From positions 1 to 64,000 of the forward strand of contig JADJBL010000002.1 of assembly GCA_016703765.1 (NCBI GenBank): a stretch of 64,000 nucleotides of DNA, in the 5' to 3' direction. The stretch is from Saprospirales bacterium. Lineage in GTDB: Bacteria > Bacteroidota > Bacteroidia > Chitinophagales > Saprospiraceae. The notes under the pieces are model-generated. The model was not told the DNA's origin. It saw only the letters and a list, made by a program, of their open reading frames with translations, and ran no database searches. Of the stretch, positions 1 through 64,000 are shown piece by piece. How positions within the stretch are numbered: position 1 is the stretch's first letter; every line of letters begins with the position of its first letter. Position numbers and translations under genes: made by a program.

Positions 1-1
1 T

Positions 2-1384
2 GGATGTGGGACGGCCATATTATCCTGTGCGCTCATTGAACACCTGGTAGAGATCAACCCCGAACTCTCCTTTATCGAACTTGTGGCCTATGAAACCGAC
101 TCCCAACTGTGCCACCTGACCCTTCAATGTCTGAACTACCTGGAAGGATGGTTGAATGATAAGGGTATTCAACTCAATTTTTCCCTTCATAAGGAAGATT
201 TCATATTGGACCATTCGGAGAGCCTGAAAAACACTAACCTGTTCTCCCAGCCCATCGAGCTTTTTGATATCGTCATCTCCAACCCCCCTTATTTCAAGCT
301 ACCGATAGACGATAAAAGGGCCATAGCCGGGAAAGTCGTGGTCAATGGACATCCGAATATCTATGCTATTTTCATGGCCCTCGGCGCCAGGCTTTTGAAA
401 GAGGGTGGGGAATTAATCTTCATCACCCCTCGCAGCTATGCTTCCGGCGGCTACTTTAGGGCGTTCCGGGAGTTCTTTTTTCCTCTGATCGAGATCGATC
501 AAATCCATCTGTTCGTTTCCCGAAAGGACACTTTTAGCCGAGACAAGGTGCTTCAGGAAACAGTTATTCTCAAAGGAACGAGGAAAGACACCGTGAACCC
601 CGAAAAACCTGTGATGATCACTTCTTCCAGCGGGCTGAGAGATTTAAAAGAATCAAATAAAAAAGTGTTTCCCCAAAAAGAGATCATAGACCTGGAATCC
701 AATGAAAAAATCCTGTACCTGCCTACCAATGACGCAGAAGAAGCGGTTTTGGCAGTTTTTAAGGATTGGACAGCGAGACTACGGGATTACGGCATCCAAA
801 TCTCTACCGGGCCGGTGGTGGCATTCCGGGCAATGGATTATATCAGGGAAAGTCCCGAAAATGCTCCTCACGCTGTTGCCCCTCTTTTCTGGCTTCACCA
901 TGTGAAGCAAATGACCCTGGAGTGGCCAATCGGGAAGCTACAAAAAGGGCAGTACATTTCGATCGAAGGGGGTTCGAGAGCTCTACTTCTTCCCAATAAG
1001 AATTGCGTCTTGCTAAGGCGGTTCAGCAGTAAGGACGATAAAAACCGCCTGATCGCAGCGCCGTTTTTCAGCGACTTCACCACATCCGAATTCATCGGCG
1101 TGGAAAACAAAGTCAATTACATCTACCGGCCCAAAGGACGCCTGGAGCGGAATGAGGTAGCAGGTCTTTGCGCCTTGCTCAACAGCAGCTTATTCGATGC
1201 CTATTTCAGAATTTTCAATGGCAACGTGAACGTAAGCGCTACGGAACTGCGCGAGATGCCGATGCCCCCTATGGAGACGATCCGGGAGATCGGCGACGCC
1301 ATCCTCCTTTCAAATCACTTTTCAGCAGAGCAATCCAATCGGATTGTTCGAGAATATCTAGAATACGCCAAAGCCCATGGGTAA
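2..1384 (+). CDS. N6-adenine DNA methyltransferase of a BsuBI/PstI-type R-M system, 5' truncated by window edge
   Basis: The frame is open from base 2, so the gene begins outside the window and 460 residues are visible. The first residues read GCGTAIL, which fits the SAM-binding motif I of amino-methyltransferases. About 90 residues later comes SNPPYF, the NPPY catalytic motif of N6-adenine methyltransferases. The rest is a long target-recognition region. A GTG at 83 could pass for a start, but it lies after motif I and would give a protein unable to bind SAM. The stop overlaps the next gene by 8 bases, so the two are co-translated. Because the partner is a clear BsuBI/PstI endonuclease, I infer that this enzyme methylates the adenine of CTGCAG or a related site and protects host DNA. 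Confidence 0.9.
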   Translation, partial: GCGTAILSCALIEHLVEINPELSFIELVAYETDSQLCHLTLQCLNYLEGWLNDKGIQLNFSLHKEDFILDHSESLKNTNLFSQPIELFDIVISNPPYFKLPIDDKRAIAGKVVVNGHPNIYAIFMALGARLLKEGGELIFITPRSYASGGYFRAFREFFFPLIEIDQIHLFVSRKDTFSRDKVLQETVILKGTRKDTVNPEKPVMITSSSGLRDLKESNKKVFPQKEIIDLESNEKILYLPTNDAEEAVLAVFKDWTARLRDYGIQISTGPVVAFRAMDYIRESPENAPHAVAPLFWLHHVKQMTLEWPIGKLQKGQYISIEGGSRALLLPNKNCVLLRRFSSKDDKNRLIAAPFFSDFTTSEFIGVENKVNYIYRPKGRLERNEVAGLCALLNSSLFDAYFRIFNGNVNVSATELREMPMPPMETIREIGDAILLSNHFSAEQSNRIVREYLEYAKAHG

Positions 1385-2336
1385 AATTGACGAAGCTAAA
1401 CAGATCTTAAAAGAACTGGGCCTTCCCGGAAAACAGCAAAACAACCGTTCGGCGTTAGTTCTACTTGCCTTGTGTCACCTCAAGGAAGGAGATAAGTGGA
1501 AAAACGCAAAGCCGGTGAGCATGTCTGTGGTGGGGAACAAGGACAATGCGAAATACGAAGGGGTTCTGCGGTTTATCTCGGAACACTACGGGGTAAAATA
1601 TGCCGAGAACTCCCGAGAAACCATTCGAAGGCAAACCCTTCATCAGTTTGTACAGGCCGGGATCTTGCATCACAACCCGGAGAACCCTGAATTACCTACC
1701 AATAGCAAGGATAACCACTACCGCCTGACTCCTGAAGCATTGGACGTCATCAGGGCGTTTGGGTCGAAAAAATGGAAGAAAGAACTGAAGAGCTTTCTGA
1801 AAAGTACCGGTTCGTTAAAGGAGAAATACGCCGGGAATCGAGAGTTGAAAAAAATCCCATTGGTCTTGCCGGATGGAAAGTCGGTCAAGTTTTCGCCTGG
1901 AAAGCATAATGAACTCCAAATCGCAGTAATCCTGGAATTTGCTCCACGGTTTGCTCCAGGGAGCGAACTTCTCTATATCGGCGACACAGACAACAAAGAC
2001 CTTTTTTCAGATCGCGAAAAAATAGAGGAGCTAGGCATTCCACTGGATGAACACAGTAAACTGCCAGATGTAATCCTGATTGATCGCAAACGAAATTGGC
2101 TTTTTCTGATTGAAGCAGTTACCTCACACGGCCCGGTTTCGCCCAAACGTTTGTTTGAACTGGAAGAATTCCTCGGGAAATGTACCGCCGGAAAGATTTT
2201 TGTGACGGCTTTTCCCGATTTCAAGACCTTCAAGCGACACACAAATGAAATTGCATGGGAAACCGAAGTCTGGGTGGCTGAAAACCCGGAACATATGATC
2301 GACTTCAATGGGGATAAATTCTTAGGGCCGCGGTAA
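1377..2336 (+). CDS. BsuBI/PstI family type II restriction endonuclease
   Basis: This 319-residue protein has the full C-terminal signature of the BsuBI/PstI family. IGDTDNKDLF (about residue 201) is followed by KLPDVILID, then IEAVTSHGPVSPKR (about 247-260), VTAFPDF, IAWETEVWVAE, and the end HMIDFNGDKFLGPR. The acidic residues of the DT/PDVIL/IEA segments are the expected metal-binding nuclease centre. Residues 1-150 form the winged-helix-like N-terminal half seen in this family. BsuBI and PstI cut CTGCAG, so that specificity is likely but not proven. The start ATG at 1377 overlaps the methyltransferase stop, which keeps endonuclease synthesis behind the methylase. No separate controller gene is seen. 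Confidence 0.95.
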   Translation: MGKIDEAKQILKELGLPGKQQNNRSALVLLALCHLKEGDKWKNAKPVSMSVVGNKDNAKYEGVLRFISEHYGVKYAENSRETIRRQTLHQFVQAGILHHNPENPELPTNSKDNHYRLTPEALDVIRAFGSKKWKKELKSFLKSTGSLKEKYAGNRELKKIPLVLPDGKSVKFSPGKHNELQIAVILEFAPRFAPGSELLYIGDTDNKDLFSDREKIEELGIPLDEHSKLPDVILIDRKRNWLFLIEAVTSHGPVSPKRLFELEEFLGKCTAGKIFVTAFPDFKTFKRHTNEIAWETEVWVAENPEHMIDFNGDKFLGPR

Positions 2337-2375
2337 CGCCCCAAAACTTTAACAATCCCCCTTTATGGAATCCCC

Positions 2376-2383
2376 TACCTTTG
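2376..2383 (+). promoter_or_regulatory. Bacteroidota -7 promoter box TACCTTTG
   Basis: TACCTTTG matches the Bacteroidota sigma-70 -7 consensus TAnnTTTG. It lies about 95 bases before the small membrane ORF at 2478 and just after the restriction endonuclease stop. No good -33 TTTG is seen. Confidence 0.5.
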
Positions 2384-2477
2384 CCCCGTCTTACAAGTTA
2401 GGGTGTTAATTACACTTTAACACACTCCTCAAAACTAATTGCTGGTATTCCCCGTTTAAATTACCGCTAACTTAAAA

Positions 2478-2642
2478 ATGGTAATGGTAAAGCTCGTATC
2501 TGATCTTCAAGGGTGGTTCAAGAGAAATCGCAAAAAACTCCTCGCCGTCTATCTCGTATTCTTCGTCGCCAAGTGGTCCCTGACCATCGTCTTCGGCGCC
2601 CGCATCTTCGCTTTTCGTCAAAGATGTGATCAATTGAGTTGA
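2478..2642 (+). CDS. small single-pass membrane protein, unknown function
   Basis: The frame encodes 54 residues. It has a basic N-terminal stretch (WFKRNRKK) followed by a hydrophobic segment of about 22 residues (LLAVYLVFFVAKWSLTIVFG) and a short polar end. This is the layout of a small membrane protein with the basic side inside. A TACCTTTG promoter box lies about 95 bases upstream. The stop sits at the edge of a palindromic AT-rich stretch that could terminate it. I do not recognise the family. Length and composition support a real gene only moderately. Confidence 0.5.
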   Translation: MVMVKLVSDLQGWFKRNRKKLLAVYLVFFVAKWSLTIVFGARIFAFRQRCDQLS

Positions 2643-2710
2643 AAGTTAATAAGTTGAAAAGTTTAATAAGTTTTTGGTTTCCAAAAAGAGTTCTATAAAC
2701 TTTTCAGCTT
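2640..2710. repeat. AT-rich imperfect inverted repeat between convergent genes
   Basis: Copies of AAGTT, GAAAAGTTTAATAAG and their complements (AACTTTTC, AAAAAGAGTTC) form an imperfect palindrome between the small membrane ORF (+) and the DinB-like gene (-). It probably acts as a bidirectional terminator. Similar low-complexity palindromes recur near 4526, 5071, 11908 and 13203. Confidence 0.5.
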
Positions 2711-3247
2711 TTTAACTTCACTCTGAACTACCTCCCTGTAGTACCCCAGATCCACGTCCTTGAGCGCTTTGGTGAAATAGGATATCTGTCCCACATGGTA
2801 GGAGAAGTGCTCCACCACGTGCACGAGGATGCTCAGCCCGTTTTCCTCAAAGGTCTGGACGCGGCGCATCTCCAGCAGGTCCTCCGGACTCACCTGGTCT
2901 ACCACCCGGGCCACCGTTTCCTCCGTTTTTTGGATCAGGGCCAGCAATTCTTCCCTCGGCAGGGGACCCCTCTCGTCGAATTCCCATTGGCGCTTGCGCT
3001 CATCCGCATCGCCGCCCAGGCCCGAGCCGATCCATTGAAGGGCGTTTCCGCACAGGTGTAACACGAGATTTCCGACTCCGTTGCTATGCGGGTTGGGGCG
3101 ACGCCAGATCTCTTCATCCGTGAGCATGGAAAGGCATTGGCGCAGACGAGGGAAGCTCTCTTCCAGCAAACGCCGCTTGGTTTCCTCCACCAGGGCGTCG
3201 CGGAATTTTTCGGCATAGGATTCCATAGTCATGGTTTTACCTTCCAA
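2693..3247 (-). CDS. DinB superfamily protein (DUF1572-like)
   Basis: This protein of about 184 residues has the four-helix DinB/YfiT layout. A histidine lies in NLVLHLCGN at about 65, and a pair lies in HFSYHVGQI at about 150. Together these are the usual metal-binding triad of the family. Members are metal-dependent hydrolase or thiol-transferase-like proteins of mostly unknown substrate. Methionines at codons 6 and 8 are possible alternative starts, and MESYAEKF looks like a natural beginning. It is divergently arranged with the membrane-protein gene at 3274, with 26 bases between them if the first methionine is used. Confidence 0.75.
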   Translation of the reverse strand: MEGKTMTMESYAEKFRDALVEETKRRLLEESFPRLRQCLSMLTDEEIWRRPNPHSNGVGNLVLHLCGNALQWIGSGLGGDADERKRQWEFDERGPLPREELLALIQKTEETVARVVDQVSPEDLLEMRRVQTFEENGLSILVHVVEHFSYHVGQISYFTKALKDVDLGYYREVVQSEVKKLKSL

Positions 3248-3273
3248 AGTAATAAAATTCGTAATTTTCCCCC

Positions 3274-4071
3274 ATGCAAGATCAACCCTTGTTTGGCAAC
3301 GTGTTACGGGATATTCAGTTGGGAGTCAAGGCTCTTAAGGAGGCGTATCCCTTTGTGCGGAGGCACCGCCTGTGGATCGGGGTATTGTCTTATGGCTGGA
3401 TGTCCAAATTCCTGCTGGTCGTTGCCTTCATCATCGGACTCAACTTTCTGGCCGTGCTGGTCAACTGGTTCGGCTCCCTGCATCCAGAGGGGCCGCTCTC
3501 CTATGGCGCCAGCTTGCTCGACCTGTATTCGGGCATGTTCAAAAAAGGCTACCATTTGTTTTCCCTTGGAGGAATGAAATACCTCATTTTGATCCTCGGA
3601 GAGGTCTTGATCTTCCACGCCGCCCGGCGCACGATGGAGGTGTTGAAGGGGACCAAGGAGGCGGCGCCCTCCCTGAAGGATTTTATGAAGGCCCAGATGC
3701 GCATGATCGAGATCTCCCTGGCCGCATGGGCATTCGAATTAGGGGTCACCATCCTGATCTCCATAGCTTTGGGATTCATGCACGCCGATTGGCTCAAATC
3801 GCCCCTCAACTGGGCGGTCCAGTGCTTTTTCCTGGGCGCCGTAATGATAGATGGGTATTTCGAACACTACAAACTCAAATACAAGGCCAGCTTTACGCTG
3901 AGCAGGCAGATTGCAGGCCTTGCCCTTGTGTTGGGAGTGACTACTTACCTGCTTCTCTCCATACCCCTGATCGGGGCCGTTGTCGCCCCCTTTTTCGCCT
4001 CGATCGCAACCACGCTGGCCCTTTTTGAGATGGAGATCAAAGGATGGATACCACTAAAACTGAAGATATGA
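3274..4071 (+). CDS. multi-pass membrane protein, possibly EI24/CysZ-like
   Basis: The 265-residue protein has five or more hydrophobic segments (about 38-62, 88-106, 143-168, 178-193 and 215-255). It ends in LSIPLIGAVVAPFFASIATTLA, which is reminiscent of the last helix of EI24/CysZ-type proteins. That family link is tentative. The stop overlaps the next gene by four bases (ATGA), so the lipoprotein downstream is translationally coupled to it. A near-consensus box TAATTTTC lies at 3261-3268, just before the start. Function is unknown. Confidence 0.7.
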   Translation: MQDQPLFGNVLRDIQLGVKALKEAYPFVRRHRLWIGVLSYGWMSKFLLVVAFIIGLNFLAVLVNWFGSLHPEGPLSYGASLLDLYSGMFKKGYHLFSLGGMKYLILILGEVLIFHAARRTMEVLKGTKEAAPSLKDFMKAQMRMIEISLAAWAFELGVTILISIALGFMHADWLKSPLNWAVQCFFLGAVMIDGYFEHYKLKYKASFTLSRQIAGLALVLGVTTYLLLSIPLIGAVVAPFFASIATTLALFEMEIKGWIPLKLKI

Positions 4072-4523
4072 GAAACTTATTAATGCTTATTTCCTCCGGC
4101 ATACTCCTCCTCAGCTGCGGCGTTTCCAAAAAGAACTACCAAAGCGATGCCACCTCCCTCATCAAAATGAGCAAAGGGGTTTGCTTCGGCGCCTGCCCGT
4201 TTTATGATATCACGATCGACGGCACAGGAAAGGCCACCTATGTCGGGAAAAAATTTGTCGAAAAGATCGGCACCTTTACCAAGACCTTTAGCCCGGAAGA
4301 GACCAACCTGCTGTTCCAAAAATTCAAAAAAGCCGATTTCTGGGCCTTTGCCGACGAATACACCGAGGAAGTAACGGACCTTCCCACCACCTTCATCACC
4401 TTCGAACACAAAGGGCAGTCCAAGCGCATCAAGTCATACTACGGCACCCCTGAGGCGCTCCTGGCCCTCATCAACGAAGTGGATGCGTATTCGAATACAG
4501 AGGGTTGGAAGCAAATAGACTGA
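4068..4523 (+). CDS. DUF6438-like lipoprotein
   Basis: Starting at the ATG at 4068, the product is 151 residues. It opens with a signal peptide ending in LLLSC, a lipobox whose cysteine would be acylated. The mature part has KGVCFGACPFYDITIDGTG, typical of DUF6438 domains found in Bacteroidota lipoproteins. An in-frame ATG at 4044 would put eight extra polar residues before the signal peptide, and it lies inside the upstream gene. The ATGA overlap also favours 4068. The protein is probably anchored in an outer or periplasmic membrane. Its role is unknown. Confidence 0.75.
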   Translation: MRNLLMLISSGILLLSCGVSKKNYQSDATSLIKMSKGVCFGACPFYDITIDGTGKATYVGKKFVEKIGTFTKTFSPEETNLLFQKFKKADFWAFADEYTEEVTDLPTTFITFEHKGQSKRIKSYYGTPEALLALINEVDAYSNTEGWKQID

Positions 4524-4525
4524 AA

Positions 4526-4582
4526 AGTTTATAAGGTTTATGAGGTTTATAAACTTCATAAACCTTATAAACCTCATAAACT
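4526..4582. repeat. low-complexity palindrome of GTTTATAAG/GTTTATGAG units
   Basis: Tandem 9-base units (GTTTATAAG, GTTTATGAG, GTTTATAAA) on the left face their complements (CATAAACCTTATAAACC) on the right. Together they make a long imperfect hairpin directly after the lipoprotein stop. A terminator role is likely. Confidence 0.6.
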
Positions 4583-4627
4583 CCAGAAATACCTATTTCC
4601 GGGTATAGCCTCCAGCGATTTTTCCCC

Positions 4628-4635
4628 TATTTTTG
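4628..4635 (+). promoter_or_regulatory. -7 promoter box TATTTTTG for the structured RNA
   Basis: TATTTTTG fits TAnnTTTG. It stands at the head of a 350-base region that has no credible coding frame but has several hairpins and a terminator. A start site near 4643 is inferred. Confidence 0.45.
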
Positions 4636-4642
4636 TGTTACC

Positions 4643-4994
4643 GAAAACTGATTATCCCATGAAAAAACCGGTTCACACAACCTGCCTTTCCGCCTGTTTC
4701 AGGTATTTCCGTTTCCATTGTTGATGTAGTTTCCCGCAAGGCCTGATCCTTCGGCTTTCGGCGTTTTTGGACACGGACAAGGTGTTTTTCATGTAAGGGA
4801 TTTCCGGTTTTGGGAGAACGGGGGCAAACGCGCCCCTGCGATCGATAGCACAAGCTTCGGTGACGGTGGGGTAGATGTCACCGGAGCTCCCAAACATTAT
4901 TAGTTGAAGGGACTAATAGTACCTTGGAAACCCGGGGCGGAAAGAAAGCTTCCCGCCTGTAAAGGCCACAAGTTTAGTGGGAGCTCCTTTTTTT
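4643..4994 (+). ncRNA. candidate structured non-coding RNA, about 350 nt, unidentified
   Basis: The region lies between a TATTTTTG promoter box and a GC-rich hairpin followed by seven T (4988-4994). No conserved coding frame is present. Predicted pairings by eye are as follows. The ATGAAAAA near 4660 pairs with TTTTTCAT near 4786, closing a first domain. GGGGC/GCCCC form a small hairpin near 4820-4836. GGTGAC (4859-4864) pairs with GTCACC (4877-4882). GGAGCTCCC (4883-4891) pairs with GGGAGCTCC (4979-4987) and encloses a hairpin at 4896-4920 and a GGCGG/CCGCC hairpin. It lacks the signature segments of tmRNA, RNase P and SRP RNA. It could be a 6S-like RNA or something new. Start and identity are unproven. 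Confidence 0.45.
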
Positions 4995-5036
4995 ACTCCA
5001 CCATCACCGCCTTTTTCATACACAGATAAAATGCAG

Positions 5037-5067
5037 AAGGGGCCTTTGCTACAAAGGCCCCTTTTTT
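5037..5067 (+). terminator. rho-independent terminator
   Basis: A 12-bp stem AAGGGGCCTTTG / CAAAGGCCCCTT with a 3-base loop is followed by six T. It is a second terminator behind the RNA candidate and faces the convergent paaD gene. Confidence 0.75.
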
Positions 5068-5070
5068 GTT

Positions 5071-5129
5071 GAGGGGTTTAGGAGGTTTAGAAAGTTTAGC
5101 GCTAAACCTCCTAAACTTTCTAAACCCTC
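5071..5129. repeat. low-complexity palindrome of GTTTAG units
   Basis: Left arm (5071-5100) and right arm (5101-5129) are built from GGTTTAG, AGTTTAG and their complements and meet at AGCGCT. It sits between the terminator and the paaD stop. It belongs to the same class as the repeats at 4526 and 13203. Confidence 0.6.
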
Positions 5130-5152
5130 TAAACAGGGGCGCCTCGCGCGCC

Positions 5153-5641
5153 TTAATGGCATTTGAAATAATCAAATGGCTCCAGGCAATCCTGGCACTG
5201 ATAAAGGGACTTGCAGGCGGTCGAGCCAAACTGGCTGATCATGCGGGTGTGGGAGGAGTGACAACGGGGGCAGGGCACATTTTTTTCGGCGGCGAACAGG
5301 GCGGTCTTGTCCACAGTTTCTTCCACGGGAGGGGCGATGCCGTAGGCCTCCAGTTTCCTGCGGCCCGCTTCGGAAAGCCATTGGGTGGTCCAGGCTGGCG
5401 AAAGCACGGTCCTCACCACCACAGGCCGGTAGCCGGCCGTTTCCAGGGTGGCCCGGATTTCCATTTCAATCATATTCATCGCAGGACAACCAGAATAGGT
5501 GGGGGTGATGACCACCTCCACGCCGTTGTCGCCCAGCGCTTTCAGCTCCCTCACGACACCCATGTCTATGACCGTCAGCACCGGAATCTCCGGGTCGCAG
5601 ACCGATTCGAGCAACCCCCATATTTTTTCTTCCTGAAACAT
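5153..5641 (-). CDS. paaD: phenylacetyl-CoA epoxidase subunit PaaD-like protein
   Basis: The 162-residue protein has an N-terminal MIP18/DUF59-type domain (DPEIPVLTVIDMGVV, then TPTYSGCPAMNMIE around 50-60). The C-terminal cysteine-rich module has CPRCHSSHT at about 123, then CKSLYQCQDCLEPFDYFKCH, the characteristic PaaD end. PaaD supports maturation of the PaaABCE phenylacetyl-CoA epoxidase, probably through Fe-S or metal delivery. No paaA, B, C or E is adjacent: the gene upstream on the same strand is an unrelated hypothetical and the downstream side is convergent. It therefore stands alone here. Family assignment is firm, and the pathway role rests on homology. Confidence 0.88.
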   Translation of the reverse strand: MFQEEKIWGLLESVCDPEIPVLTVIDMGVVRELKALGDNGVEVVITPTYSGCPAMNMIEMEIRATLETAGYRPVVVRTVLSPAWTTQWLSEAGRRKLEAYGIAPPVEETVDKTALFAAEKNVPCPRCHSSHTRMISQFGSTACKSLYQCQDCLEPFDYFKCH

Positions 5642-5656
5642 TACGATTTTTTAAAA

Positions 5657-5758
5657 AAGACGCGAAGTATCGCGTCTTACCTTCACTGCTGGTCACCAGT
5701 CACTAGTCACCAGTCACCAGTCACCAATCACCATCCAATCACCAATCACCAATCACCC
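5657..5758. repeat. REP-like hairpin plus heptamer tandem repeat
   Basis: A 9-bp hairpin AAGACGCGA-agta-TCGCGTCTT (5657-5678) is followed by about ten copies of a 7-base unit (TCACCAG, TCACTAG, TCACCAA) from about 5692 to 5756. It occupies the gap between two genes on the minus strand. There are no spacers, so it is not CRISPR. Confidence 0.7.
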
Positions 5759-7090
5759 CCTCTCCGCCTTCGTCATATCCATCACCCTGATCATGTGCAG
5801 GTACGATTTGGCAAAGGCGGGAAGGTCCGAAAAATCAAGGCTTCCCGTCTGGGCCTGTAGCTTGGGATAGGTATCAGCCTGCGAGTCGACGATATGTCGG
5901 ATCGCCCTCCCGATGGCTTTCTTGTCGAACGTGTTGGTTTCCGGGTCGTAATAAGAATTGGAGAAGCCCAGCTTATTAAAATACGCGCTTTCCGTGATCT
6001 TGTAATACAACAAAAATAAGTCCCAATCGGGTTTGGGCACGGCGTAATTAAACAGGCAAAAGCCCACGATGTAGCCGGGAATGGAGAGGGCAACTTCCGG
6101 AAAATTGTTTTCCGCATACCAATCCATGTGCTGCAACTCCCCGTCGATCACGGTGACCACCTTCTCGTGGTTGACCGGACTGGTGATGCCGAAGGTGGCG
6201 GGCACCTGATACATTTCCTTGAAAAAATCCTCTTTGGGCCGGTCCAGCAGCTTCTGGAACTCCTTCCTCAACAGGTGGGTCTTCTGGATGGTATTTCGCT
6301 CGTCTTTCGAAAAATACTGCCGGTGGATGCGCTCCAGCACTTCCATCATGTGCCCTTCGGGCTTGGCCAGGAAATCGAGCTTGTAGCATAGGTGGAGCAG
6401 CAGGTAAGCATTGGCCCCCGGATATTGCTGCGGGTCGGGCTTGCCGCTGTCCATCAGTTGGAAGACCTTCCTGATCTCCTCGTTGATAAACTCGTGTTTG
6501 ATCTCCTTTTCGGCCAGTGGCAGGTCCTTCAAATGCCCCATCCCGACGGGCTTGAGCACCGGAAATTCGTCGAGGAGCAGGTCGTCCTGTTTGTCGGCGT
6601 TGGCCGCCAGTTCTTTCAGGCCGTAGTAGATCTTGTAGGGCGAACAGTCCAGCGTATAGGTGTCGAAGATGATGGAGATGTTGTTGTCCGCATCGAGGGC
6701 GAAGCGCGAGTATTTCAGGTCGTAATTGTGGTCGATGAGGCGGCGCAAAAAACCGATGTTCATCGTTTCGGTGCTGGCCACTTTGGACTCCGCTTTCACG
6801 TGATCCAAATTGGCCAGGCCGTTCACCTTTTTGGAGCCCTGGTAGAGTTCAAATTCAATGCCCGCTTCGGTTTCCCGGAAATGGACATTGTCCTCCCCCT
6901 CGTCGCGCAGGTATTGGAGGAAGGTCCGGTAGGACTCCATATAGTTTCCCTCCTCGAAGGCCTTGAGGGATTTATCCCAGGCTTCGTATTGGTCCGGCTT
7001 CTTGTAGGTGTCGGTGTACCTTCCGAATTTAACGGGGGGATCCTGCGGTTCGGGTGCAGGTTTTCCAAAAAGTCGATCTAATAATCCCAT
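5753..7090 (-). CDS. conserved hypothetical protein, possible YbjN/type III chaperone-like N-terminal region
   Basis: This soluble 445-residue protein has no signal peptide. Residues 45-165 (FLQYLRDEGEDNV... RFALDADNNISIIFD) alternate helix and strand in a way that resembles the YbjN / secretion-chaperone fold. This is an inference from pattern only. Residues 200-445 are helical and rich in aromatic residues. A TAATTTCG box close to the start resembles the -7 promoter element with one mismatch. The stop lies in the heptamer repeat before paaD, and no functional link with paaD is evident. I do not recognise a named family. Confidence 0.75.
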   Translation of the reverse strand: MGLLDRLFGKPAPEPQDPPVKFGRYTDTYKKPDQYEAWDKSLKAFEEGNYMESYRTFLQYLRDEGEDNVHFRETEAGIEFELYQGSKKVNGLANLDHVKAESKVASTETMNIGFLRRLIDHNYDLKYSRFALDADNNISIIFDTYTLDCSPYKIYYGLKELAANADKQDDLLLDEFPVLKPVGMGHLKDLPLAEKEIKHEFINEEIRKVFQLMDSGKPDPQQYPGANAYLLLHLCYKLDFLAKPEGHMMEVLERIHRQYFSKDERNTIQKTHLLRKEFQKLLDRPKEDFFKEMYQVPATFGITSPVNHEKVVTVIDGELQHMDWYAENNFPEVALSIPGYIVGFCLFNYAVPKPDWDLFLLYYKITESAYFNKLGFSNSYYDPETNTFDKKAIGRAIRHIVDSQADTYPKLQAQTGSLDFSDLPAFAKSYLHMIRVMDMTKAERG

Positions 7091-7167
7091 GGAAGCGAAA
7101 TTACGACTTCTTTAATAATTCTAACCGCAAAGGCGCAAAGACGCAGCGAAAGGCTTGGATTTAATTA

Positions 7168-8343
7168 CTAAACCAGCCGCCTGACCTTCGTCTCCGCATT
7201 CAACCGCAGCGAAGGATCGAGGTCGAGCAGGTTGATCCCCGGCTTTTTCCCCTTTTCCAGGCTTCCCAGCTCCTTTTCAAAGCCCAGGGCCTCGGCCCCG
7301 TTGATCGTAGCCCAGCGCAGGACCTCTTCAAAAGGCACGTAGGATTGATACCGGAGGATGGTCTTCATCTCCTCCAGCACCGACAACTGCCAGTTGGAGG
7401 TCAGGCTGTCGGTGCCGATGGTCATTTTGGCCTTTTCATCGAGGAAGTACCGGTAGTAAGGCAGTTCATTTTCGATATACAGGTTGGCGTTGGGGCAGGT
7501 GGCCCAATAGACCTGCGGGCTCCAGGCACGGGCGGCGCGAATGTCTTGCGGCCCGGTTTTGGTATTGTGCACGAACAGGGTCCGCTGCCGCTTGCCGAGG
7601 TGCTCCAGGGCGTAATGAATGGACGTCTTGCCGGTGGCTTGGAAATGGTCGATGCCGAATCCGAAGGAGCGCATGAAATCCGGGAAGCCCCCTGTCTTGC
7701 TTAGAAACAGATCGTCTTCATCGAGGGTCTCCTGGTTGTGGATGCTGACGGTGCAATCGTCGGGATTGACATTGCGGATCAATTCGAACAGGTAGGGCGA
7801 TACGGTGTAGGGGGCATGGGGCACGCAGCTTTTGCGGTTTTTCCCCTCGCCGCTGTGTTTTTCAAATACCTCGAGGTATCCGTCGAAGGTTTTTTGAGCC
7901 AGTTTATCCTGCAGGAAGTCGAACATTTCCACGAAGGTGTAATAGCGAATAGGGCTTTTCTCCTTGACGGCCGCCGTGTCGGTCTTGTTGGAAATATCGC
8001 CCACGGCGACGATGCCGTTGTCGTACATCTCCCGGTCCGCCCGCTCGATGGCGTCGAGAATCTCTTCCTCGGCGATATTCCGGAACGAAACGACGCTGAC
8101 CAGGAAGGGGAGGAGCCCTGTGCCGGTATCCACGCGGCCCTTCATGTGCGAGAGCTCGAGGTGGCAATGGGTATTGACAAAACCCGGCACGATCACGCCC
8201 CGGTATTTTTCGATGGATGCGGGGTCGTGCTCGGATTGGACGCCCAGTTCCAGTATGGTTCCCTCATCGTCTGTGATGACCAGGCCATCTGGAATGGGCT
8301 CGCCGTTGACCGGGAGGATCAGGTCTGCACCTATTTTTCGCAT
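7168..8343 (-). CDS. amidohydrolase, aminofutalosine deaminase-like
   Basis: From the ATG at 8343 the product is 391 residues and starts MRKIGADLILPVNGEPI. A longer frame reaches 8448, but the extra residues have no family resemblance and cross the neighbouring operator. Metal ligands of the amidohydrolase superfamily are present: NTHCHLELSHMKG (HxH, about 67), SIHNQET, the histidine of FVHNTKTG, and TIGTDSLTSN (aspartate, about 318). The HCHLELSHMKG wording is typical of the aminofutalosine/chlorohydrolase subgroup, which acts in the futalosine menaquinone route. The exact substrate is inferred. It is divergent from the toxin-antitoxin operon. Confidence 0.8.
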   Translation of the reverse strand: MRKIGADLILPVNGEPIPDGLVITDDEGTILELGVQSEHDPASIEKYRGVIVPGFVNTHCHLELSHMKGRVDTGTGLLPFLVSVVSFRNIAEEEILDAIERADREMYDNGIVAVGDISNKTDTAAVKEKSPIRYYTFVEMFDFLQDKLAQKTFDGYLEVFEKHSGEGKNRKSCVPHAPYTVSPYLFELIRNVNPDDCTVSIHNQETLDEDDLFLSKTGGFPDFMRSFGFGIDHFQATGKTSIHYALEHLGKRQRTLFVHNTKTGPQDIRAARAWSPQVYWATCPNANLYIENELPYYRYFLDEKAKMTIGTDSLTSNWQLSVLEEMKTILRYQSYVPFEEVLRWATINGAEALGFEKELGSLEKGKKPGINLLDLDPSLRLNAETKVRRLV

Positions 8344-8402
8344 AAGTATTTCAGGTTGTGTATCGTAAATCAGGAAAAGAGAGCGGTTGGGGTTGTCGAT
8401 GT

Positions 8403-8442
8403 ATTTGCAAATATGCAAATTTAAATGCAATTTGCATGCAAA
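8403..8442. promoter_or_regulatory. palindromic operator/promoter region of the toxin-antitoxin operon
   Basis: Forty AT-rich bases hold a perfect 10-bp palindrome ATTTGCAAAT (8403-8412). An inverted pair ATGCAAAT/ATTTGCAT follows (8413-8420, 8430-8437), then a perfect 12-bp palindrome TTTGCATGCAAA (8431-8442). All share the TTTGCA core. A reverse-strand -7 box TAAATTTG (8416-8423) would serve the amidohydrolase. Ribbon-helix-helix antitoxins bind such tandem palindromes, so autoregulation of the operon, and perhaps of the divergent gene, is likely. Confidence 0.65.
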
Positions 8443-8453
8443 ATACATTTTAA

Positions 8454-8687
8454 ATGCCTGTTCTTCAAGTTCGAAATATCCCCCAGGAGTTATTTGACAA
8501 ACTGGTTGCCTCCGCGGAAGCTGAGCGAAGGAGCATTACGCAACAGACCATCGTGCTTTTGGAGAAAGCGCTTCGGCAGGAGGAAGATACCCGTCGCCGA
8601 AAGGAAGCCTTGCAAAAATTGACGACCCGTGGATATTCATGGAAAGAGGATGCGGCTCAAATGGTCCGGGAGGATAGAGATCGATAA
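8454..8687 (+). CDS. ribbon-helix-helix antitoxin (VapB/FitA-like)
   Basis: The 77-residue protein starts MPVLQVRNIPQELFDKL, the strand-helix opening of FitA-like ribbon-helix-helix antitoxins. SITQQTIVLLEKAL gives the second helix. The acidic/basic C-terminal tail would wrap the toxin. It lies 11 bases before the PIN-domain toxin and behind tandem palindromes that are its probable binding sites. It is predicted to neutralise the toxin and repress the operon. Confidence 0.85.
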   Translation: MPVLQVRNIPQELFDKLVASAEAERRSITQQTIVLLEKALRQEEDTRRRKEALQKLTTRGYSWKEDAAQMVREDRDR

Positions 8688-8698
8688 GTGGGAAAAGG

Positions 8699-9106
8699 AT
8701 GAAAATAGTACTCGACGCCAGCGCGGCATTGGAAATTGCCGGAGGCAGACCCAACGCCCCCGGTTTTGCAGAGCTACTCCGCAATGCCACATCCGTTCTG
8801 GCGCCCGATCTCTTCCTGCTTGAGGTTGCAAACGCCCTATGGAAACTTCAGCGATTCGGTAATCTTCCTTCCGCTGATGTCCTGCCTCTTCTAAAGGAAA
8901 TTTCTGATTTGGTCGGTGAATGGAAACCCATCCAGGAACTATACCACCCCGCTTTGGAGCTGGCCATTCGTTTTGGCGTAACAGTTTATGACGGCTGTTA
9001 TTTGGCTTTGGCGTTTGAAAACCAGGCCTCCCTTTTAACCCTGGACAAAAAATTGCAGGGAGCGGCTAGGGAGATGGGGGTTTTGCTTGTGGGGGTAAAT
9101 GTCTGA
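8699..9106 (+). CDS. vapC: PIN-domain toxin (VapC-like ribonuclease)
   Basis: This 135-residue PIN-domain protein has the expected acidic residues. There is Asp in VLDASAALE (residue 6), Glu in LLEVANALWKL (about 42), Asp in VYDGCYLALA (about 97), and Asp in TLDKKL near 116. These coordinate Mg2+ or Mn2+ for RNA cleavage, usually of tRNA or rRNA in VapC enzymes. It pairs with the antitoxin directly upstream. All catalytic positions are intact, so the toxin looks functional. The RNA target cannot be read from sequence. Confidence 0.9.
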   Translation: MKIVLDASAALEIAGGRPNAPGFAELLRNATSVLAPDLFLLEVANALWKLQRFGNLPSADVLPLLKEISDLVGEWKPIQELYHPALELAIRFGVTVYDGCYLALAFENQASLLTLDKKLQGAAREMGVLLVGVNV

Positions 9107-9157
9107 ACCACAGATTTCACGGATTTTAGGATATAAAACAACTCCCGCCGAAACGCT

Positions 9158-9799
9158 TCATTGGATATTACGAACATCAAAGACCTTTGAAATACTTGCA
9201 TTATTCGCTTGCTTCCATTTCAGATACAACTCATTATCAATTAAATATGTAGTATCAATTGCTGCCGAATACGGGCGCCTTGTTTTGTCAAACTCTTCCT
9301 TTATACTTTGAGACTTTTCCGTGATAATATTCTCTATAACTACAAGGGTATCGTAGTTATCTCCTTGGTAAACAATTACTCCTCTTTTTGGATCAAGAAA
9401 AAGTGGGTATAAAAACAGTCTGCCTTTGTGGGTGGGGGTGAAAAGCGCAATGTATATATAATTACATGCGGTTCCACAACCCTGTTTTATTAGAAAAAGA
9501 TTATCTTCTTTACTAAAATGATTAAAACTAAATTGAGAATACGGCAGTGTGTCCTTACCTACATTCCAGAACTTATTAGTTACCCCCCATTGAAGAACGG
9601 CACCTTTGCCCTCATCAACTAATTGAGCTAAAACAAGACTATCGTTACTCAAAAAAAGTGTATCGGCCAAAAAAGAAGCTTTCTGCGACATTGGTTTAGG
9701 TGTAAATAAACTTCCATTGGAAAGAATATTTGGTTCACATGATACTATTGTGAATAATATAAAACCTAAAAAGATCCGAAGAATTAGTGTTGTCAACAT
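9158..9799 (-). CDS. hypothetical lipoprotein, AT-rich
   Basis: This 213-residue product has an N-terminal hydrophobic stretch ending in FTIVSC, a lipobox. The body is polar and strand-rich, with two close cysteines (KQGCGTACNYIY, about 107-112). No known domain is recognised. Base composition is clearly more AT-rich than its neighbours, suggesting a different history, as often seen beside toxin-antitoxin genes. It converges with the toxin gene and is preceded by a REP-like inverted repeat at 9811-9930. Confidence 0.65.
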   Translation of the reverse strand: MLTTLILRIFLGFILFTIVSCEPNILSNGSLFTPKPMSQKASFLADTLFLSNDSLVLAQLVDEGKGAVLQWGVTNKFWNVGKDTLPYSQFSFNHFSKEDNLFLIKQGCGTACNYIYIALFTPTHKGRLFLYPLFLDPKRGVIVYQGDNYDTLVVIENIITEKSQSIKEEFDKTRRPYSAAIDTTYLIDNELYLKWKQANNASISKVFDVRNIQ

Positions 9800-9810
9800 A
9801 TTTTTGCTCT

Positions 9811-9930
9811 CGCTCGTGAGGGTCTCCGACCCGACACGCTATATTCACAAGTCTCTGACTTGTGTGACAGTTTTGATGCAAGTCAGAGACTTGCCGACGA
9901 TACGTATCGGGTCGGAGACCCTCACGAGCG
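9811..9930. repeat. REP-like nested inverted repeat
   Basis: A perfect 23-bp inverted repeat (9811-9833 against 9908-9930) encloses two 15-bp palindromes, CAAGTCTCTGACTTG (9848-9862) and CAAGTCAGAGACTTG (9879-9893). These are themselves reverse complements. The whole element is symmetric and non-coding, upstream of the AT-rich lipoprotein gene. It looks like a REP or MITE-type mobile repeat. Confidence 0.85.
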
Positions 9931-9975
9931 GTCGGGGGTGGGTCGGAAACCTCTCGCTTCCCCAGCCCGCCTTTT

Positions 9976-10725
9976 TTACCCCTTCTTCTTCTCCTTAGGT
10001 ACCCTCTCCTCCTTTGGTACCTTCTCCACCTTCGGCCCTCTCCTTTTCCAAATCTGATAACCGACCCAAACCAGCATAGCAAGGATGAGGGCTGTCCCTG
10101 CAATGATGACAATATTGCCCGCTAATTCAGCTCCGGAACATACCAGGGAGCAGCCTAGGGCGGCGATGATATACCAGACGAAAAAAGCCACGACCAGCGC
10201 GCCCAGGGAAAGCAGGATCTTCGCCCAGACCGGCAAGCCCTCTTTGGCTTTGCTATAAGCGTCCAGGCGCTTGACAACCTGCGCTTTCACCTTTTCCACG
10301 ACCTCGTTTTTGAAGTCTTTCAATTTTTTCAGGAACCCCTTCTCCCGAACAGGCTCGTAATCCAGGGCCGTGGCCACAGCGCGATAGGGGGCCGGAGCGA
10401 GCGATTGAACCGAAAACTGCTGCGTCATGGAGAAGACCATCAAAAAAGTGGCGCCCACCAACAGGCCGTCCATGGTTTTTTGATAGCGGAAATAGCCGGA
10501 TTTCGAAAAAATACTTCCCTTCCAGCGGCGCAGCGGGTAGAGGAACAGGCCCACAAGCCCCAGCCCGATGCTGAGCGGGAGCAACACCTCGAAGGCAATC
10601 AGGCCGTGGACCATAGCCCACCAGGCCAGGTTGATGGCAAGTACATTCAGCGCAATAAAGGAGAGGAAGATGATCCAGCGGGTAGGAACGGGGTGTTGCG
10701 AACCCCAGGTAGCCAAAGTTCTCAT
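9976..10725 (-). CDS. hypothetical membrane protein with lysine-rich tail
   Basis: The 249-residue protein has about five membrane segments (near 18-38, 42-64, 84-103, 168-192 and 204-226). A charged amphipathic stretch at 125-160 (KGFLKKLKDFKNEVVEKV) separates the third and fourth. It ends in a Lys/Glu/Pro-rich tail of two near repeats (KVEKVPKEERVPKEKKKG). It is 12 bases downstream of the DUF1015 gene on the same strand, so an operon is likely. No family is recognised. Confidence 0.7.
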   Translation of the reverse strand: MRTLATWGSQHPVPTRWIIFLSFIALNVLAINLAWWAMVHGLIAFEVLLPLSIGLGLVGLFLYPLRRWKGSIFSKSGYFRYQKTMDGLLVGATFLMVFSMTQQFSVQSLAPAPYRAVATALDYEPVREKGFLKKLKDFKNEVVEKVKAQVVKRLDAYSKAKEGLPVWAKILLSLGALVVAFFVWYIIAALGCSLVCSGAELAGNIVIIAGTALILAMLVWVGYQIWKRRGPKVEKVPKEERVPKEKKKG

Positions 10726-10737
10726 AAGGTTTGGTTT

Positions 10738-11865
10738 TTAATAAAGGTAAGCCTTTTTAAAACCCTGCACCAGCAATCCGTTCTTCATCCTGGGCTCAAA
10801 CCAGGTGGATTTTGGAGGGAGGATCTGCCCCTCGTCGGCAATCCGCATAAAATCATCCATGGAGACGGGGTGGAGGAAAAAGCCCACCCGGTTGACATTC
10901 TTGCCCACCCGATCGCTGACGCCCCGGATACCCTGCCGCCCGTCGATATACTTCACCCGGTCGTCGGTGCGCACGTCGGCGATCTCGAGGATATTCTCTA
11001 AAATAAGCTCGTTCAGCAATTGCACGTCGAGCAACACCTCGTCCCCCTTGAAGGACTCCATCAGGCGCCGCCGCCAGCGAAGACGAAACCATTCCTGGTT
11101 GATGAACATGACCATCTCATGCTTCTCCCTCGGCCTGACGGGCTCCTTGAGCACTTCGATATCGGCCACCTGAGAAAGCTGAGCCATAAAAGTGGTAAAA
11201 GAAATATCCTCCAAGCCCTCCACCACGCGGTTGTAGTCGAGGATCTCCAGTTGGGAGGAGGGGAAAAAAGCGCAGAGAAATCGGTCGTAGGGCGAAGCGC
11301 CCGCTTTGCCTCCGGTCTGCTCGTACAATTGCGCCATGGAGGTGGTGCGGTGATGCCCGTCGGCGATGTAGGCGCTGTCCACGTATTGGTCGAAGAGCGC
11401 TTTGAGCAGCATGATCTGCCCCGGATCGGACACGTTCCAGAATTGGTGCGTCTGCTGGTCGGCCTTGAAATAGGTCTCGAAAAAAGGCTCTTTCGACTCG
11501 ATGAGGTCCTGCGAAAAGGCGAAGATGGCTTCCACCGGTTCATAAGTGAGCAACACCGGTTTGACCACCGCCGTGCGGGCCATGAGCAACTCGGTTTGCA
11601 TCTGTTCCTTGCCCGCAAGGGTGTTTTCGTGCTTCTTGATCATCCCGTCCAGGTAATCCTGGATCGAGGCGCAGGCGATGATCCCCGTGTACGCCCTGAC
11701 CGGGTCCTTGATCCGGTAGATATAAAGGCTCTCCTCCTCTGATTCGAGGAAATAGCCTTTTTTTCGATAGGCGGTGTAGTCCTCTTTGACGGTGCCAAAG
11801 AAAGCATCCGGAGACGCAATGAGGTCCAATTTTGGATAAATGGCGCGGAAAGGGTGGAGATGCAT
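10738..11865 (-). CDS. DUF1015 family protein
   Basis: The protein is 375 residues, close to the usual family length. It carries the DUF1015 hallmark IADGHHRTTSMAQLY at about 168-182 and the typical opening HLHPFRAIYPK. The family is widespread, soluble and sometimes annotated as a putative HTH or SpoOJ-like protein. Its biochemical role is not established. The gene is followed within 12 bases by a membrane-protein gene and preceded by a long low-complexity palindrome that probably ends the upstream protease transcript. Confidence 0.88.
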   Translation of the reverse strand: MHLHPFRAIYPKLDLIASPDAFFGTVKEDYTAYRKKGYFLESEEESLYIYRIKDPVRAYTGIIACASIQDYLDGMIKKHENTLAGKEQMQTELLMARTAVVKPVLLTYEPVEAIFAFSQDLIESKEPFFETYFKADQQTHQFWNVSDPGQIMLLKALFDQYVDSAYIADGHHRTTSMAQLYEQTGGKAGASPYDRFLCAFFPSSQLEILDYNRVVEGLEDISFTTFMAQLSQVADIEVLKEPVRPREKHEMVMFINQEWFRLRWRRRLMESFKGDEVLLDVQLLNELILENILEIADVRTDDRVKYIDGRQGIRGVSDRVGKNVNRVGFFLHPVSMDDFMRIADEGQILPPKSTWFEPRMKNGLLVQGFKKAYLY

Positions 11866-11907
11866 GCCTTTTTGCCCGTTAATGGCAAAGGCAAAGAAAG
11901 GAAAAAA

Positions 11908-11999
11908 TAGTGAATAGTGACTGGTGATTAGTGACTAGTGAATAGTATTTTCAGCAGTCTACTAGTCACTAGTCACCAGTCACTAGTCACCAGTCACTA
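11908..11999. repeat. heptamer-based long inverted repeat (GTGACTA/GTGACTG units)
   Basis: The left arm (about 11908-11946) is built from GTGAATA, GTGACTG, GTGATTA and GTGACTA units. The right arm (about 11961-11999) holds their complements (GTCACTA, GTCACCA). The arms pair over nearly 39 bases with few mismatches. The unit is the same heptamer as in the tandem repeat at 5692-5756. Confidence 0.75.
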
Positions 12000-13175
12000 A
12001 ATATCCAGCTTCTTCCTTATATCCTTCGGCACCCCGTCCTTGTGCATCAGGATGGCGATGGATTTGTAGCGAACATAGTTTTTGCTCACGTACAAATACC
12101 CCTTGTGGTCGTTGCTCTCGCCCCAGGAGTTTTTCACTTTGTACCACTCCTTGCCGGTCTGGTCTTTCACCAGGCCGATGATATGCATCCCGTGGTCGTC
12201 GGTGGTGGTGTAATTGTCATAAGCCTCCTGGCGGATTTCGGGGGTGATGATTCGCTCGGGCTTTGGGCCTTTGAACATGGCGGCACGCTCTTCGTCCGTC
12301 ATAGCCGCATATTCCTTTTCGGGAACAAAGGCGACCCCGTTTTTCCAGGAAAAATATTTCTCGCTCACATCGGCTGCCCAAGCCACGGAAAAGCCTTTCT
12401 GCAGGGCGGCGTCGATGATGTCGGTCAGGTCGTCGAGCTGCACGTTGTAGGTCTGGCCATAGGCCCAGTTGTCTGGCACCATCATGATGAAGGGCTTGTA
12501 CAACTCGTTGCTGGCAAAGGACGAGATCTGTACGTAATCATTGGCCTTGAGGCCGACGACTTCCTCCGCGAAGGTTTCGGGGGTGTACTTCTTGCCCTGG
12601 TATTCAAATTCCTTCGGGTTGTCGCCCAGATAGACGTCCAGCACGCGGTTGACCGCCTCTTTCCAAACGGGAGTAAGTTGTTTGTTGGGATTGGAAACCA
12701 CGGCTTCGATCATGCCCTTTAGAATGGCTTCCAATTCTCCATGTTTGTTGATGTCCGAACCGTATTCGAGGCCCTGGTAAGCTGTTTCCGGCACGGCGCC
12801 ATACTTTCCGTAAACCTGCACGAAATCGGGCAGGGCGCCCCCTTCTCCGAAACTGTAAGACCCGTGCATGCGCACGTAATTGACGGCCTTTTCTTCATAC
12901 ACCTTCCGCACGGTGTACATCTCCGAAAGGTCCACCGGCTGCTTGCCCTGGCGGATCATTTCCGATTCGAGAAAGGAACTGGTGCAATAGCTCCAGCAGG
13001 TCCCGGATGCGCCCTGGTTCTCGATGCCCAGCGCTTCCAGATTGACAATGGGTTGAAACAGGAATCCCTCCGCGGCTTTTTCACTCTGGTTTCCTTCCAG
13101 CGATTTGATCAGGTCGACCTGCCCCGTGGCCATACCGGCCGGGATCAGGAATGCAAGTAGTAGTGTGGATCTCAT
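11997..13175 (-). CDS. C1 (papain superfamily) cysteine peptidase, aminopeptidase C/bleomycin hydrolase-like
   Basis: The 392-residue protein has a signal peptide (MRSTLLLAFLIPAGMATG). The active-site cysteine is in NQGASGTCWSYCTSSFLE at about 60, with the oxyanion glutamine before it. The histidine lies in DDHGMHIIGLVKDQ (about 328) and the asparagine in KNSWGESNDHKGY (about 346). The insertion pattern and length match the C1B group (PepC/bleomycin hydrolase), but the signal peptide suggests export rather than the usual cytosolic location. It probably acts as an aminopeptidase on peptides outside the cytoplasm. Confidence 0.85.
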   Translation of the reverse strand: MRSTLLLAFLIPAGMATGQVDLIKSLEGNQSEKAAEGFLFQPIVNLEALGIENQGASGTCWSYCTSSFLESEMIRQGKQPVDLSEMYTVRKVYEEKAVNYVRMHGSYSFGEGGALPDFVQVYGKYGAVPETAYQGLEYGSDINKHGELEAILKGMIEAVVSNPNKQLTPVWKEAVNRVLDVYLGDNPKEFEYQGKKYTPETFAEEVVGLKANDYVQISSFASNELYKPFIMMVPDNWAYGQTYNVQLDDLTDIIDAALQKGFSVAWAADVSEKYFSWKNGVAFVPEKEYAAMTDEERAAMFKGPKPERIITPEIRQEAYDNYTTTDDHGMHIIGLVKDQTGKEWYKVKNSWGESNDHKGYLYVSKNYVRYKSIAILMHKDGVPKDIRKKLDI

Positions 13176-13202
13176 ATGTATTGAATTTGAGTTTTTAGTG
13201 GT

Positions 13203-13264
13203 GAATTTTTAGTTTTTAGTTGGTGTCAAACCCATCTTTCAACTAAAAATTCAAAACTAAAAAC
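13203..13264. repeat. low-complexity inverted repeat (TTTTTAGTT units)
   Basis: GAATTTTTAGTTTTTAGTTG (13203-13222) faces CAACTAAAAATTCAAAACTA (13240-13259), making an AT-rich hairpin. It sits between the T9SS protein end and the protease start on the minus strand. It is probably a terminator. Confidence 0.6.
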
Positions 13265-13270
13265 TAATAA

Positions 13271-13450
13271 CTATTTCAAAACTAACACCTCCTTCACCCA
13301 AACCCTCCCCTCGTGCTGTACCCGGACGAAATAGAGGCCTGCGGCCAAGCCGCGCAGATCGATAGACTCCCTGAAGTACCCGTTGGTTGCTTCGCCCGTT
13401 TTTGTTCGGAGCGATCGACCCAGGGGGTCCGTCAATTCAATCCTGACAAA
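13271..13450 (-). other. out-of-frame C-terminal part of the T9SS sorting domain
   Basis: In the frame shifted by one base relative to the upstream gene, translation reads VRIELTDPLGRSLRT, then LRGLAAGLYFVRVQHEGR, then VWVKEVLVLK and a stop at 13271. This is the second half of a type A T9SS sorting domain, whose first half (VFSIYPNPASRETVIELSGFENG) ends the upstream frame. One base missing near the AAA at 13448-13450 would join them. The fragment is not an independent gene. Confidence 0.85.
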
Positions 13451-16400
13451 CCGTTTTCAAACCCGGAAAGTTCGATCACCGTCTCCCGGGAGGCCGGGTT
13501 GGGGTAGATCGAAAATACGCGTGTTTCGTCGAGTTCCTTCGTGCCCGTGATCTCCCCGACGACAAAATCGAATGCCAGGTTGCCCCCGAATTCGGATTCG
13601 AACGAGTAAAGGGAGAGCCCCACCCCGTTGAAGATGTGCTGGATCTTAACGTAGCCCGACCCGGCGGCCGGATCGGCCCAGTAGGACAGGCCGTCATCTT
13701 CCAGGTCCTCAAAGAACAGGGTATAACAGCCGGGGGGCAGATTGATATCGTCTTCGTAAGTGGTGTTGTTGGCCATATTGTTGCGGGAAGCCACGACCGT
13801 GCCGGCATGGTCGCGGATGGTGTACCAGTTTTCGCTGGCCCTGTTGTTGGTGCGCACCTTGAGGCTGAGGTCCAACTGGTCGTCGAGGATAAGAGGAAGG
13901 TCGAAGGCCGACTCCATGAAATCGTTGTCCGCGTTGTCGTCTTGCTGGCCGTTCACGGTTTTGAGCTCGGCGTAAAAGATCTGCTCCTCCTCCGTTTTCC
14001 AGAAACCCACGAAGGGCACCGGCAATTCAATGGACTTGGTCACACCCGAAGGGATCGAGCCCTGGTAGGTGTAGGAGAGCACCGTGCCGTTGCCTTTCAC
14101 CCAATATTCGATTTCGGCAGATTGAATAGACTGGGAGCCCGAATTTCTCAGGTGTATCACGGGCTTATTGCAGGCCGGGTTGACGCGCTCGAACTCCACT
14201 CGCTTGCTGGGCCTTTCGATCGCCTCGATGGAGCCGTCTAGATCGTGGGCAAGGGGTCCGTAGGTCACCAATTGGGCAGACACAAGGTAATTAGCCTCGT
14301 TTAAAAATGCTCCGTTCACCCCGTAGTCGATCTGCGCCGTTTGCCCGGGGTTTATGATACCGTCGAGCATCATTTCGTGCACATCGGTGGCGGCGCCGGG
14401 GCACCAGCCGGCCCGGTCGTAGAGCCAGGTTCCACCCTGCGGGTAAATGGGGTTTTCCCCGCATTTCTTCCACACGTCGAAAGTAAACTCGGGCGCCCCT
14501 CCGTCGAGGTTGAGGTAATGAGAGCGCGGCACGAACTCTCCGTTTTGCCCATGCCCCGTAACCGCGGCCCGCAGTTTGAAGGATTCGCCATCCGGGCTGA
14601 ATTGGACGCTTCGGGGCGCGAACACACTATTGTTTTGAATATCGGCATACCAGCCGCGGCCGAAGGGCCAGATGTGCTGGATATCCACGACTTCCCGCTC
14701 CGGCGTTCCGGTGATGTACCAAAACTGAATGTCGAGCTCTTCCTGGAATTCGCCCCCCAATTCGATCGACAGGCGTTTGTTGCCCTTCAAAATGGGGCCG
14801 TAATCGCTGACGTCGAAGAAGAAGGTCTTGCCGGCCTGGCCCAGGTCCAGGCCATTTCCGTAGGGCGTGACGAGCGACAGCAACTCGTATTTCGCGGGCG
14901 ATTTGGCGAAGTAGTTCAGCGTCCCGATGCTGATCGTATTTTCCGGATCGACGAACACCGTGCCGACCGTCAATCCCGATTCGTCCAGGATATTCATAGC
15001 CCCGGCGGGGTAGACGTATTGGGTGCCGAGGTTCACCAGGTCGGTGCCCGACACTCCATAGGAAGCCACCGAATGCAAGCTGTTTTCCAAAGAGTCCAGC
15101 ACTTCCAGTTCCGTGATTGTCTGGTCGTAAACCCCCTGCACGAAGCCGAGCTTGGGCCGTAGGGAGGACGCCGAAAAGTTTTTATATAATTGCTCGCCGC
15201 GGAGCTGCTGCCAGGCCGGAAAGCCGTAGATCTGGGCATCGTGCCCGTTTGGGCCTGCGTCGAAAGCCGTTGTTCCGGCGCCCTCGTCGAAGGGATAGTA
15301 GAGGACCAGATTGCCGTAGTCCGGATGGGCCGGGGTGATGGGCTGCCCCATCCAGGCCTGGATATTGGCCTGGGAGAGCTCCTTGTCCCAGACCTGAAAT
15401 TCGTGCACCGAGCCGCTGTAATTGTTGCTGAAAGTCACGGCGTCGCCGATGTGAAACTGCTTGATATCGATGGGTTTGGTCTTGCCGTTGCCGAAATGCC
15501 ACTGTACGCCGTTGAGGTAGATTTTCATCTGGCCGGTAGTCGCGTTTTTGGTGAACGCCCAGTGGTTCCATTTTCCTTCGTAATCGGCCGGATTGGCGGC
15601 TTTCTCGATCCGGTCGTAGCCGGTACCGGTGTTGCCGCAATCCCAATAGACGCTGCCATTGCCCCAGGGCAGGTGCACGTTGGCCTGGCGGTTGTTGGCA
15701 TTGTCCCTTCCCTCGAAAATAGTGGTGTTGGCAGGGAGGATATCGGGATTGCCGTAGCACCAGAGCGAAATGGTGATGGCGTTGGAAATGCCGCCGAAGG
15801 CTGCGCCCGGCACATCCACATAGCCCGAGCCCGAGAAGCGGATGGCGTTGTCGGCAGTCGAGCTGGATAGTGTCGAGTTAAATCCCGCATCGCCCGCCTC
15901 CAGCAGGTTGGAAGAAGCGGGGGCGGAGGGATTGGTGAAGCTGTATTCTACCAGCAGGTTCGACAGGCCGTCCCACGAAAATGGCTGGTAGAAATTCAGG
16001 TTGTTTTCGCCTGCGACCAGGTTGGTGTGGAGAAAATAGACCTGGGTAAACCCGCTCAGGTCCGGATCGCCGGGGTTGAGCTCCGTTTTTGAGGTGGCTT
16101 TCAGCCTCACCCGAAGGAACTGGAGGGATTCGCCGGGGGTTTCGACGTGCAGGCGCAAACCCGTGATGGGGCCGGCGACCAGGCCCGCGGCTTGCAGCTC
16201 GGCGGCGGTGTACAGGAATTGGTGTTTCCCTACGGCCCCGCCGTTTTCCATGGAGAGGGTCTGATCGTCGCCTCCTGCGGTTGCAATGGTTTCGGAAATG
16301 GTATTTTGGTAGTCGGTCTGAAACTGACCAAACTGCAGGTAGGTAAAGGTGGGTTGGGAGGTATAGGCAAAGCTGCTCCCCTGAAAATTGGAAATGATAT

Positions 16401-16704
16401 GGGTCGGGTGCGTGGCGGGCACGGAATCCACCCTGGAAGAATCGGTGATGAAGGTATTGCAGCTGTAATCCCATTCATAACAACCCACGTTGCCATTGCC
16501 TACGGCTGCGTTGTGGCAGCGCATATTGTAACGCATGAGAATCTTGCGGTAGCTCTGGCCTGAGTCGTCGGGAAAAGTAAAGACCCCAGAACGGGTGGCC
16601 GATTGCCAGTTGAGGGTTTGCACCACTATGGTATCCTGGCCCTGAACCGGAATGGAGAGCGCCCAGGCACAAGCGATTAGAGAAAAGAACCTGCGTAGCA
16701 TCAT
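13432..16704 (-). CDS. secreted PNGase F-related protein with LamG domain and (frameshifted) T9SS sorting domain
   Basis: From the ATG at 16704 the protein has a signal peptide (MMLRRFFSLIACAWAL... GQ). Near residue 55-75 the segment NMRCHNAAVGNGNVGCYEWDY resembles the catalytic half of peptide-N-glycosidase F relatives. A concanavalin-like LamG domain follows at about 280-460 (ITISLWCYG, WNHWAFTKN, GSVHEFQVWDKELS). A second PNGase-like beta domain covers about 620-800, and the T9SS domain starts at VFSIYPNPAS. Such proteins are exported to the surface and may cleave N-glycans. That activity is inferred. The frame ends early, at 13432, because of a one-base shift. The intact protein would end at 13271. 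Confidence 0.8.
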   Translation of the reverse strand: MMLRRFFSLIACAWALSIPVQGQDTIVVQTLNWQSATRSGVFTFPDDSGQSYRKILMRYNMRCHNAAVGNGNVGCYEWDYSCNTFITDSSRVDSVPATHPTHIISNFQGSSFAYTSQPTFTYLQFGQFQTDYQNTISETIATAGGDDQTLSMENGGAVGKHQFLYTAAELQAAGLVAGPITGLRLHVETPGESLQFLRVRLKATSKTELNPGDPDLSGFTQVYFLHTNLVAGENNLNFYQPFSWDGLSNLLVEYSFTNPSAPASSNLLEAGDAGFNSTLSSSTADNAIRFSGSGYVDVPGAAFGGISNAITISLWCYGNPDILPANTTIFEGRDNANNRQANVHLPWGNGSVYWDCGNTGTGYDRIEKAANPADYEGKWNHWAFTKNATTGQMKIYLNGVQWHFGNGKTKPIDIKQFHIGDAVTFSNNYSGSVHEFQVWDKELSQANIQAWMGQPITPAHPDYGNLVLYYPFDEGAGTTAFDAGPNGHDAQIYGFPAWQQLRGEQLYKNFSASSLRPKLGFVQGVYDQTITELEVLDSLENSLHSVASYGVSGTDLVNLGTQYVYPAGAMNILDESGLTVGTVFVDPENTISIGTLNYFAKSPAKYELLSLVTPYGNGLDLGQAGKTFFFDVSDYGPILKGNKRLSIELGGEFQEELDIQFWYITGTPEREVVDIQHIWPFGRGWYADIQNNSVFAPRSVQFSPDGESFKLRAAVTGHGQNGEFVPRSHYLNLDGGAPEFTFDVWKKCGENPIYPQGGTWLYDRAGWCPGAATDVHEMMLDGIINPGQTAQIDYGVNGAFLNEANYLVSAQLVTYGPLAHDLDGSIEAIERPSKRVEFERVNPACNKPVIHLRNSGSQSIQSAEIEYWVKGNGTVLSYTYQGSIPSGVTKSIELPVPFVGFWKTEEEQIFYAELKTVNGQQDDNADNDFMESAFDLPLILDDQLDLSLKVRTNNRASENWYTIRDHAGTVVASRNNMANNTTYEDDINLPPGCYTLFFEDLEDDGLSYWADPAAGSGYVKIQHIFNGVGLSLYSFESEFGGNLAFDFVVGEITGTKELDETRVFSIYPNPASRETVIELSGFENGLSGLN

Positions 16705-16810
16705 GATTCGCAATGTTTTGAGTTGAAAATGGGGGAGCAAGATAAAAAATTTCGTCACCCCGTCACGGCAAAAAGTGCAATTAGTTGATTATTAAAAGGT
16801 TATTCAATAT

Positions 16811-16845
16811 TGAGTGACGGGGTGACTAAGTCACCCCGTCACTCA
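16811..16845. repeat. perfect 16-bp hairpin in a divergent promoter region
   Basis: TGAGTGACGGGGTGAC (16811-16826), a TAA loop and GTCACCCCGTCACTCA (16830-16845) form a perfect hairpin. A third copy of the core GTCACCCCGTCAC lies at 16754-16766. No T-run follows. It stands between two divergent genes, so it is more likely a protein-binding or repeat element than a terminator. Confidence 0.8.
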
Positions 16846-16918
16846 ACAAAAACGCTTGCAGGGCTGTTCTTTTGTCAGATTGCAAAGCATTCCAAAACAC
16901 AAAACACAACACATACTA

Positions 16919-17266
16919 ATGAAGAAATTATTTTTCCTTCCTTTTGCTCTTTTCCTCCTGATCGGCGTAAATTTGAATGCGCAAAAAGCCAAGGACATTC
17001 AAACGGTTTCGTTTAAAGTCTACGGCAATTGCGGCATGTGCGAAGATCGTATCGAAAGCGCCCTGATGGTTCCGGGAGTCAGACTTGCGGATTGGGACCA
17101 GGCAACGGGCATGCTCACTGTAACTTTCAAGCCGTTCAAGATCTCCCTTCAGGCCATTCACGAAATTGTAGCGGGGGTAGGCCACGATACGGATTTGGCA
17201 AAGGCCAAAGACGCCGTGTACGACAAGCTCCCCGGGTGTTGCCTATACGAGCGGCCGAAGATTTAA
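16919..17266 (+). CDS. exported heavy-metal-associated (HMA) domain protein
   Basis: From the ATG at 16919 the product is 115 residues. It has a signal peptide (MKKLFFLPFALFLLIGVNLNAQ) followed by a single HMA fold. The metal site is YGNCGMCEDRIESAL, with the CxxC motif at about residue 39-42. A C-terminal LPGCCLYERPK adds a vicinal cysteine pair, as in other Bacteroidota members. It is a likely periplasmic or surface soft-metal (Cu/Zn) binding protein. No P-type ATPase is adjacent. The longer in-frame start at 16856 would bury the signal peptide. Confidence 0.82.
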   Translation: MKKLFFLPFALFLLIGVNLNAQKAKDIQTVSFKVYGNCGMCEDRIESALMVPGVRLADWDQATGMLTVTFKPFKISLQAIHEIVAGVGHDTDLAKAKDAVYDKLPGCCLYERPKI

Positions 17267-17360
17267 TCGCATCCTGTCACCCCATATTATACCGATGAAA
17301 AGGAAGGGTCGGCCGCTTTGCTGGCTGGCCCTTTTTCATTTCAAAATAGAACCTTTTCGT

Positions 17361-18206
17361 ATGCGACCGATCTGCCTTTTTCTGCTCCTCGCTTTTTCCC
17401 CATTGTCCGCACTCCGCACGCAAACCTCGGCCTCCTTCCGGGTCATGACCTTCAATATCCGGTTCGACAATCCAGACGACGGGATCAACCGCTGGGAAAA
17501 CAGGAAGGACTGGGTTTCCGACCTCATTCGCCACTACGACCCGGAGGTTTTCGGATTGCAGGAGGCGCTGTACCACCAGATCGAGGACATTTCCGCCTGT
17601 CTGACGGAGTGGACCTGGGTCGGAAGAGGCAGGGACGACGGCCTGAAAGGAGGGGAGTTCTCTCCGCTTTTCTACCGGAAAGACCGCTGGAAGATGCTCG
17701 AATCCGGAACCTACTGGCTGGCCGAAGAGCCAGACACCCCGGGCAAGGTGGGCTGGGATGCCTCCCTTCCCCGCGTGGTCACCTGGGTCCGTCTACAGCA
17801 AATATCCTCGGGGAAAAAAGTCTATTTTTTCAATACCCATTTCGACCATCGGGGCCCAAAAGCCCGCCAGGAAAGCTCGCTCCTGATCCTGAGGAAGCTG
17901 GACGCCCTGCTCCCCGCCGAGCCCGTCCTGCTGATGGGAGATCTCAATAGTATGCCCGGTTCCGTCCCATACCAGTTGATCGAGGGGAGCCTGCTGGCCG
18001 ACACCCGCTTTCTCTGCAAATTCCCCCCTTACGGTCCGGAAGGCACTTTTAACGGATTTCAACTCGGCGCTTACGGCGCACGGATCGACTATATATTTGT
18101 GAATGCTTTTTGGACCGTCCGGGAGTACGTAACGATCGCCGACCACCACGACAAACGCCATCCGTCTGACCATTTCCCCGTCCTGGCGGAACTGATATTG
18201 AAATAA
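17361..18206 (+). CDS. exported endonuclease/exonuclease/phosphatase family protein
   Basis: From the ATG at 17361 the product is 281 residues with a signal peptide (MRPICLFLLLAFSPLSAL). The EEP fold motifs are all present in order: MTFNIRFDN, FGLQEALYHQ (metal Glu), FFNTHFDHRG, LLMGDLNSMPGS, RIDYIFVN and PSDHFPVLAEL. Relatives are secreted phosphodiesterases or nucleases, and the substrate is unknown here. The catalytic Asn, Asp and His residues look intact. It runs 95 bases after the HMA gene on the same strand, so co-transcription is possible. Confidence 0.88.
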   Translation: MRPICLFLLLAFSPLSALRTQTSASFRVMTFNIRFDNPDDGINRWENRKDWVSDLIRHYDPEVFGLQEALYHQIEDISACLTEWTWVGRGRDDGLKGGEFSPLFYRKDRWKMLESGTYWLAEEPDTPGKVGWDASLPRVVTWVRLQQISSGKKVYFFNTHFDHRGPKARQESSLLILRKLDALLPAEPVLLMGDLNSMPGSVPYQLIEGSLLADTRFLCKFPPYGPEGTFNGFQLGAYGARIDYIFVNAFWTVREYVTIADHHDKRHPSDHFPVLAELILK

Positions 18207-18223
18207 TGGGTGTTAGAAATCAA

Positions 18224-18346
18224 GTAGGATTTTCTCAAAGCGAATTGCCCAACTGGCGTTCAAAGCTTGGGGGGGGGCGGGTTGCGGGGGAGGGGTGGTC
18301 GATCGTGGTCAAAGTGGCCCGCCCCCGCGAAGAAAATTCCTCCTAC
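18224..18346. repeat. long imperfect inverted repeat with G-tract
   Basis: GTAGGATTTTC (18224-18234) faces GAAAATTCCTCCTAC (18332-18346). Inside them GGGGGCGGG (18273-18281) faces CCCGCCCCC (18318-18326). A run of nine G (18269-18277) is present. No coding frame is seen. It could be a degenerate mobile repeat or a structured transcript. Confidence 0.5.
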
Positions 18347-18383
18347 AACAAGCCGAGATTTAACAAACGCTATTAATAGCAAA

Positions 18384-18391
18384 TAGCTTTG
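18384..18391 (+). promoter_or_regulatory. isolated -7 box TAGCTTTG
   Basis: TAGCTTTG fits TAnnTTTG but is followed only by the 14-bp terminator hairpin at 18408. If used, it would make a transcript of about 50 bases. It may be a chance match. Confidence 0.3.
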
Positions 18392-18407
18392 TGCATTAAT
18401 CAAGGAG

Positions 18408-18445
18408 AGAAGGCAGCCCGGATACCCGGGCTGCCTTCTGATTTT
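18408..18445 (+). terminator. strong terminator between convergent genes
   Basis: AGAAGGCAGCCCGG (18408-18421), loop ATAC, CCGGGCTGCCTTCT (18426-18439) form a perfect 14-bp stem followed by GATTTTAT. It separates the EEP gene (+) from the holin-like gene (-). Confidence 0.85.
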
Positions 18446-18469
18446 ATATCGAAACCTCAACCGAGGTTT

Positions 18470-18808
18470 CTAAAGGAAAATAGCGTATAAAACGGAGTTG
18501 AACACGCTCAGCAGGACGGCGAGCACCAGGGCCCACCAGAAGCCGCGAACCTGAAAGCCCTTCATGAAGTAATCGGCGATCACGATCATCAGAGCGTTGA
18601 TGACAAAACTGAACAGGCCCAGGGTAAGGATATTCAAAGGCAGGGAGATGGCTTTCAAAAATGCGCCGATGGTGCCGTTGAGCAAAGCCAGCACAATGGC
18701 CAGGATCAGCGCGCGGCCGAAATCCTTGACCTGAACATTCGGCCGCAGTAAAAAGGCGGCGGCAAACAAAGCCAGTGCGTTCAGCAAAATTTTTACCAGG
18801 ATTATCAT
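18470..18808 (-). CDS. phage holin family (YvlD/DUF360-type) membrane protein
   Basis: The 112-residue protein has four hydrophobic helices. It shows the family pattern LLNALALFAAAFLL, then ALILAIVLALLNGTIGAFLK, LPLNILTLGLFSFVINALM and WWALVLAVLLSVFNSVL. Despite the family name it is usually chromosomal and not lytic. No phage genes are nearby. It lies 10 bases after the coiled-coil membrane gene, so the two probably form an operon. Function is unknown, perhaps envelope stress related as for YvlD. Confidence 0.85.
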   Translation of the reverse strand: MIILVKILLNALALFAAAFLLRPNVQVKDFGRALILAIVLALLNGTIGAFLKAISLPLNILTLGLFSFVINALMIVIADYFMKGFQVRGFWWALVLAVLLSVFNSVLYAIFL

Positions 18809-18818
18809 AACCGGAAGT

Positions 18819-19160
18819 TTATTGGTTTTTCAGATTTGATAATTCCTTCTCCTTCTCCAACACTTCCTTTCGAAGGCGTTGGTTCTCCTTCTTCAATTCT
18901 TCCATCCTTTTTTGCTGGTATTCCAGCTCCTTGCGCATGGCCGCATCGTCGAGCGATTCGACGGGCTGGTCCTGGTCCTGAACAGATTGCTCCTGGGAGG
19001 GCTCGGCGATCTCGGTTTTATCGATCCCGAATAAGCGCTTGATATTCGCGATCCCGTCTTCCCCATTGTAATAGGAAGCGCCGATATAGGCCACCGGAGC
19101 CACGATGATCATTACCAGGAAAAAGCGCGCAAATCCAGTAACCTTCATTTTTCTTTGCAT
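18819..19160 (-). CDS. single-pass membrane protein with C-terminal coiled coil
   Basis: The protein is about 113 residues from the methionine at 19160 (another is at 19148). It has one membrane helix (FARFFLVMIIVAPVAYIGAS), an acidic Gln-rich linker, and a heptad-rich coiled coil over the last 45 residues (KELEYQQKRMEELKKENQRL). A frame start at 19196 is unlikely because the TATTTTTG promoter box (19194-19201, reverse) overlaps it. Family not recognised. It heads an operon with the holin-like protein. Confidence 0.7.
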   Translation of the reverse strand: MQRKMKVTGFARFFLVMIIVAPVAYIGASYYNGEDGIANIKRLFGIDKTEIAEPSQEQSVQDQDQPVESLDDAAMRKELEYQQKRMEELKKENQRLRKEVLEKEKELSNLKNQ

Positions 19161-19193
19161 GTGTCGGGTTGGTTTTATAGACATTAACGCAAA

Positions 19194-19201
19194 CAAAAAT
19201 A
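19194..19201 (-). promoter_or_regulatory. -7 promoter box TATTTTTG (reverse strand)
   Basis: CAAAAATA on the plus strand is TATTTTTG in reverse. It lies about 35-45 bases before the methionine codons at 19160 and 19148, a fitting distance for the coiled-coil/holin operon. Confidence 0.5.
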
Positions 19202-19274
19202 CCGGCGCACTTCGTTCCCCCTGCCTTCATTCTACCGATAGGGGAATTTATCGGACGAAAGGGCGCCAAACCGC

Positions 19275-21551
19275 TTATCGGATCACCACCACGCTTCCGC
19301 CGGACGAAACCGCCCGGGCCAGGTTGTTCTCAACTACGGTGTATTCAAGCGTCCAGACATAGGCCCCGGCACTTACGGGCTTCCCGTGAAAGGTCCCGTC
19401 CCAGCCCGCTTCGGGGTCCTCGCTTTCAAAGACCAAAGCGCCCCAGCGATCGAATATCCTCAACAGGAAAGGCTGCGGCGGGCATTCGGAAAACGGGCGA
19501 AACTCGTCGTTGATCCCGTCGAAATTGGGGGAGAAAACCGTGGGATAGTACATGTCGCAAAACTCGCACTCCTTTATTTGTATGGTATCCGAGATCAGCT
19601 CGCATTCGTTGAAAACCGATACGCGGTATTCCCCTGGAGCATCTGCGATAAAATAGGGTTCCTTCGAGCCATCCTGCCATTCGTAGGAGGCCGGCCCCGG
19701 CGTAGAGGCGTCGAGCCAGTATTGAGCCTCGCACAGGAAAGTGTCCCGCCCCAAATCATAGGAGATCAGCGGGATAAAATAGATAAAAATGACGTCATCA
19801 AAACTGTTGCACTGCGTAGTCACCCGGGCGGTGTATTCCCCGCCCAGCGTAACCGGGTATATTGGGTCGGTGCTTCCGTCCTGCCAAATGTAATTGTTGG
19901 AACCCGGCAGGGAAAAATCGAGGAAAATGGTATCGCCCTCGCAAAGAAAGGTGTCCTGCCCCAATTCCGGCGATGTTTCGTCGATAAAGGTCAGCAGGGC
20001 GTTGTTGCTCTGGGTTTCGCACAGCGTAGTCACCGTGACCGAGTAGTTCCCGGTTTGCGTTGCGGTCAGGGAAGAGTTGGTACTGCCGTCCTGCCATTGG
20101 TAAGAGGCGTCTTCATTGGTGGCGTCCAGCAACACGAAATCCCCCAAACAATGGCTCTGATCGCCACCCAGGTCCAGGTCGATAGGGGGTATGACGTTGA
20201 TGAAGACCTGGTCGAGGGTCGTTCCACAGGCATTGGTCACGGTCACGGCGTAAAGGCCCTCCAGGGAAGCGGTTAAGGTGGGGTCCGTAGACCCATCCTG
20301 CCAGGTGTAAATGGAGAAAGGGCTGCTCGCATCCAGCAAAGCCGTTTCGCTCCCACAGAGATTTTGGGTCGGACCGAGCTCTATTTGCGGAGGTTCCAGC
20401 AGGTAAGTCACCCCGATAGAGTCGCTGCCCGAACCGCAGGCATTCGTAAGGGTCACAGAGTAAGTGCCCGGCTGGGTTACGGAAAATGTGGGGTTGGTGG
20501 AACCGTCCTGCCAGACATAGGTGGAGCCCTGGATCGTGGCGTTGAGCAAAAGCGTTTGTCCGACGCAAAGGATGGAGGTGTCGTTTCCGATATTGACGGA
20601 AACGGGGATCGGCACATCCACGTCGAAATCGGCCGTCGCTTGTCCTATGGGGTTTCCGCAAAGGTCTTCCAGCGGGAAGGCGCCGGTGGAGTTGATGCTG
20701 AGGGTAAAGGTTCCCATCGAGGAGATCGGTGGGTCGATGATCAGGGAAAAGGAGTTTTCGAAATTGGCCGAGTTGTCGCATCCGTTGCCGTCGAGGCTCA
20801 GGGTGTAGGGGCCCCCGGGCCCTGTCAGCTGAAAATTGGACGCATCGATGGTCGTGCAGTTGATGTATTCCGAAAATTCAATATCGATATCTTGTCCGCC
20901 GCAGGATACGGGCCCGCTGAGGGTTTCCAGCATGGGCGGCTGTTCGTCGAAGATGCCGATGCCGGTAGACAGGCCGAAGTCCAGGGTGTAGCCGTTGGGC
21001 GAGCCCGTCCAGTTCGACACCATTAATACGTATGTATTTCCGGCAATTACCGGGATGAGGTCGTTGAAAGCGGTGAGGGCGTTGCTGATGGTGGGCGGAT
21101 TGACCCCGCAGCCGGCGCCCTGAATATCGAAATTGGTGCCTCCGGTGGCGCCGGTCAGGCCGTCGCAGGTGCCCCCTCCGGCGGCGTTGCAACTCACGAT
21201 GAGGTTTTGGTTGGAAAAGATGTCCTCACAGGAAGCGGTGGTGATGTTGAAGAGCGACCAGTCATAGTCGTCGTTGATGTCGTTGGGGGTGAGGAGAAAC
21301 CCGAAATTGCCGGACTGATCGACGGTAAAGGTGTACCAGATGGAGTTCAGTTCGCCCGCCGTGCAGCTGATACTGGTATTGATCTCGTTGTTGTAATTGC
21401 CGTCGCCCGAGGGAGAAAGGGTTTCGGAATAGATTTGCTGGCAGACGGGGATAGCGCCCAGGCAATCCTGATTGGTCGGGATCTGGCCCTTCCCGGAAAA
21501 GGAAAGAGTCAGCATTAAAAAGGGTAGTATCCTGTGAAAAAGGTGTTTCAT
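19275..21551 (-). CDS. T9SS type B (gliding motility-associated) secreted protein with five Ig/PKD-like repeats
   Basis: From the ATG at 21551 the product is 758 residues. It has a signal peptide (MKHLFHRILPFLMLTLSFSGKG). The N-terminal domain covers about 20-220 and contains CTAGELNSIWYTF and TYVLMVSNWTGSPNGYTLDF, an adhesin-like beta sandwich. Five repeats of about 80 residues follow, each marked by YxWQDGST. The end FSPNFDGINDEFRPF, then RIFDRWGALVFES and GWDGTFHGKPVSAGAYVW, is the CHU_C/gliding motility-associated C-terminal domain that targets proteins to the T9SS and cell surface. It is a probable surface adhesin. The stop is well separated from the next gene downstream. Confidence 0.9.
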   Translation of the reverse strand: MKHLFHRILPFLMLTLSFSGKGQIPTNQDCLGAIPVCQQIYSETLSPSGDGNYNNEINTSISCTAGELNSIWYTFTVDQSGNFGFLLTPNDINDDYDWSLFNITTASCEDIFSNQNLIVSCNAAGGGTCDGLTGATGGTNFDIQGAGCGVNPPTISNALTAFNDLIPVIAGNTYVLMVSNWTGSPNGYTLDFGLSTGIGIFDEQPPMLETLSGPVSCGGQDIDIEFSEYINCTTIDASNFQLTGPGGPYTLSLDGNGCDNSANFENSFSLIIDPPISSMGTFTLSINSTGAFPLEDLCGNPIGQATADFDVDVPIPVSVNIGNDTSILCVGQTLLLNATIQGSTYVWQDGSTNPTFSVTQPGTYSVTLTNACGSGSDSIGVTYLLEPPQIELGPTQNLCGSETALLDASSPFSIYTWQDGSTDPTLTASLEGLYAVTVTNACGTTLDQVFINVIPPIDLDLGGDQSHCLGDFVLLDATNEDASYQWQDGSTNSSLTATQTGNYSVTVTTLCETQSNNALLTFIDETSPELGQDTFLCEGDTIFLDFSLPGSNNYIWQDGSTDPIYPVTLGGEYTARVTTQCNSFDDVIFIYFIPLISYDLGRDTFLCEAQYWLDASTPGPASYEWQDGSKEPYFIADAPGEYRVSVFNECELISDTIQIKECEFCDMYYPTVFSPNFDGINDEFRPFSECPPQPFLLRIFDRWGALVFESEDPEAGWDGTFHGKPVSAGAYVWTLEYTVVENNLARAVSSGGSVVVIR

Positions 21552-21600
21552 CAAGTTGTGTTTTGTCTTCTTTAAGTACGCCGTTCGGCTATACGTATTG

Positions 21601-23145
21601 TTACTTCTTGTCAATTTCCAGCACGACCCCGACCGCATTTTTTGTGCCTATCTCACAACTGAAGCCGATGGCTTCCCCTGCCAGGAACTTGACATTGGGG
21701 ATGGATTGCCCTGCCAGCGCAGACTGGAGCTTTGCCCCGTAATTCAAGCCCGCGCTCTTGTTGATTCGTTCGTTGAATGCCTTAAAATCGATGGCTTCCT
21801 TCGTAATGAGCACCGCAATCCGGTCGCGGTTTCCCAAATCGTCGGCGGTCATGGAATAATCCTTGGGGAAAAGGCGCGTGCCCGTGATCCCGCAATAAGG
21901 CGAGTGCTTGGCCGTGTAGGGGAATAACACGTAGCTGGAGCCGTCGGTTTCCTCGCCAAAGACGTATATATGACATTCGATCGAATTGGCGATGGCAATC
22001 TTGAATTTGTCGCCTTTACGGATCGGCGCCTTGGTTCGGAACACCCGGTCTGAAGCCTGTAAAAGCGGGATGATACTCTGCGTGGCGTTGTCCACCAGAC
22101 CGAATTGGACCTCGAGCTTGTTGGGGTCCATGGCCGGGGTGGCGCCCATGGGGTGCAGGCCGTAGGCCTCTTTTACGAAAAATTCAAAATCCTTGTACCG
22201 GACCCAGGCGATGCCCTTTTCTCCCCAGGTTTCGCCCCAGCTGTTCATGAGTTGAAAGGCTCCTCCTTCGTAATTATTGTCGTAACCGATCACGCACATG
22301 GCGTGCCCGCTGAAACCGTACAGGCTGTAATCCCTTTGGGTGGGTTCCCAGATCCGGCGACCCCGCATGTCGTGCATGAAGGTGCCGCCCACCTGCATAC
22401 CGATAACAACCGGAGAACCCTGGGCCAGGTGCTGCTTGATCCCCTGCATGTCGGGCCGGTAATCTTCGCCCCCCATGGTCAGGCGGTTGTAGCCCTTGAT
22501 GCGGAAAGTCTGAGCCCGTGCCTGCTCGTTGGGTCCCGGCACATCCGAACAGGAACTGTCGTCGTACGGATATTCCCGGAAGGGGAGGACCCCGCCCTTC
22601 CGCATGGTTTCCATGGCGTCGAGCATGTAGGCGCCCTGGCAGTTCTGAAGGGCGATCTGATTATACAGGAAAGATGGGCTGAAGGCGGCCTGATTGGGCT
22701 CGGCGCCGGAGGTCTCGGCTTCCAGGATAGTCCGGGCCGCGTAGGAACTGGCCCAGCCGACGCAGGAGCCCTGGTTGCCCTGGTGAAGGCGCTTCGGGGC
22801 GTATTTGGCCAGGGAAACGGATGCCGGCAGACCTCCGCCTGCGCCGAAGGACCCGTATGTAAGGGGCTCGAACACCTCGGCCCGGTCGTACACTTCGGGG
22901 TCGAGGTTGGCGCCCAGGGAAAACTCCGATGTACTCTCCTCCCCGGGAACCCCTGAGAAGACGTTTTTTCCACCCAGAAAAAAATACCAGATCCCTCCGA
23001 TCACCAGGACCGGGATGATCAATTTGGGCCTTCGAAAGACAAAGCCCAGGATCATGGGTAAAAAACTGAGGATCGGATTGGAGCGGCCACCCCTATTGGG
23101 GCTCTGTCCCTGCTGGGGACTGTCTTCATCCATTCTTATCGGCAT
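21601..23145 (-). CDS. membrane-anchored C1A papain-family protease with C-terminal DUF4384-like domain
   Basis: The 514-residue protein has one membrane helix at about 40-58 (LIIPVLVIGGIWYFFLGG). The papain-fold domain contains HQGNQGSCVGWASSYAAR (Cys at about 126), GFSGHAMCVIGYDNNY (His) and LMNSWGETWGEKGI (Asn). The catalytic set is therefore complete. Residues 390-490 (KGDKFKIAIANSIECHIYVF... YVLFPY) resemble DUF4384, a domain often attached to effector-type enzymes. The alternative start MDEDS lies 12 bases in. The gene lies 50 bases upstream of the T9SS protein on the same strand, and the two may be co-expressed. Substrate unknown. Confidence 0.85.
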   Translation of the reverse strand: MPIRMDEDSPQQGQSPNRGGRSNPILSFLPMILGFVFRRPKLIIPVLVIGGIWYFFLGGKNVFSGVPGEESTSEFSLGANLDPEVYDRAEVFEPLTYGSFGAGGGLPASVSLAKYAPKRLHQGNQGSCVGWASSYAARTILEAETSGAEPNQAAFSPSFLYNQIALQNCQGAYMLDAMETMRKGGVLPFREYPYDDSSCSDVPGPNEQARAQTFRIKGYNRLTMGGEDYRPDMQGIKQHLAQGSPVVIGMQVGGTFMHDMRGRRIWEPTQRDYSLYGFSGHAMCVIGYDNNYEGGAFQLMNSWGETWGEKGIAWVRYKDFEFFVKEAYGLHPMGATPAMDPNKLEVQFGLVDNATQSIIPLLQASDRVFRTKAPIRKGDKFKIAIANSIECHIYVFGEETDGSSYVLFPYTAKHSPYCGITGTRLFPKDYSMTADDLGNRDRIAVLITKEAIDFKAFNERINKSAGLNYGAKLQSALAGQSIPNVKFLAGEAIGFSCEIGTKNAVGVVLEIDKK

Positions 23146-23224
23146 GGCTATCTATTTATTTTATCAATGATGCAAATTAGTTATTTCCATTGCCCTGCCC
23201 AACTCATTTTTTGCGATCCCTGCG

Positions 23225-23232
23225 TACCTTTG
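23225..23232 (+). promoter_or_regulatory. -7 promoter box TACCTTTG of the polyprenyl synthetase gene
   Basis: A perfect TAnnTTTG box lies 18 bases before the ATG at 23251, implying a very short leader. Confidence 0.6.
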
Positions 23233-23250
23233 GAGCCACAAAAGCCTCCA

Positions 23251-24222
23251 ATGCAATATATTCAGCCTTTTCAGCAGGCCTTTCATGACTTTTTGGACGG
23301 GAACCCATTCCACAAGGAGCCGGAGAATTTATACGTGCCGGCCGATTACATCATGGGATTGGGCGGCAAGCGGCTCCGGCCTGTCCTGCTTCTGCTTGGA
23401 CATTACCTGTTCGACGATCGCTTTCACGACTCCCTCCCCGCCGCTATGGCCGTGGAGGTGTTCCACAATTTTACCCTTGTCCACGACGATATTATGGACG
23501 CGGCGCCCCTGCGAAGGGGTAATCCCACCGTACACCAGCGCTTCGGCCTCAATGCCGGGATCCTTGCCGGCGACGTTATGCTGATCCGGGCCTACCAATA
23601 CCTGCTCGAACTGGACCGGCCCCATTTGCTGCCCCGGATACTGGACGTATTCAACCGCCTGGCCATCGAAGTATGCGAAGGCCAGCAAATGGATATGGAT
23701 TTTGAACAAGCCGAAGAGGTGCGGATTGAGGATTATCTTAAAATGATCGAGCTAAAGACCTCGGTTCTGATCGCCGGGGCCCTGAAAATGGGCGCCCTCC
23801 TGGGTGGCGGCAGCGAGGAGAACGCCGGACTGCTTTACGAGTTCGGCAGGAATGTGGGCATCGCTTTCCAATTGCAGGACGACATCCTCGATGCCTTTGG
23901 AGACCCCGAAAAGGTGGGTAAAAAACCCGGAGGCGACATTGCCCAAAACAAAAAGACCTTCCTGTTCCTCAAAGCTTTGGAATTGGGGAATCCGGAAGAA
24001 AAGGCCCATTTGAAAGCCTGGTTTTCTAGCTCCGATAGCCCCGAAAAAATCGAAAAGGTGCTTGGTCTCTGGGAGAAACTGGACATCCGCAGGTATGCAG
24101 AAGAGGCAAAAAACAGATTTCAGGACCAAGCCTTCCTCGCCCTGGAGCAGGTCGGGGCTGAAGAGACAAAAAAGAGATTGTTGCGCGAGCTTGCGGGAGA
24201 ATTGCTGATGCGGGAGGCATAA
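23251..24222 (+). CDS. polyprenyl (isoprenoid) diphosphate synthase
   Basis: From the ATG at 23251 the product is 323 residues. It has both aspartate-rich motifs of trans-prenyltransferases: VHDDIMDAAPLRRGNPTVH (about 80) and FQLQDDILDAFGD (about 210). GGKRLRP at about 36 binds isopentenyl diphosphate. It condenses isopentenyl units onto an allylic diphosphate. The chain length (farnesyl, geranylgeranyl or longer) cannot be fixed from these motifs alone. A frame open from 23167 would include the promoter box and is not used. It converges on the GNAT gene. Confidence 0.92.
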   Translation: MQYIQPFQQAFHDFLDGNPFHKEPENLYVPADYIMGLGGKRLRPVLLLLGHYLFDDRFHDSLPAAMAVEVFHNFTLVHDDIMDAAPLRRGNPTVHQRFGLNAGILAGDVMLIRAYQYLLELDRPHLLPRILDVFNRLAIEVCEGQQMDMDFEQAEEVRIEDYLKMIELKTSVLIAGALKMGALLGGGSEENAGLLYEFGRNVGIAFQLQDDILDAFGDPEKVGKKPGGDIAQNKKTFLFLKALELGNPEEKAHLKAWFSSSDSPEKIEKVLGLWEKLDIRRYAEEAKNRFQDQAFLALEQVGAEETKKRLLRELAGELLMREA

Positions 24223-24235
24223 AAAAGGAAGGAGC

Positions 24236-24251
24236 AACCGCCGTAGCGGTT
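24236..24251. repeat. single REP-type hairpin
   Basis: AACCGC-cgta-GCGGTT lies just after the polyprenyl synthetase stop. It is the same hairpin motif that flanks the large REP cluster at 24912-25104. Confidence 0.5.
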
Positions 24252-24374
24252 ACCCCTCACACTATGAAACACTATTCTCTTTGGGTTATAAAGTAAAAAC
24301 TAAACTTGCCACAAACTTAAGGAAATGGGCCGTCCGTTGCAAAATTTTTTGCGTATTTGGTGAATTTATTGTTG

Positions 24375-24848
24375 TTAAGATGGCCCGATAGCCCTCCCTT
24401 CCGGGTCGAGAAAAATCTTCCCATTCCACCACTCCCGCTCGATGATAGCGCTGTATTTTTCGTAAAAATCGAGCGCGGGCTTGTTCCAATCCAGCACCTG
24501 CCACTTGACCATTCTGCATTCCAGCCCCCTGGCCTCGTCGAGGAAAGCCTCGAACAGCCTTGCTCCGACCCCCATTCTTCGATGGCTTTCCCGGACGACG
24601 AAATCCTCCAGGTAGAGCATCTTCCCCTTCCAGGTCGAATAGGTCATATAGTATAGGGCCATGCCGATCACCTCGCCCCCGCTTTCTGCGACCAGGGCGT
24701 GGAAGACTCCGTTCCGGAAATCCTCCCCATACTCATCAATCGTGGCGATGAACTCCGATTCGCCTTGCTCATACCGGGCCAGTTCCCCCACCAATTCGTG
24801 TATGGAGGGGATGTCTTCGATCGAAGCCTTTCTGATAACAGGTTTCAT
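24375..24848 (-). CDS. GNAT family N-acetyltransferase, SSAT/diamine-type
   Basis: The 157-residue protein has a GNAT fold. MLYLEDFVVRESHRRMGVG at about 78-96 is the acetyl-CoA binding motif A (R/QxxGxG form). The C-terminal WQVLDWNKPALDFYEK at about 116-131 is typical of the spermidine/thialysine acetyltransferase branch. It probably acetylates a small amine or amino acid. It sits alone, convergent with the prenyl synthase gene and divergent from the M28 peptidase across the REP cluster. Confidence 0.88.
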   Translation of the reverse strand: MKPVIRKASIEDIPSIHELVGELARYEQGESEFIATIDEYGEDFRNGVFHALVAESGGEVIGMALYYMTYSTWKGKMLYLEDFVVRESHRRMGVGARLFEAFLDEARGLECRMVKWQVLDWNKPALDFYEKYSAIIEREWWNGKIFLDPEGRAIGPS

Positions 24849-24911
24849 AAAAATAGTTTAACGCGAGGTTGGGTTCAATTTAATAAAAAACACTCATTAG
24901 GAATTTTTATT

Positions 24912-25104
24912 CAACCGCTTTGCGGTTGCTTTGTCTTCATTTCGCGGCCCCCGGATTGCATCCGGGGCTATGAATGTTAAACCCTTACAGGGTTTCCCCG
25001 CTCTTTTGGGCGAAGAGCATCAATCCCAAAGGGATTAAATATTCATAGCCCCCGATGCAATCGGGGGTTCCAAAAATGAGAAGTGGACAACCGCGTAGCG
25101 GTTG
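24912..25104. repeat. symmetric cluster of REP hairpins
   Basis: At least six hairpins are arranged as a mirror. CAACCGC-ttt-GCGGTTG (24912-24928), CCCCGGAT-tgc-ATCCGGGG (24949-24967) and AAACCC/GGGTTT (24979-24995) come first. A weak centre CTCTT/AAGAG follows (25001-25017). Then come AATCCC/GGGATT (25022-25036), CCCCCGAT-gca-ATCGGGGG (25049-25067) and CAACCGC-gta-GCGGTTG (25088-25104). It is non-coding and fills the gap between two divergent genes. Confidence 0.85.
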
Positions 25105-25225
25105 AATTTATTTAGAGAGAAGCAAACCTCGGGATAGGATATTAAAGATTGTTGATGGACGGAGCCCCTTATGTAAAATAAGTGTAGAACTTTGCTCGCA
25201 AAGTACTACATGTGCCCGACAAGCT

Positions 25226-25233
25226 TACCTTTG
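25226..25233 (+). promoter_or_regulatory. -7 promoter box TACCTTTG of the M28 peptidase gene
   Basis: A perfect TAnnTTTG box lies 27 bases before the ATG at 25261, downstream of the REP cluster. Confidence 0.6.
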
Positions 25234-25260
25234 CATTCATTTTTCGAAAACAGGCCGATT

Positions 25261-26484
25261 ATGAAACAACTTCTCACTATGCTAGCCCTTTTTCCGCTTG
25301 TTGCGGCAGGGCTGTTTGCCCAGGGCGGCGATCCCGTTATTCAGGACCTGCGCGTGGACGTCATTTACCTCTCTTCCGATTATTTGCAGGGCAGAGAAAC
25401 CGGAACCGAGGGAGAGCGCCTGGCAGCACAGTATATCGCCACCCGCTTTGAAGAGCTCGGCCTGGAGCCCAGGGGCGACAAAGCCACGTTCTTCCAGGAG
25501 TTCAGCGCGGTCGTGAAATCCAATCCGCACGCGGCGGCAGGGGAGACCCGCACGGCCAGGAACGTGGTCGGTTTTATCGACAATAAAGCTCCTCAGACGG
25601 TGGTCATCGGCGCGCATTACGACCACCTGGGCCATGGGATCTCCGGCTCGCTCTACACCGGTGAGCCCGCAATCCACAACGGCGCCGACGACAATGCCAG
25701 CGGCGTGGCAGGGCTGTTCCGGATCGCAAAAGCCCTGAAGGAAAAGAAACTGAAGAAGAACAACTACCTGTTTATCGCCTTTTCCGGCGAGGAACTCGGC
25801 CTGTTCGGTTCCAAATACTTCGTCGAACATCCCACGCTCGAATGGGGGAAGATCAATTATATGCTGAACATGGACATGATCGGCCGACTGGACAGCGTGC
25901 TGGTGGTCAGCGGAACGGGCACCTCGCCGGCCTGGGAGGAAGCCTTGCTTTCGATTCCCAGGGATGGTTTCACTGTAAAGAAGACCCAAAGCGGGATGGG
26001 ACCCTCCGACCACGCCTCCTTTTACCTGAACGATCGTCCGGTACTGCACTTTTTCACCGGCCAGCACGGCGACTACCACAAGCCCTCCGACGATAGCGAA
26101 CTGGTGAACTATGCGGGCATGGAAAAAGTAACCCGGTACATGTTGCAACTGATCGCCGCCGTAGACAGGAAGGGACGTCTGGAGTTTACAAAGACCAAGG
26201 ACGAGCAGGAGGGCCGCCAGGCCGCCCAGTTTAAAGTATCTCTGGGCGTGATGCCCGACTACGTATATCAGGGAGAAGGTCTTCGCATCGACGGGGTGAC
26301 CGATGGCCGCCCTGCCCAGGTGGCCGGTTTGCAGAAGGGGGATATCCTGATCCAGATGGGCGAGCTTCCCATCAAAGATATTTACGATTATATGGAGGGC
26401 CTGGCAAAGTTCGAAAAAGGCCAGACGACCAAGGTAATCCTGCTTCGGGGGGGAGAACGGGTGGAAAAAGAAGTGACCTTTTGA
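25261..26484 (+). CDS. exported M28 family zinc peptidase with C-terminal PDZ domain
   Basis: From the ATG at 25261 the product is 407 residues with a signal peptide (MKQLLTMLALFPLVAAGLFAQ). Zinc ligands of the M28 fold are seen in GAHYDHLGHG (His, about 115) and NGADDNASGVAG (Asp). FSGEELGLFGS carries the catalytic Glu pair. NMDMIGRL (Asp) and GDYHKPSDD (His) complete the set. Residues 320-405 (DGRPAQVAGLQKGDILIQMG) form a PDZ domain that may bind substrate tails. It probably is an aminopeptidase acting in the periplasm or outside the cell. The frame open from 25192 overlaps the promoter and is not the start. Confidence 0.93.
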   Translation: MKQLLTMLALFPLVAAGLFAQGGDPVIQDLRVDVIYLSSDYLQGRETGTEGERLAAQYIATRFEELGLEPRGDKATFFQEFSAVVKSNPHAAAGETRTARNVVGFIDNKAPQTVVIGAHYDHLGHGISGSLYTGEPAIHNGADDNASGVAGLFRIAKALKEKKLKKNNYLFIAFSGEELGLFGSKYFVEHPTLEWGKINYMLNMDMIGRLDSVLVVSGTGTSPAWEEALLSIPRDGFTVKKTQSGMGPSDHASFYLNDRPVLHFFTGQHGDYHKPSDDSELVNYAGMEKVTRYMLQLIAAVDRKGRLEFTKTKDEQEGRQAAQFKVSLGVMPDYVYQGEGLRIDGVTDGRPAQVAGLQKGDILIQMGELPIKDIYDYMEGLAKFEKGQTTKVILLRGGERVEKEVTF

Positions 26485-26523
26485 GCGGGGTCTTCGGGAG
26501 AGGAAAAAAAATTAAGATGGGGT

Positions 26524-26554
26524 TTTGTATTTCTACCGAAAACCTATACCTTTG
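26524..26554 (+). promoter_or_regulatory. str operon promoter, TTTG-N19-TACCTTTG
   Basis: TTTG (26524-26527) and TACCTTTG (26547-26554) are separated by exactly 19 bases, the full Bacteroidota vegetative promoter consensus. The leader to rpsL is about 105 bases. Confidence 0.8.
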
Positions 26555-26667
26555 CAATCGCTTTTTTAAAGCCGCACTGGAAAGGATAGAGGGGTCAAGT
26601 GAGAAATCTTCCGAAACGGCTGTTATTAAAGGAATTTTGAAATTTAAGAAAACGGAAAATAGGGTTT

Positions 26668-27042
26668 ATGCCTACGATTAATCAGTTAATCCGCAATGGA
26701 AGAGAGAAGGTGGTGACCAAGAGCAAGTCGCGCGCGCTGAACTCCTGTCCGCAAAGACGGGGCGTTTGTACGCGTGTTTACACCACGACGCCGAAGAAAC
26801 CCAACTCTGCCCTGCGCAAGGTTGCGAAAGTGCGTTTGACCAACCAGATCGAAGTGATCGCCTATATTCCCGGAGAAGGCCACAACCTGCAGGAGCACTC
26901 CATCGTGCTGGTCAGGGGCGGTCGTGTGAAAGACCTTCCGGGTGTTCGCTACACCATTGTACGCGGCGCTTTGGATACGGCCGGTGTGACGGATCGCAAG
27001 CAGAGCCGTTCGCGGTATGGTACTAAAAGGCCCAAGAAATAA
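26668..27042 (+). CDS. rpsL: 30S ribosomal protein S12 (uS12)
   Basis: The 124-residue protein aligns over its full length with S12. It contains [19 protein letters not shown] at 39-57 and [20 protein letters not shown] at about 86-105. Lysines 43 and 44 and the KDLPG lysine keep the wild-type form expected of a streptomycin-sensitive decoding centre. It is the first gene of the str operon, with rpsG following after 40 bases. Confidence 0.98.
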
Positions 27043-27082
27043 ACCTATCAACCAAAAGAAGCAGACGTTATAATCAGGCGAC

Positions 27083-27550
27083 ATGAGAAAGAGAAAGCCA
27101 AAAATCAGAATTATAGCCAACGATCCGCGTTATGGCGACCAGATGGTCACCCAGTTTGTCAATAATATGATGATGAGCGGCAAGAAATCTACCGCCCTGC
27201 AGATCTTCTACGATGCGATGGACCTCGTCAAGGACCGGACCAAGCTGGAAGAGCACGGTGTGTGGAAGAAAGCCCTTAACAACGTCATGCCGATGGTCGA
27301 AGTGCGAAGCCGCCGTATCGGGGGCGCCACCTTCCAGATCCCCACGGAAATCCGCGCCAAACGCAAGGTGTCTACGGGAATGAAATGGCTGATCCAGTTT
27401 TCCCGCCAGCGCAGCGGCAAGGGCATGGCCGAAAAGCTCGCCCAGGAAATCATAGCCGCAAGCAAAGGCGAAGGCGCCGCAGTGAAAAGGAAAGAAGATA
27501 TGCACCGGATGGCCGAATCCAACCGCGCATTCGCACACTTCCGGGTTTAA
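27083..27550 (+). CDS. rpsG: 30S ribosomal protein S7 (uS7)
   Basis: This 155-residue S7 starts [19 protein letters not shown] and includes the [15 protein letters not shown] segment. It ends [14 protein letters not shown]. It nucleates assembly of the 30S head and in many bacteria represses its own operon. It is the second gene of the str operon, 70 bases before fusA. Confidence 0.98.
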
Positions 27551-27608
27551 CAGACATAAGGACGAACTATCAACAAATTTATAATACCCAAATTTTAAAT
27601 TCCTCCTC

Positions 27609-27613
27609 AGGAG
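27609..27613 (+). promoter_or_regulatory. Shine-Dalgarno-like AGGAG before fusA
   Basis: AGGAG lies seven bases before the fusA ATG. Most starts in this window have only A/T-rich leaders, as is usual in Bacteroidota, so a clear ribosome binding site here is notable. Confidence 0.5.
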
Positions 27614-27620
27614 ATTTGAC

Positions 27621-29756
27621 ATGGCAAAGGATCTTAAGTTCACCCGCAATATTGGTATCGCCGCCCACATCGACGCAGGGAAAACTACGACGACAGAGCG
27701 GGTTCTGTACTATACCGGCCTGAGCCATAAGATCGGCGAAGTGCACGAGGGGGCTGCCACCATGGACTGGATGGAGCAGGAGCAGGAGCGTGGTATCACC
27801 ATCACTGCCGCCGCCACCAAAACTTCCTGGAGCTGGGCCGGAGAACAATACGCGGTGAACATCATCGACACTCCGGGCCACGTGGATTTTACCGTAGAAG
27901 TGAACCGCTCCCTGCGGGTCCTCGACGGACTGGTATTCCTGTTCTGCGCCGTGAGCGGGGTAGAACCTCAATCTGAAACGAACTGGCGCCTGGCGGACAA
28001 CTACAAAGTGCCCCGCCTGGCTTTCGTCAATAAAATGGACCGTTCGGGAGCCGATTTTTTCAGCGTCGTCAAAGACATCAAGGAAAAACTGGGTTCCAAC
28101 GCCGTGCCCCTTCAGGTGCCCATCGGCGCCGAAGAGCGCTTCAAAGGAGTCGTTGACCTGATTTCCGGCAAAGCCATCACCTGGAACGAAGAAGACAAAG
28201 GGATGACCTTCGATGTGATCCCCATGCCCGAAGATCTGGTGGAAACCGTCCGGGAATACCGTTCCAAACTCCTCGAATCGGTTGCCGATTACGATGAGAC
28301 CCTTTTGGAGAAATTCTTCGACAACCCCGATTCTATTACCGAAGACGAGATCCGCAACGCTATCCGCAAAGCGGTGATCGACATGAAGATCATTCCGGTG
28401 TTCTGTGGCTCGGCTTTCAAGAACAAAGGCGTTCAAAACGTGCTCGACGCCGTGTGCTGGGCGCTGCCCTCTCCGCTCGACGTGGATGCCGTTAAAGGGA
28501 TCAACCCCAGGACCGATCAGGAGGAAATCCGCCGCCCCAGCGTAACCGAACCGTTTGCCGCACTGGCATTCAAAATCGCTACCGACCCCTATGTGGGCCG
28601 CCTGGCTTTCATGCGCGTGTACTCCGGCGCCCTCGATGCGGGTTCCTATGTGTTGAATACCCGCACGGACAACAAAGAGCGCATCTCCCGCCTGTACCAG
28701 ATGCACGCCAACAAGCAAAACCCGATCGACCGCGTCGAAGCAGGCGATATCGCCGCCGCCGTTGGTTTCAAGGATATCCGCACCGGCGATACGCTGTGCG
28801 ACCTCAACAAGCCCATCGTACTGGAGAGCATGGTCTTCCCCGAGCCGGTTATCGGTATCGCCGTGGAGCCCAAATCTCAGAAGGACCTCGACAAGCTCGG
28901 CATGGCCCTGGCCAAGCTGGCGGAAGAAGATCCGACCTTCCGGGTGAAATACGACGAAGACACCAACCAGACGATCATCAGCGGGATGGGCGAATTGCAC
29001 CTCGAGATCATCGTCGACCGTCTTCGCCGCGAATTCAAGGTTGAGTGCAACCAGGGCCAGCCCCAGGTGAACTACAAGGAAGCCCTGACCGCCATGGTTT
29101 CCCACCACGAACGCCTCAAGAAGCAGACCGGGGGTTCCGGTTTGTTTGCCGATATGCAGTTTGAACTGGGTCCCGCCGATCCTGAATTCCTGGAAAGCGA
29201 CGAGTTCAAATCCGGGAAGAAGAAACTCCAGTTCGTCTGGGGTATCGTCGGAGGCGCCATCGACAAGAACTACGTCAAGCCGATCACCGAAGGTTTTACT
29301 TCGATGATGGACAACGGTATTCTGGCAGGCTACCAGATCGACAGCATGAAAGTGCGGGTGTTTGACGGAGGAATGCACGCAGTCGACTCCAAGCCGATCG
29401 CTTTCGAACTCTGCGCCAAGGAAGGTTTCCGCGCCGCTGCGCCGAAATGCCGCCCCGTGCTGATGGAGCCGATCATGAAACTGGAAGTCGTCACCCCGGA
29501 AGAGTATGTCGGTCCTGTGATCGGCGACCTCAACCGCCGCCGCGGAATGCCCAAAGGGCAGGAAGGGCGCGCAGGCGGCGCCGTATCCATCCAGGCGGAT
29601 GTGCCGCTCGCCGAAATGTTCGGGTATGTGACCGCCCTGCGGACCATTACCTCGGGCCGCGCCAGCTCTACGATGGAATTTTCGCACTTTGCCGAGCCGC
29701 CCGTAGCGATCGCCAAAGACATTATCGAGAAAGCAAAAGGCCTTGTAAAGGCCTGA
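27621..29756 (+). CDS. fusA: elongation factor G
   Basis: This 711-residue translocase has all GTPase motifs: [19 protein letters not shown] (P-loop, about 14), [12 protein letters not shown] (switch I), DTPGHVDF (about 90) and [10 protein letters not shown] (about 142). Domain IV and V segments include [22 protein letters not shown] near the end. It catalyses GTP-driven tRNA-mRNA translocation. tuf does not follow it, unlike in Escherichia coli, and a terminator closes the operon. Confidence 0.98.
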
Positions 29757-29771
29757 GCATAGTAAGAACAA

Positions 29772-29802
29772 AAGGCCGGCAATCGAGCCGGCCTTCTTTT
29801 TC
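29772..29802 (+). terminator. terminator after fusA
   Basis: AAGGCCGGC-aatcga-GCCGGCCTT followed by CTTTTT closes the str operon. A wider pair AAGAACAAA (29764-29772) and TTTGTTCTT (29813-29821) could compete with or extend it just before rpsJ. Confidence 0.85.
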
Positions 29803-29826
29803 ATTGACAAATTTGTTCTTTGGGTT

Positions 29827-30135
29827 ATGAATCAAAAAATTCGTATCAAACTCCGCTCGTACGACCACAACCTGGTCGACAAATCGACGGAAAAAATCGT
29901 GAAGACGGTCCGCAACAGTGGTGCTGTAGTAACTGGCCCGATTCCGCTGCCCACTAAAAAAGAGATTTTCACCGTCCTGCGTTCGCCGCACGTCAACAAG
30001 AAGTCTCGTGAGCAGTTTCAGTTGCGCACACATAAGCGCCTGATCGAGATTTACACGCCTACCCAAAAGACAGTGGATGCACTGTCCAAGCTGGAATTGC
30101 CCAGTGGGGTAGACATTCAAGTGAAGTTGACCTAA
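29827..30135 (+). CDS. rpsJ: 30S ribosomal protein S10 (uS10)
   Basis: This 102-residue S10 starts [20 protein letters not shown] and contains [29 protein letters not shown]. It belongs to the 30S head, and in many bacteria also serves as NusE in antitermination. It follows the fusA terminator by only 24 bases, and no good promoter box is visible between them, so some read-through may feed it. Confidence 0.98.
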
Positions 30136-30356
30136 TTGGCAAGAGTTCTTTTTCAAACGGATAAGGAGTATTGAATCGGGTTTTCCCGCAGCTCTTCATC
30201 CGATGGCCATTTAAGCGGTAACGGTTTACAGGGACGGATTTTTTTCCCTCCCCATTTATTGGTTATTGTTCCCGGGTTTCACGGAAACCCTTTCCCGCCA
30301 TCGGATGCTTCGAGCCGCCCATGCCCGCTCTATTTTCCTTAAAAAAATAAAGAGTC
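30136..30356 (+). promoter_or_regulatory. structured leader between rpsJ and rplC
   Basis: This 221-base gap has no coding frame, while most other spacers in the operon are under about 130 bases. CATCCGATGGC (30197-30207) pairs perfectly with GCCATCGGATG (30297-30307). A GGGTTTC/GAAACCC hairpin lies inside (about 30274-30290). An r-protein autoregulatory element is plausible. Confidence 0.5.
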
Positions 30357-30983
30357 GTGAACGGTATTATCGGAAAAAAGGTCGGAATGACCAGCATCTT
30401 TGACGAAGCCGGGCGTAGCATCGCTTGCACGGTTATCGAAGCCGGTCCCTGTGTCGTAACGCAGGTGAAGAGCGAAGACTCCGAAGGCTATTCGGCCCTT
30501 CAGGTAGGGTTTGGCGACGCCAAAGTGAAAAATACCTCCCAGCCCATGTCGGGCCACTTCAAAAAAGCGGGTACTACCCCCAAGCGGAAAGTTCTCGAAT
30601 TCCGGGATTTCAACGCCGTGGAAAAACAACTCGGCGATGTGATTCGGGTGGAAGACATTTTCAAGGAAGGCGATACGGTCCACGCGATCGGCACCTCCAA
30701 AGGAAAAGGCTTCCAGGGGGTTGTCAAGCGCCACGGCTTCCACGGGGTCGGCGGCCGCACACACGGTCAGCACAACCGCGAACGCGCACCGGGTTCCATT
30801 GGCTCGGCTTCCTATCCTGCCAAGGTATTCAAGGGAATGCGCATGGCCGGCCGCACCGGCAACGACCGGGTAAAAATTCAGAATCTGCGCGTGGTGAAAA
30901 TATTCCCCGAACAGAACCTCCTGGTCGTCAGGGGCGCTGTGCCGGGGCATAAAGGCGCCTTCGTCATTATTGAAAAAAAATAG
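30357..30983 (+). CDS. rplC: 50S ribosomal protein L3 (uL3)
   Basis: This 208-residue L3 uses a GTG start and reads [40 protein letters not shown] and [22 protein letters not shown] are the conserved loop near the peptidyl transferase centre. It follows the long structured leader and is 10 bases from rplD. Confidence 0.97.
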
Positions 30984-30993
30984 CAGCAAAGCG

Positions 30994-31620
30994 ATGAAAC
31001 TGGAAGTGCTCAATATTCAGGGTGAAAAAACAGGCCGCTCGGTCGATCTGCCGGATAACATTTTCGGCATCGAACCCAACGAGCATGCCGTTTACCTGGC
31101 TGTGAAACTCTACCTGGCTAACCAGCGCCAGGGGACCCACAAGGCCAAGGAACGCAGCGAAATGTCGGGCTCGACCCGCAAACTTCACCGCCAGAAAGGG
31201 ACGGGAGGATCGCGTAAAGGCGATATCAACAACCCGCTCTACCGCGGCGGCGGACGCGTGTTCGGCCCAAGGCCCCGCAAATACGGGTTCAAGCTCAACA
31301 AGAAAGTGAAGCACCTGGCTCGCCAGTCTGCCCTTTCCGTTAAAGCGACAGCCGGGCAGATCATGGTGGTCGAAGATTTTTCCTTCGATACCCCCAAGAC
31401 GAAAAAATTCCTGGAGATCCTTCAAAACCTCCACGTGTTCGGCAAAAAGACCGTGTTCGTAACAGCCGACTACGAGAAAGAGGTGCTGCTCTCCAGCCGC
31501 AACGTACCGCATACGCAGGTGACCCGCGCCGGAGATCTGAACACCTATCAGGTTATGAACTCCTCGGCCCTGGTGTTGTCTGAAAGTTCCATTGGAAAAA
31601 TTGTAGAAACGTTTGCCTAA
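30994..31620 (+). CDS. rplD: 50S ribosomal protein L4 (uL4)
   Basis: This 208-residue L4 starts at the ATG at 30994 ([15 protein letters not shown]). An in-frame TTG at 30970 overlaps rplC and is rejected. [29 protein letters not shown] is the extended exit-tunnel loop. L4 is the classical autoregulator of the S10 operon in enterobacteria. Whether it acts on the upstream leader here is open. Confidence 0.97.
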
Positions 31621-31640
31621 CCGGCTCAATTCCGCTTATC

Positions 31641-31937
31641 ATGGGAAAGCAAATATTGATCAAACCGCTCATCACCGAGAAATCCAACCGCTTGTCGGAG
31701 AAGCTCGCTCAATACACCTTTGTCGTAGCCAAAGGCACTAATAAGATCGAGATCAAAACCGCAGTCGAGAAGTTGTACAGCGTCAACGTAGAATCGGTAA
31801 ACACCTTCACGGTGCCCGGAAAGGTCAAAAACCGCAATACGAAGACCGGCGTGGTGAAAGGGCGCAAACCGAGCTTTAAAAAAGCCATTGTAACCCTTGC
31901 TACCGGCGAGGAGATCAACTTCTTCGGCGATCTCTAA
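31641..31937 (+). CDS. rplW: 50S ribosomal protein L23 (uL23)
   Basis: This 98-residue L23 contains LIKPLITEKSNRLSEKLAQYTFVV and the NRNTKTGVVKGRKPSFKKAIVTLA extension. It borders the polypeptide exit tunnel and is the docking site for trigger factor and SRP. It lies 20 bases after rplD. Confidence 0.97.
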   Translation: MGKQILIKPLITEKSNRLSEKLAQYTFVVAKGTNKIEIKTAVEKLYSVNVESVNTFTVPGKVKNRNTKTGVVKGRKPSFKKAIVTLATGEEINFFGDL

Positions 31938-31980
31938 ACCAGTACAAACGGTATTTTTCAGAATCTGAAATTCGTTCGCA

Positions 31981-32811
31981 ATGCCAGTAAAGAAATATAA
32001 CCCAATTACTCCCGGATCCCGCTATCGCGTGGTCAACTCCTTTGCGGAGATTACCACCGACCAGCCCGAGAAAAGCCTGACCCGGCCTATATCGAAATCC
32101 GGAGGCCGCAACAAGACCGGCAAGATGACCGTTCGCCAGAGAGGCGGCGGGCATAAGCGCAGCTACCGCCTCATCGACTTCAAACGCGACAAGGACGGTA
32201 TTCCGGCTACGGTCAAGACCATCGAGTACGATCCGAACCGCAGCGCCTTTATCGCCCTGCTGGTGTACGCCGATGGCGAAAAACGCTATATCATCGCCCC
32301 CAACGGCCTCAAGGTAGGCAGCTCGGTGCTCTCCGGAGCAGGCGCTCCTCCCAATATCGGCAATGCGCTGTTCCTGAGCGAAGTTCCGCTCGGCGCCGAG
32401 ATTCACTCGGTTGAGATGACTCCCGGCAAAGGCGCCTCCATGGTTCGCGCCGCCGGCACCACCGCCATCCTGAGCGGCCGCGAAGGCAAATACGCAGTGG
32501 TCAAACTGCCCTCCGGCGAAGCCCGCCGCGTGCTGCTGACCTGCAAAGCCGTCATAGGAAAGACCTCCAACCCGGACCACTCGCTGACCGTTTACGGAAA
32601 GGCGGGCTCCAAGCGCTGGATGGGACGCCGCCCCCGCGTGCGCGGCGTTGCCATGAACCCCGTCGATCACCCGATGGGTGGTGGCGAAGGCCGCGCTTCG
32701 GGTGGACACCCGCGGTCACGGACCGGTATCATGGCCAAAGGCCAGAAGACCCGCAACCGGACCAAGGCTTCCAACCGGCTTATCATTTCCAGAAGAAAAA
32801 CAAAGAATTAA
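31981..32811 (+). CDS. rplB: 50S ribosomal protein L2 (uL2)
   Basis: This 276-residue L2 contains [20 protein letters not shown] and the peptidyl-transferase loop [22 protein letters not shown] with its conserved histidine. It is of normal family length and is nine bases before rpsS. Confidence 0.98.
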
Positions 32812-32820
32812 TAACCGAAT

Positions 32821-33090
32821 ATGGCACGTTCGATAAAAAAAGGCCCTTATGTGTTCCACAAATTGCTGGAACGAGTGCAAAAGGCAAAGGAAAGCAACAA
32901 GAAAGCGGTCATCAAGACCTGGTCGCGCGCTTCCATGATTATCCCGGATTTTGTCGGGGAGACGATCGCCGTGCACAATGGCAAAACCTTTATCCCGGTG
33001 TTTGTCACGGAGAACATGGTGGGTCACAAACTGGGCGAATTTGCGCCCACGCGGACCTTCAAAGGCCACTCCGGAAACCGCAAGAAGTAA
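32821..33090 (+). CDS. rpsS: 30S ribosomal protein S19 (uS19)
   Basis: This 89-residue S19 starts [15 protein letters not shown] and contains the conserved [22 protein letters not shown] and [18 protein letters not shown]. It sits in the 30S head near the A-site finger. Confidence 0.98.
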
Positions 33091-33125
33091 GCCCTCAGGA
33101 GCTCAATTTAATTGAAACTATTACG

Positions 33126-33536
33126 ATGGAAGCTGTAGCAAAACTTAAAAACTGTCCGTTATCTGCCCGCAAAATGCGTCTGGTGGTAGATCTCGTACGG
33201 GGCAAAAAGGTGGACCAGGCTCTGGATATCCTCCACTTTACCAAAAAGGAAGCCGCCGTGTGGCTCGAAAAAGTAGTCCTCTCTGCAATAGCCAACTGGG
33301 AGAATAAGACCGAGGGCCTGCAGAACTCCGACGACTACGAATTGTACGTCAAGGCAGCCTTCTCCGACGGAGGGTCCGTGCTGAAGCGTTTCCGCCCTGC
33401 GCCGCATGGCCGGGCCAACCGCATCCGCAAACGGTCCAACCATGTCACCATCGTGGTGGCTAACCGCATCCCTCTTCCGGGCGAGGCCAACCCCCAGGCA
33501 GAGGTAGAACTGGAAGAGGCCGAAAGCGACAAATAA
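33126..33536 (+). CDS. rplV: 50S ribosomal protein L22 (uL22)
   Basis: This 136-residue L22 contains [21 protein letters not shown] and the tunnel beta-hairpin [25 protein letters not shown] short acidic tail ([12 protein letters not shown]) ends it. The next start, rpsC, is 26 bases on. Confidence 0.97.
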
Positions 33537-33562
33537 ACCATTAGCATTTAACGAAATAAACA

Positions 33563-34467
33563 ATGGGTCAAAAACTAATCCGATCGGCAATCGCCTGGGG
33601 ATCATCCCGGGCTGGGATTCCAACTGGTTTGGAGGTAAAGACTTCGGAGCCAAGGTCGTGGAAGACGAGCAGATCCGCACTTACCTCAAGGCGCGTATCG
33701 AAAAAGGCGGCATTGCCCGCAGTATCATCGAGCGCACCCTGAAGCGGATCACCGTGACCATCCACACCTCCCGCCCGGGTATCATCATCGGCCGGGGCGG
33801 TCAGGAAGTGGACCGCATCCGGGAGGAATTGCGCAAGCTCACCAAGAAGGATGTGCAGATCAATATCGTGGAAATACGCAAGCCCGAATTGGACGCCAAT
33901 ATCGTGGGAGAAAGTATATCCAAGCAGATCGAAGCCCGTATCAACTATCGCCGGGCGATCAAGATGGCTATCCAGTCGACCATGCGCGCCGGCTCGGAAG
34001 GCATCAAAGTCCGTATCTCCGGCCGTTTGGGCGGCGCCGAAATGGCCCGCCGCGAAGAGTATAAGGAAGGCAGAACGCCCCTGCATACTTTCCGCGCCGA
34101 TATCGACTATGCGCTGACCGAGGCCCAGACCGTGTACGGCAAGATCGGGATCAAGGTGTGGATCTGCAAAGGGGAAGTGTTCGGCAAGCGCGACCTTTCT
34201 CCCAACATCGGCACCGATAAGAAAGAAAAAGGAAGCCTGAGCGGCGGTGGGGATGATGGAAAACGCCGTGGAGGTGATCGCGACCGCGATCGCCGCGGTG
34301 GCGGTGGAGACCGCGATCGTCGCAGTGGCGGCGGAGACCGTGGCGGCAATCGCGGCGGAAACCGCGGTGGCAGTGGCGGCGGTGGTGGCGGCGGAAACCG
34401 CGGAGGCGGTGGAGCCGGTGGCAACCGCGGAGGCGGTGGCGGAGGCGGCGGAGACCGTCGTCGTTGA
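33563..34467 (+). CDS. rpsC: 30S ribosomal protein S3 (uS3), frameshifted near the start, with RGG-rich tail
   Basis: The natural start is ATG at 33563 (MGQK...). The frame is then broken: five A (33570-33574) stand where six are needed to continue into [17 protein letters not shown]. From 33577 the rest is open in one frame to 34467. The KH domain ([20 protein letters not shown]) and C-terminal domain are intact. The only in-frame start after the break (GTG at 33658) would delete about 32 essential residues. The last 75 residues are Gly/Arg/Asp-rich with RGG repeats, far beyond the usual S3 end. The break is most likely a sequence error. Confidence 0.9.
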
Positions 34468-34524
34468 TCGCCGGAGGGTTTAAAATAATTTTTGCGATTT
34501 TCGGCAATAATAGCGGAATAGCCG

Positions 34525-34532
34525 TACCTTTG
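34525..34532 (+). promoter_or_regulatory. internal -7 promoter box TACCTTTG before rplP
   Basis: TACCTTTG lies 60 bases before the rplP ATG, in the 124-base gap after rpsC. It probably gives a second transcript start for the rplP-onward genes. The -33 element is not clear. Confidence 0.5.
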
Positions 34533-34591
34533 CCACGCTTTTTTCGAAACCTGGGATAGCCTCTCCGGTTTCCATTTAAAAAGGAAAGAAA

Positions 34592-35011
34592 ATGCTACAG
34601 CCTAAGAGAACTAAGTACCGGAAGATGCAGAAAGGCCGGAATGACGGGTTGGCCTACAAAGGCAGCAACGTAGCTTTCGGCAGTTTCGGTCTGAAAGCCA
34701 TCACGCACGGACGGATCACGAGCAGGCAGCTCGAAGCTGCGCGTATTGCCATGACCCGCTATATGAAAAGGGAAGGCAAGGTCTGGATCCGGATCTTCCC
34801 CGATAAGCCCATCACCTCCAAGCCGCTCGAAGTGCGGATGGGTAAAGGTAAGGGCGCTGTAGATCAATGGGTAGCGCTGGTTCAGCCCGGCCGCATCATG
34901 TTTGAGCTCGACGGGGTTTCCCAGGAGACCGCGGTCGAAGCCCTTCGCCTGGCCGCTCAAAAATTGCCCGTGCTGACCAAAGTGTGTACTCGCCCGGATT
35001 ATGCGGGATGA
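34592..35011 (+). CDS. rplP: 50S ribosomal protein L16 (uL16)
   Basis: This 139-residue L16 starts [19 protein letters not shown] and contains [33 protein letters not shown]. Near the elbow of A-site tRNA, it is essential for subunit maturation. A possible internal promoter precedes it. Confidence 0.97.
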
Positions 35012-35037
35012 TTGTTCAATATTAATAAGCAGTAATC

Positions 35038-35298
35038 ATGGCGACTAAGAAATTTTTGGAGTTGCAAGAATATTCAGAAGCAGATCTGACCGGAGAACTG
35101 GAAAAAACGGAGCAGGAATACCAAAAGCTGCGTTTTGACCATGCGATCAAGGGCCTGGACAAACCGAAAGTCCTCCTGGAGGTTCGCAGGGATATAGCCC
35201 GCCTTCAAACGGAAATCCGCCGCCGTCAGGTGGCAGCGATGTCTGCCGAAGAGCTTGCTCAGCGTACGAAAATCCGCGCCAGGAGACGGCGCAAGTAA
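35038..35298 (+). CDS. rpmC: 50S ribosomal protein L29 (uL29), extended
   Basis: This 86-residue protein has the two-helix L29 core (LTGELEKTEQEYQKLRFDHAIKGLDKPKVLLEVRRDIARLQTEIR) plus a basic tail ending RTKIRARRRRK. It is about 20 residues longer than the E. coli protein. It sits near the tunnel exit between rplP and rpsQ. Confidence 0.95.
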   Translation: MATKKFLELQEYSEADLTGELEKTEQEYQKLRFDHAIKGLDKPKVLLEVRRDIARLQTEIRRRQVAAMSAEELAQRTKIRARRRRK

Positions 35299-35347
35299 AA
35301 TATTTGCCGGAAGGCGAATTTTGTTCTTTAAGCGAAGTTAAAGAAAA

Positions 35348-35605
35348 ATGGAAGAAAGAAAGCTTAGAAAGACCCGTTCGGGAGTAGTGGTAGGCACCGC
35401 GATGAACAAGACCATCAAGGTCGAGGTTGAGCGTCGCCTTCAGCACCCGATCTACGGTAAATCAGTGAAATGGACCAAGAAGTTCATGGCACACGATGAA
35501 AACAACGATTGTAAAACGGGCGACAAGGTGCTCATCATGGAGACCCGCCCACTGAGCAAGAACAAGCGCTGGCGCTTGGTCGAGATTATTGAACGTGCTA
35601 AATAA
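35348..35605 (+). CDS. rpsQ: 30S ribosomal protein S17 (uS17)
   Basis: This 85-residue S17 starts [28 protein letters not shown] and contains [33 protein letters not shown], the OB-fold signature. It binds 16S rRNA helices 7 and 11 early in assembly. Confidence 0.97.
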
Positions 35606-35621
35606 ATAAACCACATCCGCC

Positions 35622-35987
35622 ATGATTCAGCAGGAAAGCCGGCTCAAAGTAGCAGATAATAGCGGCGCCAAGGAAGTGCTCTGCATCCGTGTTTTGGGTG
35701 GATCCCGGCGCCGGTATGCCTCGGTGGGCGACAAGATCGTCGTCTCCGTTAAGGATGCCTCACCGGGAGGTGTAAAAAAAGGCACCGTGTCTAAAGCCGT
35801 AGTCGTTCGCACGAAAAAAGAGGTCCGCCGTAAAGACGGTTCCTATATCCGCTTCGACGACAACGCAGTAGTATTGCTCAACAATGCCGACGAGCCCAGA
35901 GGTACCCGTATTTTCGGACCCGTAGCGCGCGAGCTTCGCGAACGCGATTTTATGCGGATCGTGTCCCTGGCGCCAGAAGTATTATAA
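35622..35987 (+). CDS. rplN: 50S ribosomal protein L14 (uL14)
   Basis: This 121-residue L14 starts [28 protein letters not shown] and contains [38 protein letters not shown]. It forms part of the intersubunit bridge B8 and of the RsfS docking site. Confidence 0.98.
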
Positions 35988-36006
35988 ATCAATTCATCCT
36001 CGTGGT

Positions 36007-36354
36007 ATGAACAAGAAGATAACCAATCAGCAAAAGCGCTTTTCCCCCAAGTTGCATATCAAGAAAGGCGACAAGGTGGTTGTGATCTCGGGCTCCAACA
36101 AGGGCTCGCAGGGTGAAGTGCTCGAAGTGCTTCCGGAAAGGAACCGCGCCGTGGTGGACAATGTCAACCTGGTGAAAAAACATACCAAAGCTACCAATAA
36201 CAACCCGGGTGGGATCAACGAAGTACCCGCTGCGATCCACATCTCGAATCTGATGCTGATCGATCCCAAGTCGGGCAAACCGACCCGGATCGGAAGAAAA
36301 GTAGTCGACGGTAAGAATGTACGCTATTCGAAAAAATCGGGTGAAATAATTTAA
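36007..36354 (+). CDS. rplX: 50S ribosomal protein L24 (uL24)
   Basis: This 115-residue L24 has a KOW motif ([40 protein letters not shown]) and ends [10 protein letters not shown]. It initiates 50S assembly. The stop is directly followed by GTGATG of rplE. Confidence 0.97.
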
Positions 36355-36357
36355 GTG

Positions 36358-36915
36358 ATGAGCTATCTACCCAAACTTCGGAAGAAATACCAGGACGAGA
36401 TCGTCCCCGCAATGATGGAACAGTTTCAGTACGGTTCCATCATGGAGGTTCCCCGCCTGGTCAAGGTTTGTATCAACCAGGGCGTGGGCGCAGCTACCCA
36501 GGACAAGAAACTGGTCGATACCGCCATGGATGAACTAACCATGATCGCCGGCCAGAAGGCCGTTTCGGTCCGCGCCAGGAAATCGGTGTCTAACTTCAAA
36601 CTCCGCGAGGGCATGCCCATCGGAGTGCGGGTGACCCTTCGCAACGAGCGCATGTGGGAGTTTATCGAGCGTCTCGTATTTGTGGCCCTCCCCAGGGTGC
36701 GCGACTTCCGCGGGATCAACGACAAGAGCTTCGACGGCCGCGGCAACTACTCCATGGGCGTCACCGAGCATATCATCTTCCCGGAAATCGACCTGGACAA
36801 AGTCAGCAAGATCACCGGGATGGATATCACCTTCGTGACCACCGCCAAAACCGATGCCGAGGCCCTCGCCCTGTTGAAGCTGGTGGGCCTGCCGTTTAAA
36901 AATCAGCGCAATTAA
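36358..36915 (+). CDS. rplE: 50S ribosomal protein L5 (uL5)
   Basis: This 185-residue L5 starts at the ATG at 36358 ([17 protein letters not shown]). A GTG immediately before is also in frame. [24 protein letters not shown] and [31 protein letters not shown] are the conserved 5S rRNA/P-site loop segments. Confidence 0.97.
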
Positions 36916-36927
36916 TAATCGATAATC

Positions 36928-37197
36928 ATGGCAAAGAAGTCCATCATAGCAAGAGGAAAGAAGCGGGAGCGCATGGTGCTGAAATATGCCGAAGTGCGCA
37001 AGAAACTCAAGGAGGAAGGCAACTGGGAAGCGCTTGACGCACTTCCGCGCAACGGCTCGGCAGTTCGCCTCCACAATCGCTGTCAGCTGACCGGCCGCCC
37101 AAAAGGCTATATGCGCCGCTTCGGCCTGTGCCGCGTCAAATTTCGCGAAATGGCCCTGTCGGGAAAGATCCCCGGGGTGACTAAATCAAGTTGGTAA
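36928..37197 (+). CDS. rpsN: 30S ribosomal protein S14 (uS14), zinc-independent long form
   Basis: This 89-residue S14 is the long form without the CxxC...CxxC zinc ribbon of the short type. The conserved end is [39 protein letters not shown]. Zinc-free S14, S4 and L36 all occur in this cluster. Confidence 0.97.
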
Positions 37198-37268
37198 TTT
37201 TTTCAGGTTTAGTTTAGGGTTATCGGTTTGCGATTCACTCTGAACGTCTGAACTCTAAACCTCATAAA

Positions 37269-37676
37269 ATGGCAGTAACAGATTCCATCGGCGACTACCT
37301 TACCCGTATTCGCAACGCCCAAATGGCGGGTCACCGCATTGTGGACATTCCTTCTTCCAAACTCAAGAAGGCCATTACGGAAATTCTTTTCCAGCAAGGG
37401 TTTATCCTCAAGTATAAGTTTACGGACGAAGGGAAAGGCACTCAGGGAACGATCAAAATCGCCCTGAAGTACGACCCCCAAACCCGCACGCCGGTTATTC
37501 AGCACCTGACCAGGATTTCCAAACCCGGTCTGCGCCAGTACCGGCCTTCCAAAGACCTCCCGCGCGTCATCAACGGACTCGGTATCGCAATCATCTCCAC
37601 CTCCAGGGGTGTGATGACCGATAAAAAAGCCCGCGAGTTGAATGTAGGAGGCGAAGTATTGTGTTACGTTTATTAA
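37269..37676 (+). CDS. rpsH: 30S ribosomal protein S8 (uS8)
   Basis: This 135-residue S8 starts [22 protein letters not shown] and has the C-terminal RNA-binding signature [33 protein letters not shown]. The 71-base gap before it holds an imperfect palindrome of GTTTAG-type units. In E. coli S8 represses the spc operon. Confidence 0.98.
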
Positions 37677-37719
37677 TGCCTCTTCGGGCGAGTATTTTTT
37701 GGCTTAAAACAATTCAATC

Positions 37720-38277
37720 ATGTCACGAGTAGGTAAAGCCCCCATCAGTCTGCCGGCGAACGTGCAAATCAATGTGAGCAAGGGCAACCTCGTTACCGTT
37801 AAAGGTCCGAAGGGCGAACTCCACCAGCAGGTCGACAACGATATTTCCATCGAAATAGAAGACGGCGTGCTCCATGTCAAGCGGCCCACCGACCAGAAAC
37901 GGCACCGCTCCCTTCACGGCCTCTATCGCGCCCTGATCAACAATATGGTCCAGGGAGTTTCGGAGGGGTATGTCAAACAACTCGAGCTGGTCGGGGTAGG
38001 TTATCGCGCAACCAGTTCCGGGCAATTGCTCGAGCTGACCCTCGGTTTTTCCCACCCTATATTTTTCTACCTGCCCCAGGAAGTCAAAGTGGCTGCCTCC
38101 CAGGAGAAAGGAAAAAACCCGATCATCCGGCTGGAAAGCTCGGACAAACAACTGCTCGGCCAGGTAGCCGCAAAGATTCGCGCCATGCGCAAACCCGAAC
38201 CATACAAAGGCAAGGGTGTTAAATACACCGATGAGATCCTGCGTCGCAAGGCAGGTAAGTCGGCCGCTAAAAAATAA
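37720..38277 (+). CDS. rplF: 50S ribosomal protein L6 (uL6)
   Basis: This 185-residue L6 starts MSRVGKAPISLPANVQINVSKG and contains the duplicated fold with RSLHGLYRALINNMVQGVSEGYVKQLELVGVGYRA. It ends with KIRAMRKPEPYKGKGVKYTDEILRRKAGK, the conserved C-terminal signature. Confidence 0.98.
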   Translation: MSRVGKAPISLPANVQINVSKGNLVTVKGPKGELHQQVDNDISIEIEDGVLHVKRPTDQKRHRSLHGLYRALINNMVQGVSEGYVKQLELVGVGYRATSSGQLLELTLGFSHPIFFYLPQEVKVAASQEKGKNPIIRLESSDKQLLGQVAAKIRAMRKPEPYKGKGVKYTDEILRRKAGKSAAKK

Positions 38278-38299
38278 TGTAGGTTAAATAATTCATCTG

Positions 38300-38653
38300 A
38301 TGAGCGCCAATAAAATTACGAGCCGCCGCCGGATTCAGTACCGGATCCGGAAAAAGGTAAACGGAACCACGAGCCGGCCCCGCCTCAGTGTATTTCGCAG
38401 CAATAAGGAAATCTATTGCCAGGTGATCGACGACCTGAACGGCCATACGCTGGCAGCGGCTTCGTCGAGGGACAAAGGCATCGACCCCAAGCTGAATAAA
38501 ACACAGCGTGCACAGGAAGTTGGCCGCCGGCTTGCCGAAAAGGCCCTTGCAAACAATATCACCACCGTCGTTTTCGACCGGGGCGGTTATCTGTACCACG
38601 GCCGTGTCAAGGCCCTTGCAGACGGCGCCCGCGAAAAAGGCCTTATCTTTTAA
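38300..38653 (+). CDS. rplR: 50S ribosomal protein L18 (uL18)
   Basis: This 117-residue L18 contains [31 protein letters not shown] and ends [26 protein letters not shown]. It binds 5S rRNA with L5. Confidence 0.98.
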
Positions 38654-38674
38654 AAGAAATAACTATTCGTTCTC

Positions 38675-39196
38675 ATGGCTAAAACTAACGTCAGAAATAA
38701 AGTTCGCTCCACCGAAGCCGAGTTGAAGGAGAAGCTGGTGAACCTCAACCGGGTTGCCAAAGTGACCAAGGGAGGACGTACCTTCAGTTTCGCAGCCATC
38801 GTAGTGGTGGGCGACGGGAACGGTACCGTCGGACAAGGCCTCGGCAAAGCCCGCGAAGTAACCGACGCCATTTCCAAGGCAGTGGACGATGCCCGCAAGA
38901 ACCTGATCAAATTTCCCCTTCAGAAAGGGACTATTCCCCACGAACAACTGGGTAAATTCGGCGCCGGAAAAGTGCTGATCAAGCCGGCTGCCGACGGAAC
39001 GGGAGTGATCGCGGGCGGCGCCATGCGCGCCGTGCTGGAGATCGGGGGCGTACACAACGTGTTGGCCAAGTCGCAAGGCTCCTCCAACCCGCACAACGTG
39101 GTCAAGGCCACCATCGACGCCCTGACCAAATTGCGCAACCCGGCAGAAGTTGCCCGCCAGCGCCGTATTACAGTGGATAAAGTATTTAACGGTTAA
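38675..39196 (+). CDS. rpsE: 30S ribosomal protein S5 (uS5)
   Basis: This 173-residue S5 contains [37 protein letters not shown] and the C-terminal [22 protein letters not shown]. It sits at the mRNA entry and shapes decoding accuracy. Its stop touches an out-of-place ATG, and rpmD starts 18 bases later. Confidence 0.98.
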
Positions 39197-39213
39197 TGCA
39201 AATCAATATCGTC

Positions 39214-39393
39214 ATGGGGAAAGTAAAGATCACGCAGGTAAAAAGCGGCATTGACCGTCCCAAACGCCAGAAGGACACCCTCAAAGCGCTCGGCCTCGGC
39301 AAGCTGCACAGAACGGTGGAGCACGAGGCGACCCCCCAGATAATGGGAATGATCAAAAAAGTGGACCACCTCGTGAAGGTGGTTGAAGGTTAA
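39214..39393 (+). CDS. rpmD: 50S ribosomal protein L30 (uL30)
   Basis: This 59-residue L30 starts [37 protein letters not shown] at the ATG at 39214. The in-frame ATG at 39196 overlaps the rpsE stop and adds six residues that the family lacks. Confidence 0.96.
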
Positions 39394-39417
39394 GAAATTT
39401 TTAAAATTTTTGTGCGA

Positions 39418-39864
39418 ATGGAACTGCATAAACTCAGACCGGCTAAAGGATCGGTGCGCGCCCGCAAACGGGTGGCACGTGGACAGGGATCAGGATCGGG
39501 GGGTACGGCCGGACGCGGTCACAAGGGGGACGGATCCCGCTCGGGCGCCAAGGAAAAAAGGAACTTCGAAGGAGGCCAAATGCCGCTTCAAATGCGTCTG
39601 CCCAAGCGCGGTTTCAAGAACATCAACCGCGTGGAATACGTGGCCATCAACCTGGCACGCCTGCAGGCCATGTCCGAAAAATTCAACGTGAAGAAGATCG
39701 ACCTCGATTGGATGATTTCCAATGGCGTCGTCGGTAAACGCGACAAGGTGAAAATCCTGGCCCATGGAGAGCTCAACGCGGCGCTGACCGTGTCGGCGCA
39801 TGCATGTTCCGAAGCCGCAAAACAAGCCATCGAACAAAAAGGTGGTTCTTTAAACCTCGTTTAA
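39418..39864 (+). CDS. rplO: 50S ribosomal protein L15 (uL15)
   Basis: From the ATG at 39418 (MELHKLRPAKGSVRARKR) this is a 148-residue L15. It has the glycine-rich N-terminal GTAGRGHKGDGSRSGAKEKRNFEGGQMPLQMRLPKRGF and a C-terminal domain ending SEAAKQAIEQKGGSLNLV. A GTG six bases earlier is possible. It directly precedes secY, nine bases away. Confidence 0.97.
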   Translation: MELHKLRPAKGSVRARKRVARGQGSGSGGTAGRGHKGDGSRSGAKEKRNFEGGQMPLQMRLPKRGFKNINRVEYVAINLARLQAMSEKFNVKKIDLDWMISNGVVGKRDKVKILAHGELNAALTVSAHACSEAAKQAIEQKGGSLNLV

Positions 39865-39873
39865 ATTTTGCCG

Positions 39874-41239
39874 ATGAAACGGTTCATCACTACGCTGAAG
39901 AATATTTGGAAGATCAAGGAACTCCGCAACCGGATTCTCCTGACACTGGGCTTCCTGGGTGTTTACCGCCTGGGTTCCTTCATTGTCCTTCCCGGTGTCA
40001 TTGCCGCCAAACTGGATAGCCCGGCCCAAAACGCCAACGACCTGTTGGGCCTCATCAACATTTTTACGGGCGGAGCATTCCAGAATGCCTCCATTATGGC
40101 ATTGGGTATCATGCCCTATATCACTTCCTCCATCATCGTTCAGCTGCTGGGCTTCGCAGTGCCCTATTTCCAGCGCCTGCAACAGAAAGAGGGAGAAAGC
40201 GGCCGCAAGAAACTCAACCAGATCACCCGCCTGCTCACCCTGGCGATCACCCTGGTGCAAAGCGGCGCCTACCTGACTTACCTCCGCTCCCAGGGAGCGG
40301 TCGATCTGAGCCTCCCGCAAGGGATCTTCTGGATCTCCAATATCATTATCCTCGCCGCAGGTACGGTCTTTGCCATGTGGCTCGGCGAGCGTATCACCGA
40401 TCGCGGTATCGGCAACGGGGTGTCGCTGCTCATTACGGTGGGTATCATCTCCCGCCTGCCGCTCGCCATTGTGGCGGAATTCCAGCTTCAACTGGAATCC
40501 AACGGCTTGTTCATTTTTGTGATCGAACTGGCCCTCTTGTTCCTGATCATCATGGCGACGATCCTGGTGGTTCAGGGGGTTCGAAAGATACCCCTCCAGT
40601 TTGCCAAGCGGATGGTGGGCCGCGGTACCGCCAATATGCCCGTGGCCGGCGCCCGCGATTATATTCCCCTGAAAGTGAACGCCGCCGGGGTTATGCCGAT
40701 CATCTTCGCCCAGGCCCTGATGTTCCTCCCGGTGACGGTGGCACAATTTGTGGCCGGCAACGATCCGAACGCGATGTCCTCGGGATGGCTCCAGTCGCTG
40801 ACCTCCCCGTTTTCCTTCTGGGCCAGCGTGATCACCTTCTTTATGGTAGTAATTTTTACTTACATATATACCGCATTGCTGGTTAACCCCACGCAATACG
40901 CCGATTTCCTCAAGCGCCAAAACGCTTTCATCCCGGGTATCAAACCGGGGAAACCGACGGCCGATTTTATCGACTCCTGTTACCACCCGCATCACCCTTC
41001 CCGGATCGATCATCCTGGGTCTGATCGCCGTTCTCCCCGCCGTAGCTGTGGCTTTCGGGGTGAACCAGACCCTGGCTGTGTTCTTCGGAGGAACCTCTCT
41101 GCTCATCCTCGTAGCCGTCGTGCTCGATACTTTGCAGCAAATCGAGAGCCATCTGTTGATGCGGCGCTACGACGGTCTGGTCAAATCGGGCCGGATACAG
41201 GGCAGGAGCAAGATTCAGGGAATCGGAGCAAATATGTAA
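39874..41239 (+). CDS. secY: preprotein translocase subunit SecY, with single-base frameshift
   Basis: From the ATG at 39874 the first 368 residues are a normal SecY: GITPYITSSIIVQ-like NGIMPYITSSIIVQLL, the TRLLTLAITLVQ helix and the cytosolic KRMVGRGTANMPV loop. After GKPTADFIDS (about 40977) the frame is wrong. Moving it by one base at 40978-40980 restores VTTRITLPGSIILGLIAVLP, FFGGTSLLILVAVVLDTLQQ and the C-terminus RRYDGLVKSGRIQGRS, ending at 41239. One extra base, probably the T at 40978, explains this. SecY is essential, so an assembly or sequencing error is the likely cause. Confidence 0.92.
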
Positions 41240-41277
41240 AAAACGCCATCGCGTTGAACGTTGTGGAAAGATAAACA

Positions 41278-42096
41278 ATGATCTTTTACAAAACGGAGGA
41301 AGAAATTGAATTGATCCGGCAGAGCTGCCTTCTGGTTTGCAAAGCCCTGGCGCACGTGGCGAGCCTGATTCGCCCGGGCGTCTCCGGCTTGTATCTGGAC
41401 AAGGAGGCCGAGGCCCTGATCCGCGATCATCATGCAAGCCCTGGTTTCAAAGGATACCGGGGATTTCCCGCGACCCTCTGCATATCTCCCAACGAAGCCG
41501 TAGTTCATGGCATTCCCTCCAAAAAGGAATTCCGCGACGGCGACATCGTTTCGGTCGATTGTGGAGTACAGTGGAACGGATATTTCGGAGACAGCGCCTA
41601 CACCTTCGCCCTCGGACATGTCGGGGAAGAAGTGATGAGCCTGCTGCGGGTGACCAACACCTCCCTCTACCTGGGGATCGATCAGGCCATCGCGGGCAAC
41701 CGCCTGGGCGACATCGGTTTCGCTATCCAGGAATACGTCGAACGCCGCCACCATTACGGGGTAGTTCGCGAACTGGTGGGCCACGGAGTTGGAAGGAACC
41801 TCCACGAAGAACCCGAGGTGCCCAATTACGGAAAACGGGGCCGGGGCGTGAAACTGCAGGAAAGAATGGTCATCGCCATCGAACCCATGGTAAACATGGG
41901 CCGTAAGGAGGTGATCCATGCCGAGGATGGCTGGACCGTCATTTCCAAAGACCACAAGGTGGCTGCTCATTACGAGCATACCATTTCGGTCGGCAGGGAA
42001 AGGGCGGATATCCTGAGCGATCATGCTTCCATTGAGGTGGAGGTGAAAAGGAATCCGGAGCTGCAAAGCGTGGAAGCGTTTGATCCTGCGCTGTAA
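41278..42096 (+). CDS. map: type I methionine aminopeptidase
   Basis: This 272-residue MetAP contains the five metal ligands: Asp in [10 protein letters not shown] and Asp in [11 protein letters not shown], His in [20 protein letters not shown], Glu in AIEPMVNMG, and Glu in [10 protein letters not shown]. It removes the initiator methionine from nascent proteins. It sits between secY and infA with no adk, the order usual for Bacteroidota. Confidence 0.97.
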
Positions 42097-42147
42097 GCGG
42101 GTTGAAAGAAAGGGAAAAAACGAGTGCGGGAATTGTACAAAAAATGG

Positions 42148-42155
42148 TATCTTTG
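42148..42155 (+). promoter_or_regulatory. -7 promoter box TATCTTTG of infA
   Basis: A perfect TAnnTTTG box lies 18 bases before the infA ATG. It suggests a separate transcript start for infA-rpmJ-rpsM-rpsK-rpsD-rpoA-rplQ (the alpha operon). Confidence 0.6.
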
Positions 42156-42173
42156 CACTCCGAAAATTTTTAT

Positions 42174-42392
42174 ATGGCCAAAAAAGCGTTGATCAAGCAG
42201 GACGGAACGATAGAAGAGGCGCTATCCAATGCGATGTTTCGCGTGCGTTTGGAAAACGGACACAGTATCATCGCAACCATTTCGGGAAAGATGCGCATGA
42301 ACTATATCCGGATTCTGCCTGGGGACAAGGTTTCCGTTGAAATGTCCCCTTATGATCTGTCGCGAGGCCGGATCATTTACCGGTACAAGTAA
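42174..42392 (+). CDS. infA: translation initiation factor IF-1
   Basis: The 72-residue protein is the usual IF-1 length. [30 protein letters not shown] and [35 protein letters not shown] match the family throughout. The frame extends upstream, but only the ATG at 42174 gives the conserved beginning and it fits the promoter at 42148. Confidence 0.98.
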
Positions 42393-42451
42393 GATCGTAC
42401 CACTTGAATAATTACCTCCGCCGCAGGCGGGAATGAAAAAAACCTTGCATC

Positions 42452-42568
42452 ATGAAAGTGAGACCGTCAGTGAAGAAAAGGACCGTAGACTGCAAGATCG
42501 TTCGCAGAAAAGGCAGGATCTACATCATTAACAAGAAGAACCCAAAGTTTAAACAGCGTCAGGGTTAA
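42452..42568 (+). CDS. rpmJ: 50S ribosomal protein L36 (bL36), zinc-free variant
   Basis: This 38-residue protein starts [20 protein letters not shown] and ends NPKFKQRQG. Of the four zinc ligands in E. coli L36 only Cys14 remains. Positions 11, 27 and 33 are Thr, Asn and Phe, so zinc binding is lost. It lies between infA and rpsM, as in other bacteria. Confidence 0.96.
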
Positions 42569-42597
42569 TACCTGCACGTCTATAAATCAGCAAGAAT

Positions 42598-42975
42598 ATG
42601 GCTCGTATTGCAGGTGTTGATTTGCCCCGTAACAAAAGAGGGATCATCGGCTTGACCTACATCTTTGGAATAGGGAATTCCCGCGCAAGGGAAATTCTGT
42701 TCAAGGCCGAAATCGACGAAAGCGTGAAAGTCCAGGACTGGTCGGACGACAATGTGCGTAATATTTCCCGGATCATCCAGGAGGATTACAAAGTAGAGGG
42801 GGAATTGCGGACCGAGGTCCAGACGAACATCAAGCGCCTGATGGATATTGCCTGCTACCGGGGCTTGCGCCACCGGAAAGGGCTTCCCCTGAGAGGCCAG
42901 CGCACCCGTACCAACGCACGTACCCGCAAAGGGAAGCGTAAAACGGTTGCCGGCAAGAAGAAGGTTACGAAATAA
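42598..42975 (+). CDS. rpsM: 30S ribosomal protein S13 (uS13)
   Basis: This 125-residue S13 starts [26 protein letters not shown] and contains [29 protein letters not shown]. It contacts the P-site tRNA and bridge B1 in the 30S head. Confidence 0.98.
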
Positions 42976-43021
42976 TCACTAAAAGGATCGCGCAAGTGCG
43001 CGTAATAAAAATTGCAACTCC

Positions 43022-43423
43022 ATGGCAAAGGGTAAAAAGGGAGCATCCGCAAAAGTTAAGAAGAGAAAGGTAAAAGTGGATCCGGAGGGAATGGCCTTCA
43101 TCCAGGCTTCCTTCAACAACATTATTATTTCGATCACGAACAAGAACGGGGATGTGATCTCCTGGGCCACAGCCGGTAAGGCGGGGTTCCGCGGTTCGAA
43201 GAAAAATACGCCGTACGCTGCGCAGGTAGCGGCTGCCGATGCAGCCAAAGTTGCGCACGATGCGGGTTTGCGTTTTGCCGAAGTATTCGTCAAAGGCCCC
43301 GGTTCGGGCCGGGAAGCGGCTATCAGGGGCATCGACTCCTCCGGGATCAAAGTGACCCGGATCAAGGACGTCACGCCCGTGCCGCACAACGGTTGCCGTC
43401 CGCCCAAGCGTCGGCGCGTATAA
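43022..43423 (+). CDS. rpsK: 30S ribosomal protein S11 (uS11)
   Basis: This 133-residue S11 contains [40 protein letters not shown] and ends [18 protein letters not shown], the canonical C-terminus. It forms the 30S platform. Confidence 0.98.
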
Positions 43424-43462
43424 TTACATTTTTGAAAATTACCCATCTTAATTTCTGTTAGA

Positions 43463-44074
43463 ATGGCAAGATATACCGGTCCAAGAACGAAAAAATCGAG
43501 AGCGTTCGGTGAAGCCATTTTCGGGCCCAGCAAGGCCTTCGAAAAGAAGAAATACCCTCCCGGTATGCATGGCAACACGCGCCGGCGCCGGCAGCGTTCG
43601 GACTATGCCATCCAGTTGCTCGAAAAACAAAAGGCGAAATATACCTATGGCGTGTTGGAGCGCCAGTTCCGCAACTTGTTTGACAAAGCCCACCGCAAAG
43701 GCGGTATTACGGGTACGGTGCTGCTCCAGTTCCTGGAAGCCCGCCTGGACAATACCGTTTTCCGCCTCGGGATTGCAAACACGCGCCGCGGAGCGCGCCA
43801 GCTCGTTAGCCACCGCCACATTACCGTCAACGGGATCGTGACGAACATACCCTCCTTCCAGCTTCGGCCGGGCGATGTGGTAGCTGTTCGCGGAAAATCC
43901 CAGCACATGGGCCATGTTTCGGAAAACATCGACCGCAGAACGGATTCCCGCCGCTATCCCTGGCTGGAATTCAACCCTGAGAAAATGCAGGGGACCTTTG
44001 TCGCCTACCCGGAGCGGGATAATATCCCCGAAAAGATCAATGAACAGCTGATCGTCGAATTGTACTCGAAATAA
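43463..44074 (+). CDS. rpsD: 30S ribosomal protein S4 (uS4), zinc-free form
   Basis: This 203-residue S4 has no cysteine cluster at the N-terminus ([17 protein letters not shown]), so it is the zinc-independent form. The S4 RNA-binding domain reads [38 protein letters not shown]. It starts 30S assembly and in E. coli represses the alpha operon. Confidence 0.98.
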
Positions 44075-44114
44075 GAGCCTGCCCTGAAATTTTTTTAAAA
44101 GTAGAAATTCACCT

Positions 44115-45113
44115 ATGAGTATCCTGAATTTCCAGAAACCCGACAAGATCGTCATGCAGAAAGCAGATGATTTCGAAGGGATATTTGAATTCAAACCCCT
44201 CGAACCGGGCTTCGGCCAAACCGTCGGGAATTCCCTGCGCCGGGTGCTGCTCTCCTCCCTGGAGGGCTATGCCATTTCCGCCGTGCGCATCGCCGGCGTC
44301 GACCACGAATTCTCCACCATCAAAGGGGTGGTCGAAGACGTCGTGGACATCCTGCTCAACCTCAAGCAAATCCGCCTCAAGCAACTGATCCACGACGAAG
44401 ACGTCTCCTCCGAAAAGATCTACCTGACCGTCACGGGCAAAGACGTTTTCCGCGCCAGCGATATCGAAGAACATACCAATGTCTTCAAGGTCATGAACCC
44501 CGAACTGGAGATCTGCCACATGGAGCCTTATGTCAACCTCGAACTCGAATTGACGGTGACCAAAGGCCGCGGCTACGTTCCCGCTGAGGAAAACCTGCCC
44601 AAAGACGCTCCCATCGGCGTGATTCCGATCGACGCCATCTACACGCCTATCAAGAACGTTTCCTACAAGATCGAAAATACCCGTGTGGGCCAGCGCACCG
44701 ACTACGAGAAACTCAACATCGTAGTCAAAACCGACGGCACCATCCACCCGGAAGAAGCCATCAAGGAAGCTTCCCGTATCATGATCCAGCACCTCATGCT
44801 CATCACGGACGAGAATATCACCTTCGATGACGCCACCAGCCGCCAGGACGACATCGTGGACGAGCATATCCTCCACATGCGCAAGCTGCTCAAAACCTCG
44901 CTGGAAGACCTCGACCTGTCCGTCAGGGCCTACAACTGCCTCAAGGCAGCCAAGATCAACACCCTTGCCGAACTGGTCCGCTACGATACCCACGAACTGC
45001 TCAAATTCCGCAACTTCGGAAAAAAATCGCTCGTGGAGATCGAGGAACTCCTGCAAGACAAAGGCCTGACCTTCGGGATGGACCTTTCGAAGTACAAACT
45101 GGAAGAAGAATAA
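44115..45113 (+). CDS. rpoA: DNA-directed RNA polymerase subunit alpha
   Basis: The 332-residue protein has the alpha N-terminal assembly domain (FEFKPLEPGFGQTVGNSLRRVLLSSLEGYAI, about 22-52). Its C-terminal domain (YNCLKAAKINTLAELVRYDTHELLKFRNFGKKSLVEIEELL, about 274-315) has the UP-element and activator contact surface. It is of normal length and intact. It is separated from rplQ by 114 bases with a weak hairpin. Confidence 0.98.
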   Translation: MSILNFQKPDKIVMQKADDFEGIFEFKPLEPGFGQTVGNSLRRVLLSSLEGYAISAVRIAGVDHEFSTIKGVVEDVVDILLNLKQIRLKQLIHDEDVSSEKIYLTVTGKDVFRASDIEEHTNVFKVMNPELEICHMEPYVNLELELTVTKGRGYVPAEENLPKDAPIGVIPIDAIYTPIKNVSYKIENTRVGQRTDYEKLNIVVKTDGTIHPEEAIKEASRIMIQHLMLITDENITFDDATSRQDDIVDEHILHMRKLLKTSLEDLDLSVRAYNCLKAAKINTLAELVRYDTHELLKFRNFGKKSLVEIEELLQDKGLTFGMDLSKYKLEEE

Positions 45114-45227
45114 TCGACGTACAGCCCTTGTAACAAATCATATTTTTTGCAATAACCGGAATGTTTCCGTCGGCGCTGTACCCGGCGATTCTGGTGTTGC
45201 GAGGTTCATCCGATTAAATCACCTACC

Positions 45228-45833
45228 ATGCGACACGGTAATAAGGTAAACCACCTAGGCCGCACGACGGAACACCGAAAGGCATTGCTCCGCAACCTGG
45301 CCATCGCGCTCATCGAGCACAAACGAATTCGCACCACGCTTGCAAAAGCCCGGTCCCTTCGTACTTTTATCGAACCGATCATCACCAAGTCAAAAGAAAA
45401 TACGACGCATTCCCGCCGGGTCGTTTTTTCCTATCTGCAAAACAAGGAAGCCATCAAGGAGCTCTTTAGCACTGTCGCTGAAAAAGTAGGTGATCGCCCG
45501 GGTGGATACGTCCGCGTCATCAAAACCGGTTTCCGCCGGGGCGACGCCGCAGAAATGGCCATGATCGAACTGGTCGATTTCAACGAAGTCTACAGCCTCA
45601 AAAAGACCGAACAGGAAGACTCCAAGAAGAAGCGCACCCGCCGCGGCGGTAGCGGCGCCGGCGCAGCCAAAACCGCAGCTACTGCCGCAGTAGCTGCACC
45701 GACCGTTGAAACCGCAGTCGAGGAAGCTATGGACGTGGAAGAGGAAACGACCGACGCCGCTCCCGAAACTCCGGACACGGAAGCTTCGAACGAGACGGAA
45801 GAAAAGGATAAAGAAGAAAAAACAAACGAATAA
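45228..45833 (+). CDS. rplQ: 50S ribosomal protein L17 (bL17) with long acidic/alanine tail
   Basis: Residues 1-125 form a normal L17 ([41 protein letters not shown] and [32 protein letters not shown]). A further 75 residues follow: a basic RTRRGGSG patch, an Ala/Thr stretch and a Glu/Asp-rich end. Similar tails occur in other Bacteroidota L17 proteins, and their function is unknown. It is the last gene of the ribosomal cluster and is closed by a strong terminator. Confidence 0.96.
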
Positions 45834-45853
45834 ACCCATACCACCAAAACCTT

Positions 45854-45891
45854 AAAAAGGGCGCCTCCGGAAGGAAGCGCCCTTTTTTTTT
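45854..45891 (+). terminator. terminator of the ribosomal protein cluster
   Basis: AAAAAGGGCGC (45854-45864) pairs with GCGCCCTTTTT (45877-45887) and is followed by more T. It closes the rpsJ-rplQ cluster. Confidence 0.9.
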
Positions 45892-45980
45892 ACAAAATTT
45901 TAGTCGACCTTTAGAAATCCCAGCCGTCCCTCTCCCGATTATAGCATCCCATCACTTAATTCTCAACCTAACCTTACGTC

Positions 45981-48900
45981 ATGAAAAACATCTCTTTCCT
46001 CCTTGCTATGGCCATTCTTTGGCTTTTAGCAGCCTCCAATTCCAAAGGAATCAAATCCTATGACCCGGAATTGAAAATTACAGAGCTCTCAGATCCGGGC
46101 GACACCATCCGGAGCACATCCGGAAGAAAATTGATCGATGCGCTCATAGCCGCTGAAGCCGTGGATTACGCTGTGAACGGCCACCGGATCAAGGATGACG
46201 GCGTCACCATGACTCAGCGGACAAACCTCAACTTTATTTCTACCCCGACGATCAACACCGCGCTGTCTGATGATTCGGCAAATAATGAGACAGAAGTAAG
46301 ATTGAACATACCCGCCTCTGCGGTCGGTCCCACCGAGCTTGCATCGACCTCGGTGAGCGCAGGCTCCTATACCCTGGCCTCTGTCACCATTGACGCCGAT
46401 GGCCGGGTGACCGCAGCGAGTAACGGCACGGGCGATCCGAGCAGCACCAACGAGGGCAGCCTGAGCGTCCTTGCAGGCGCCGGAAGCACCTCCGTCATCA
46501 GCAGCAATACTTCGGGCTCCACAAACGTCACCTTGACGGCGGGCTCGGGCCTGACGATCGCCGAGTCGGGTAACAACATCACCCTGACCAACTCCGGTGA
46601 TACCAACGCGGCCGACGATTTAACCAACACGACGAATGCCGGCGGCGATGTTTCGGGTACGTTTTCCGACCTGCAGATCGTCTCCAACGCGGTGGGCGCA
46701 CCGGAACTGGCCTCGACGGCTGTTTCGCCTGGCTCCTACACCGCTGCAAATATTACCGTAGACTCCGACGGCCGCATTACCGCAGCGAGCAACGGCAGTG
46801 GCGGCGCGACAGGCCATGCAGTTCGCGATGACGGCGTGGGCATGACTCAGCGGGGCGCCCTCAACTTCGTTTCGTCTTCCACCATTGCCGCCACCCTGGC
46901 CGACGACAACGGCGCCGATGAAACGGAAATTTCGCTAAGCATACCCGCCGCAGCAGTCGGTCCCACCGAATTGGCCCCAACCTCGGTGAGCCCCGGTTTC
47001 TATACCCTGGCCTCCGTGACGATAGACGCCGATGGCCGGGTGACCTCCGCGAGCAACGGCACGGCCGATGCCAGCATTACAAACGAGGGTAGCCTGAGCG
47101 TCCTACCGGGCGCCGGAAGCACCTCCGTCATCAGCAGCAATACCTCCGGCTCCACGGACCTCACCTTGACGGCAGGTTCGGGCCTGGCAATCAGCGAATC
47201 GGGTAACAACATCACCCTGACCAATACCGGGGATCCCAGTGCTGCCGACGATTTAACCAACGCCACGAATGCCGGCGGCGATGTTACGGGAGTGTTTTCC
47301 GACTTGCAGATCGTCCCTAACGCGGTGGGCGCATCGGAACTGGCCTCGACGGCTGTGGCGCCGGGTTCCTACACCGCCGCGAATATTACCGTTGACTCAG
47401 ACGGCCGTATCACGGCGGCGAGCAACGGCAGTGGCGGAGCGACAGGCCACGCTCTTCGCGACGACGGCTTGAGTATGACCCAAAGAGGCGCGCTTAATTT
47501 TGTTTCGTCTTCCACGATTCACGCAGGACTGGCAGATGACGGAGGCGCCGATGAAACAGAGGTGACCCTGACCATACCTACCGGCGCAATCAGCTCCAGT
47601 CAACTGGCCTCGACTACCGTAACCCCGGGAAGCTATACCCTGGCCTCCATCTCCGTAGATGCCGACGGGCGCCTGACCGCCGCGAGCAGCGGCACAGCCG
47701 ACCCTAACGTCACCAACGAGGGTAGCCTTACCGTGTTGGGGGGTACGAGCACGACCTCCATCCTGGCGAGCAATACCGCAGGCTCTACCGACGTCATGCT
47801 GATAGCGGGCTCGGGGCTGACGATCAGCGAGGTGGGCAACATGATTACCCTGTCCAACTCCGGCGACACCAATGGAGCCGACGATGTAACCGCTACGAGC
47901 AACGCCGGGGGCGATGTGACGGGCACGTTCTCCAACCTGCAGATCGTTTCCAACGCAGTGGGATCTGCGGAACTGGCCTCCACAGCGGTGGCGCCGGGCT
48001 CTTACACCGCAGCAAATATTACGGTGGACGCCGACGGAAGGATCACCGCGGCGAGCAACGGAAGCGGCGGCGCTACCGGCCACGCTCTTCGCGACGACGG
48101 GGTGGGCATGACCCAAAGGGGGGCGCTGAATTTCGTCTCGACCCCGACTATTGCCGCCATCCTGGCGGATGACAACGGGACGGATGAAACGGAGGTAGCC
48201 CTTTCCATTCCCACCGACGGAGTGGGCCCGGTTCAACTGGCCCCCACAGCGGTAACCCCTGGCGCTTACACCTCCGCCAACATCACCGTCGATGTGGATG
48301 GCCGGATCACGGCTGCGGCCAATGGAAGCGGCGGCGGTGGCGGCGGTTCGCCTTCGGTCATTCCGCCTGCCCCGATCACCGCAGCTCAAAACAACTATAC
48401 CCCCGCCGGTTGGGCGGACGCCACCCTGGTTCGTTTGTCAGGTGACAACGGGTTAAGGGCTATCAACGGCTTTGGAGCGGAAACCTCCGGGGAGATCAAG
48501 ACCCTGGTGAACGTGGGAAGCTATTGTATCTACCTGGCCCCGGAACATGCGAACAGCTCCGCCGAAAACCGGATTAATTATCAGGAAGAAGTGATTTTAT
48601 GGCCGGGTAGCTCCTGTCAAATTTTCTACGATGGTACCGTGAGCCGCTGGCGGGTTCTCACCAACCCTTCCCCTGCGTATCAGGTTCCCAGAAGAGCGAC
48701 CTATTACGACGATCCGGTCGCCCGGGTGCCCACCGAATTGAGCGCGGACAATCCCATGGATTATTGGGGTTCTATCGATGTAACGACAGGCGATGCCAGC
48801 GCTACGGAGCCCTTCAACTACCTCGATATGAATACGGGCAGTACGCCATCGGGCGGCACCGGCCTCATGTATCCCCACGACCACGAGGGGGCATTCGTGG

Positions 48901-49343
48901 GCAGCGCCCACCTGGTGACCAAAACGCACATAAAAACGCCGAATGCCCTGAGCGACAACACCAATAACTATTATTATTTCCTCAGGATAGCGGATTTTCC
49001 CTATTCGGGTTTCTGGGATCAAAACAACACCCTGGGCCTCCGTTATCGCCATTCGGCAAATGGCGGCAAATGGCAGGCATACAGCAGGGTAGGGGGTACG
49101 GATTCGGTGGCGGATACGGGAGTTGTTTTCGAGGTAAATAAGGAATACGAGCTCATGGTATCCCTGAACAAGACCAATACAGAGGCCACTTTCTGGATCG
49201 ACGGCCTAGTAGTCGCCCGAATAACCTCCAACCTGCCTGCGCTCGTCAACGTCGGATGGTCGCAGCAATTGGAAAAAACGGCGGGCTCATCGGCCCGGTC
49301 TTTCAAATCATACCGTTTTATGGCCGCTGCCATAGCGCCCTGA
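45981..49343 (+). CDS. large secreted repeat protein with phage tail-fibre-like modules
   Basis: The 1120-residue protein has a signal peptide (MKNISFLLAMAILWLLAASN). It is built of a 211-residue unit starting at GH(A/R)xRDDGxxMTQRxxLNF, with starts at bases 46179, 46812, 47445 and 48078. Each unit has two motifs of the form PGSYTxAxxTxDxDGRxTAASNG plus a serine/threonine-rich stretch (GSTSVISSNTSGST). Such DGRITAAS modules occur in phage tail fibres and bacterial adhesins. The last 330 residues are unique. They begin with a 70-residue part like tail-fibre tip domains and end in a LamG-like sandwich (SFKSYRFMAAAIAP). No phage genes surround it, so a surface adhesin is most likely. Confidence 0.8.
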   Translation: MKNISFLLAMAILWLLAASNSKGIKSYDPELKITELSDPGDTIRSTSGRKLIDALIAAEAVDYAVNGHRIKDDGVTMTQRTNLNFISTPTINTALSDDSANNETEVRLNIPASAVGPTELASTSVSAGSYTLASVTIDADGRVTAASNGTGDPSSTNEGSLSVLAGAGSTSVISSNTSGSTNVTLTAGSGLTIAESGNNITLTNSGDTNAADDLTNTTNAGGDVSGTFSDLQIVSNAVGAPELASTAVSPGSYTAANITVDSDGRITAASNGSGGATGHAVRDDGVGMTQRGALNFVSSSTIAATLADDNGADETEISLSIPAAAVGPTELAPTSVSPGFYTLASVTIDADGRVTSASNGTADASITNEGSLSVLPGAGSTSVISSNTSGSTDLTLTAGSGLAISESGNNITLTNTGDPSAADDLTNATNAGGDVTGVFSDLQIVPNAVGASELASTAVAPGSYTAANITVDSDGRITAASNGSGGATGHALRDDGLSMTQRGALNFVSSSTIHAGLADDGGADETEVTLTIPTGAISSSQLASTTVTPGSYTLASISVDADGRLTAASSGTADPNVTNEGSLTVLGGTSTTSILASNTAGSTDVMLIAGSGLTISEVGNMITLSNSGDTNGADDVTATSNAGGDVTGTFSNLQIVSNAVGSAELASTAVAPGSYTAANITVDADGRITAASNGSGGATGHALRDDGVGMTQRGALNFVSTPTIAAILADDNGTDETEVALSIPTDGVGPVQLAPTAVTPGAYTSANITVDVDGRITAAANGSGGGGGGSPSVIPPAPITAAQNNYTPAGWADATLVRLSGDNGLRAINGFGAETSGEIKTLVNVGSYCIYLAPEHANSSAENRINYQEEVILWPGSSCQIFYDGTVSRWRVLTNPSPAYQVPRRATYYDDPVARVPTELSADNPMDYWGSIDVTTGDASATEPFNYLDMNTGSTPSGGTGLMYPHDHEGAFVGSAHLVTKTHIKTPNALSDNTNNYYYFLRIADFPYSGFWDQNNTLGLRYRHSANGGKWQAYSRVGGTDSVADTGVVFEVNKEYELMVSLNKTNTEATFWIDGLVVARITSNLPALVNVGWSQQLEKTAGSSARSFKSYRFMAAAIAP
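46179..48077 (+). repeat. three head-to-tail copies of a 633-bp coding repeat
   Basis: The anchor GGC of the GHxxRDDG motif recurs at 46179, 46812, 47445 and 48078, exactly 633 bases apart each time. The three full copies therefore have no net length change. The fourth copy is cut to its first third and passes into a poly-glycine linker. Confidence 0.9.
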
Positions 49344-49352
49344 AAAATTCAT

Positions 49353-49386
49353 AAAGAGACAGCGGCCCCTGGCCGCTGTCTCTTTT
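49353..49386. terminator. bidirectional terminator between convergent genes
   Basis: AAAGAGACAGCGGCC-cct-GGCCGCTGTCTCTTT is a perfect 15-bp stem whose ends carry A and T tracts on both strands. It serves the repeat protein (+) and the helical-repeat protein (-). Confidence 0.9.
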
Positions 49387-49390
49387 CTAC

Positions 49391-50893
49391 TTATTTCAAT
49401 CCTTCCAACAACAAATCCCAGAGGTTTTCATAGGGAATGATCTCGATCTCATGGGCCTCCCGGGCCATGACCAGGGGCAGGTTTTGCAATTGCCGGAGGT
49501 GGGTTGCCGTGCGCCGTTCCAGTTCCTTTCGGCGAAAAAAGGCTTTTGGCAACTGGTTGAGCATTTTGATAAAAAAGTGGGTACGGTAGTGTTCCCCTTT
49601 CCGGAAATGCCGCAGCGCATATCTGGACAGCGCGTCCAGGCGCTCGTTGACCGCGTCCTGCTCGCCCTGCCGGAGCAGGAACAAGATCTGGATGATTAAA
49701 ATAGGGATGTTGTAGCCCCTTTTATCCTTTGCAAAAAGAGGGACCTCGTTGATGAATTTCGCCAATCTAAACCGTTCCAGGCCCGGGCCCGGGTTAGGGA
49801 TTCTGCCAGTTTTGTAAATGTAGTGGATAAAGGCTTCGATAATGTACCATGGCTCCCTGGCCGATGGATACAAATGCCTGAAGTTGGGAGCGCCAATGCT
49901 TTTCAGCCATAACAGATGCGCTTTCTGATAGTCCTTCGAATGAAGCGCCAGAATACAGTGCAGCTCCATTCCCTGGAACCAGTTGCTCTGGCCGGGCTCC
50001 AGCATGTCCAGCAAGCGCTGAATGGCCTCCTCCCCCTTTTGGTACTGTTGCAACTGAATATAGCTGACCACCAGTTGATAGATATAGGGCCGGATGTAGG
50101 AGTCGGGCAGGTTGCTGAAACGCCTGAAATAGCGGACGGCTTCGAGGCAGGATTTTACGGTGGCCTCGTAATCATTGACGATCATATTCATCGCTACGGA
50201 AATGAACCTCACCCGGTGCTGGAGTTTTTTGCTGTTTACCCGCCCCATCAGGCGACGGAGCTCGGCTTCGTAGCGCTGCGCCATTTCGAAGTATTGGTGT
50301 TTGGTGCTTTTATCCTTCACGTAATAGGACAACAGCTCCTCCTGAAACTCGTCCGCCTTGTTTTCGGCGTCGTACAACTCCGTGCAATACAAAACCTTCT
50401 TGTTGTATTCCTCAAACTTCCTCCGCTCGCCCAGGATGACTCCGTAATGATGCCTCAGCAGTTGGAGCGCCTCCAGTTCGATGGGGGTGAGTTCGATCTG
50501 GCGGGCTTTCTTGAGCACCTTGTGCAGCAGCTCGACGGCTACCTGGCGTGCACCCCGCCGCAGCAAAAACCGGGCTGCGGTGAATTCCCGGTGGCAATTG
50601 TAGAAGATCCGTTCGTAGGCGGTTTGGCGGGCCTGTTTCTGGTCGATAAAGAACAGGGTGTTGAGCAAGCGTTTCTTCAGGTCGTGTTTGAGTTTCCAGT
50701 AACTGTTCTTTGCGGTTGCCGGGTTTCCGTACAATAGGCCCATAGCTTCCTCATCGCTGTCGAAGACCCCGGAGGAGATCCCCCTGTACAATTTCATGAT
50801 TTTGGAAGAAGAGGGCAGGGTAGGCCCCAGCAATTCGAGGGATTTGATTTTGTGGCGGTTGACAATGCCCACCAGTTCGCGCAGTTCTTGCAT
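49391..50893 (-). CDS. conserved helical-repeat (TPR-like) protein, unknown function
   Basis: This protein of about 500 residues is almost entirely helical. Repeated pairs of amphipathic helices with aromatic and leucine spacing suggest TPR-like units (for example AVELLHKVLKKARQIELTPIELEALQLL and QLQQYQKGEEAIQRLLDMLEPG). There is no signal peptide or enzyme motif. The start at 50893 is preferred because a near-consensus promoter box (TACCTTTA, reverse, 50930-50937) lies 37 bases upstream. Methionines at 50920 and 50944 are also in frame. It is probably a cytoplasmic scaffold, and the family is not recognised. Confidence 0.75.
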   Translation of the reverse strand: MQELRELVGIVNRHKIKSLELLGPTLPSSSKIMKLYRGISSGVFDSDEEAMGLLYGNPATAKNSYWKLKHDLKKRLLNTLFFIDQKQARQTAYERIFYNCHREFTAARFLLRRGARQVAVELLHKVLKKARQIELTPIELEALQLLRHHYGVILGERRKFEEYNKKVLYCTELYDAENKADEFQEELLSYYVKDKSTKHQYFEMAQRYEAELRRLMGRVNSKKLQHRVRFISVAMNMIVNDYEATVKSCLEAVRYFRRFSNLPDSYIRPYIYQLVVSYIQLQQYQKGEEAIQRLLDMLEPGQSNWFQGMELHCILALHSKDYQKAHLLWLKSIGAPNFRHLYPSAREPWYIIEAFIHYIYKTGRIPNPGPGLERFRLAKFINEVPLFAKDKRGYNIPILIIQILFLLRQGEQDAVNERLDALSRYALRHFRKGEHYRTHFFIKMLNQLPKAFFRRKELERRTATHLRQLQNLPLVMAREAHEIEIIPYENLWDLLLEGLK

Positions 50894-50929
50894 TTCCTGC
50901 CGTTTTGTGCCATGCCCCATCCATCTGTC

Positions 50930-50937
50930 TAAAGGTA
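50930..50937 (-). promoter_or_regulatory. near-consensus -7 box TACCTTTA (reverse strand)
   Basis: TAAAGGTA on the plus strand reads TACCTTTA in reverse, one base from TAnnTTTG. It places the start site near 50922, supporting the downstream methionine codons of the helical-repeat gene. Confidence 0.4.
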
Positions 50938-51138
50938 AGGGCAATAAAATAGAGCGCCCTGGTTTTTTGGGGAATATTTCGCGGTTTTGGCTGCCTGTCT
51001 ACCGGAATGGAGGTAAGAATTTCACGTTTGATCTTTTTGATAAAACGCTGATTATAAACGCATTGATGTTTTATTTTTTTCGACATAGGGGGTAAGCGGG
51101 ACGTACCCTCATGCAGTGCGAAGGCTCTTCTTCCGGGG

Positions 51139-51146
51139 TAGATTTG
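51139..51146 (+). promoter_or_regulatory. -7 promoter box TAGATTTG
   Basis: A perfect TAnnTTTG box lies 37 bases before the small ORF at 51183, inside a 546-base gap between divergent larger genes. The rest of that gap is AT-rich and without recognisable features. Confidence 0.5.
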
Positions 51147-51182
51147 TTTCATGCTTCTTTTTAAACAACAAAACGAAAAGCT

Positions 51183-51254
51183 ATGACGACAAAAAACCAA
51201 CGCGAGGGCAAAGGCGGCAATGCCATTGTCATCGAAGACGAGACACTGGGCTAG
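51183..51254 (+). CDS. possible 23-residue peptide
   Basis: ATG at 51183 opens a 23-codon frame reading MTTKNQREGKGGNAIVIEDE and then TLG. It has an A-rich leader typical of Bacteroidota starts, a TAGATTTG promoter box upstream, and a small GGGC-tagag-GCCC hairpin with T-run at 51248-51264 overlapping its stop. It might be a leader peptide for the PKD-domain gene at 51440, a secreted peptide, or noise. The double glycine is suggestive only. Confidence 0.3.
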   Translation: MTTKNQREGKGGNAIVIEDETLG

Positions 51255-51439
51255 AGGCCCTTTTCGCTAAAAATCATGGGATTTGGAAGCGACGACCAGA
51301 CCATACTAAAATTTATCTAACAGGGGGCCTAGGTCTGAAGGAATAATTGTACCGGGAGGATGAGTCGGTTGTTCCTTGTTCGTTGTCGCTCCAACCCTTT
51401 TTGAGATGACCGGTAAATTCATAAAAAATGGAGGTAATA

Positions 51440-52924
51440 ATGAAAAATTCCACGTTCAGATGGGCAATTGCCCTTGTTTTTTCAGTATGGTGTCTGCCCG
51501 GCATGATTCATGGCCAGCGTTCCTGGGAAGTCGTTCCAACCTATCAGGGGCTCGAGGTGCGCAACAACATGCTGGTATTTTCATCCAAAGCGGTGTTTGA
51601 CCAGGTTTACCAGGATCTCGAGCAGCGGGTCCGGGACTGGAATGCCGATGCCAATGCCCAAACGTGGGAGGATCCGCCCGGAGAAACCTGCCCGGACGAC
51701 AATTCGGTTCTGGCCCTTTTTGAACAGCGCTATCAGCCAAACACGATCCGCAAAGCCACCTTGCAACGTGAATGCGACTGGCTCAACTCCGGGCGCAACC
51801 CGGCGGATTTTACGGGGCACCATCTGGTCGACGAGATCCTCGCCTCCTTGTTCAGCGCGAGCTATCAGGCACAGGTCGGCACGGATATTTACTATCTACC
51901 GCAAAAGGGGATCACCTACATCATTGCCAACGCCGATCTGACGGCGCTCAAGGCCCTGGAAAGGGGAGAAAATCCATATAGTCTGCGCAACGTGACCGTT
52001 CACGGCCCGGAAATTGGGTGCCTTGCCAACTTTTCAACCAATATGGATAACAATTCAACAACGGTGGGATTTACATTTACCGGGGAGCCACAAACAGGTG
52101 CAGCCACCTTTTTCTGGGAGTTTGGCGACGGCAGCAACTCCATGCAGCAAAACCCGACCCACACCTACTCGCAAGCAGGAACCTATACGGTATGCGTTAC
52201 GGTAGAAGTGGAGAGCCCGGAGCCATGTCTGGACCGCCTCTGCAGGGAAATCGAGGTAGGGACCGAAGGCTGCCTCCCGTTTTTTATCTATAACGAAACC
52301 GGCTTGCCCGGAGGCATTTGCTTTCTGGACAACACCAACCTCCTGGAAAACGTGATCAGCTGGGTTTGGGAATTTGGCGACGGGTCACCCCCTGTCACAA
52401 CTCCCAATCCATGTCACACTTTTCCCTGCGACAAAACCTACTTCGTGACCCTCACCGTCGTAACCAGCGGAGGTTGCACCAGCTTCTACGGTTTTCCGGT
52501 GGTTGTGGATTCCTACGATTGTTGCGCTTCCAAGGCAGAGAAAAAAGACCACCAATATTACTCCTCAAATAGCCGCCAAATCAAATACCATCAATACCAA
52601 TTGCAAATCCCATTGCTCTATTACCGGGTGATAGCCACAGTTAAAAATTACAAGCTCAACTCGAACGGCAACTGGAAGAAAGAGGCTGCCAATTTAAAGA
52701 ACGACATCTTTGGAGCTGTCTTTCTTCCCACGGAAGCCGGTTGCAAATGCGATCTGCCCTTTCAGGTTGCGACCACCGAAATTGCCTTTGCCAAGAAAAG
52801 CCTGACTACCACCAAAAAAGTGGGCAAGGCCTTCAAGGCCAAACAAAACTCGGAATGGGGCGTGAAATACACCGTAAACAACGCCTTGCTGACCCAGCAA
52901 ACGACACCCGTTTTATGCGACTGA
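51440..52924 (+). CDS. secreted protein with two PKD domains
   Basis: From the ATG at 51440 the product is 494 residues. It has a signal peptide (MKNSTFRWAIALVFSVWCLPGMIHG). The N-terminal region of about 165 residues has no recognised domain. Two PKD domains follow, each with the WEFGDGS motif (at about 228 and 312), with CVTVEVES and VTLTVVTS strands. The last 125 residues are basic and lysine-rich, with CKCDLPF. No T9SS tail is seen. An alternative ATG at 51428 adds four residues. It is probably an extracellular or surface-bound binding protein. The next gene downstream is another exported protein of unknown role. Confidence 0.75.
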   Translation: MKNSTFRWAIALVFSVWCLPGMIHGQRSWEVVPTYQGLEVRNNMLVFSSKAVFDQVYQDLEQRVRDWNADANAQTWEDPPGETCPDDNSVLALFEQRYQPNTIRKATLQRECDWLNSGRNPADFTGHHLVDEILASLFSASYQAQVGTDIYYLPQKGITYIIANADLTALKALERGENPYSLRNVTVHGPEIGCLANFSTNMDNNSTTVGFTFTGEPQTGAATFFWEFGDGSNSMQQNPTHTYSQAGTYTVCVTVEVESPEPCLDRLCREIEVGTEGCLPFFIYNETGLPGGICFLDNTNLLENVISWVWEFGDGSPPVTTPNPCHTFPCDKTYFVTLTVVTSGGCTSFYGFPVVVDSYDCCASKAEKKDHQYYSSNSRQIKYHQYQLQIPLLYYRVIATVKNYKLNSNGNWKKEAANLKNDIFGAVFLPTEAGCKCDLPFQVATTEIAFAKKSLTTTKKVGKAFKAKQNSEWGVKYTVNNALLTQQTTPVLCD

Positions 52925-52939
52925 TTCGTTCGAGGTCGC

Positions 52940-52964
52940 GGGTAAGACCAGGATGGTCTTACCC
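52940..52964 (+). terminator. hairpin after the PKD protein
   Basis: GGGTAAGACCA-gga-TGGTCTTACCC, an 11-bp stem, lies 15 bases after the stop. The T-run is short (AACCTTT), so termination may be partial. Confidence 0.6.
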
Positions 52965-53110
52965 AACCTTTACCGGGTGATCGCCGGAAAGACCTAAAGA
53001 AATATGCTTGGTCCCGGGCAGGTTATTTGGAGTGTAGATGGAGACGGAATGACCTGCGCAACACCGGGCCAAGCTTTTTAGCCCGTTTGATTTACTTAAT
53101 CTTTTGAACC

Positions 53111-54295
53111 ATGGCAATCAGATCTTTGGCAATCGCGGGCTTATTTATGCTGTTCGGGGTTTTTTCAGCGGGCTCGACTTCCTCAAGCACCAACCTGGCT
53201 TGGGAGCCGGATACCCTCGATCAATGGGTCGGCCGGGGATTGGAGGAACTAATGGAAATCGAACGCAGGTTCGACCTGCTGGAGGCTCCTCTGCTGGACC
53301 GCGTAAAACGGCTCGATTCCGTACTTCGGGAAAGCCATAAAGTAAATTACCGCAAATGGCGCCGTCTATGGCAGGAAAGGCAGGAAATCGGCGACCAGCT
53401 GGAAACCTTTGGAACGGAAAAGGAAATTCAACTGCTGAAAGTCCGCTATAAAAAAGGCATCGACCTGATCAAATTGCTGTACGAAAAGATTCTGGCGCTC
53501 GACCACCATTTCTCGGGCATGCAGATCTACCAAAACATTTTGCTCCTGTCCAATCCGAATACCTATCCCGATTTTCAAAAGAACAGGGATTTTCTGGAAG
53601 AACAATTGAAGAAAAAGAACGCACTCCAGTTGCCCGGCATTCTGCATTCCAATCCCTATATGTCCGCGGCTTTCTCCATAGTAGCTACCTTTATTGGGGA
53701 AGGCGAACCTAAGGAACGGCAACAGGAGCTCGAGCGAATCGCCTGCATCCTGGATTTTACCGTCCGGATGGGGGCGGAGCTGAGCATCATCCAGCACGAA
53801 ACGGAGTACCTCAAAACCGCCAATCAGGCCCTCAAACAGGAATGCGAACGCCTCTTTGAAGATTATGTGAAGGTGGTAAACTATCTGGTCCCCCTGGATA
53901 AATGCAGGTCGGGAGATGATTGGGAAAATGTCTACCTGGAATTGGACGAATTCATCGGGACACTGAGCCGGGAGACGAGCCAGGATGCCGATCCGGCCTC
54001 GAAAAGCCATTGGGCCCGGGAACAGGTGAACCTGGAGTTCGCCACGCAGCGGGTGGCCGATTTCATCGGGAAATACCAGTCCTTCGTCAACCTGGGTTCG
54101 CAGTACTACCAGAAGTTCGATAACATTACTTCCACTTATGAGAACGAGGAGGTTTGCAAACAGGAACTCCCGCGTCAATTTGAAGAGCTGAGGCTCGACA
54201 TCCGGCTGACCATCGAAAAGTTTTCCAATACCTATTACCTCCCGGAAATCCAGGGTTCCCGCATGAAGGACCTCCTGTATGGCTCCGCAGAATAA
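53111..54295 (+). CDS. exported helical/coiled-coil protein, unknown function
   Basis: The 394-residue protein starts with a signal peptide (MAIRSLAIAGLFMLFGVFSAG) and is otherwise helical and charged, with predicted coiled-coil stretches around 55-140. There is no catalytic motif and no T9SS tail. Its position between the PKD protein and the T9SS propeller protein, all on the same strand, suggests a surface-related set. The gaps (186 and 85 bases) leave operon structure uncertain. Confidence 0.65.
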   Translation: MAIRSLAIAGLFMLFGVFSAGSTSSSTNLAWEPDTLDQWVGRGLEELMEIERRFDLLEAPLLDRVKRLDSVLRESHKVNYRKWRRLWQERQEIGDQLETFGTEKEIQLLKVRYKKGIDLIKLLYEKILALDHHFSGMQIYQNILLLSNPNTYPDFQKNRDFLEEQLKKKNALQLPGILHSNPYMSAAFSIVATFIGEGEPKERQQELERIACILDFTVRMGAELSIIQHETEYLKTANQALKQECERLFEDYVKVVNYLVPLDKCRSGDDWENVYLELDEFIGTLSRETSQDADPASKSHWAREQVNLEFATQRVADFIGKYQSFVNLGSQYYQKFDNITSTYENEEVCKQELPRQFEELRLDIRLTIEKFSNTYYLPEIQGSRMKDLLYGSAE

Positions 54296-54380
54296 ACGAG
54301 GGTTAATCAAGGTTTAAACGCGCCTTCATATTGAAATTTCGCGTATCTTAAGCCTTTATTTTCACCCCAAAACAGCATTT

Positions 54381-56264
54381 ATGGCTCCTCGCACCCTGTT
54401 TTCCGCCGCGCTTTTCATTTGCTTTTTCCCCTTGCTCCAGGCACAGGAATCCAAGCCCCAGATGGATCGTTCGACGGCTAAATTCGAATTAAAACCAGTC
54501 GCCATGCAGGCCCTCGCTCCGGCAGCGCACCACATTCCCGGCGCCTCAAACCCGGGCTGGGATTTTTCCATTACCAATGTCAAAGGGATCCAGCACCCAG
54601 GAAGCGCCGACAAGGAAGCGATCAAAGCGCTCAAACAACAAAAGCTCGTTCAAAAACTTCAAGACGCAGGCCCCGATCCCGAAGACGGCCAGGACGGCGT
54701 GCTGGCCGATGCCCCCATCCTCTTTCGCGAATTTCCCTGCAATAATTACGATGGCTGGTATCCCCCCGATAACACGATGGCGATTTCCGACAATGGTTTT
54801 ATCGTCTCATCGGTGAACTCCAACCTCAGTTTTTACAATGAAAACGGCACGGAGCTGCTAAACGAAGCACTGGGCGATTACTTTTCCTTTTTGAACCTGG
54901 GAAGCGACTTTTTTTACGATCCGCGCGTGCTGTTCGACGCCGATCAGAATAAATTCATCCTGGTCGTCCTGCACGGCAATACCCCCGCTGACAGCAAGGT
55001 GGTGGTGAGCTTCTCCGAAACCCAGAATCCGATGGACGGCTGGTGGTCCTACGTATTCGACGGCAACTTTCTCAACAACAATACCTGGTTCGATTTTCCG
55101 AGCATCGGGGTTTCCAATGAGGACCTGTTTATCTCCGGCAACCTGTTCAATACCAACGACCAGTTCAACCAGGCCGTGATCCTCCAGATCGACAAACAGC
55201 CCGGATTTGCAGGGGGCAACATCGACTGGGAATATTTCAACAACGTCACCGACGGGTTTGGCGACCAGGCTTTTACGGTGGCGCCGATGTCTTATGGTTT
55301 CGATGGAGGCTATGGCCCCGGCATTTACCTGGTCAGCCCCTTGTCGGGCGGCGGAGGCTACGCACATTTATACGATATCACCGGAAATGTGGAAGACGAT
55401 CAGGATATCCTCGCCTATGAAATCGGCACGGCATCCTATTCCCCTTCCGCCGATGCGGAGCAACAGCTCACCACGAAATTGCTCGACATGGGCGATTGCC
55501 GGGTGGCCAGCGGGTTTTATGCCAATGGCCTGATCCACTACGTCCATTTGACCGATTTCGGAGGCGGCTACGGGGCCGTTCGGTATAACCGGCTGGATGT
55601 TCAGAATGAGAGCATTACCTATGTCAACTATGGCCAGAACCTATTTGATTACGGATATCCCTCTGTGGCGCCCATCGGCAGCACGAATACCGAGAAGTCG
55701 GTCATCATTGGTTTTCTGAGGGCCAGCAAGTCCAGTTTCCCCGAGTTCCGGGCCGCCTCGGTCGACGAGGGCATGACGGCCTCTACCTCCACCACCGTAA
55801 GACAGGGTGAATATTTCATCAATGTGACCGCCGACAACGTGCAGCGCTGGGGCGATTATTCGGGGATCAGCCGCAAACACAACAGCCCCAACCCCGTCGT
55901 TTGGGTCTCCGGCTGCTACGGAAATACGAACAGCGCCTACGGCAACTGGATCGGAGAACTTTCCCTCGACCCCAACGCCTCCGTCGCCGAACCCGGCAAT
56001 GTCATCGAAAGCTCGGTCTTCCCCAACCCGGTCCGGGATGTCTTTACCCTCGACCTCGAGCTGGCTGCCAAGAGCTATATCCATGTATTCCTGAGTGACT
56101 CCGGGGGAAGGACGGTGCGTTCGCTCTACAAGGGCAGGGCCAAAGGCGGGTCGAACCGCCTCTCCTTCAACAAAGACGCCCTCGCCCCAGGCATTTACTT
56201 CCTCTCCATCCTGGACGAAAGTCAAAATACCATCCGGCTGGAGAAAATAGTTATCATAGAGTAA
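54381..56264 (+). CDS. secreted beta-propeller-like protein with T9SS type A sorting domain
   Basis: The 627-residue protein has a signal peptide (MAPRTLFSAALFICFFPLLQAQ). A large strand-rich middle follows, with repeated blade-like segments (DGWYPPDNTMAISDNGFIVSSVNS, DPRVLFDADQNKFILVVL, FDFPSIGVSNEDLFISGN). It ends in VIESSVFPNPVRDVFTLDLE, then LAPGIYFLSILDESQNTIRLEKIVI, a complete type A T9SS sorting domain. It is predicted to be exported to the cell surface or medium. No catalytic residues can be named. A 19-bp terminator follows. Confidence 0.82.
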   Translation: MAPRTLFSAALFICFFPLLQAQESKPQMDRSTAKFELKPVAMQALAPAAHHIPGASNPGWDFSITNVKGIQHPGSADKEAIKALKQQKLVQKLQDAGPDPEDGQDGVLADAPILFREFPCNNYDGWYPPDNTMAISDNGFIVSSVNSNLSFYNENGTELLNEALGDYFSFLNLGSDFFYDPRVLFDADQNKFILVVLHGNTPADSKVVVSFSETQNPMDGWWSYVFDGNFLNNNTWFDFPSIGVSNEDLFISGNLFNTNDQFNQAVILQIDKQPGFAGGNIDWEYFNNVTDGFGDQAFTVAPMSYGFDGGYGPGIYLVSPLSGGGGYAHLYDITGNVEDDQDILAYEIGTASYSPSADAEQQLTTKLLDMGDCRVASGFYANGLIHYVHLTDFGGGYGAVRYNRLDVQNESITYVNYGQNLFDYGYPSVAPIGSTNTEKSVIIGFLRASKSSFPEFRAASVDEGMTASTSTTVRQGEYFINVTADNVQRWGDYSGISRKHNSPNPVVWVSGCYGNTNSAYGNWIGELSLDPNASVAEPGNVIESSVFPNPVRDVFTLDLELAAKSYIHVFLSDSGGRTVRSLYKGRAKGGSNRLSFNKDALAPGIYFLSILDESQNTIRLEKIVIIE

Positions 56265-56274
56265 AATACTTTTT

Positions 56275-56315
56275 AAGGGGATAAAGGGCAGCCCCAGGCT
56301 GCCCTTTATCCCCTT
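56275..56315 (+). terminator. 19-bp terminator hairpin
   Basis: A perfect 19-bp stem (56275-56293 with 56297-56315) with loop CCA, rich in GGGGATAAAGGGCAGCC, lies 11 bases after the T9SS protein stop. It isolates the carA operon. Confidence 0.88.
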
Positions 56316-56354
56316 ATTACTTTTTTAATTTCCAAAAAAGTCGTTTAAGGCTGT

Positions 56355-56362
56355 TATCTTTG
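56355..56362 (+). promoter_or_regulatory. -7 promoter box TATCTTTG of the carA operon
   Basis: A perfect TAnnTTTG box lies 21 bases before the carA ATG at 56384. Confidence 0.6.
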
Positions 56363-56383
56363 CAGCGTCTTAAAAAGAAGCAA

Positions 56384-58791
<2,408 letters not shown>

Positions 58792-58808
58792 GCCAAAAAT
58801 AACATACT

Positions 58809-59126
58809 ATGAGTATTGGAAAAACAGTCTGGAGGGGTTTGATCAGCAAGGTGCCACCGCCTTTTCGAAACCGCTACGTGATTGCCGCAACCCTTTTCCT
58901 GGCCTGGATGGTTTTCGCCGACAGCGCCAATCTGCTGACCCAGTTCCGGCTGGTTCGGGCGGTTAACAATCTCAAAAATGACAAGGCATACTACCAGGAT
59001 CAGATTCAAGTAGCGGAGGAGGAGAAGAAAACGCTTGAAGAAGACAAGGAAACTTTCGCCCGCGAACAGTATTTTATGCAAAAGGAGGACGAAGACGTCT
59101 TCATACTGGATAAAGAAATAGAATAA
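58809..59126 (+). CDS. FtsB/DivIC-type septum formation initiator
   Basis: The 105-residue bitopic protein has a membrane helix at about 26-44 (VIAATLFLAWMVFADSANLL). A periplasmic coiled coil (NNLKNDKAYYQDQIQVAEEEKKTLEEDKETFAREQYFM) follows, and it ends QKEDEDVFILDKE. This is the FtsB/DivIC pattern. With FtsL and FtsQ such proteins control septal peptidoglycan synthesis. Placement after eno is also seen for ftsB in many bacteria. Confidence 0.9.
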   Translation: MSIGKTVWRGLISKVPPPFRNRYVIAATLFLAWMVFADSANLLTQFRLVRAVNNLKNDKAYYQDQIQVAEEEKKTLEEDKETFAREQYFMQKEDEDVFILDKEIE

Positions 59127-59147
59127 CAAAACAAAACAGCACCAAGC

Positions 59148-60020
59148 ATGTCGGTTCTCGTTAACAAAAACTCCCGGGTGATCGTTCAGGGTTTCACGGG
59201 CAAAGAAGGCACGTTTCACGCCACGCAGATGATCGAATACGGCACCAACCTCGTAGGTGGAGTAACCCCCGGAAAAGGCGGTACCCAACACCTCGATCGT
59301 CCGGTTTTCAATACCGTGCAGGACGCGGTCCGGCAAGCAGGCGCCAATACATCCGTCATTTTCGTCCCCCCGCCCTTTGCCGCCGACGCCATCATGGAAG
59401 CTGCCGAGGCCGGCATCAAGGTGATCATCTGCATCACGGAAGGGATTCCGGTGCAGGACATGGTCAAAGTAAAATCCTACCTGGGAGATAAAGATTGCCG
59501 CCTCATCGGACCCAACTGCCCCGGCGTCATCACCCCGGGCGAGGCGAAATGCGGCATTATGCCCGGATTCATTCACCGGCCGGGAACCATCGGCATTGTT
59601 TCGCGCTCCGGCACGCTCACCTACGAGGCAGTCGACCAGGTGACCAAAGCCGGCCTGGGTCAATCCACCTGCATCGGCATCGGCGGCGACCCCATTCCGG
59701 GTACCACTACCAAAGAAGCCGTTCAGTTGCTCATGGAAGACCCCGGCACCGAAGGGATCATCATGATCGGCGAGATCGGAGGAGGCATGGAAGCCGAGGC
59801 CGCACGCTACATCAAGGAATTTGGAACCAAACCTGTGGTGGGATTCATCGCGGGTCAAACCGCTCCGAAAGGCCGCAAAATGGGCCATGCCGGCGCCATC
59901 ATCGGCGGAAAAGACGATACGGCCGAGGCCAAGATGGCCATCATGGAAGCCTGTGGAATACACGTCGTCCGCTCTCCGGCAGACATCGGCTCCACGATGC
60001 TCAGCGTATTAAAAAAATGA
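59148..60020 (+). CDS. sucD: succinate-CoA ligase (ADP-forming) subunit alpha
   Basis: This 290-residue subunit carries the CoA-binding Rossmann fold ([35 protein letters not shown]). The phosphohistidine is in [20 protein letters not shown] at about 243. It makes ATP or GTP from succinyl-CoA in the TCA cycle. The beta subunit sucC is not adjacent. Its last 12 bases overlap the convergent gene at 60009. Confidence 0.97.
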
Positions 60021-60578
60021 TAGCGCTAATACGATAATGATCAGGATCACGACGGCTCCTGTGATGAGCTGATAGGTGCGGTGTTTCCTTCGATAGGTAT
60101 TGAAGAGTTCTTCCACGTAATCTCTCCATTCGAGGCCTTTTATGTAGGGCTCGAAGCCCATGGCGAAGTATTTGCGGGCTCTTTTCTGGTCCCCGTGCTT
60201 CTTCAGGATAAAGAAATAGGAGTCGAGATAGGCTAGTTCGTACAGCTCACTCAGGCCCCCGCCGAGGTCGATGATCATTTTGTTGGTTCCCTCCAGCAAC
60301 CTCCATTGCCCCTTGATGACGTTCCCGTCGGTCGAGCGGAGGTACTCTCCTCCTTCGTTAAAGAAATGGACGATGGTGTTGTGGAAATTATCCTCATCCC
60401 GGACCTCCAGCCAGGGCTTGCCTCCTTTACTGGAGTAGTAATTCATCTCGGAAAGGTCTTCACCCCATTTGCGAATCTCGGGAACGATGATATCGATGTA
60501 GTCATCGAGGTTGTCCCGAAGAGGAAGTTCGACGTTAAGCGAACGAAGGATTGTCTCTAGCCAGCTTTGTTGCGCCAC
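60009..60578 (-). CDS. tail-anchored hypothetical protein
   Basis: The 189-residue protein has a soluble, mixed helix-strand body and a single C-terminal hydrophobic helix ([19 protein letters not shown]) reaching the last residue, the tail-anchored layout. It overlaps the convergent sucD stop by 12 bases, so the two messages share complementary 3' ends. No family recognised. The crtZ-like gene lies 28 bases upstream on the same strand, so the two may be co-transcribed. Confidence 0.75.
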
Positions 60579-60606
60579 GGTTTAAGGAGAATGTTGCAGC
60601 GCGAAT

Positions 60607-61086
60607 TTACTGATTTTTTGCCTGTGCTTTTCTCTTTTTGAAAAACTTGGGATGCACGGCCAGCAAACCGAATGACTCGCCCTCTTCCTTGGTCTGCTTT
60701 GCATGATGCGTGCCGTGCGCCCGCAAAATGGCCCTGGAGTAGCGGTTGTCCAGTTGCTTGAACCAGGAAAACCTGCGGTGGATATAGACGTCGTGGATCA
60801 AAAAGTAGATCAGGCCGTAGATGGAAATGCCCACCCCCACGAAAAATAGCCATGAAAGAGGGGTCACCGTACCCAAAATATAGGCCAGGGCGCTCGGGAT
60901 GGCGAACACCAGAAAAAAGCGGTCGTTCTTTTCGAAAAATTTCTCCCCCTTGTACTGGGGCTTGTGGTGATCTTCGTGCCAGTCCCACAAAAAGCCGTGC
61001 ATCACAAACTTATGCGCAAACCAGGCCACGAATTCCATGAACGCAGCCGTGCCGAGGGTAATGAGGAGATATATCAAAATCTGCAT
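60607..61086 (-). CDS. crtZ: CrtZ-type beta-carotene hydroxylase
   Basis: This 159-residue membrane protein has the four histidine clusters of the di-iron fatty acid hydroxylase superfamily: HKFVMH, HEDHHKP, HDVYIHRR and HGTHHAK. Length and order match the CrtZ group, which hydroxylates beta-ionone rings to make zeaxanthin. No other carotenoid gene is next to it, although a polyprenyl synthase lies elsewhere in the window. The tail is Lys-rich. Confidence 0.9.
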   Translation of the reverse strand: MQILIYLLITLGTAAFMEFVAWFAHKFVMHGFLWDWHEDHHKPQYKGEKFFEKNDRFFLVFAIPSALAYILGTVTPLSWLFFVGVGISIYGLIYFLIHDVYIHRRFSWFKQLDNRYSRAILRAHGTHHAKQTKEEGESFGLLAVHPKFFKKRKAQAKNQ

Positions 61087-61161
61087 TCCGAAAATTTTTC
61101 AAAAAGATCTTTAAAATGGAAGCTTAACAGCGGAGAAGCTTTTTGGTTTACTAGGCTTCGG

Positions 61162-64000
61162 TCAGGATCCCGTGGGCGCCGGCGGCAACTCCACAAAAAA
61201 ATCGGTTCCCTGTTCGGGAGCGGTTTCGAAATAGATCCTGCCCCCCGCCGTTTCGACGATGTTTTTGGAAAGGGCCAGCCCCAGGCCGGAACCAGAACTC
61301 TTGGTCGTGAAGTTCGGGACAAAAACCTTGTCGCGCGTGGCCTCGGGGATGCCCGACCCGTTGTCGCTCACCTGCACCACCACCTCTCCTTCGCGCAGGA
61401 ATAGCCTGGTGCGGATCTTCCCCTGCCGGCCTTCGGGAATGGCCTGGATGGCATTCTTGTACAGGTTGTTGAATACCCGCATCAACTGGTTTTTATCGGC
61501 AAAAACGAGGATGTTTTCCTCCGGCAGGCTCAGGCTGAGCTCAAATTCGGGCTGCTCGTTCCGAAACAACCCATGCACATTGGCCAGCAACTCGTTGATG
61601 GAAAACGTCGAGTTTTCGGCCTGCGGCATTTTGGCAAAGTTCGAAAAAGCCGTAGCGATCTCGTTCAAGCTATCGATCTGCTCGAGGATGGTCTTCGACA
61701 CCTGATCCACCAGGTGATTGACCTTTTCCGGTTGCAGCAACAACGCGTATTGCATATGCTGGATGCTCAGCCGCATGGGCGTCAGCGGGTTTTTGATCTC
61801 GTGGGCGACCTGCTTGGCCATTTCCCGCCAGGCGCTTTCCCGCTCGGATTGGGCCAGTTTCCGGGTGCTGTCTTCCAGTTTCCCAAGGGTCCGGTTGTAC
61901 TCCTCTATCAGCGCGCCGAGCTCGTCCTGGCGGTTGTAGGAGAGGGGTTCGTTCTTGCCGAGCTCCAGTTTCCGGAGGCTTTCCCCCAATTCGGAAATGG
62001 GCCGGGTGATCGAGCCCGCGATATAGATGGCAAAGGCCCCTACGAATATCAGCATGAAGGCGTAGACGCTGATCAGGGTGCTGATAAACCCGGAGATCTC
62101 CTCCTGCCAAAGGCTGGGCTGGATGACGAAAGGCATTCCAATAAAGGCAAGCGGAACTCCGGCCCCCTTGCGGACGGACAAATAGGCGGTCCGGTATTGG
62201 AGATTCCCCAGCCGTTCCTCTTGAAGGTCCAGCGACCGGCTCCCCTTGGAGAGCCAATATCTGGGAACGCTGTTCATGCGCGACCCTGCCAGTTCGCTAT
62301 GCAGACGCGGGGAGAACGTGCTGGCCAGGATTTTTCCTTCGGAATCGTACACGAGCAGGTCCATATCGTGAAATCTACCAAACCCGAGCAATTGGTCGGA
62401 GAGATGCGCAGTCCCCGGAAGCGTGTCCTGGGTTTGGAGCCAGGCGCCTATTTCCCCCATCAGGGCATCGATCTTTTGCTTTACCTGTACCTCCTGGTTG
62501 TAATCCGCGTTTTGGCGAAAATTGAGGTAGGAGAAATATCCGATCCCGATAAAGGCCAACAGCAGGAAACTGATTACCGAAAGCTGGATCCGGTTGCTCA
62601 GGGTAGGCCGCCGGAGTTGAACAAAATCGAGGGTGGGGGGCAAGAAATCGAACCAATAGTTGAAAAACGCGAGCAGGGGCATAATGACCACAAACAAGGC
62701 AAAGAGGAGCGAAAATAGGGAGATGGGCCCCATAACTCCTTCTACCTCCCGACTCACGATAGCCGTGATGCTCTGTTCACTGCGATAAGTCCATTCGATC
62801 CGACCCGGGGCCCTGGTGTTTACCAACTCGCCGGCTTTGGGACTGACGGCAAGCCCGGTCTCATCGAGCGGAAAATTGCCCCCGGGGCTCCCATCCACCA
62901 GAATGCCCTGACGGTAAATGGCATATTCCATGCCTTCGGCGTCCGGTTTTTCCGGTATTGCTGTAAGCGGAAACAGGGACTCGAATTTGCCCGCCCGCAT
63001 CGGCTCCTCTCCCTGATCTTCCTTCCATTCCAGCGCCAGCCGCCTGGCGAGGTCCTGCTGGATCGCGTTTCCCTTTTCCAGGTGATACCCAGACAGGAGC
63101 AAAGCCGTTAGCCCGGAAAATATGCCGAGCCAGAGGATCAGCCAACTCAGGTTGGGGCTTTCCTCTTCGGAAAACAGGTCCAGCATGACCACATAGGCAA
63201 TGGCGCCGAGCAGAAACTGTTCCAGCGGGAAAGAGTTATGGGTCCAGTAGTAAAAGGGGATCACCGCCGCCAAAGACAGGCCGAAAGCGAGCATTCGCCT
63301 GACCGGGCTCAACCCCATCGACACAATAACCCTGCCCATGCGGTGGCTGAACAGGAAAAAGGCCAGGAAAAGCAAGGCCATCGCCAGGATGGCCAGAGCG
63401 CTTCCCGCGTCGATGGAAAAAATATTGCTCAGGTACAAATTGAGGTCGGAGTGCAGCACCAGATTCCGGATAGTCTGGGCGATCAGGAGCATGCCCAGCA
63501 GGATCGAAAGGTAATGGACCGCGCTAAGCAGGATGGCGCCTGCGGTGGGGAGGGAGGGAAAACGCAGGTCCTCCATGTTCCGATGGAAGAACAGCATCAG
63601 CCAGAGCAGGAAAAAAGTATTGAGCAAAAGCCCGCCCAGGCTTTGGTTCAGGATGGGTACCTGTAGGATGGAAGGGTCGACCGGATGGGATGCGAGCAGG
63701 GGGTTGAGAAGCAAGCGCATACCGACCATCACAACGAGCAGAAACAGGATGCCCAACCAGGGAGAAAAGCGCCGGGATAGAAATCCGGCTGCCTGGTTTA
63801 GCAGATAGGTCGCCGCCAGGCCTATTCCCACAAAAAGCCAAAACATGATCCCCCGCTCCAAAGGATCCTGGATAGGGCCTTCGGATCGCAGATATGCCAG
63901 AGGCTCTCCGTCGGGGCTTCGCACCAGTGCGCCAGGCGCCTGAGCAAAGGGTCTGACTGCATCGGGGATATCGGGCAAACCCGTAAATCCGTCCTTGAGA
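61162..64000 (-). CDS. NtrY-like membrane sensor histidine kinase, 5' truncated by window edge
   Basis: The frame is open to the right edge, so the N-terminus is missing and about 945 residues are visible. A TTG at 63978 could be mistaken for a start, but coding sequence continues beyond it. Two hydrophobic regions span much of residues 45-320, then a long extracytoplasmic loop. A further helix leads to a HAMP domain (GSITRPISELGESLRKLELG, about 660). The kinase core has the H-box VAHEIKNPLTPMRLSIQHMQ, the N-box NLYKNAIQAI, and the G boxes DNGSGIPEA and GSGLGLALSKN. The H-box wording is typical of NtrY and the large NtrY-like group. The partner regulator is outside the window. Confidence 0.9.
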   Translation of the reverse strand, partial: LKDGFTGLPDIPDAVRPFAQAPGALVRSPDGEPLAYLRSEGPIQDPLERGIMFWLFVGIGLAATYLLNQAAGFLSRRFSPWLGILFLLVVMVGMRLLLNPLLASHPVDPSILQVPILNQSLGGLLLNTFFLLWLMLFFHRNMEDLRFPSLPTAGAILLSAVHYLSILLGMLLIAQTIRNLVLHSDLNLYLSNIFSIDAGSALAILAMALLFLAFFLFSHRMGRVIVSMGLSPVRRMLAFGLSLAAVIPFYYWTHNSFPLEQFLLGAIAYVVMLDLFSEEESPNLSWLILWLGIFSGLTALLLSGYHLEKGNAIQQDLARRLALEWKEDQGEEPMRAGKFESLFPLTAIPEKPDAEGMEYAIYRQGILVDGSPGGNFPLDETGLAVSPKAGELVNTRAPGRIEWTYRSEQSITAIVSREVEGVMGPISLFSLLFALFVVIMPLLAFFNYWFDFLPPTLDFVQLRRPTLSNRIQLSVISFLLLAFIGIGYFSYLNFRQNADYNQEVQVKQKIDALMGEIGAWLQTQDTLPGTAHLSDQLLGFGRFHDMDLLVYDSEGKILASTFSPRLHSELAGSRMNSVPRYWLSKGSRSLDLQEERLGNLQYRTAYLSVRKGAGVPLAFIGMPFVIQPSLWQEEISGFISTLISVYAFMLIFVGAFAIYIAGSITRPISELGESLRKLELGKNEPLSYNRQDELGALIEEYNRTLGKLEDSTRKLAQSERESAWREMAKQVAHEIKNPLTPMRLSIQHMQYALLLQPEKVNHLVDQVSKTILEQIDSLNEIATAFSNFAKMPQAENSTFSINELLANVHGLFRNEQPEFELSLSLPEENILVFADKNQLMRVFNNLYKNAIQAIPEGRQGKIRTRLFLREGEVVVQVSDNGSGIPEATRDKVFVPNFTTKSSGSGLGLALSKNIVETAGGRIYFETAPEQGTDFFVELPPAPTGS

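Follow-up and report, generated by a model that had tools for sequence, protein, structure and literature searches.

The window, the whole 64,000-nt stretch of Saprospirales DNA analysed here, contains a predicted structured RNA of about 350-425 nt that begins near position 4643, and comparison across genomes shows this element to be a putative single-copy RNA found in part of the Saprospiraceae. In most relatives, its conserved core lies inside an open reading frame (ORF), either that of a secreted protein of ~400 aa or that of a giant surface-protein gene. The element has been selected as an RNA and appears to have outlived its protein in several lineages, including that of the window, and we interpret it, with a probability of about 0.55, as a trans-acting regulatory RNA that was formerly a dual-function mRNA.

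Architecture of the element in the window

The element is flanked upstream by a DUF6438 protein gene (4044-4523, + strand) and downstream by paaD (PaaD; 5153-5641, - strand), which runs towards it. A sequence-only reading of the same DNA had placed the element between convergent genes and considered a leader of a coding gene unlikely, and both points hold in the window, where the next gene is paaD. The same reading had missed the presence of the RNA inside protein genes of most relatives, the putative operator upstream of it and the common short upstream ORF. The element is enclosed by two palindromic repeats, which begin with GTTTATAAGGTTTATGAGG and GTTTAGGAGGTTTAGAAAG (4527-4581 and 5074-5134).

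All features described below lie on the + strand. A TACC-N8-GGTA palindrome at 4590-4605 forms the putative operator, which presumably resembles NarL-type 7-2-7 sites and begins 38 nt before the start of the promoter box TATTTTTG (4628-4635). The pattern of this box, TAnnTTTG, is one that we take to be the Bacteroidetes -7 box; on the strength of its sequence and of relatives, transcription is predicted to start near 4643. Operator and box occur together once in the window and in 0/100 shuffles, and a generic scan, which does not cover Bacteroidetes promoters, reports no sigma-70-type promoter at the element. An upstream ORF of 21 codons (4659-4724) follows in the context TCCCATGAA; the same kind of context recurs in relatives, and the peptide sequence is not conserved. 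This ORF is all that is left of a coding part in the window's copy of the element, and the earlier statement that there is no credible reading frame needs correcting as regards these 21 codons.

The core is built from three predicted helices and one alternative helix. Specifically, P1 comprises the 5' arm GGTGAC (4859-4864), the almost invariant loop GGTGGGGTAGAT (4865-4876), which is partly paired in P0, and the 3' arm GTCACC (4877-4882); it is defined by comparison and shows little covariation. The 5' arm of the closing stem P2, GGAGCTCCC (4883-4891), is fully complementary to its 3' arm GGGAGCTCC (4979-4987), also defined by comparison, and forms 9/9 pairs in 17/17 sequences of alignment A1, with one-sided changes only. 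The P3 hairpin, TATTAG-TTGAAGGGA-CTAATA (4898-4918), has a covarying stem and an almost invariant loop, TTGAAGGG. P2 is followed by a T7 tract (4988-4994), a terminator-like U-tract in the RNA, and a T-rich tail occupies this position in coding, giant and non-coding copies alike. The 3' strand of P0, TACTCCACCATCACC (4994-5008), forms 14/15 pairs with 4859-4873 and is mutually exclusive with P1. Finally, folding yields a terminator-like hairpin (5037-5063) that runs into T6 (5062-5067). The conservation test covers 4859-5008, and the predicted 5' helices lie at 4643-4830.

The promoter box, closing stem and T7 tract of the sequence-only reading are thus present at the positions it gave, and the RNA folds better than shuffles on the + strand, in line with the structure it proposed. 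The fold of 4643-4997 has a z of -2.68 (2/100 shuffles equally good), that of 4643-5069 a z of -5.55 (0/100) and that of the 3' half, 4853-5068, a z of -6.65 (0/200), while the reverse strand of 4643-4997 is not clearly above chance (z -1.49, 13/100). The P2 stem with its U-tract is intrinsic terminator-like, termination itself being a prediction. The generic terminator scan, which allows loops of 3-8 only, leaves P2 unflagged; its two terminator-like sites, against 1.5 in shuffles, give no support beyond chance and correspond to the 5037-5063 hairpin, flagged on the - strand only, and a small + strand stem at 4692-4704.

Distribution, covariation and comparison with known RNAs

The first relatives were obtained with a neighbouring amidohydrolase as query, which gave 80 of 542 confirmed loci, mostly from Saprospiraceae, Lewinella and Phaeodactylibacter. 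Two of these 80 (L018 and L033) carry a similar stretch, adjoining paaD in both; L111 represents the same place as L018. In the window, a 445-aa protein (5753-7090) without a Pfam or NCBIfam match lies beside paaD, as it does in L033 and L111. A DNA search with 4780-5000 matches 16/20 genomes. A covariance model, R1, of 75 positions of the core matches 67/398 Saprospiraceae genomes with one match per genome, a count that includes two doubtful cases: a probable chance match in G178 (L191, 31 bits) and, in G034 (L190, 34 bits), a homologue of the giant proteins that lacks the conserved nucleotides. The order sample (24/396) and the phylum sample (2/395) add matches only among the same 67 genomes. 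Including the window, the 68 loci comprise 35 copies in the ~400-codon ORF or a shortened form of it, 14 in a giant ORF, 14 non-coding copies and five set aside; L163 is classed as non-coding despite a contig end immediately past P2, L188 is divergent, and all such counts refer to related sequences, not to independent events.

In relatives, P1 keeps the form GGTGAC, loop GGTGGGGTAGAT, GTCACC; P2 pairs GGAGCTCCC with GGGGGCTCC, of which GGGAGCTCC is the window form; and P3 has a covarying stem around the loop TTGAAGGGG, represented in the window by TTGAAGGGA. Alignment A1 (17 sequences, MAFFT) has 98.0% paired cells against 34-51% in slid controls, 19 double-change cells and a covariation score of 0.211, and each of the three values is reached by 0/500 shuffles; its number of further pair types is reached by 345/500. 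All double changes in A1 fall in P3, P2 showing one-sided changes only and P1 none. Alignment A3 was fitted to the model and comprises 67 distinct sequences in 68 rows, doubtful ones included. It has 94.2% paired cells and 80 double-change cells (0/500 shuffles), and its count of doubly changed pairs is reached by 23/500. P1 remains almost free of covariation in A3, with 3 double-change cells in two pairs. At one P2 pair, G-U is the commonest state and changes to A-U or C-G. Comparison shows a predicted core in which one helix, P3, covaries strongly and the other two, P1 and P2, vary little, with covariation beyond shuffled and slid controls. The compensatory changes that the sequence-only reading had proposed to look for are accordingly present among the Saprospiraceae homologues, and strong in P3.

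P0 is a long-range helix between the P1-loop strand and a segment beyond the tail (4859-4873 with 4994-5008 in the window). The helix survey of the core covers 63/68 loci, leaving aside four divergent, doubtful or truncated loci (L189, L190, L191 and L192) and, for an anchor misfit, L100, and takes the best-pairing stretch as the 3' arm of P2, a choice that favours P2. The table of P0 against P1, drawn up also without L163 (too short) and L184 (giant-gene relic), scores P0 as present at a 1% threshold set by shuffles. P0 is absent in 34/36 sequences with six Watson-Crick P1 pairs and present in 19/25 without them (absent in 6), giving a Fisher p of 9e-9 over 61/68 loci that is overstated, relatedness being ignored. 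Comparison thus shows that P0 tends to replace P1 in some lineages, as far as predicted pairing goes; the window sequence is one of two that have both.

At gathering threshold, no Rfam family lies over the element in the window, the outcome of a check that the sequence-only reading had itself suggested, and the 12 non-coding relatives searched give no match except a tRNA elsewhere in locus L180. At lax thresholds, matches around the element in the window are chance-like, far below family cut-offs and in many cases to the flanking palindromes, and those over the core of the relatives are chance-like with nothing meaningful among them. This agrees with the earlier observation that signatures of tmRNA, RNase P, SRP RNA and riboswitches are absent. 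The proposal of an undescribed RNA class in the lineage gains support from the lack of an Rfam family, from homologues in 67/398 family genomes and from the covariation, whereas the alternative proposal of a 6S-like RNA does not: 6S RNA is a long hairpin with a central bubble, and the element shares with the Rfam 6S families the character of a stand-alone RNA of a few hundred nt but matches none of their models and differs in architecture (P1 or P0, P2, P3). As a candidate, 6S or another known RNA was rejected on the Rfam results, strict and lax.

Candidate structured RNAs from comparative genomics have been reported (PMC2864571, PMC8040213) and were likewise found by covariation; those listed as Rfam families, to which the comparison was limited, do not match the element. 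The titles and abstract openings searched contain no description of this RNA, nor, in searches not aimed at that operator, of the arrangement of operator and upstream ORF. A viral collection holds no exact copy of a 21-nt core; a phage or mobile origin was set aside on this result and on the single match per genome.

Coding and non-coding copies

The 400-aa protein, taken from one query, has 142 homologues, and three such proteins show no Pfam domain above cut-off. The motif GDGGVDVTGAP or a near form is present in 108/120 homologues among the matches listed, with variants (e.g. GDYGVDVTGAP) in the other 12. At conserved residues of the coding copies, third codon positions have a pairwise identity of 0.99 in the core (11 columns), 0.81 in P3 (6 columns) and 1.00 in the 3' arm of P2 (3 columns), against 0.40 in the rest (27 columns; MWU p 1.5e-8 for element versus rest). 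The corresponding values in giant copies are 0.83, 0.76 and 1.00 against 0.52, the test using 28/35 coding and 10/14 giant sequences after those at least 85% identical were dropped. Moreover, codon variation in P3 is paired, TTA occurring with GCT or TTG with GCC. Because third positions are frozen and P3 variation is paired, the element's nucleotides are held for more than the protein, a constraint beyond the protein code. The frozen and covarying synonymous codons thereby show that the predicted transcript of coding relatives would be both mRNA and structured RNA; a conserved ORF and a conserved RNA structure coexist in coding relatives only.

Matches to the C-terminal module of the 400-aa protein are found in large ORFs of G012 and G002 (2484 and 2152 codons), farther on in the same contig and on the same strand, and in a 13103-codon open frame on contig C68 of G017 (L325).

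In 14 genomes, the window's among them, the core is kept while the ORF is either missing or interrupted. P2 is fully paired in 13/14 of these non-coding copies, and all 14 keep P3 with at least 4/6 pairs and a near-invariant loop. In L163, the core is intact and is surrounded by what is left of the ORF, interrupted by stops and a change of frame. Used as a query against 13 non-coding genomes, the protein has no match in three, only the L163 relic in G167, and in the remainder matches within residues 209-385, inside large ORFs; apart from the relic, none of the 13 has a match over the N-terminal half of the protein. Gene order links the two kinds of locus as well. A polyketide-cyclase-like gene stands before many coding copies and has been retained at the non-coding L105, L110, L169 and L181; L110 has this gene on one side and a CMD gene on the other, as does the coding L103. 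T-runs after P2 average 5.29 in non-coding against 3.97 in coding copies (14 vs 34 sequences, p 0.0006), as would be expected if termination at P2 matters more once no ORF runs through. By eye, conserved stretches downstream of the non-coding RNA are shared within the groups L110, L169, L181 (AAGGGTTTCTCATACAGGAATATT) and L176, L180, L187 (GGGTACT), and are possibly promoters of the next genes.

The distribution of the two states was mapped on a tree of a single protein, SecY. From the 67 matching genomes, 56 were searched and 55 gave SecY, which with the window makes 56 rows; the non-coding genomes G321 and G045 are not among them, and the branch of the window is long (0.81). With its 12 non-coding rows spread over five places, the tree requires five changes against 10.9 for shuffled labels, three of the five being forced by well-supported branches. 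Specifically, the window groups with G014 and G020 (94/50); G011, G010 and G046 group together (100/100); G017 stands beside the coding G009 (94/85) in an otherwise coding clade (100/98); G167, G081 and G226 form a fourth place (100/99); and G274 and G189 a fifth (99/99). Since the ORFs are homologous, the simpler reading is that the ORF was lost repeatedly and the core kept, the direction of change following from that homology. In the window, secY (39868-41274) gives matches that nearly all end at residue 371, with a weaker piece in another frame in several; it appears that a sequencing error or a real frameshift breaks the frame near 40980.

Proposed function and its alternatives

In the mechanism that we propose, the TACC-N8-GGTA palindrome would be the binding site of a regulator that governs transcription starting near 4643. 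The RNA would begin with the short upstream ORF, which is present as sequence and presumably translated, and would end in the conserved core, with the P1 hairpin, closing stem P2, P3 hairpin and U-tract and with P0 as the alternative to P1; termination would occur at P2 or after P0. Ancestrally, the core would have lain within an ORF for a secreted relative of giant surface proteins; this ORF would later have been lost while the core, and in nearly all such copies the operator and promoter, were kept. Survival without the ORF points to action in trans as the most likely mode for the RNA. Such action could proceed through the G-rich segments GGUGGGGUAGA and GAAGGGG, by mRNA pairing or protein binding, and the genes tuned may be those under the same operator, with large surface proteins among the candidate targets. 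Against a trans role stands P0, which would bury the supposed active segment GGUGGGGUAGA. More tentatively, at somewhat less than even odds, a protein gene with an internal RNA may have become a pure RNA gene several times in one family and given rise to a new class of trans-acting regulators of surface proteins.

The operator-promoter pattern was defined as TACC-N8-GGTA followed by TAnnTTTG at a spacing of 21-23 nt, within 900 nt upstream of the core. It occurs upstream on the same strand at 37/68 loci and downstream on the opposite strand at 0/68; by class, it is found in 12/14 non-coding copies (L105 and L188 lack a recognisable operator), 25/35 coding, 0/14 giant and 0/5 set aside. Genome-wide, and with the element's own promoters included, 10 genomes contain 20 instances of the pattern against 3 of the reversed control, and with looser spacing 24 genomes contain 62 against 14. 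Away from the core, the operator-promoter (L253-L310) stands before one to several genes in each genome. By eye, about a dozen of 37 such sites precede large surface-protein-like ORFs with similar signal-like N-termini (e.g. MEKTKFTFVSP) and leaders mostly of 330-790 nt; many of the other genes behind the operator are clearly not surface proteins, and 8/37 sites have no ORF in reach.

An upstream ORF in the context [TC]CCATGA (CCCGTGA once), at most 260 nt from the predicted start, is found at 33/37 core loci with the operator, and its peptides vary widely in sequence and in length (16-50 aa). The other operator-promoters are likewise often accompanied by a short upstream ORF with the start context TCCCATGA, and [TC]CCATGA occurs in 18/34 of their leaders (two being long-ORF starts) against 3.25% of random stretches. 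The search for further core copies near other operators gave nothing convincing (39 loci, best E 0.14). Against 29 other co-operator leaders, complementarity to the two G-rich segments is not above shuffles overall (mean z -0.28 and +0.23); five leaders, singled out after the fact, have z below -2 (L255, L284, L285, L301 and L303). A pairing of a leader box, CCCTTAAAC, with the P3 loop, seen by eye in coding copies, was dropped as a candidate, several non-coding copies not keeping it.

The same observations bear on the alternatives. That the element acts purely in cis on its own mRNA, through attenuation, translational pausing or stability, and that the non-coding copies are decaying pseudogenes, is unlikely: P2 and its T-rich tail do look terminator-like inside the ORF, most loci have the element inside ORFs and the ORF of L163 is plainly decayed, but P2 stays fully paired in all but one of the non-coding copies, P3 and its near-invariant loop persist in every one, the T-runs after P2 are longer there than in coding copies, and the operator-promoter is nearly always retained. 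The next gene in the window, being convergent, offers no same-direction target for a cis-regulatory leader or riboswitch; at L110, a same-strand CMD gene lies 232 nt downstream of the RNA. We regard it as improbable that the upstream-ORF peptide is the kept product and that the role of the core is just to terminate or stabilise the corresponding message, since the peptides vary widely while the core is almost invariant, even though the start context recurs at most core loci with the operator and in other co-operator leaders far more often than in random stretches.

A site acting at the DNA level, for binding or recombination, would account for inverted repeats that occur once per genome in both coding and non-coding contexts, yet it is highly improbable in view of the G-U state at one P2 pair with its changes to A-U or C-G, the strand preference of the operator-promoter and the long-range P0. 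There is scarcely any likelihood that a known RNA (6S-like, tmRNA, RNase P, SRP RNA or riboswitch) persists here in divergent form; single copy number, a promoter-like box of its own and a length of about 350 nt would fit one, and the Rfam results for the window and the 12 non-coding relatives do not. Conservation at the protein level, or the recent transfer of a single gene, is an equally implausible source of the identical nucleotides: the widespread GDGGVDVTGAP motif speaks for protein constraint, whereas the freezing of synonymous positions is confined to the element, with covariation in P3, the flanks have diverged and non-coding copies exist. Covariation, frozen codons, the P0/P1 relation and the operator strand were the grounds on which a DNA site, protein-only conservation and recent transfer were rejected as the main explanation.

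SgrS and RNAIII are bacterial dual-function RNAs. VcdRP is described as another (PMC8672173). With these the proposed trans-acting RNA would share an ORF and an RNA function on one transcript; unlike them, its core overlaps the ORF itself, of ~400 codons or in a giant gene, its ORF has apparently been lost with the RNA kept in several lineages, and its partners are candidates only. In mammals, Xist derives from Lnx3, a protein gene turned non-coding RNA gene. A former protein gene would persist as an RNA gene here too, although the present case is bacterial, involves several losses in related lineages and has the functional RNA part within the former coding sequence, visible in coding relatives. 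If the proposed history is true, the bacterial passage from protein gene to RNA gene can be seen in stages (coding, decayed, non-coding) that can be compared side by side, and the RNA function would be older than the loss of the ORF. A conserved functional RNA can hide in ordinary protein genes, where intergenic-only RNA searches miss it. The data also point to a common arrangement of operator and upstream ORF before surface-protein-like genes of Saprospiraceae. Elsewhere in the window, a small gene pair at 8454-9106 resembles, by eye, a toxin-antitoxin system of the VapBC type.
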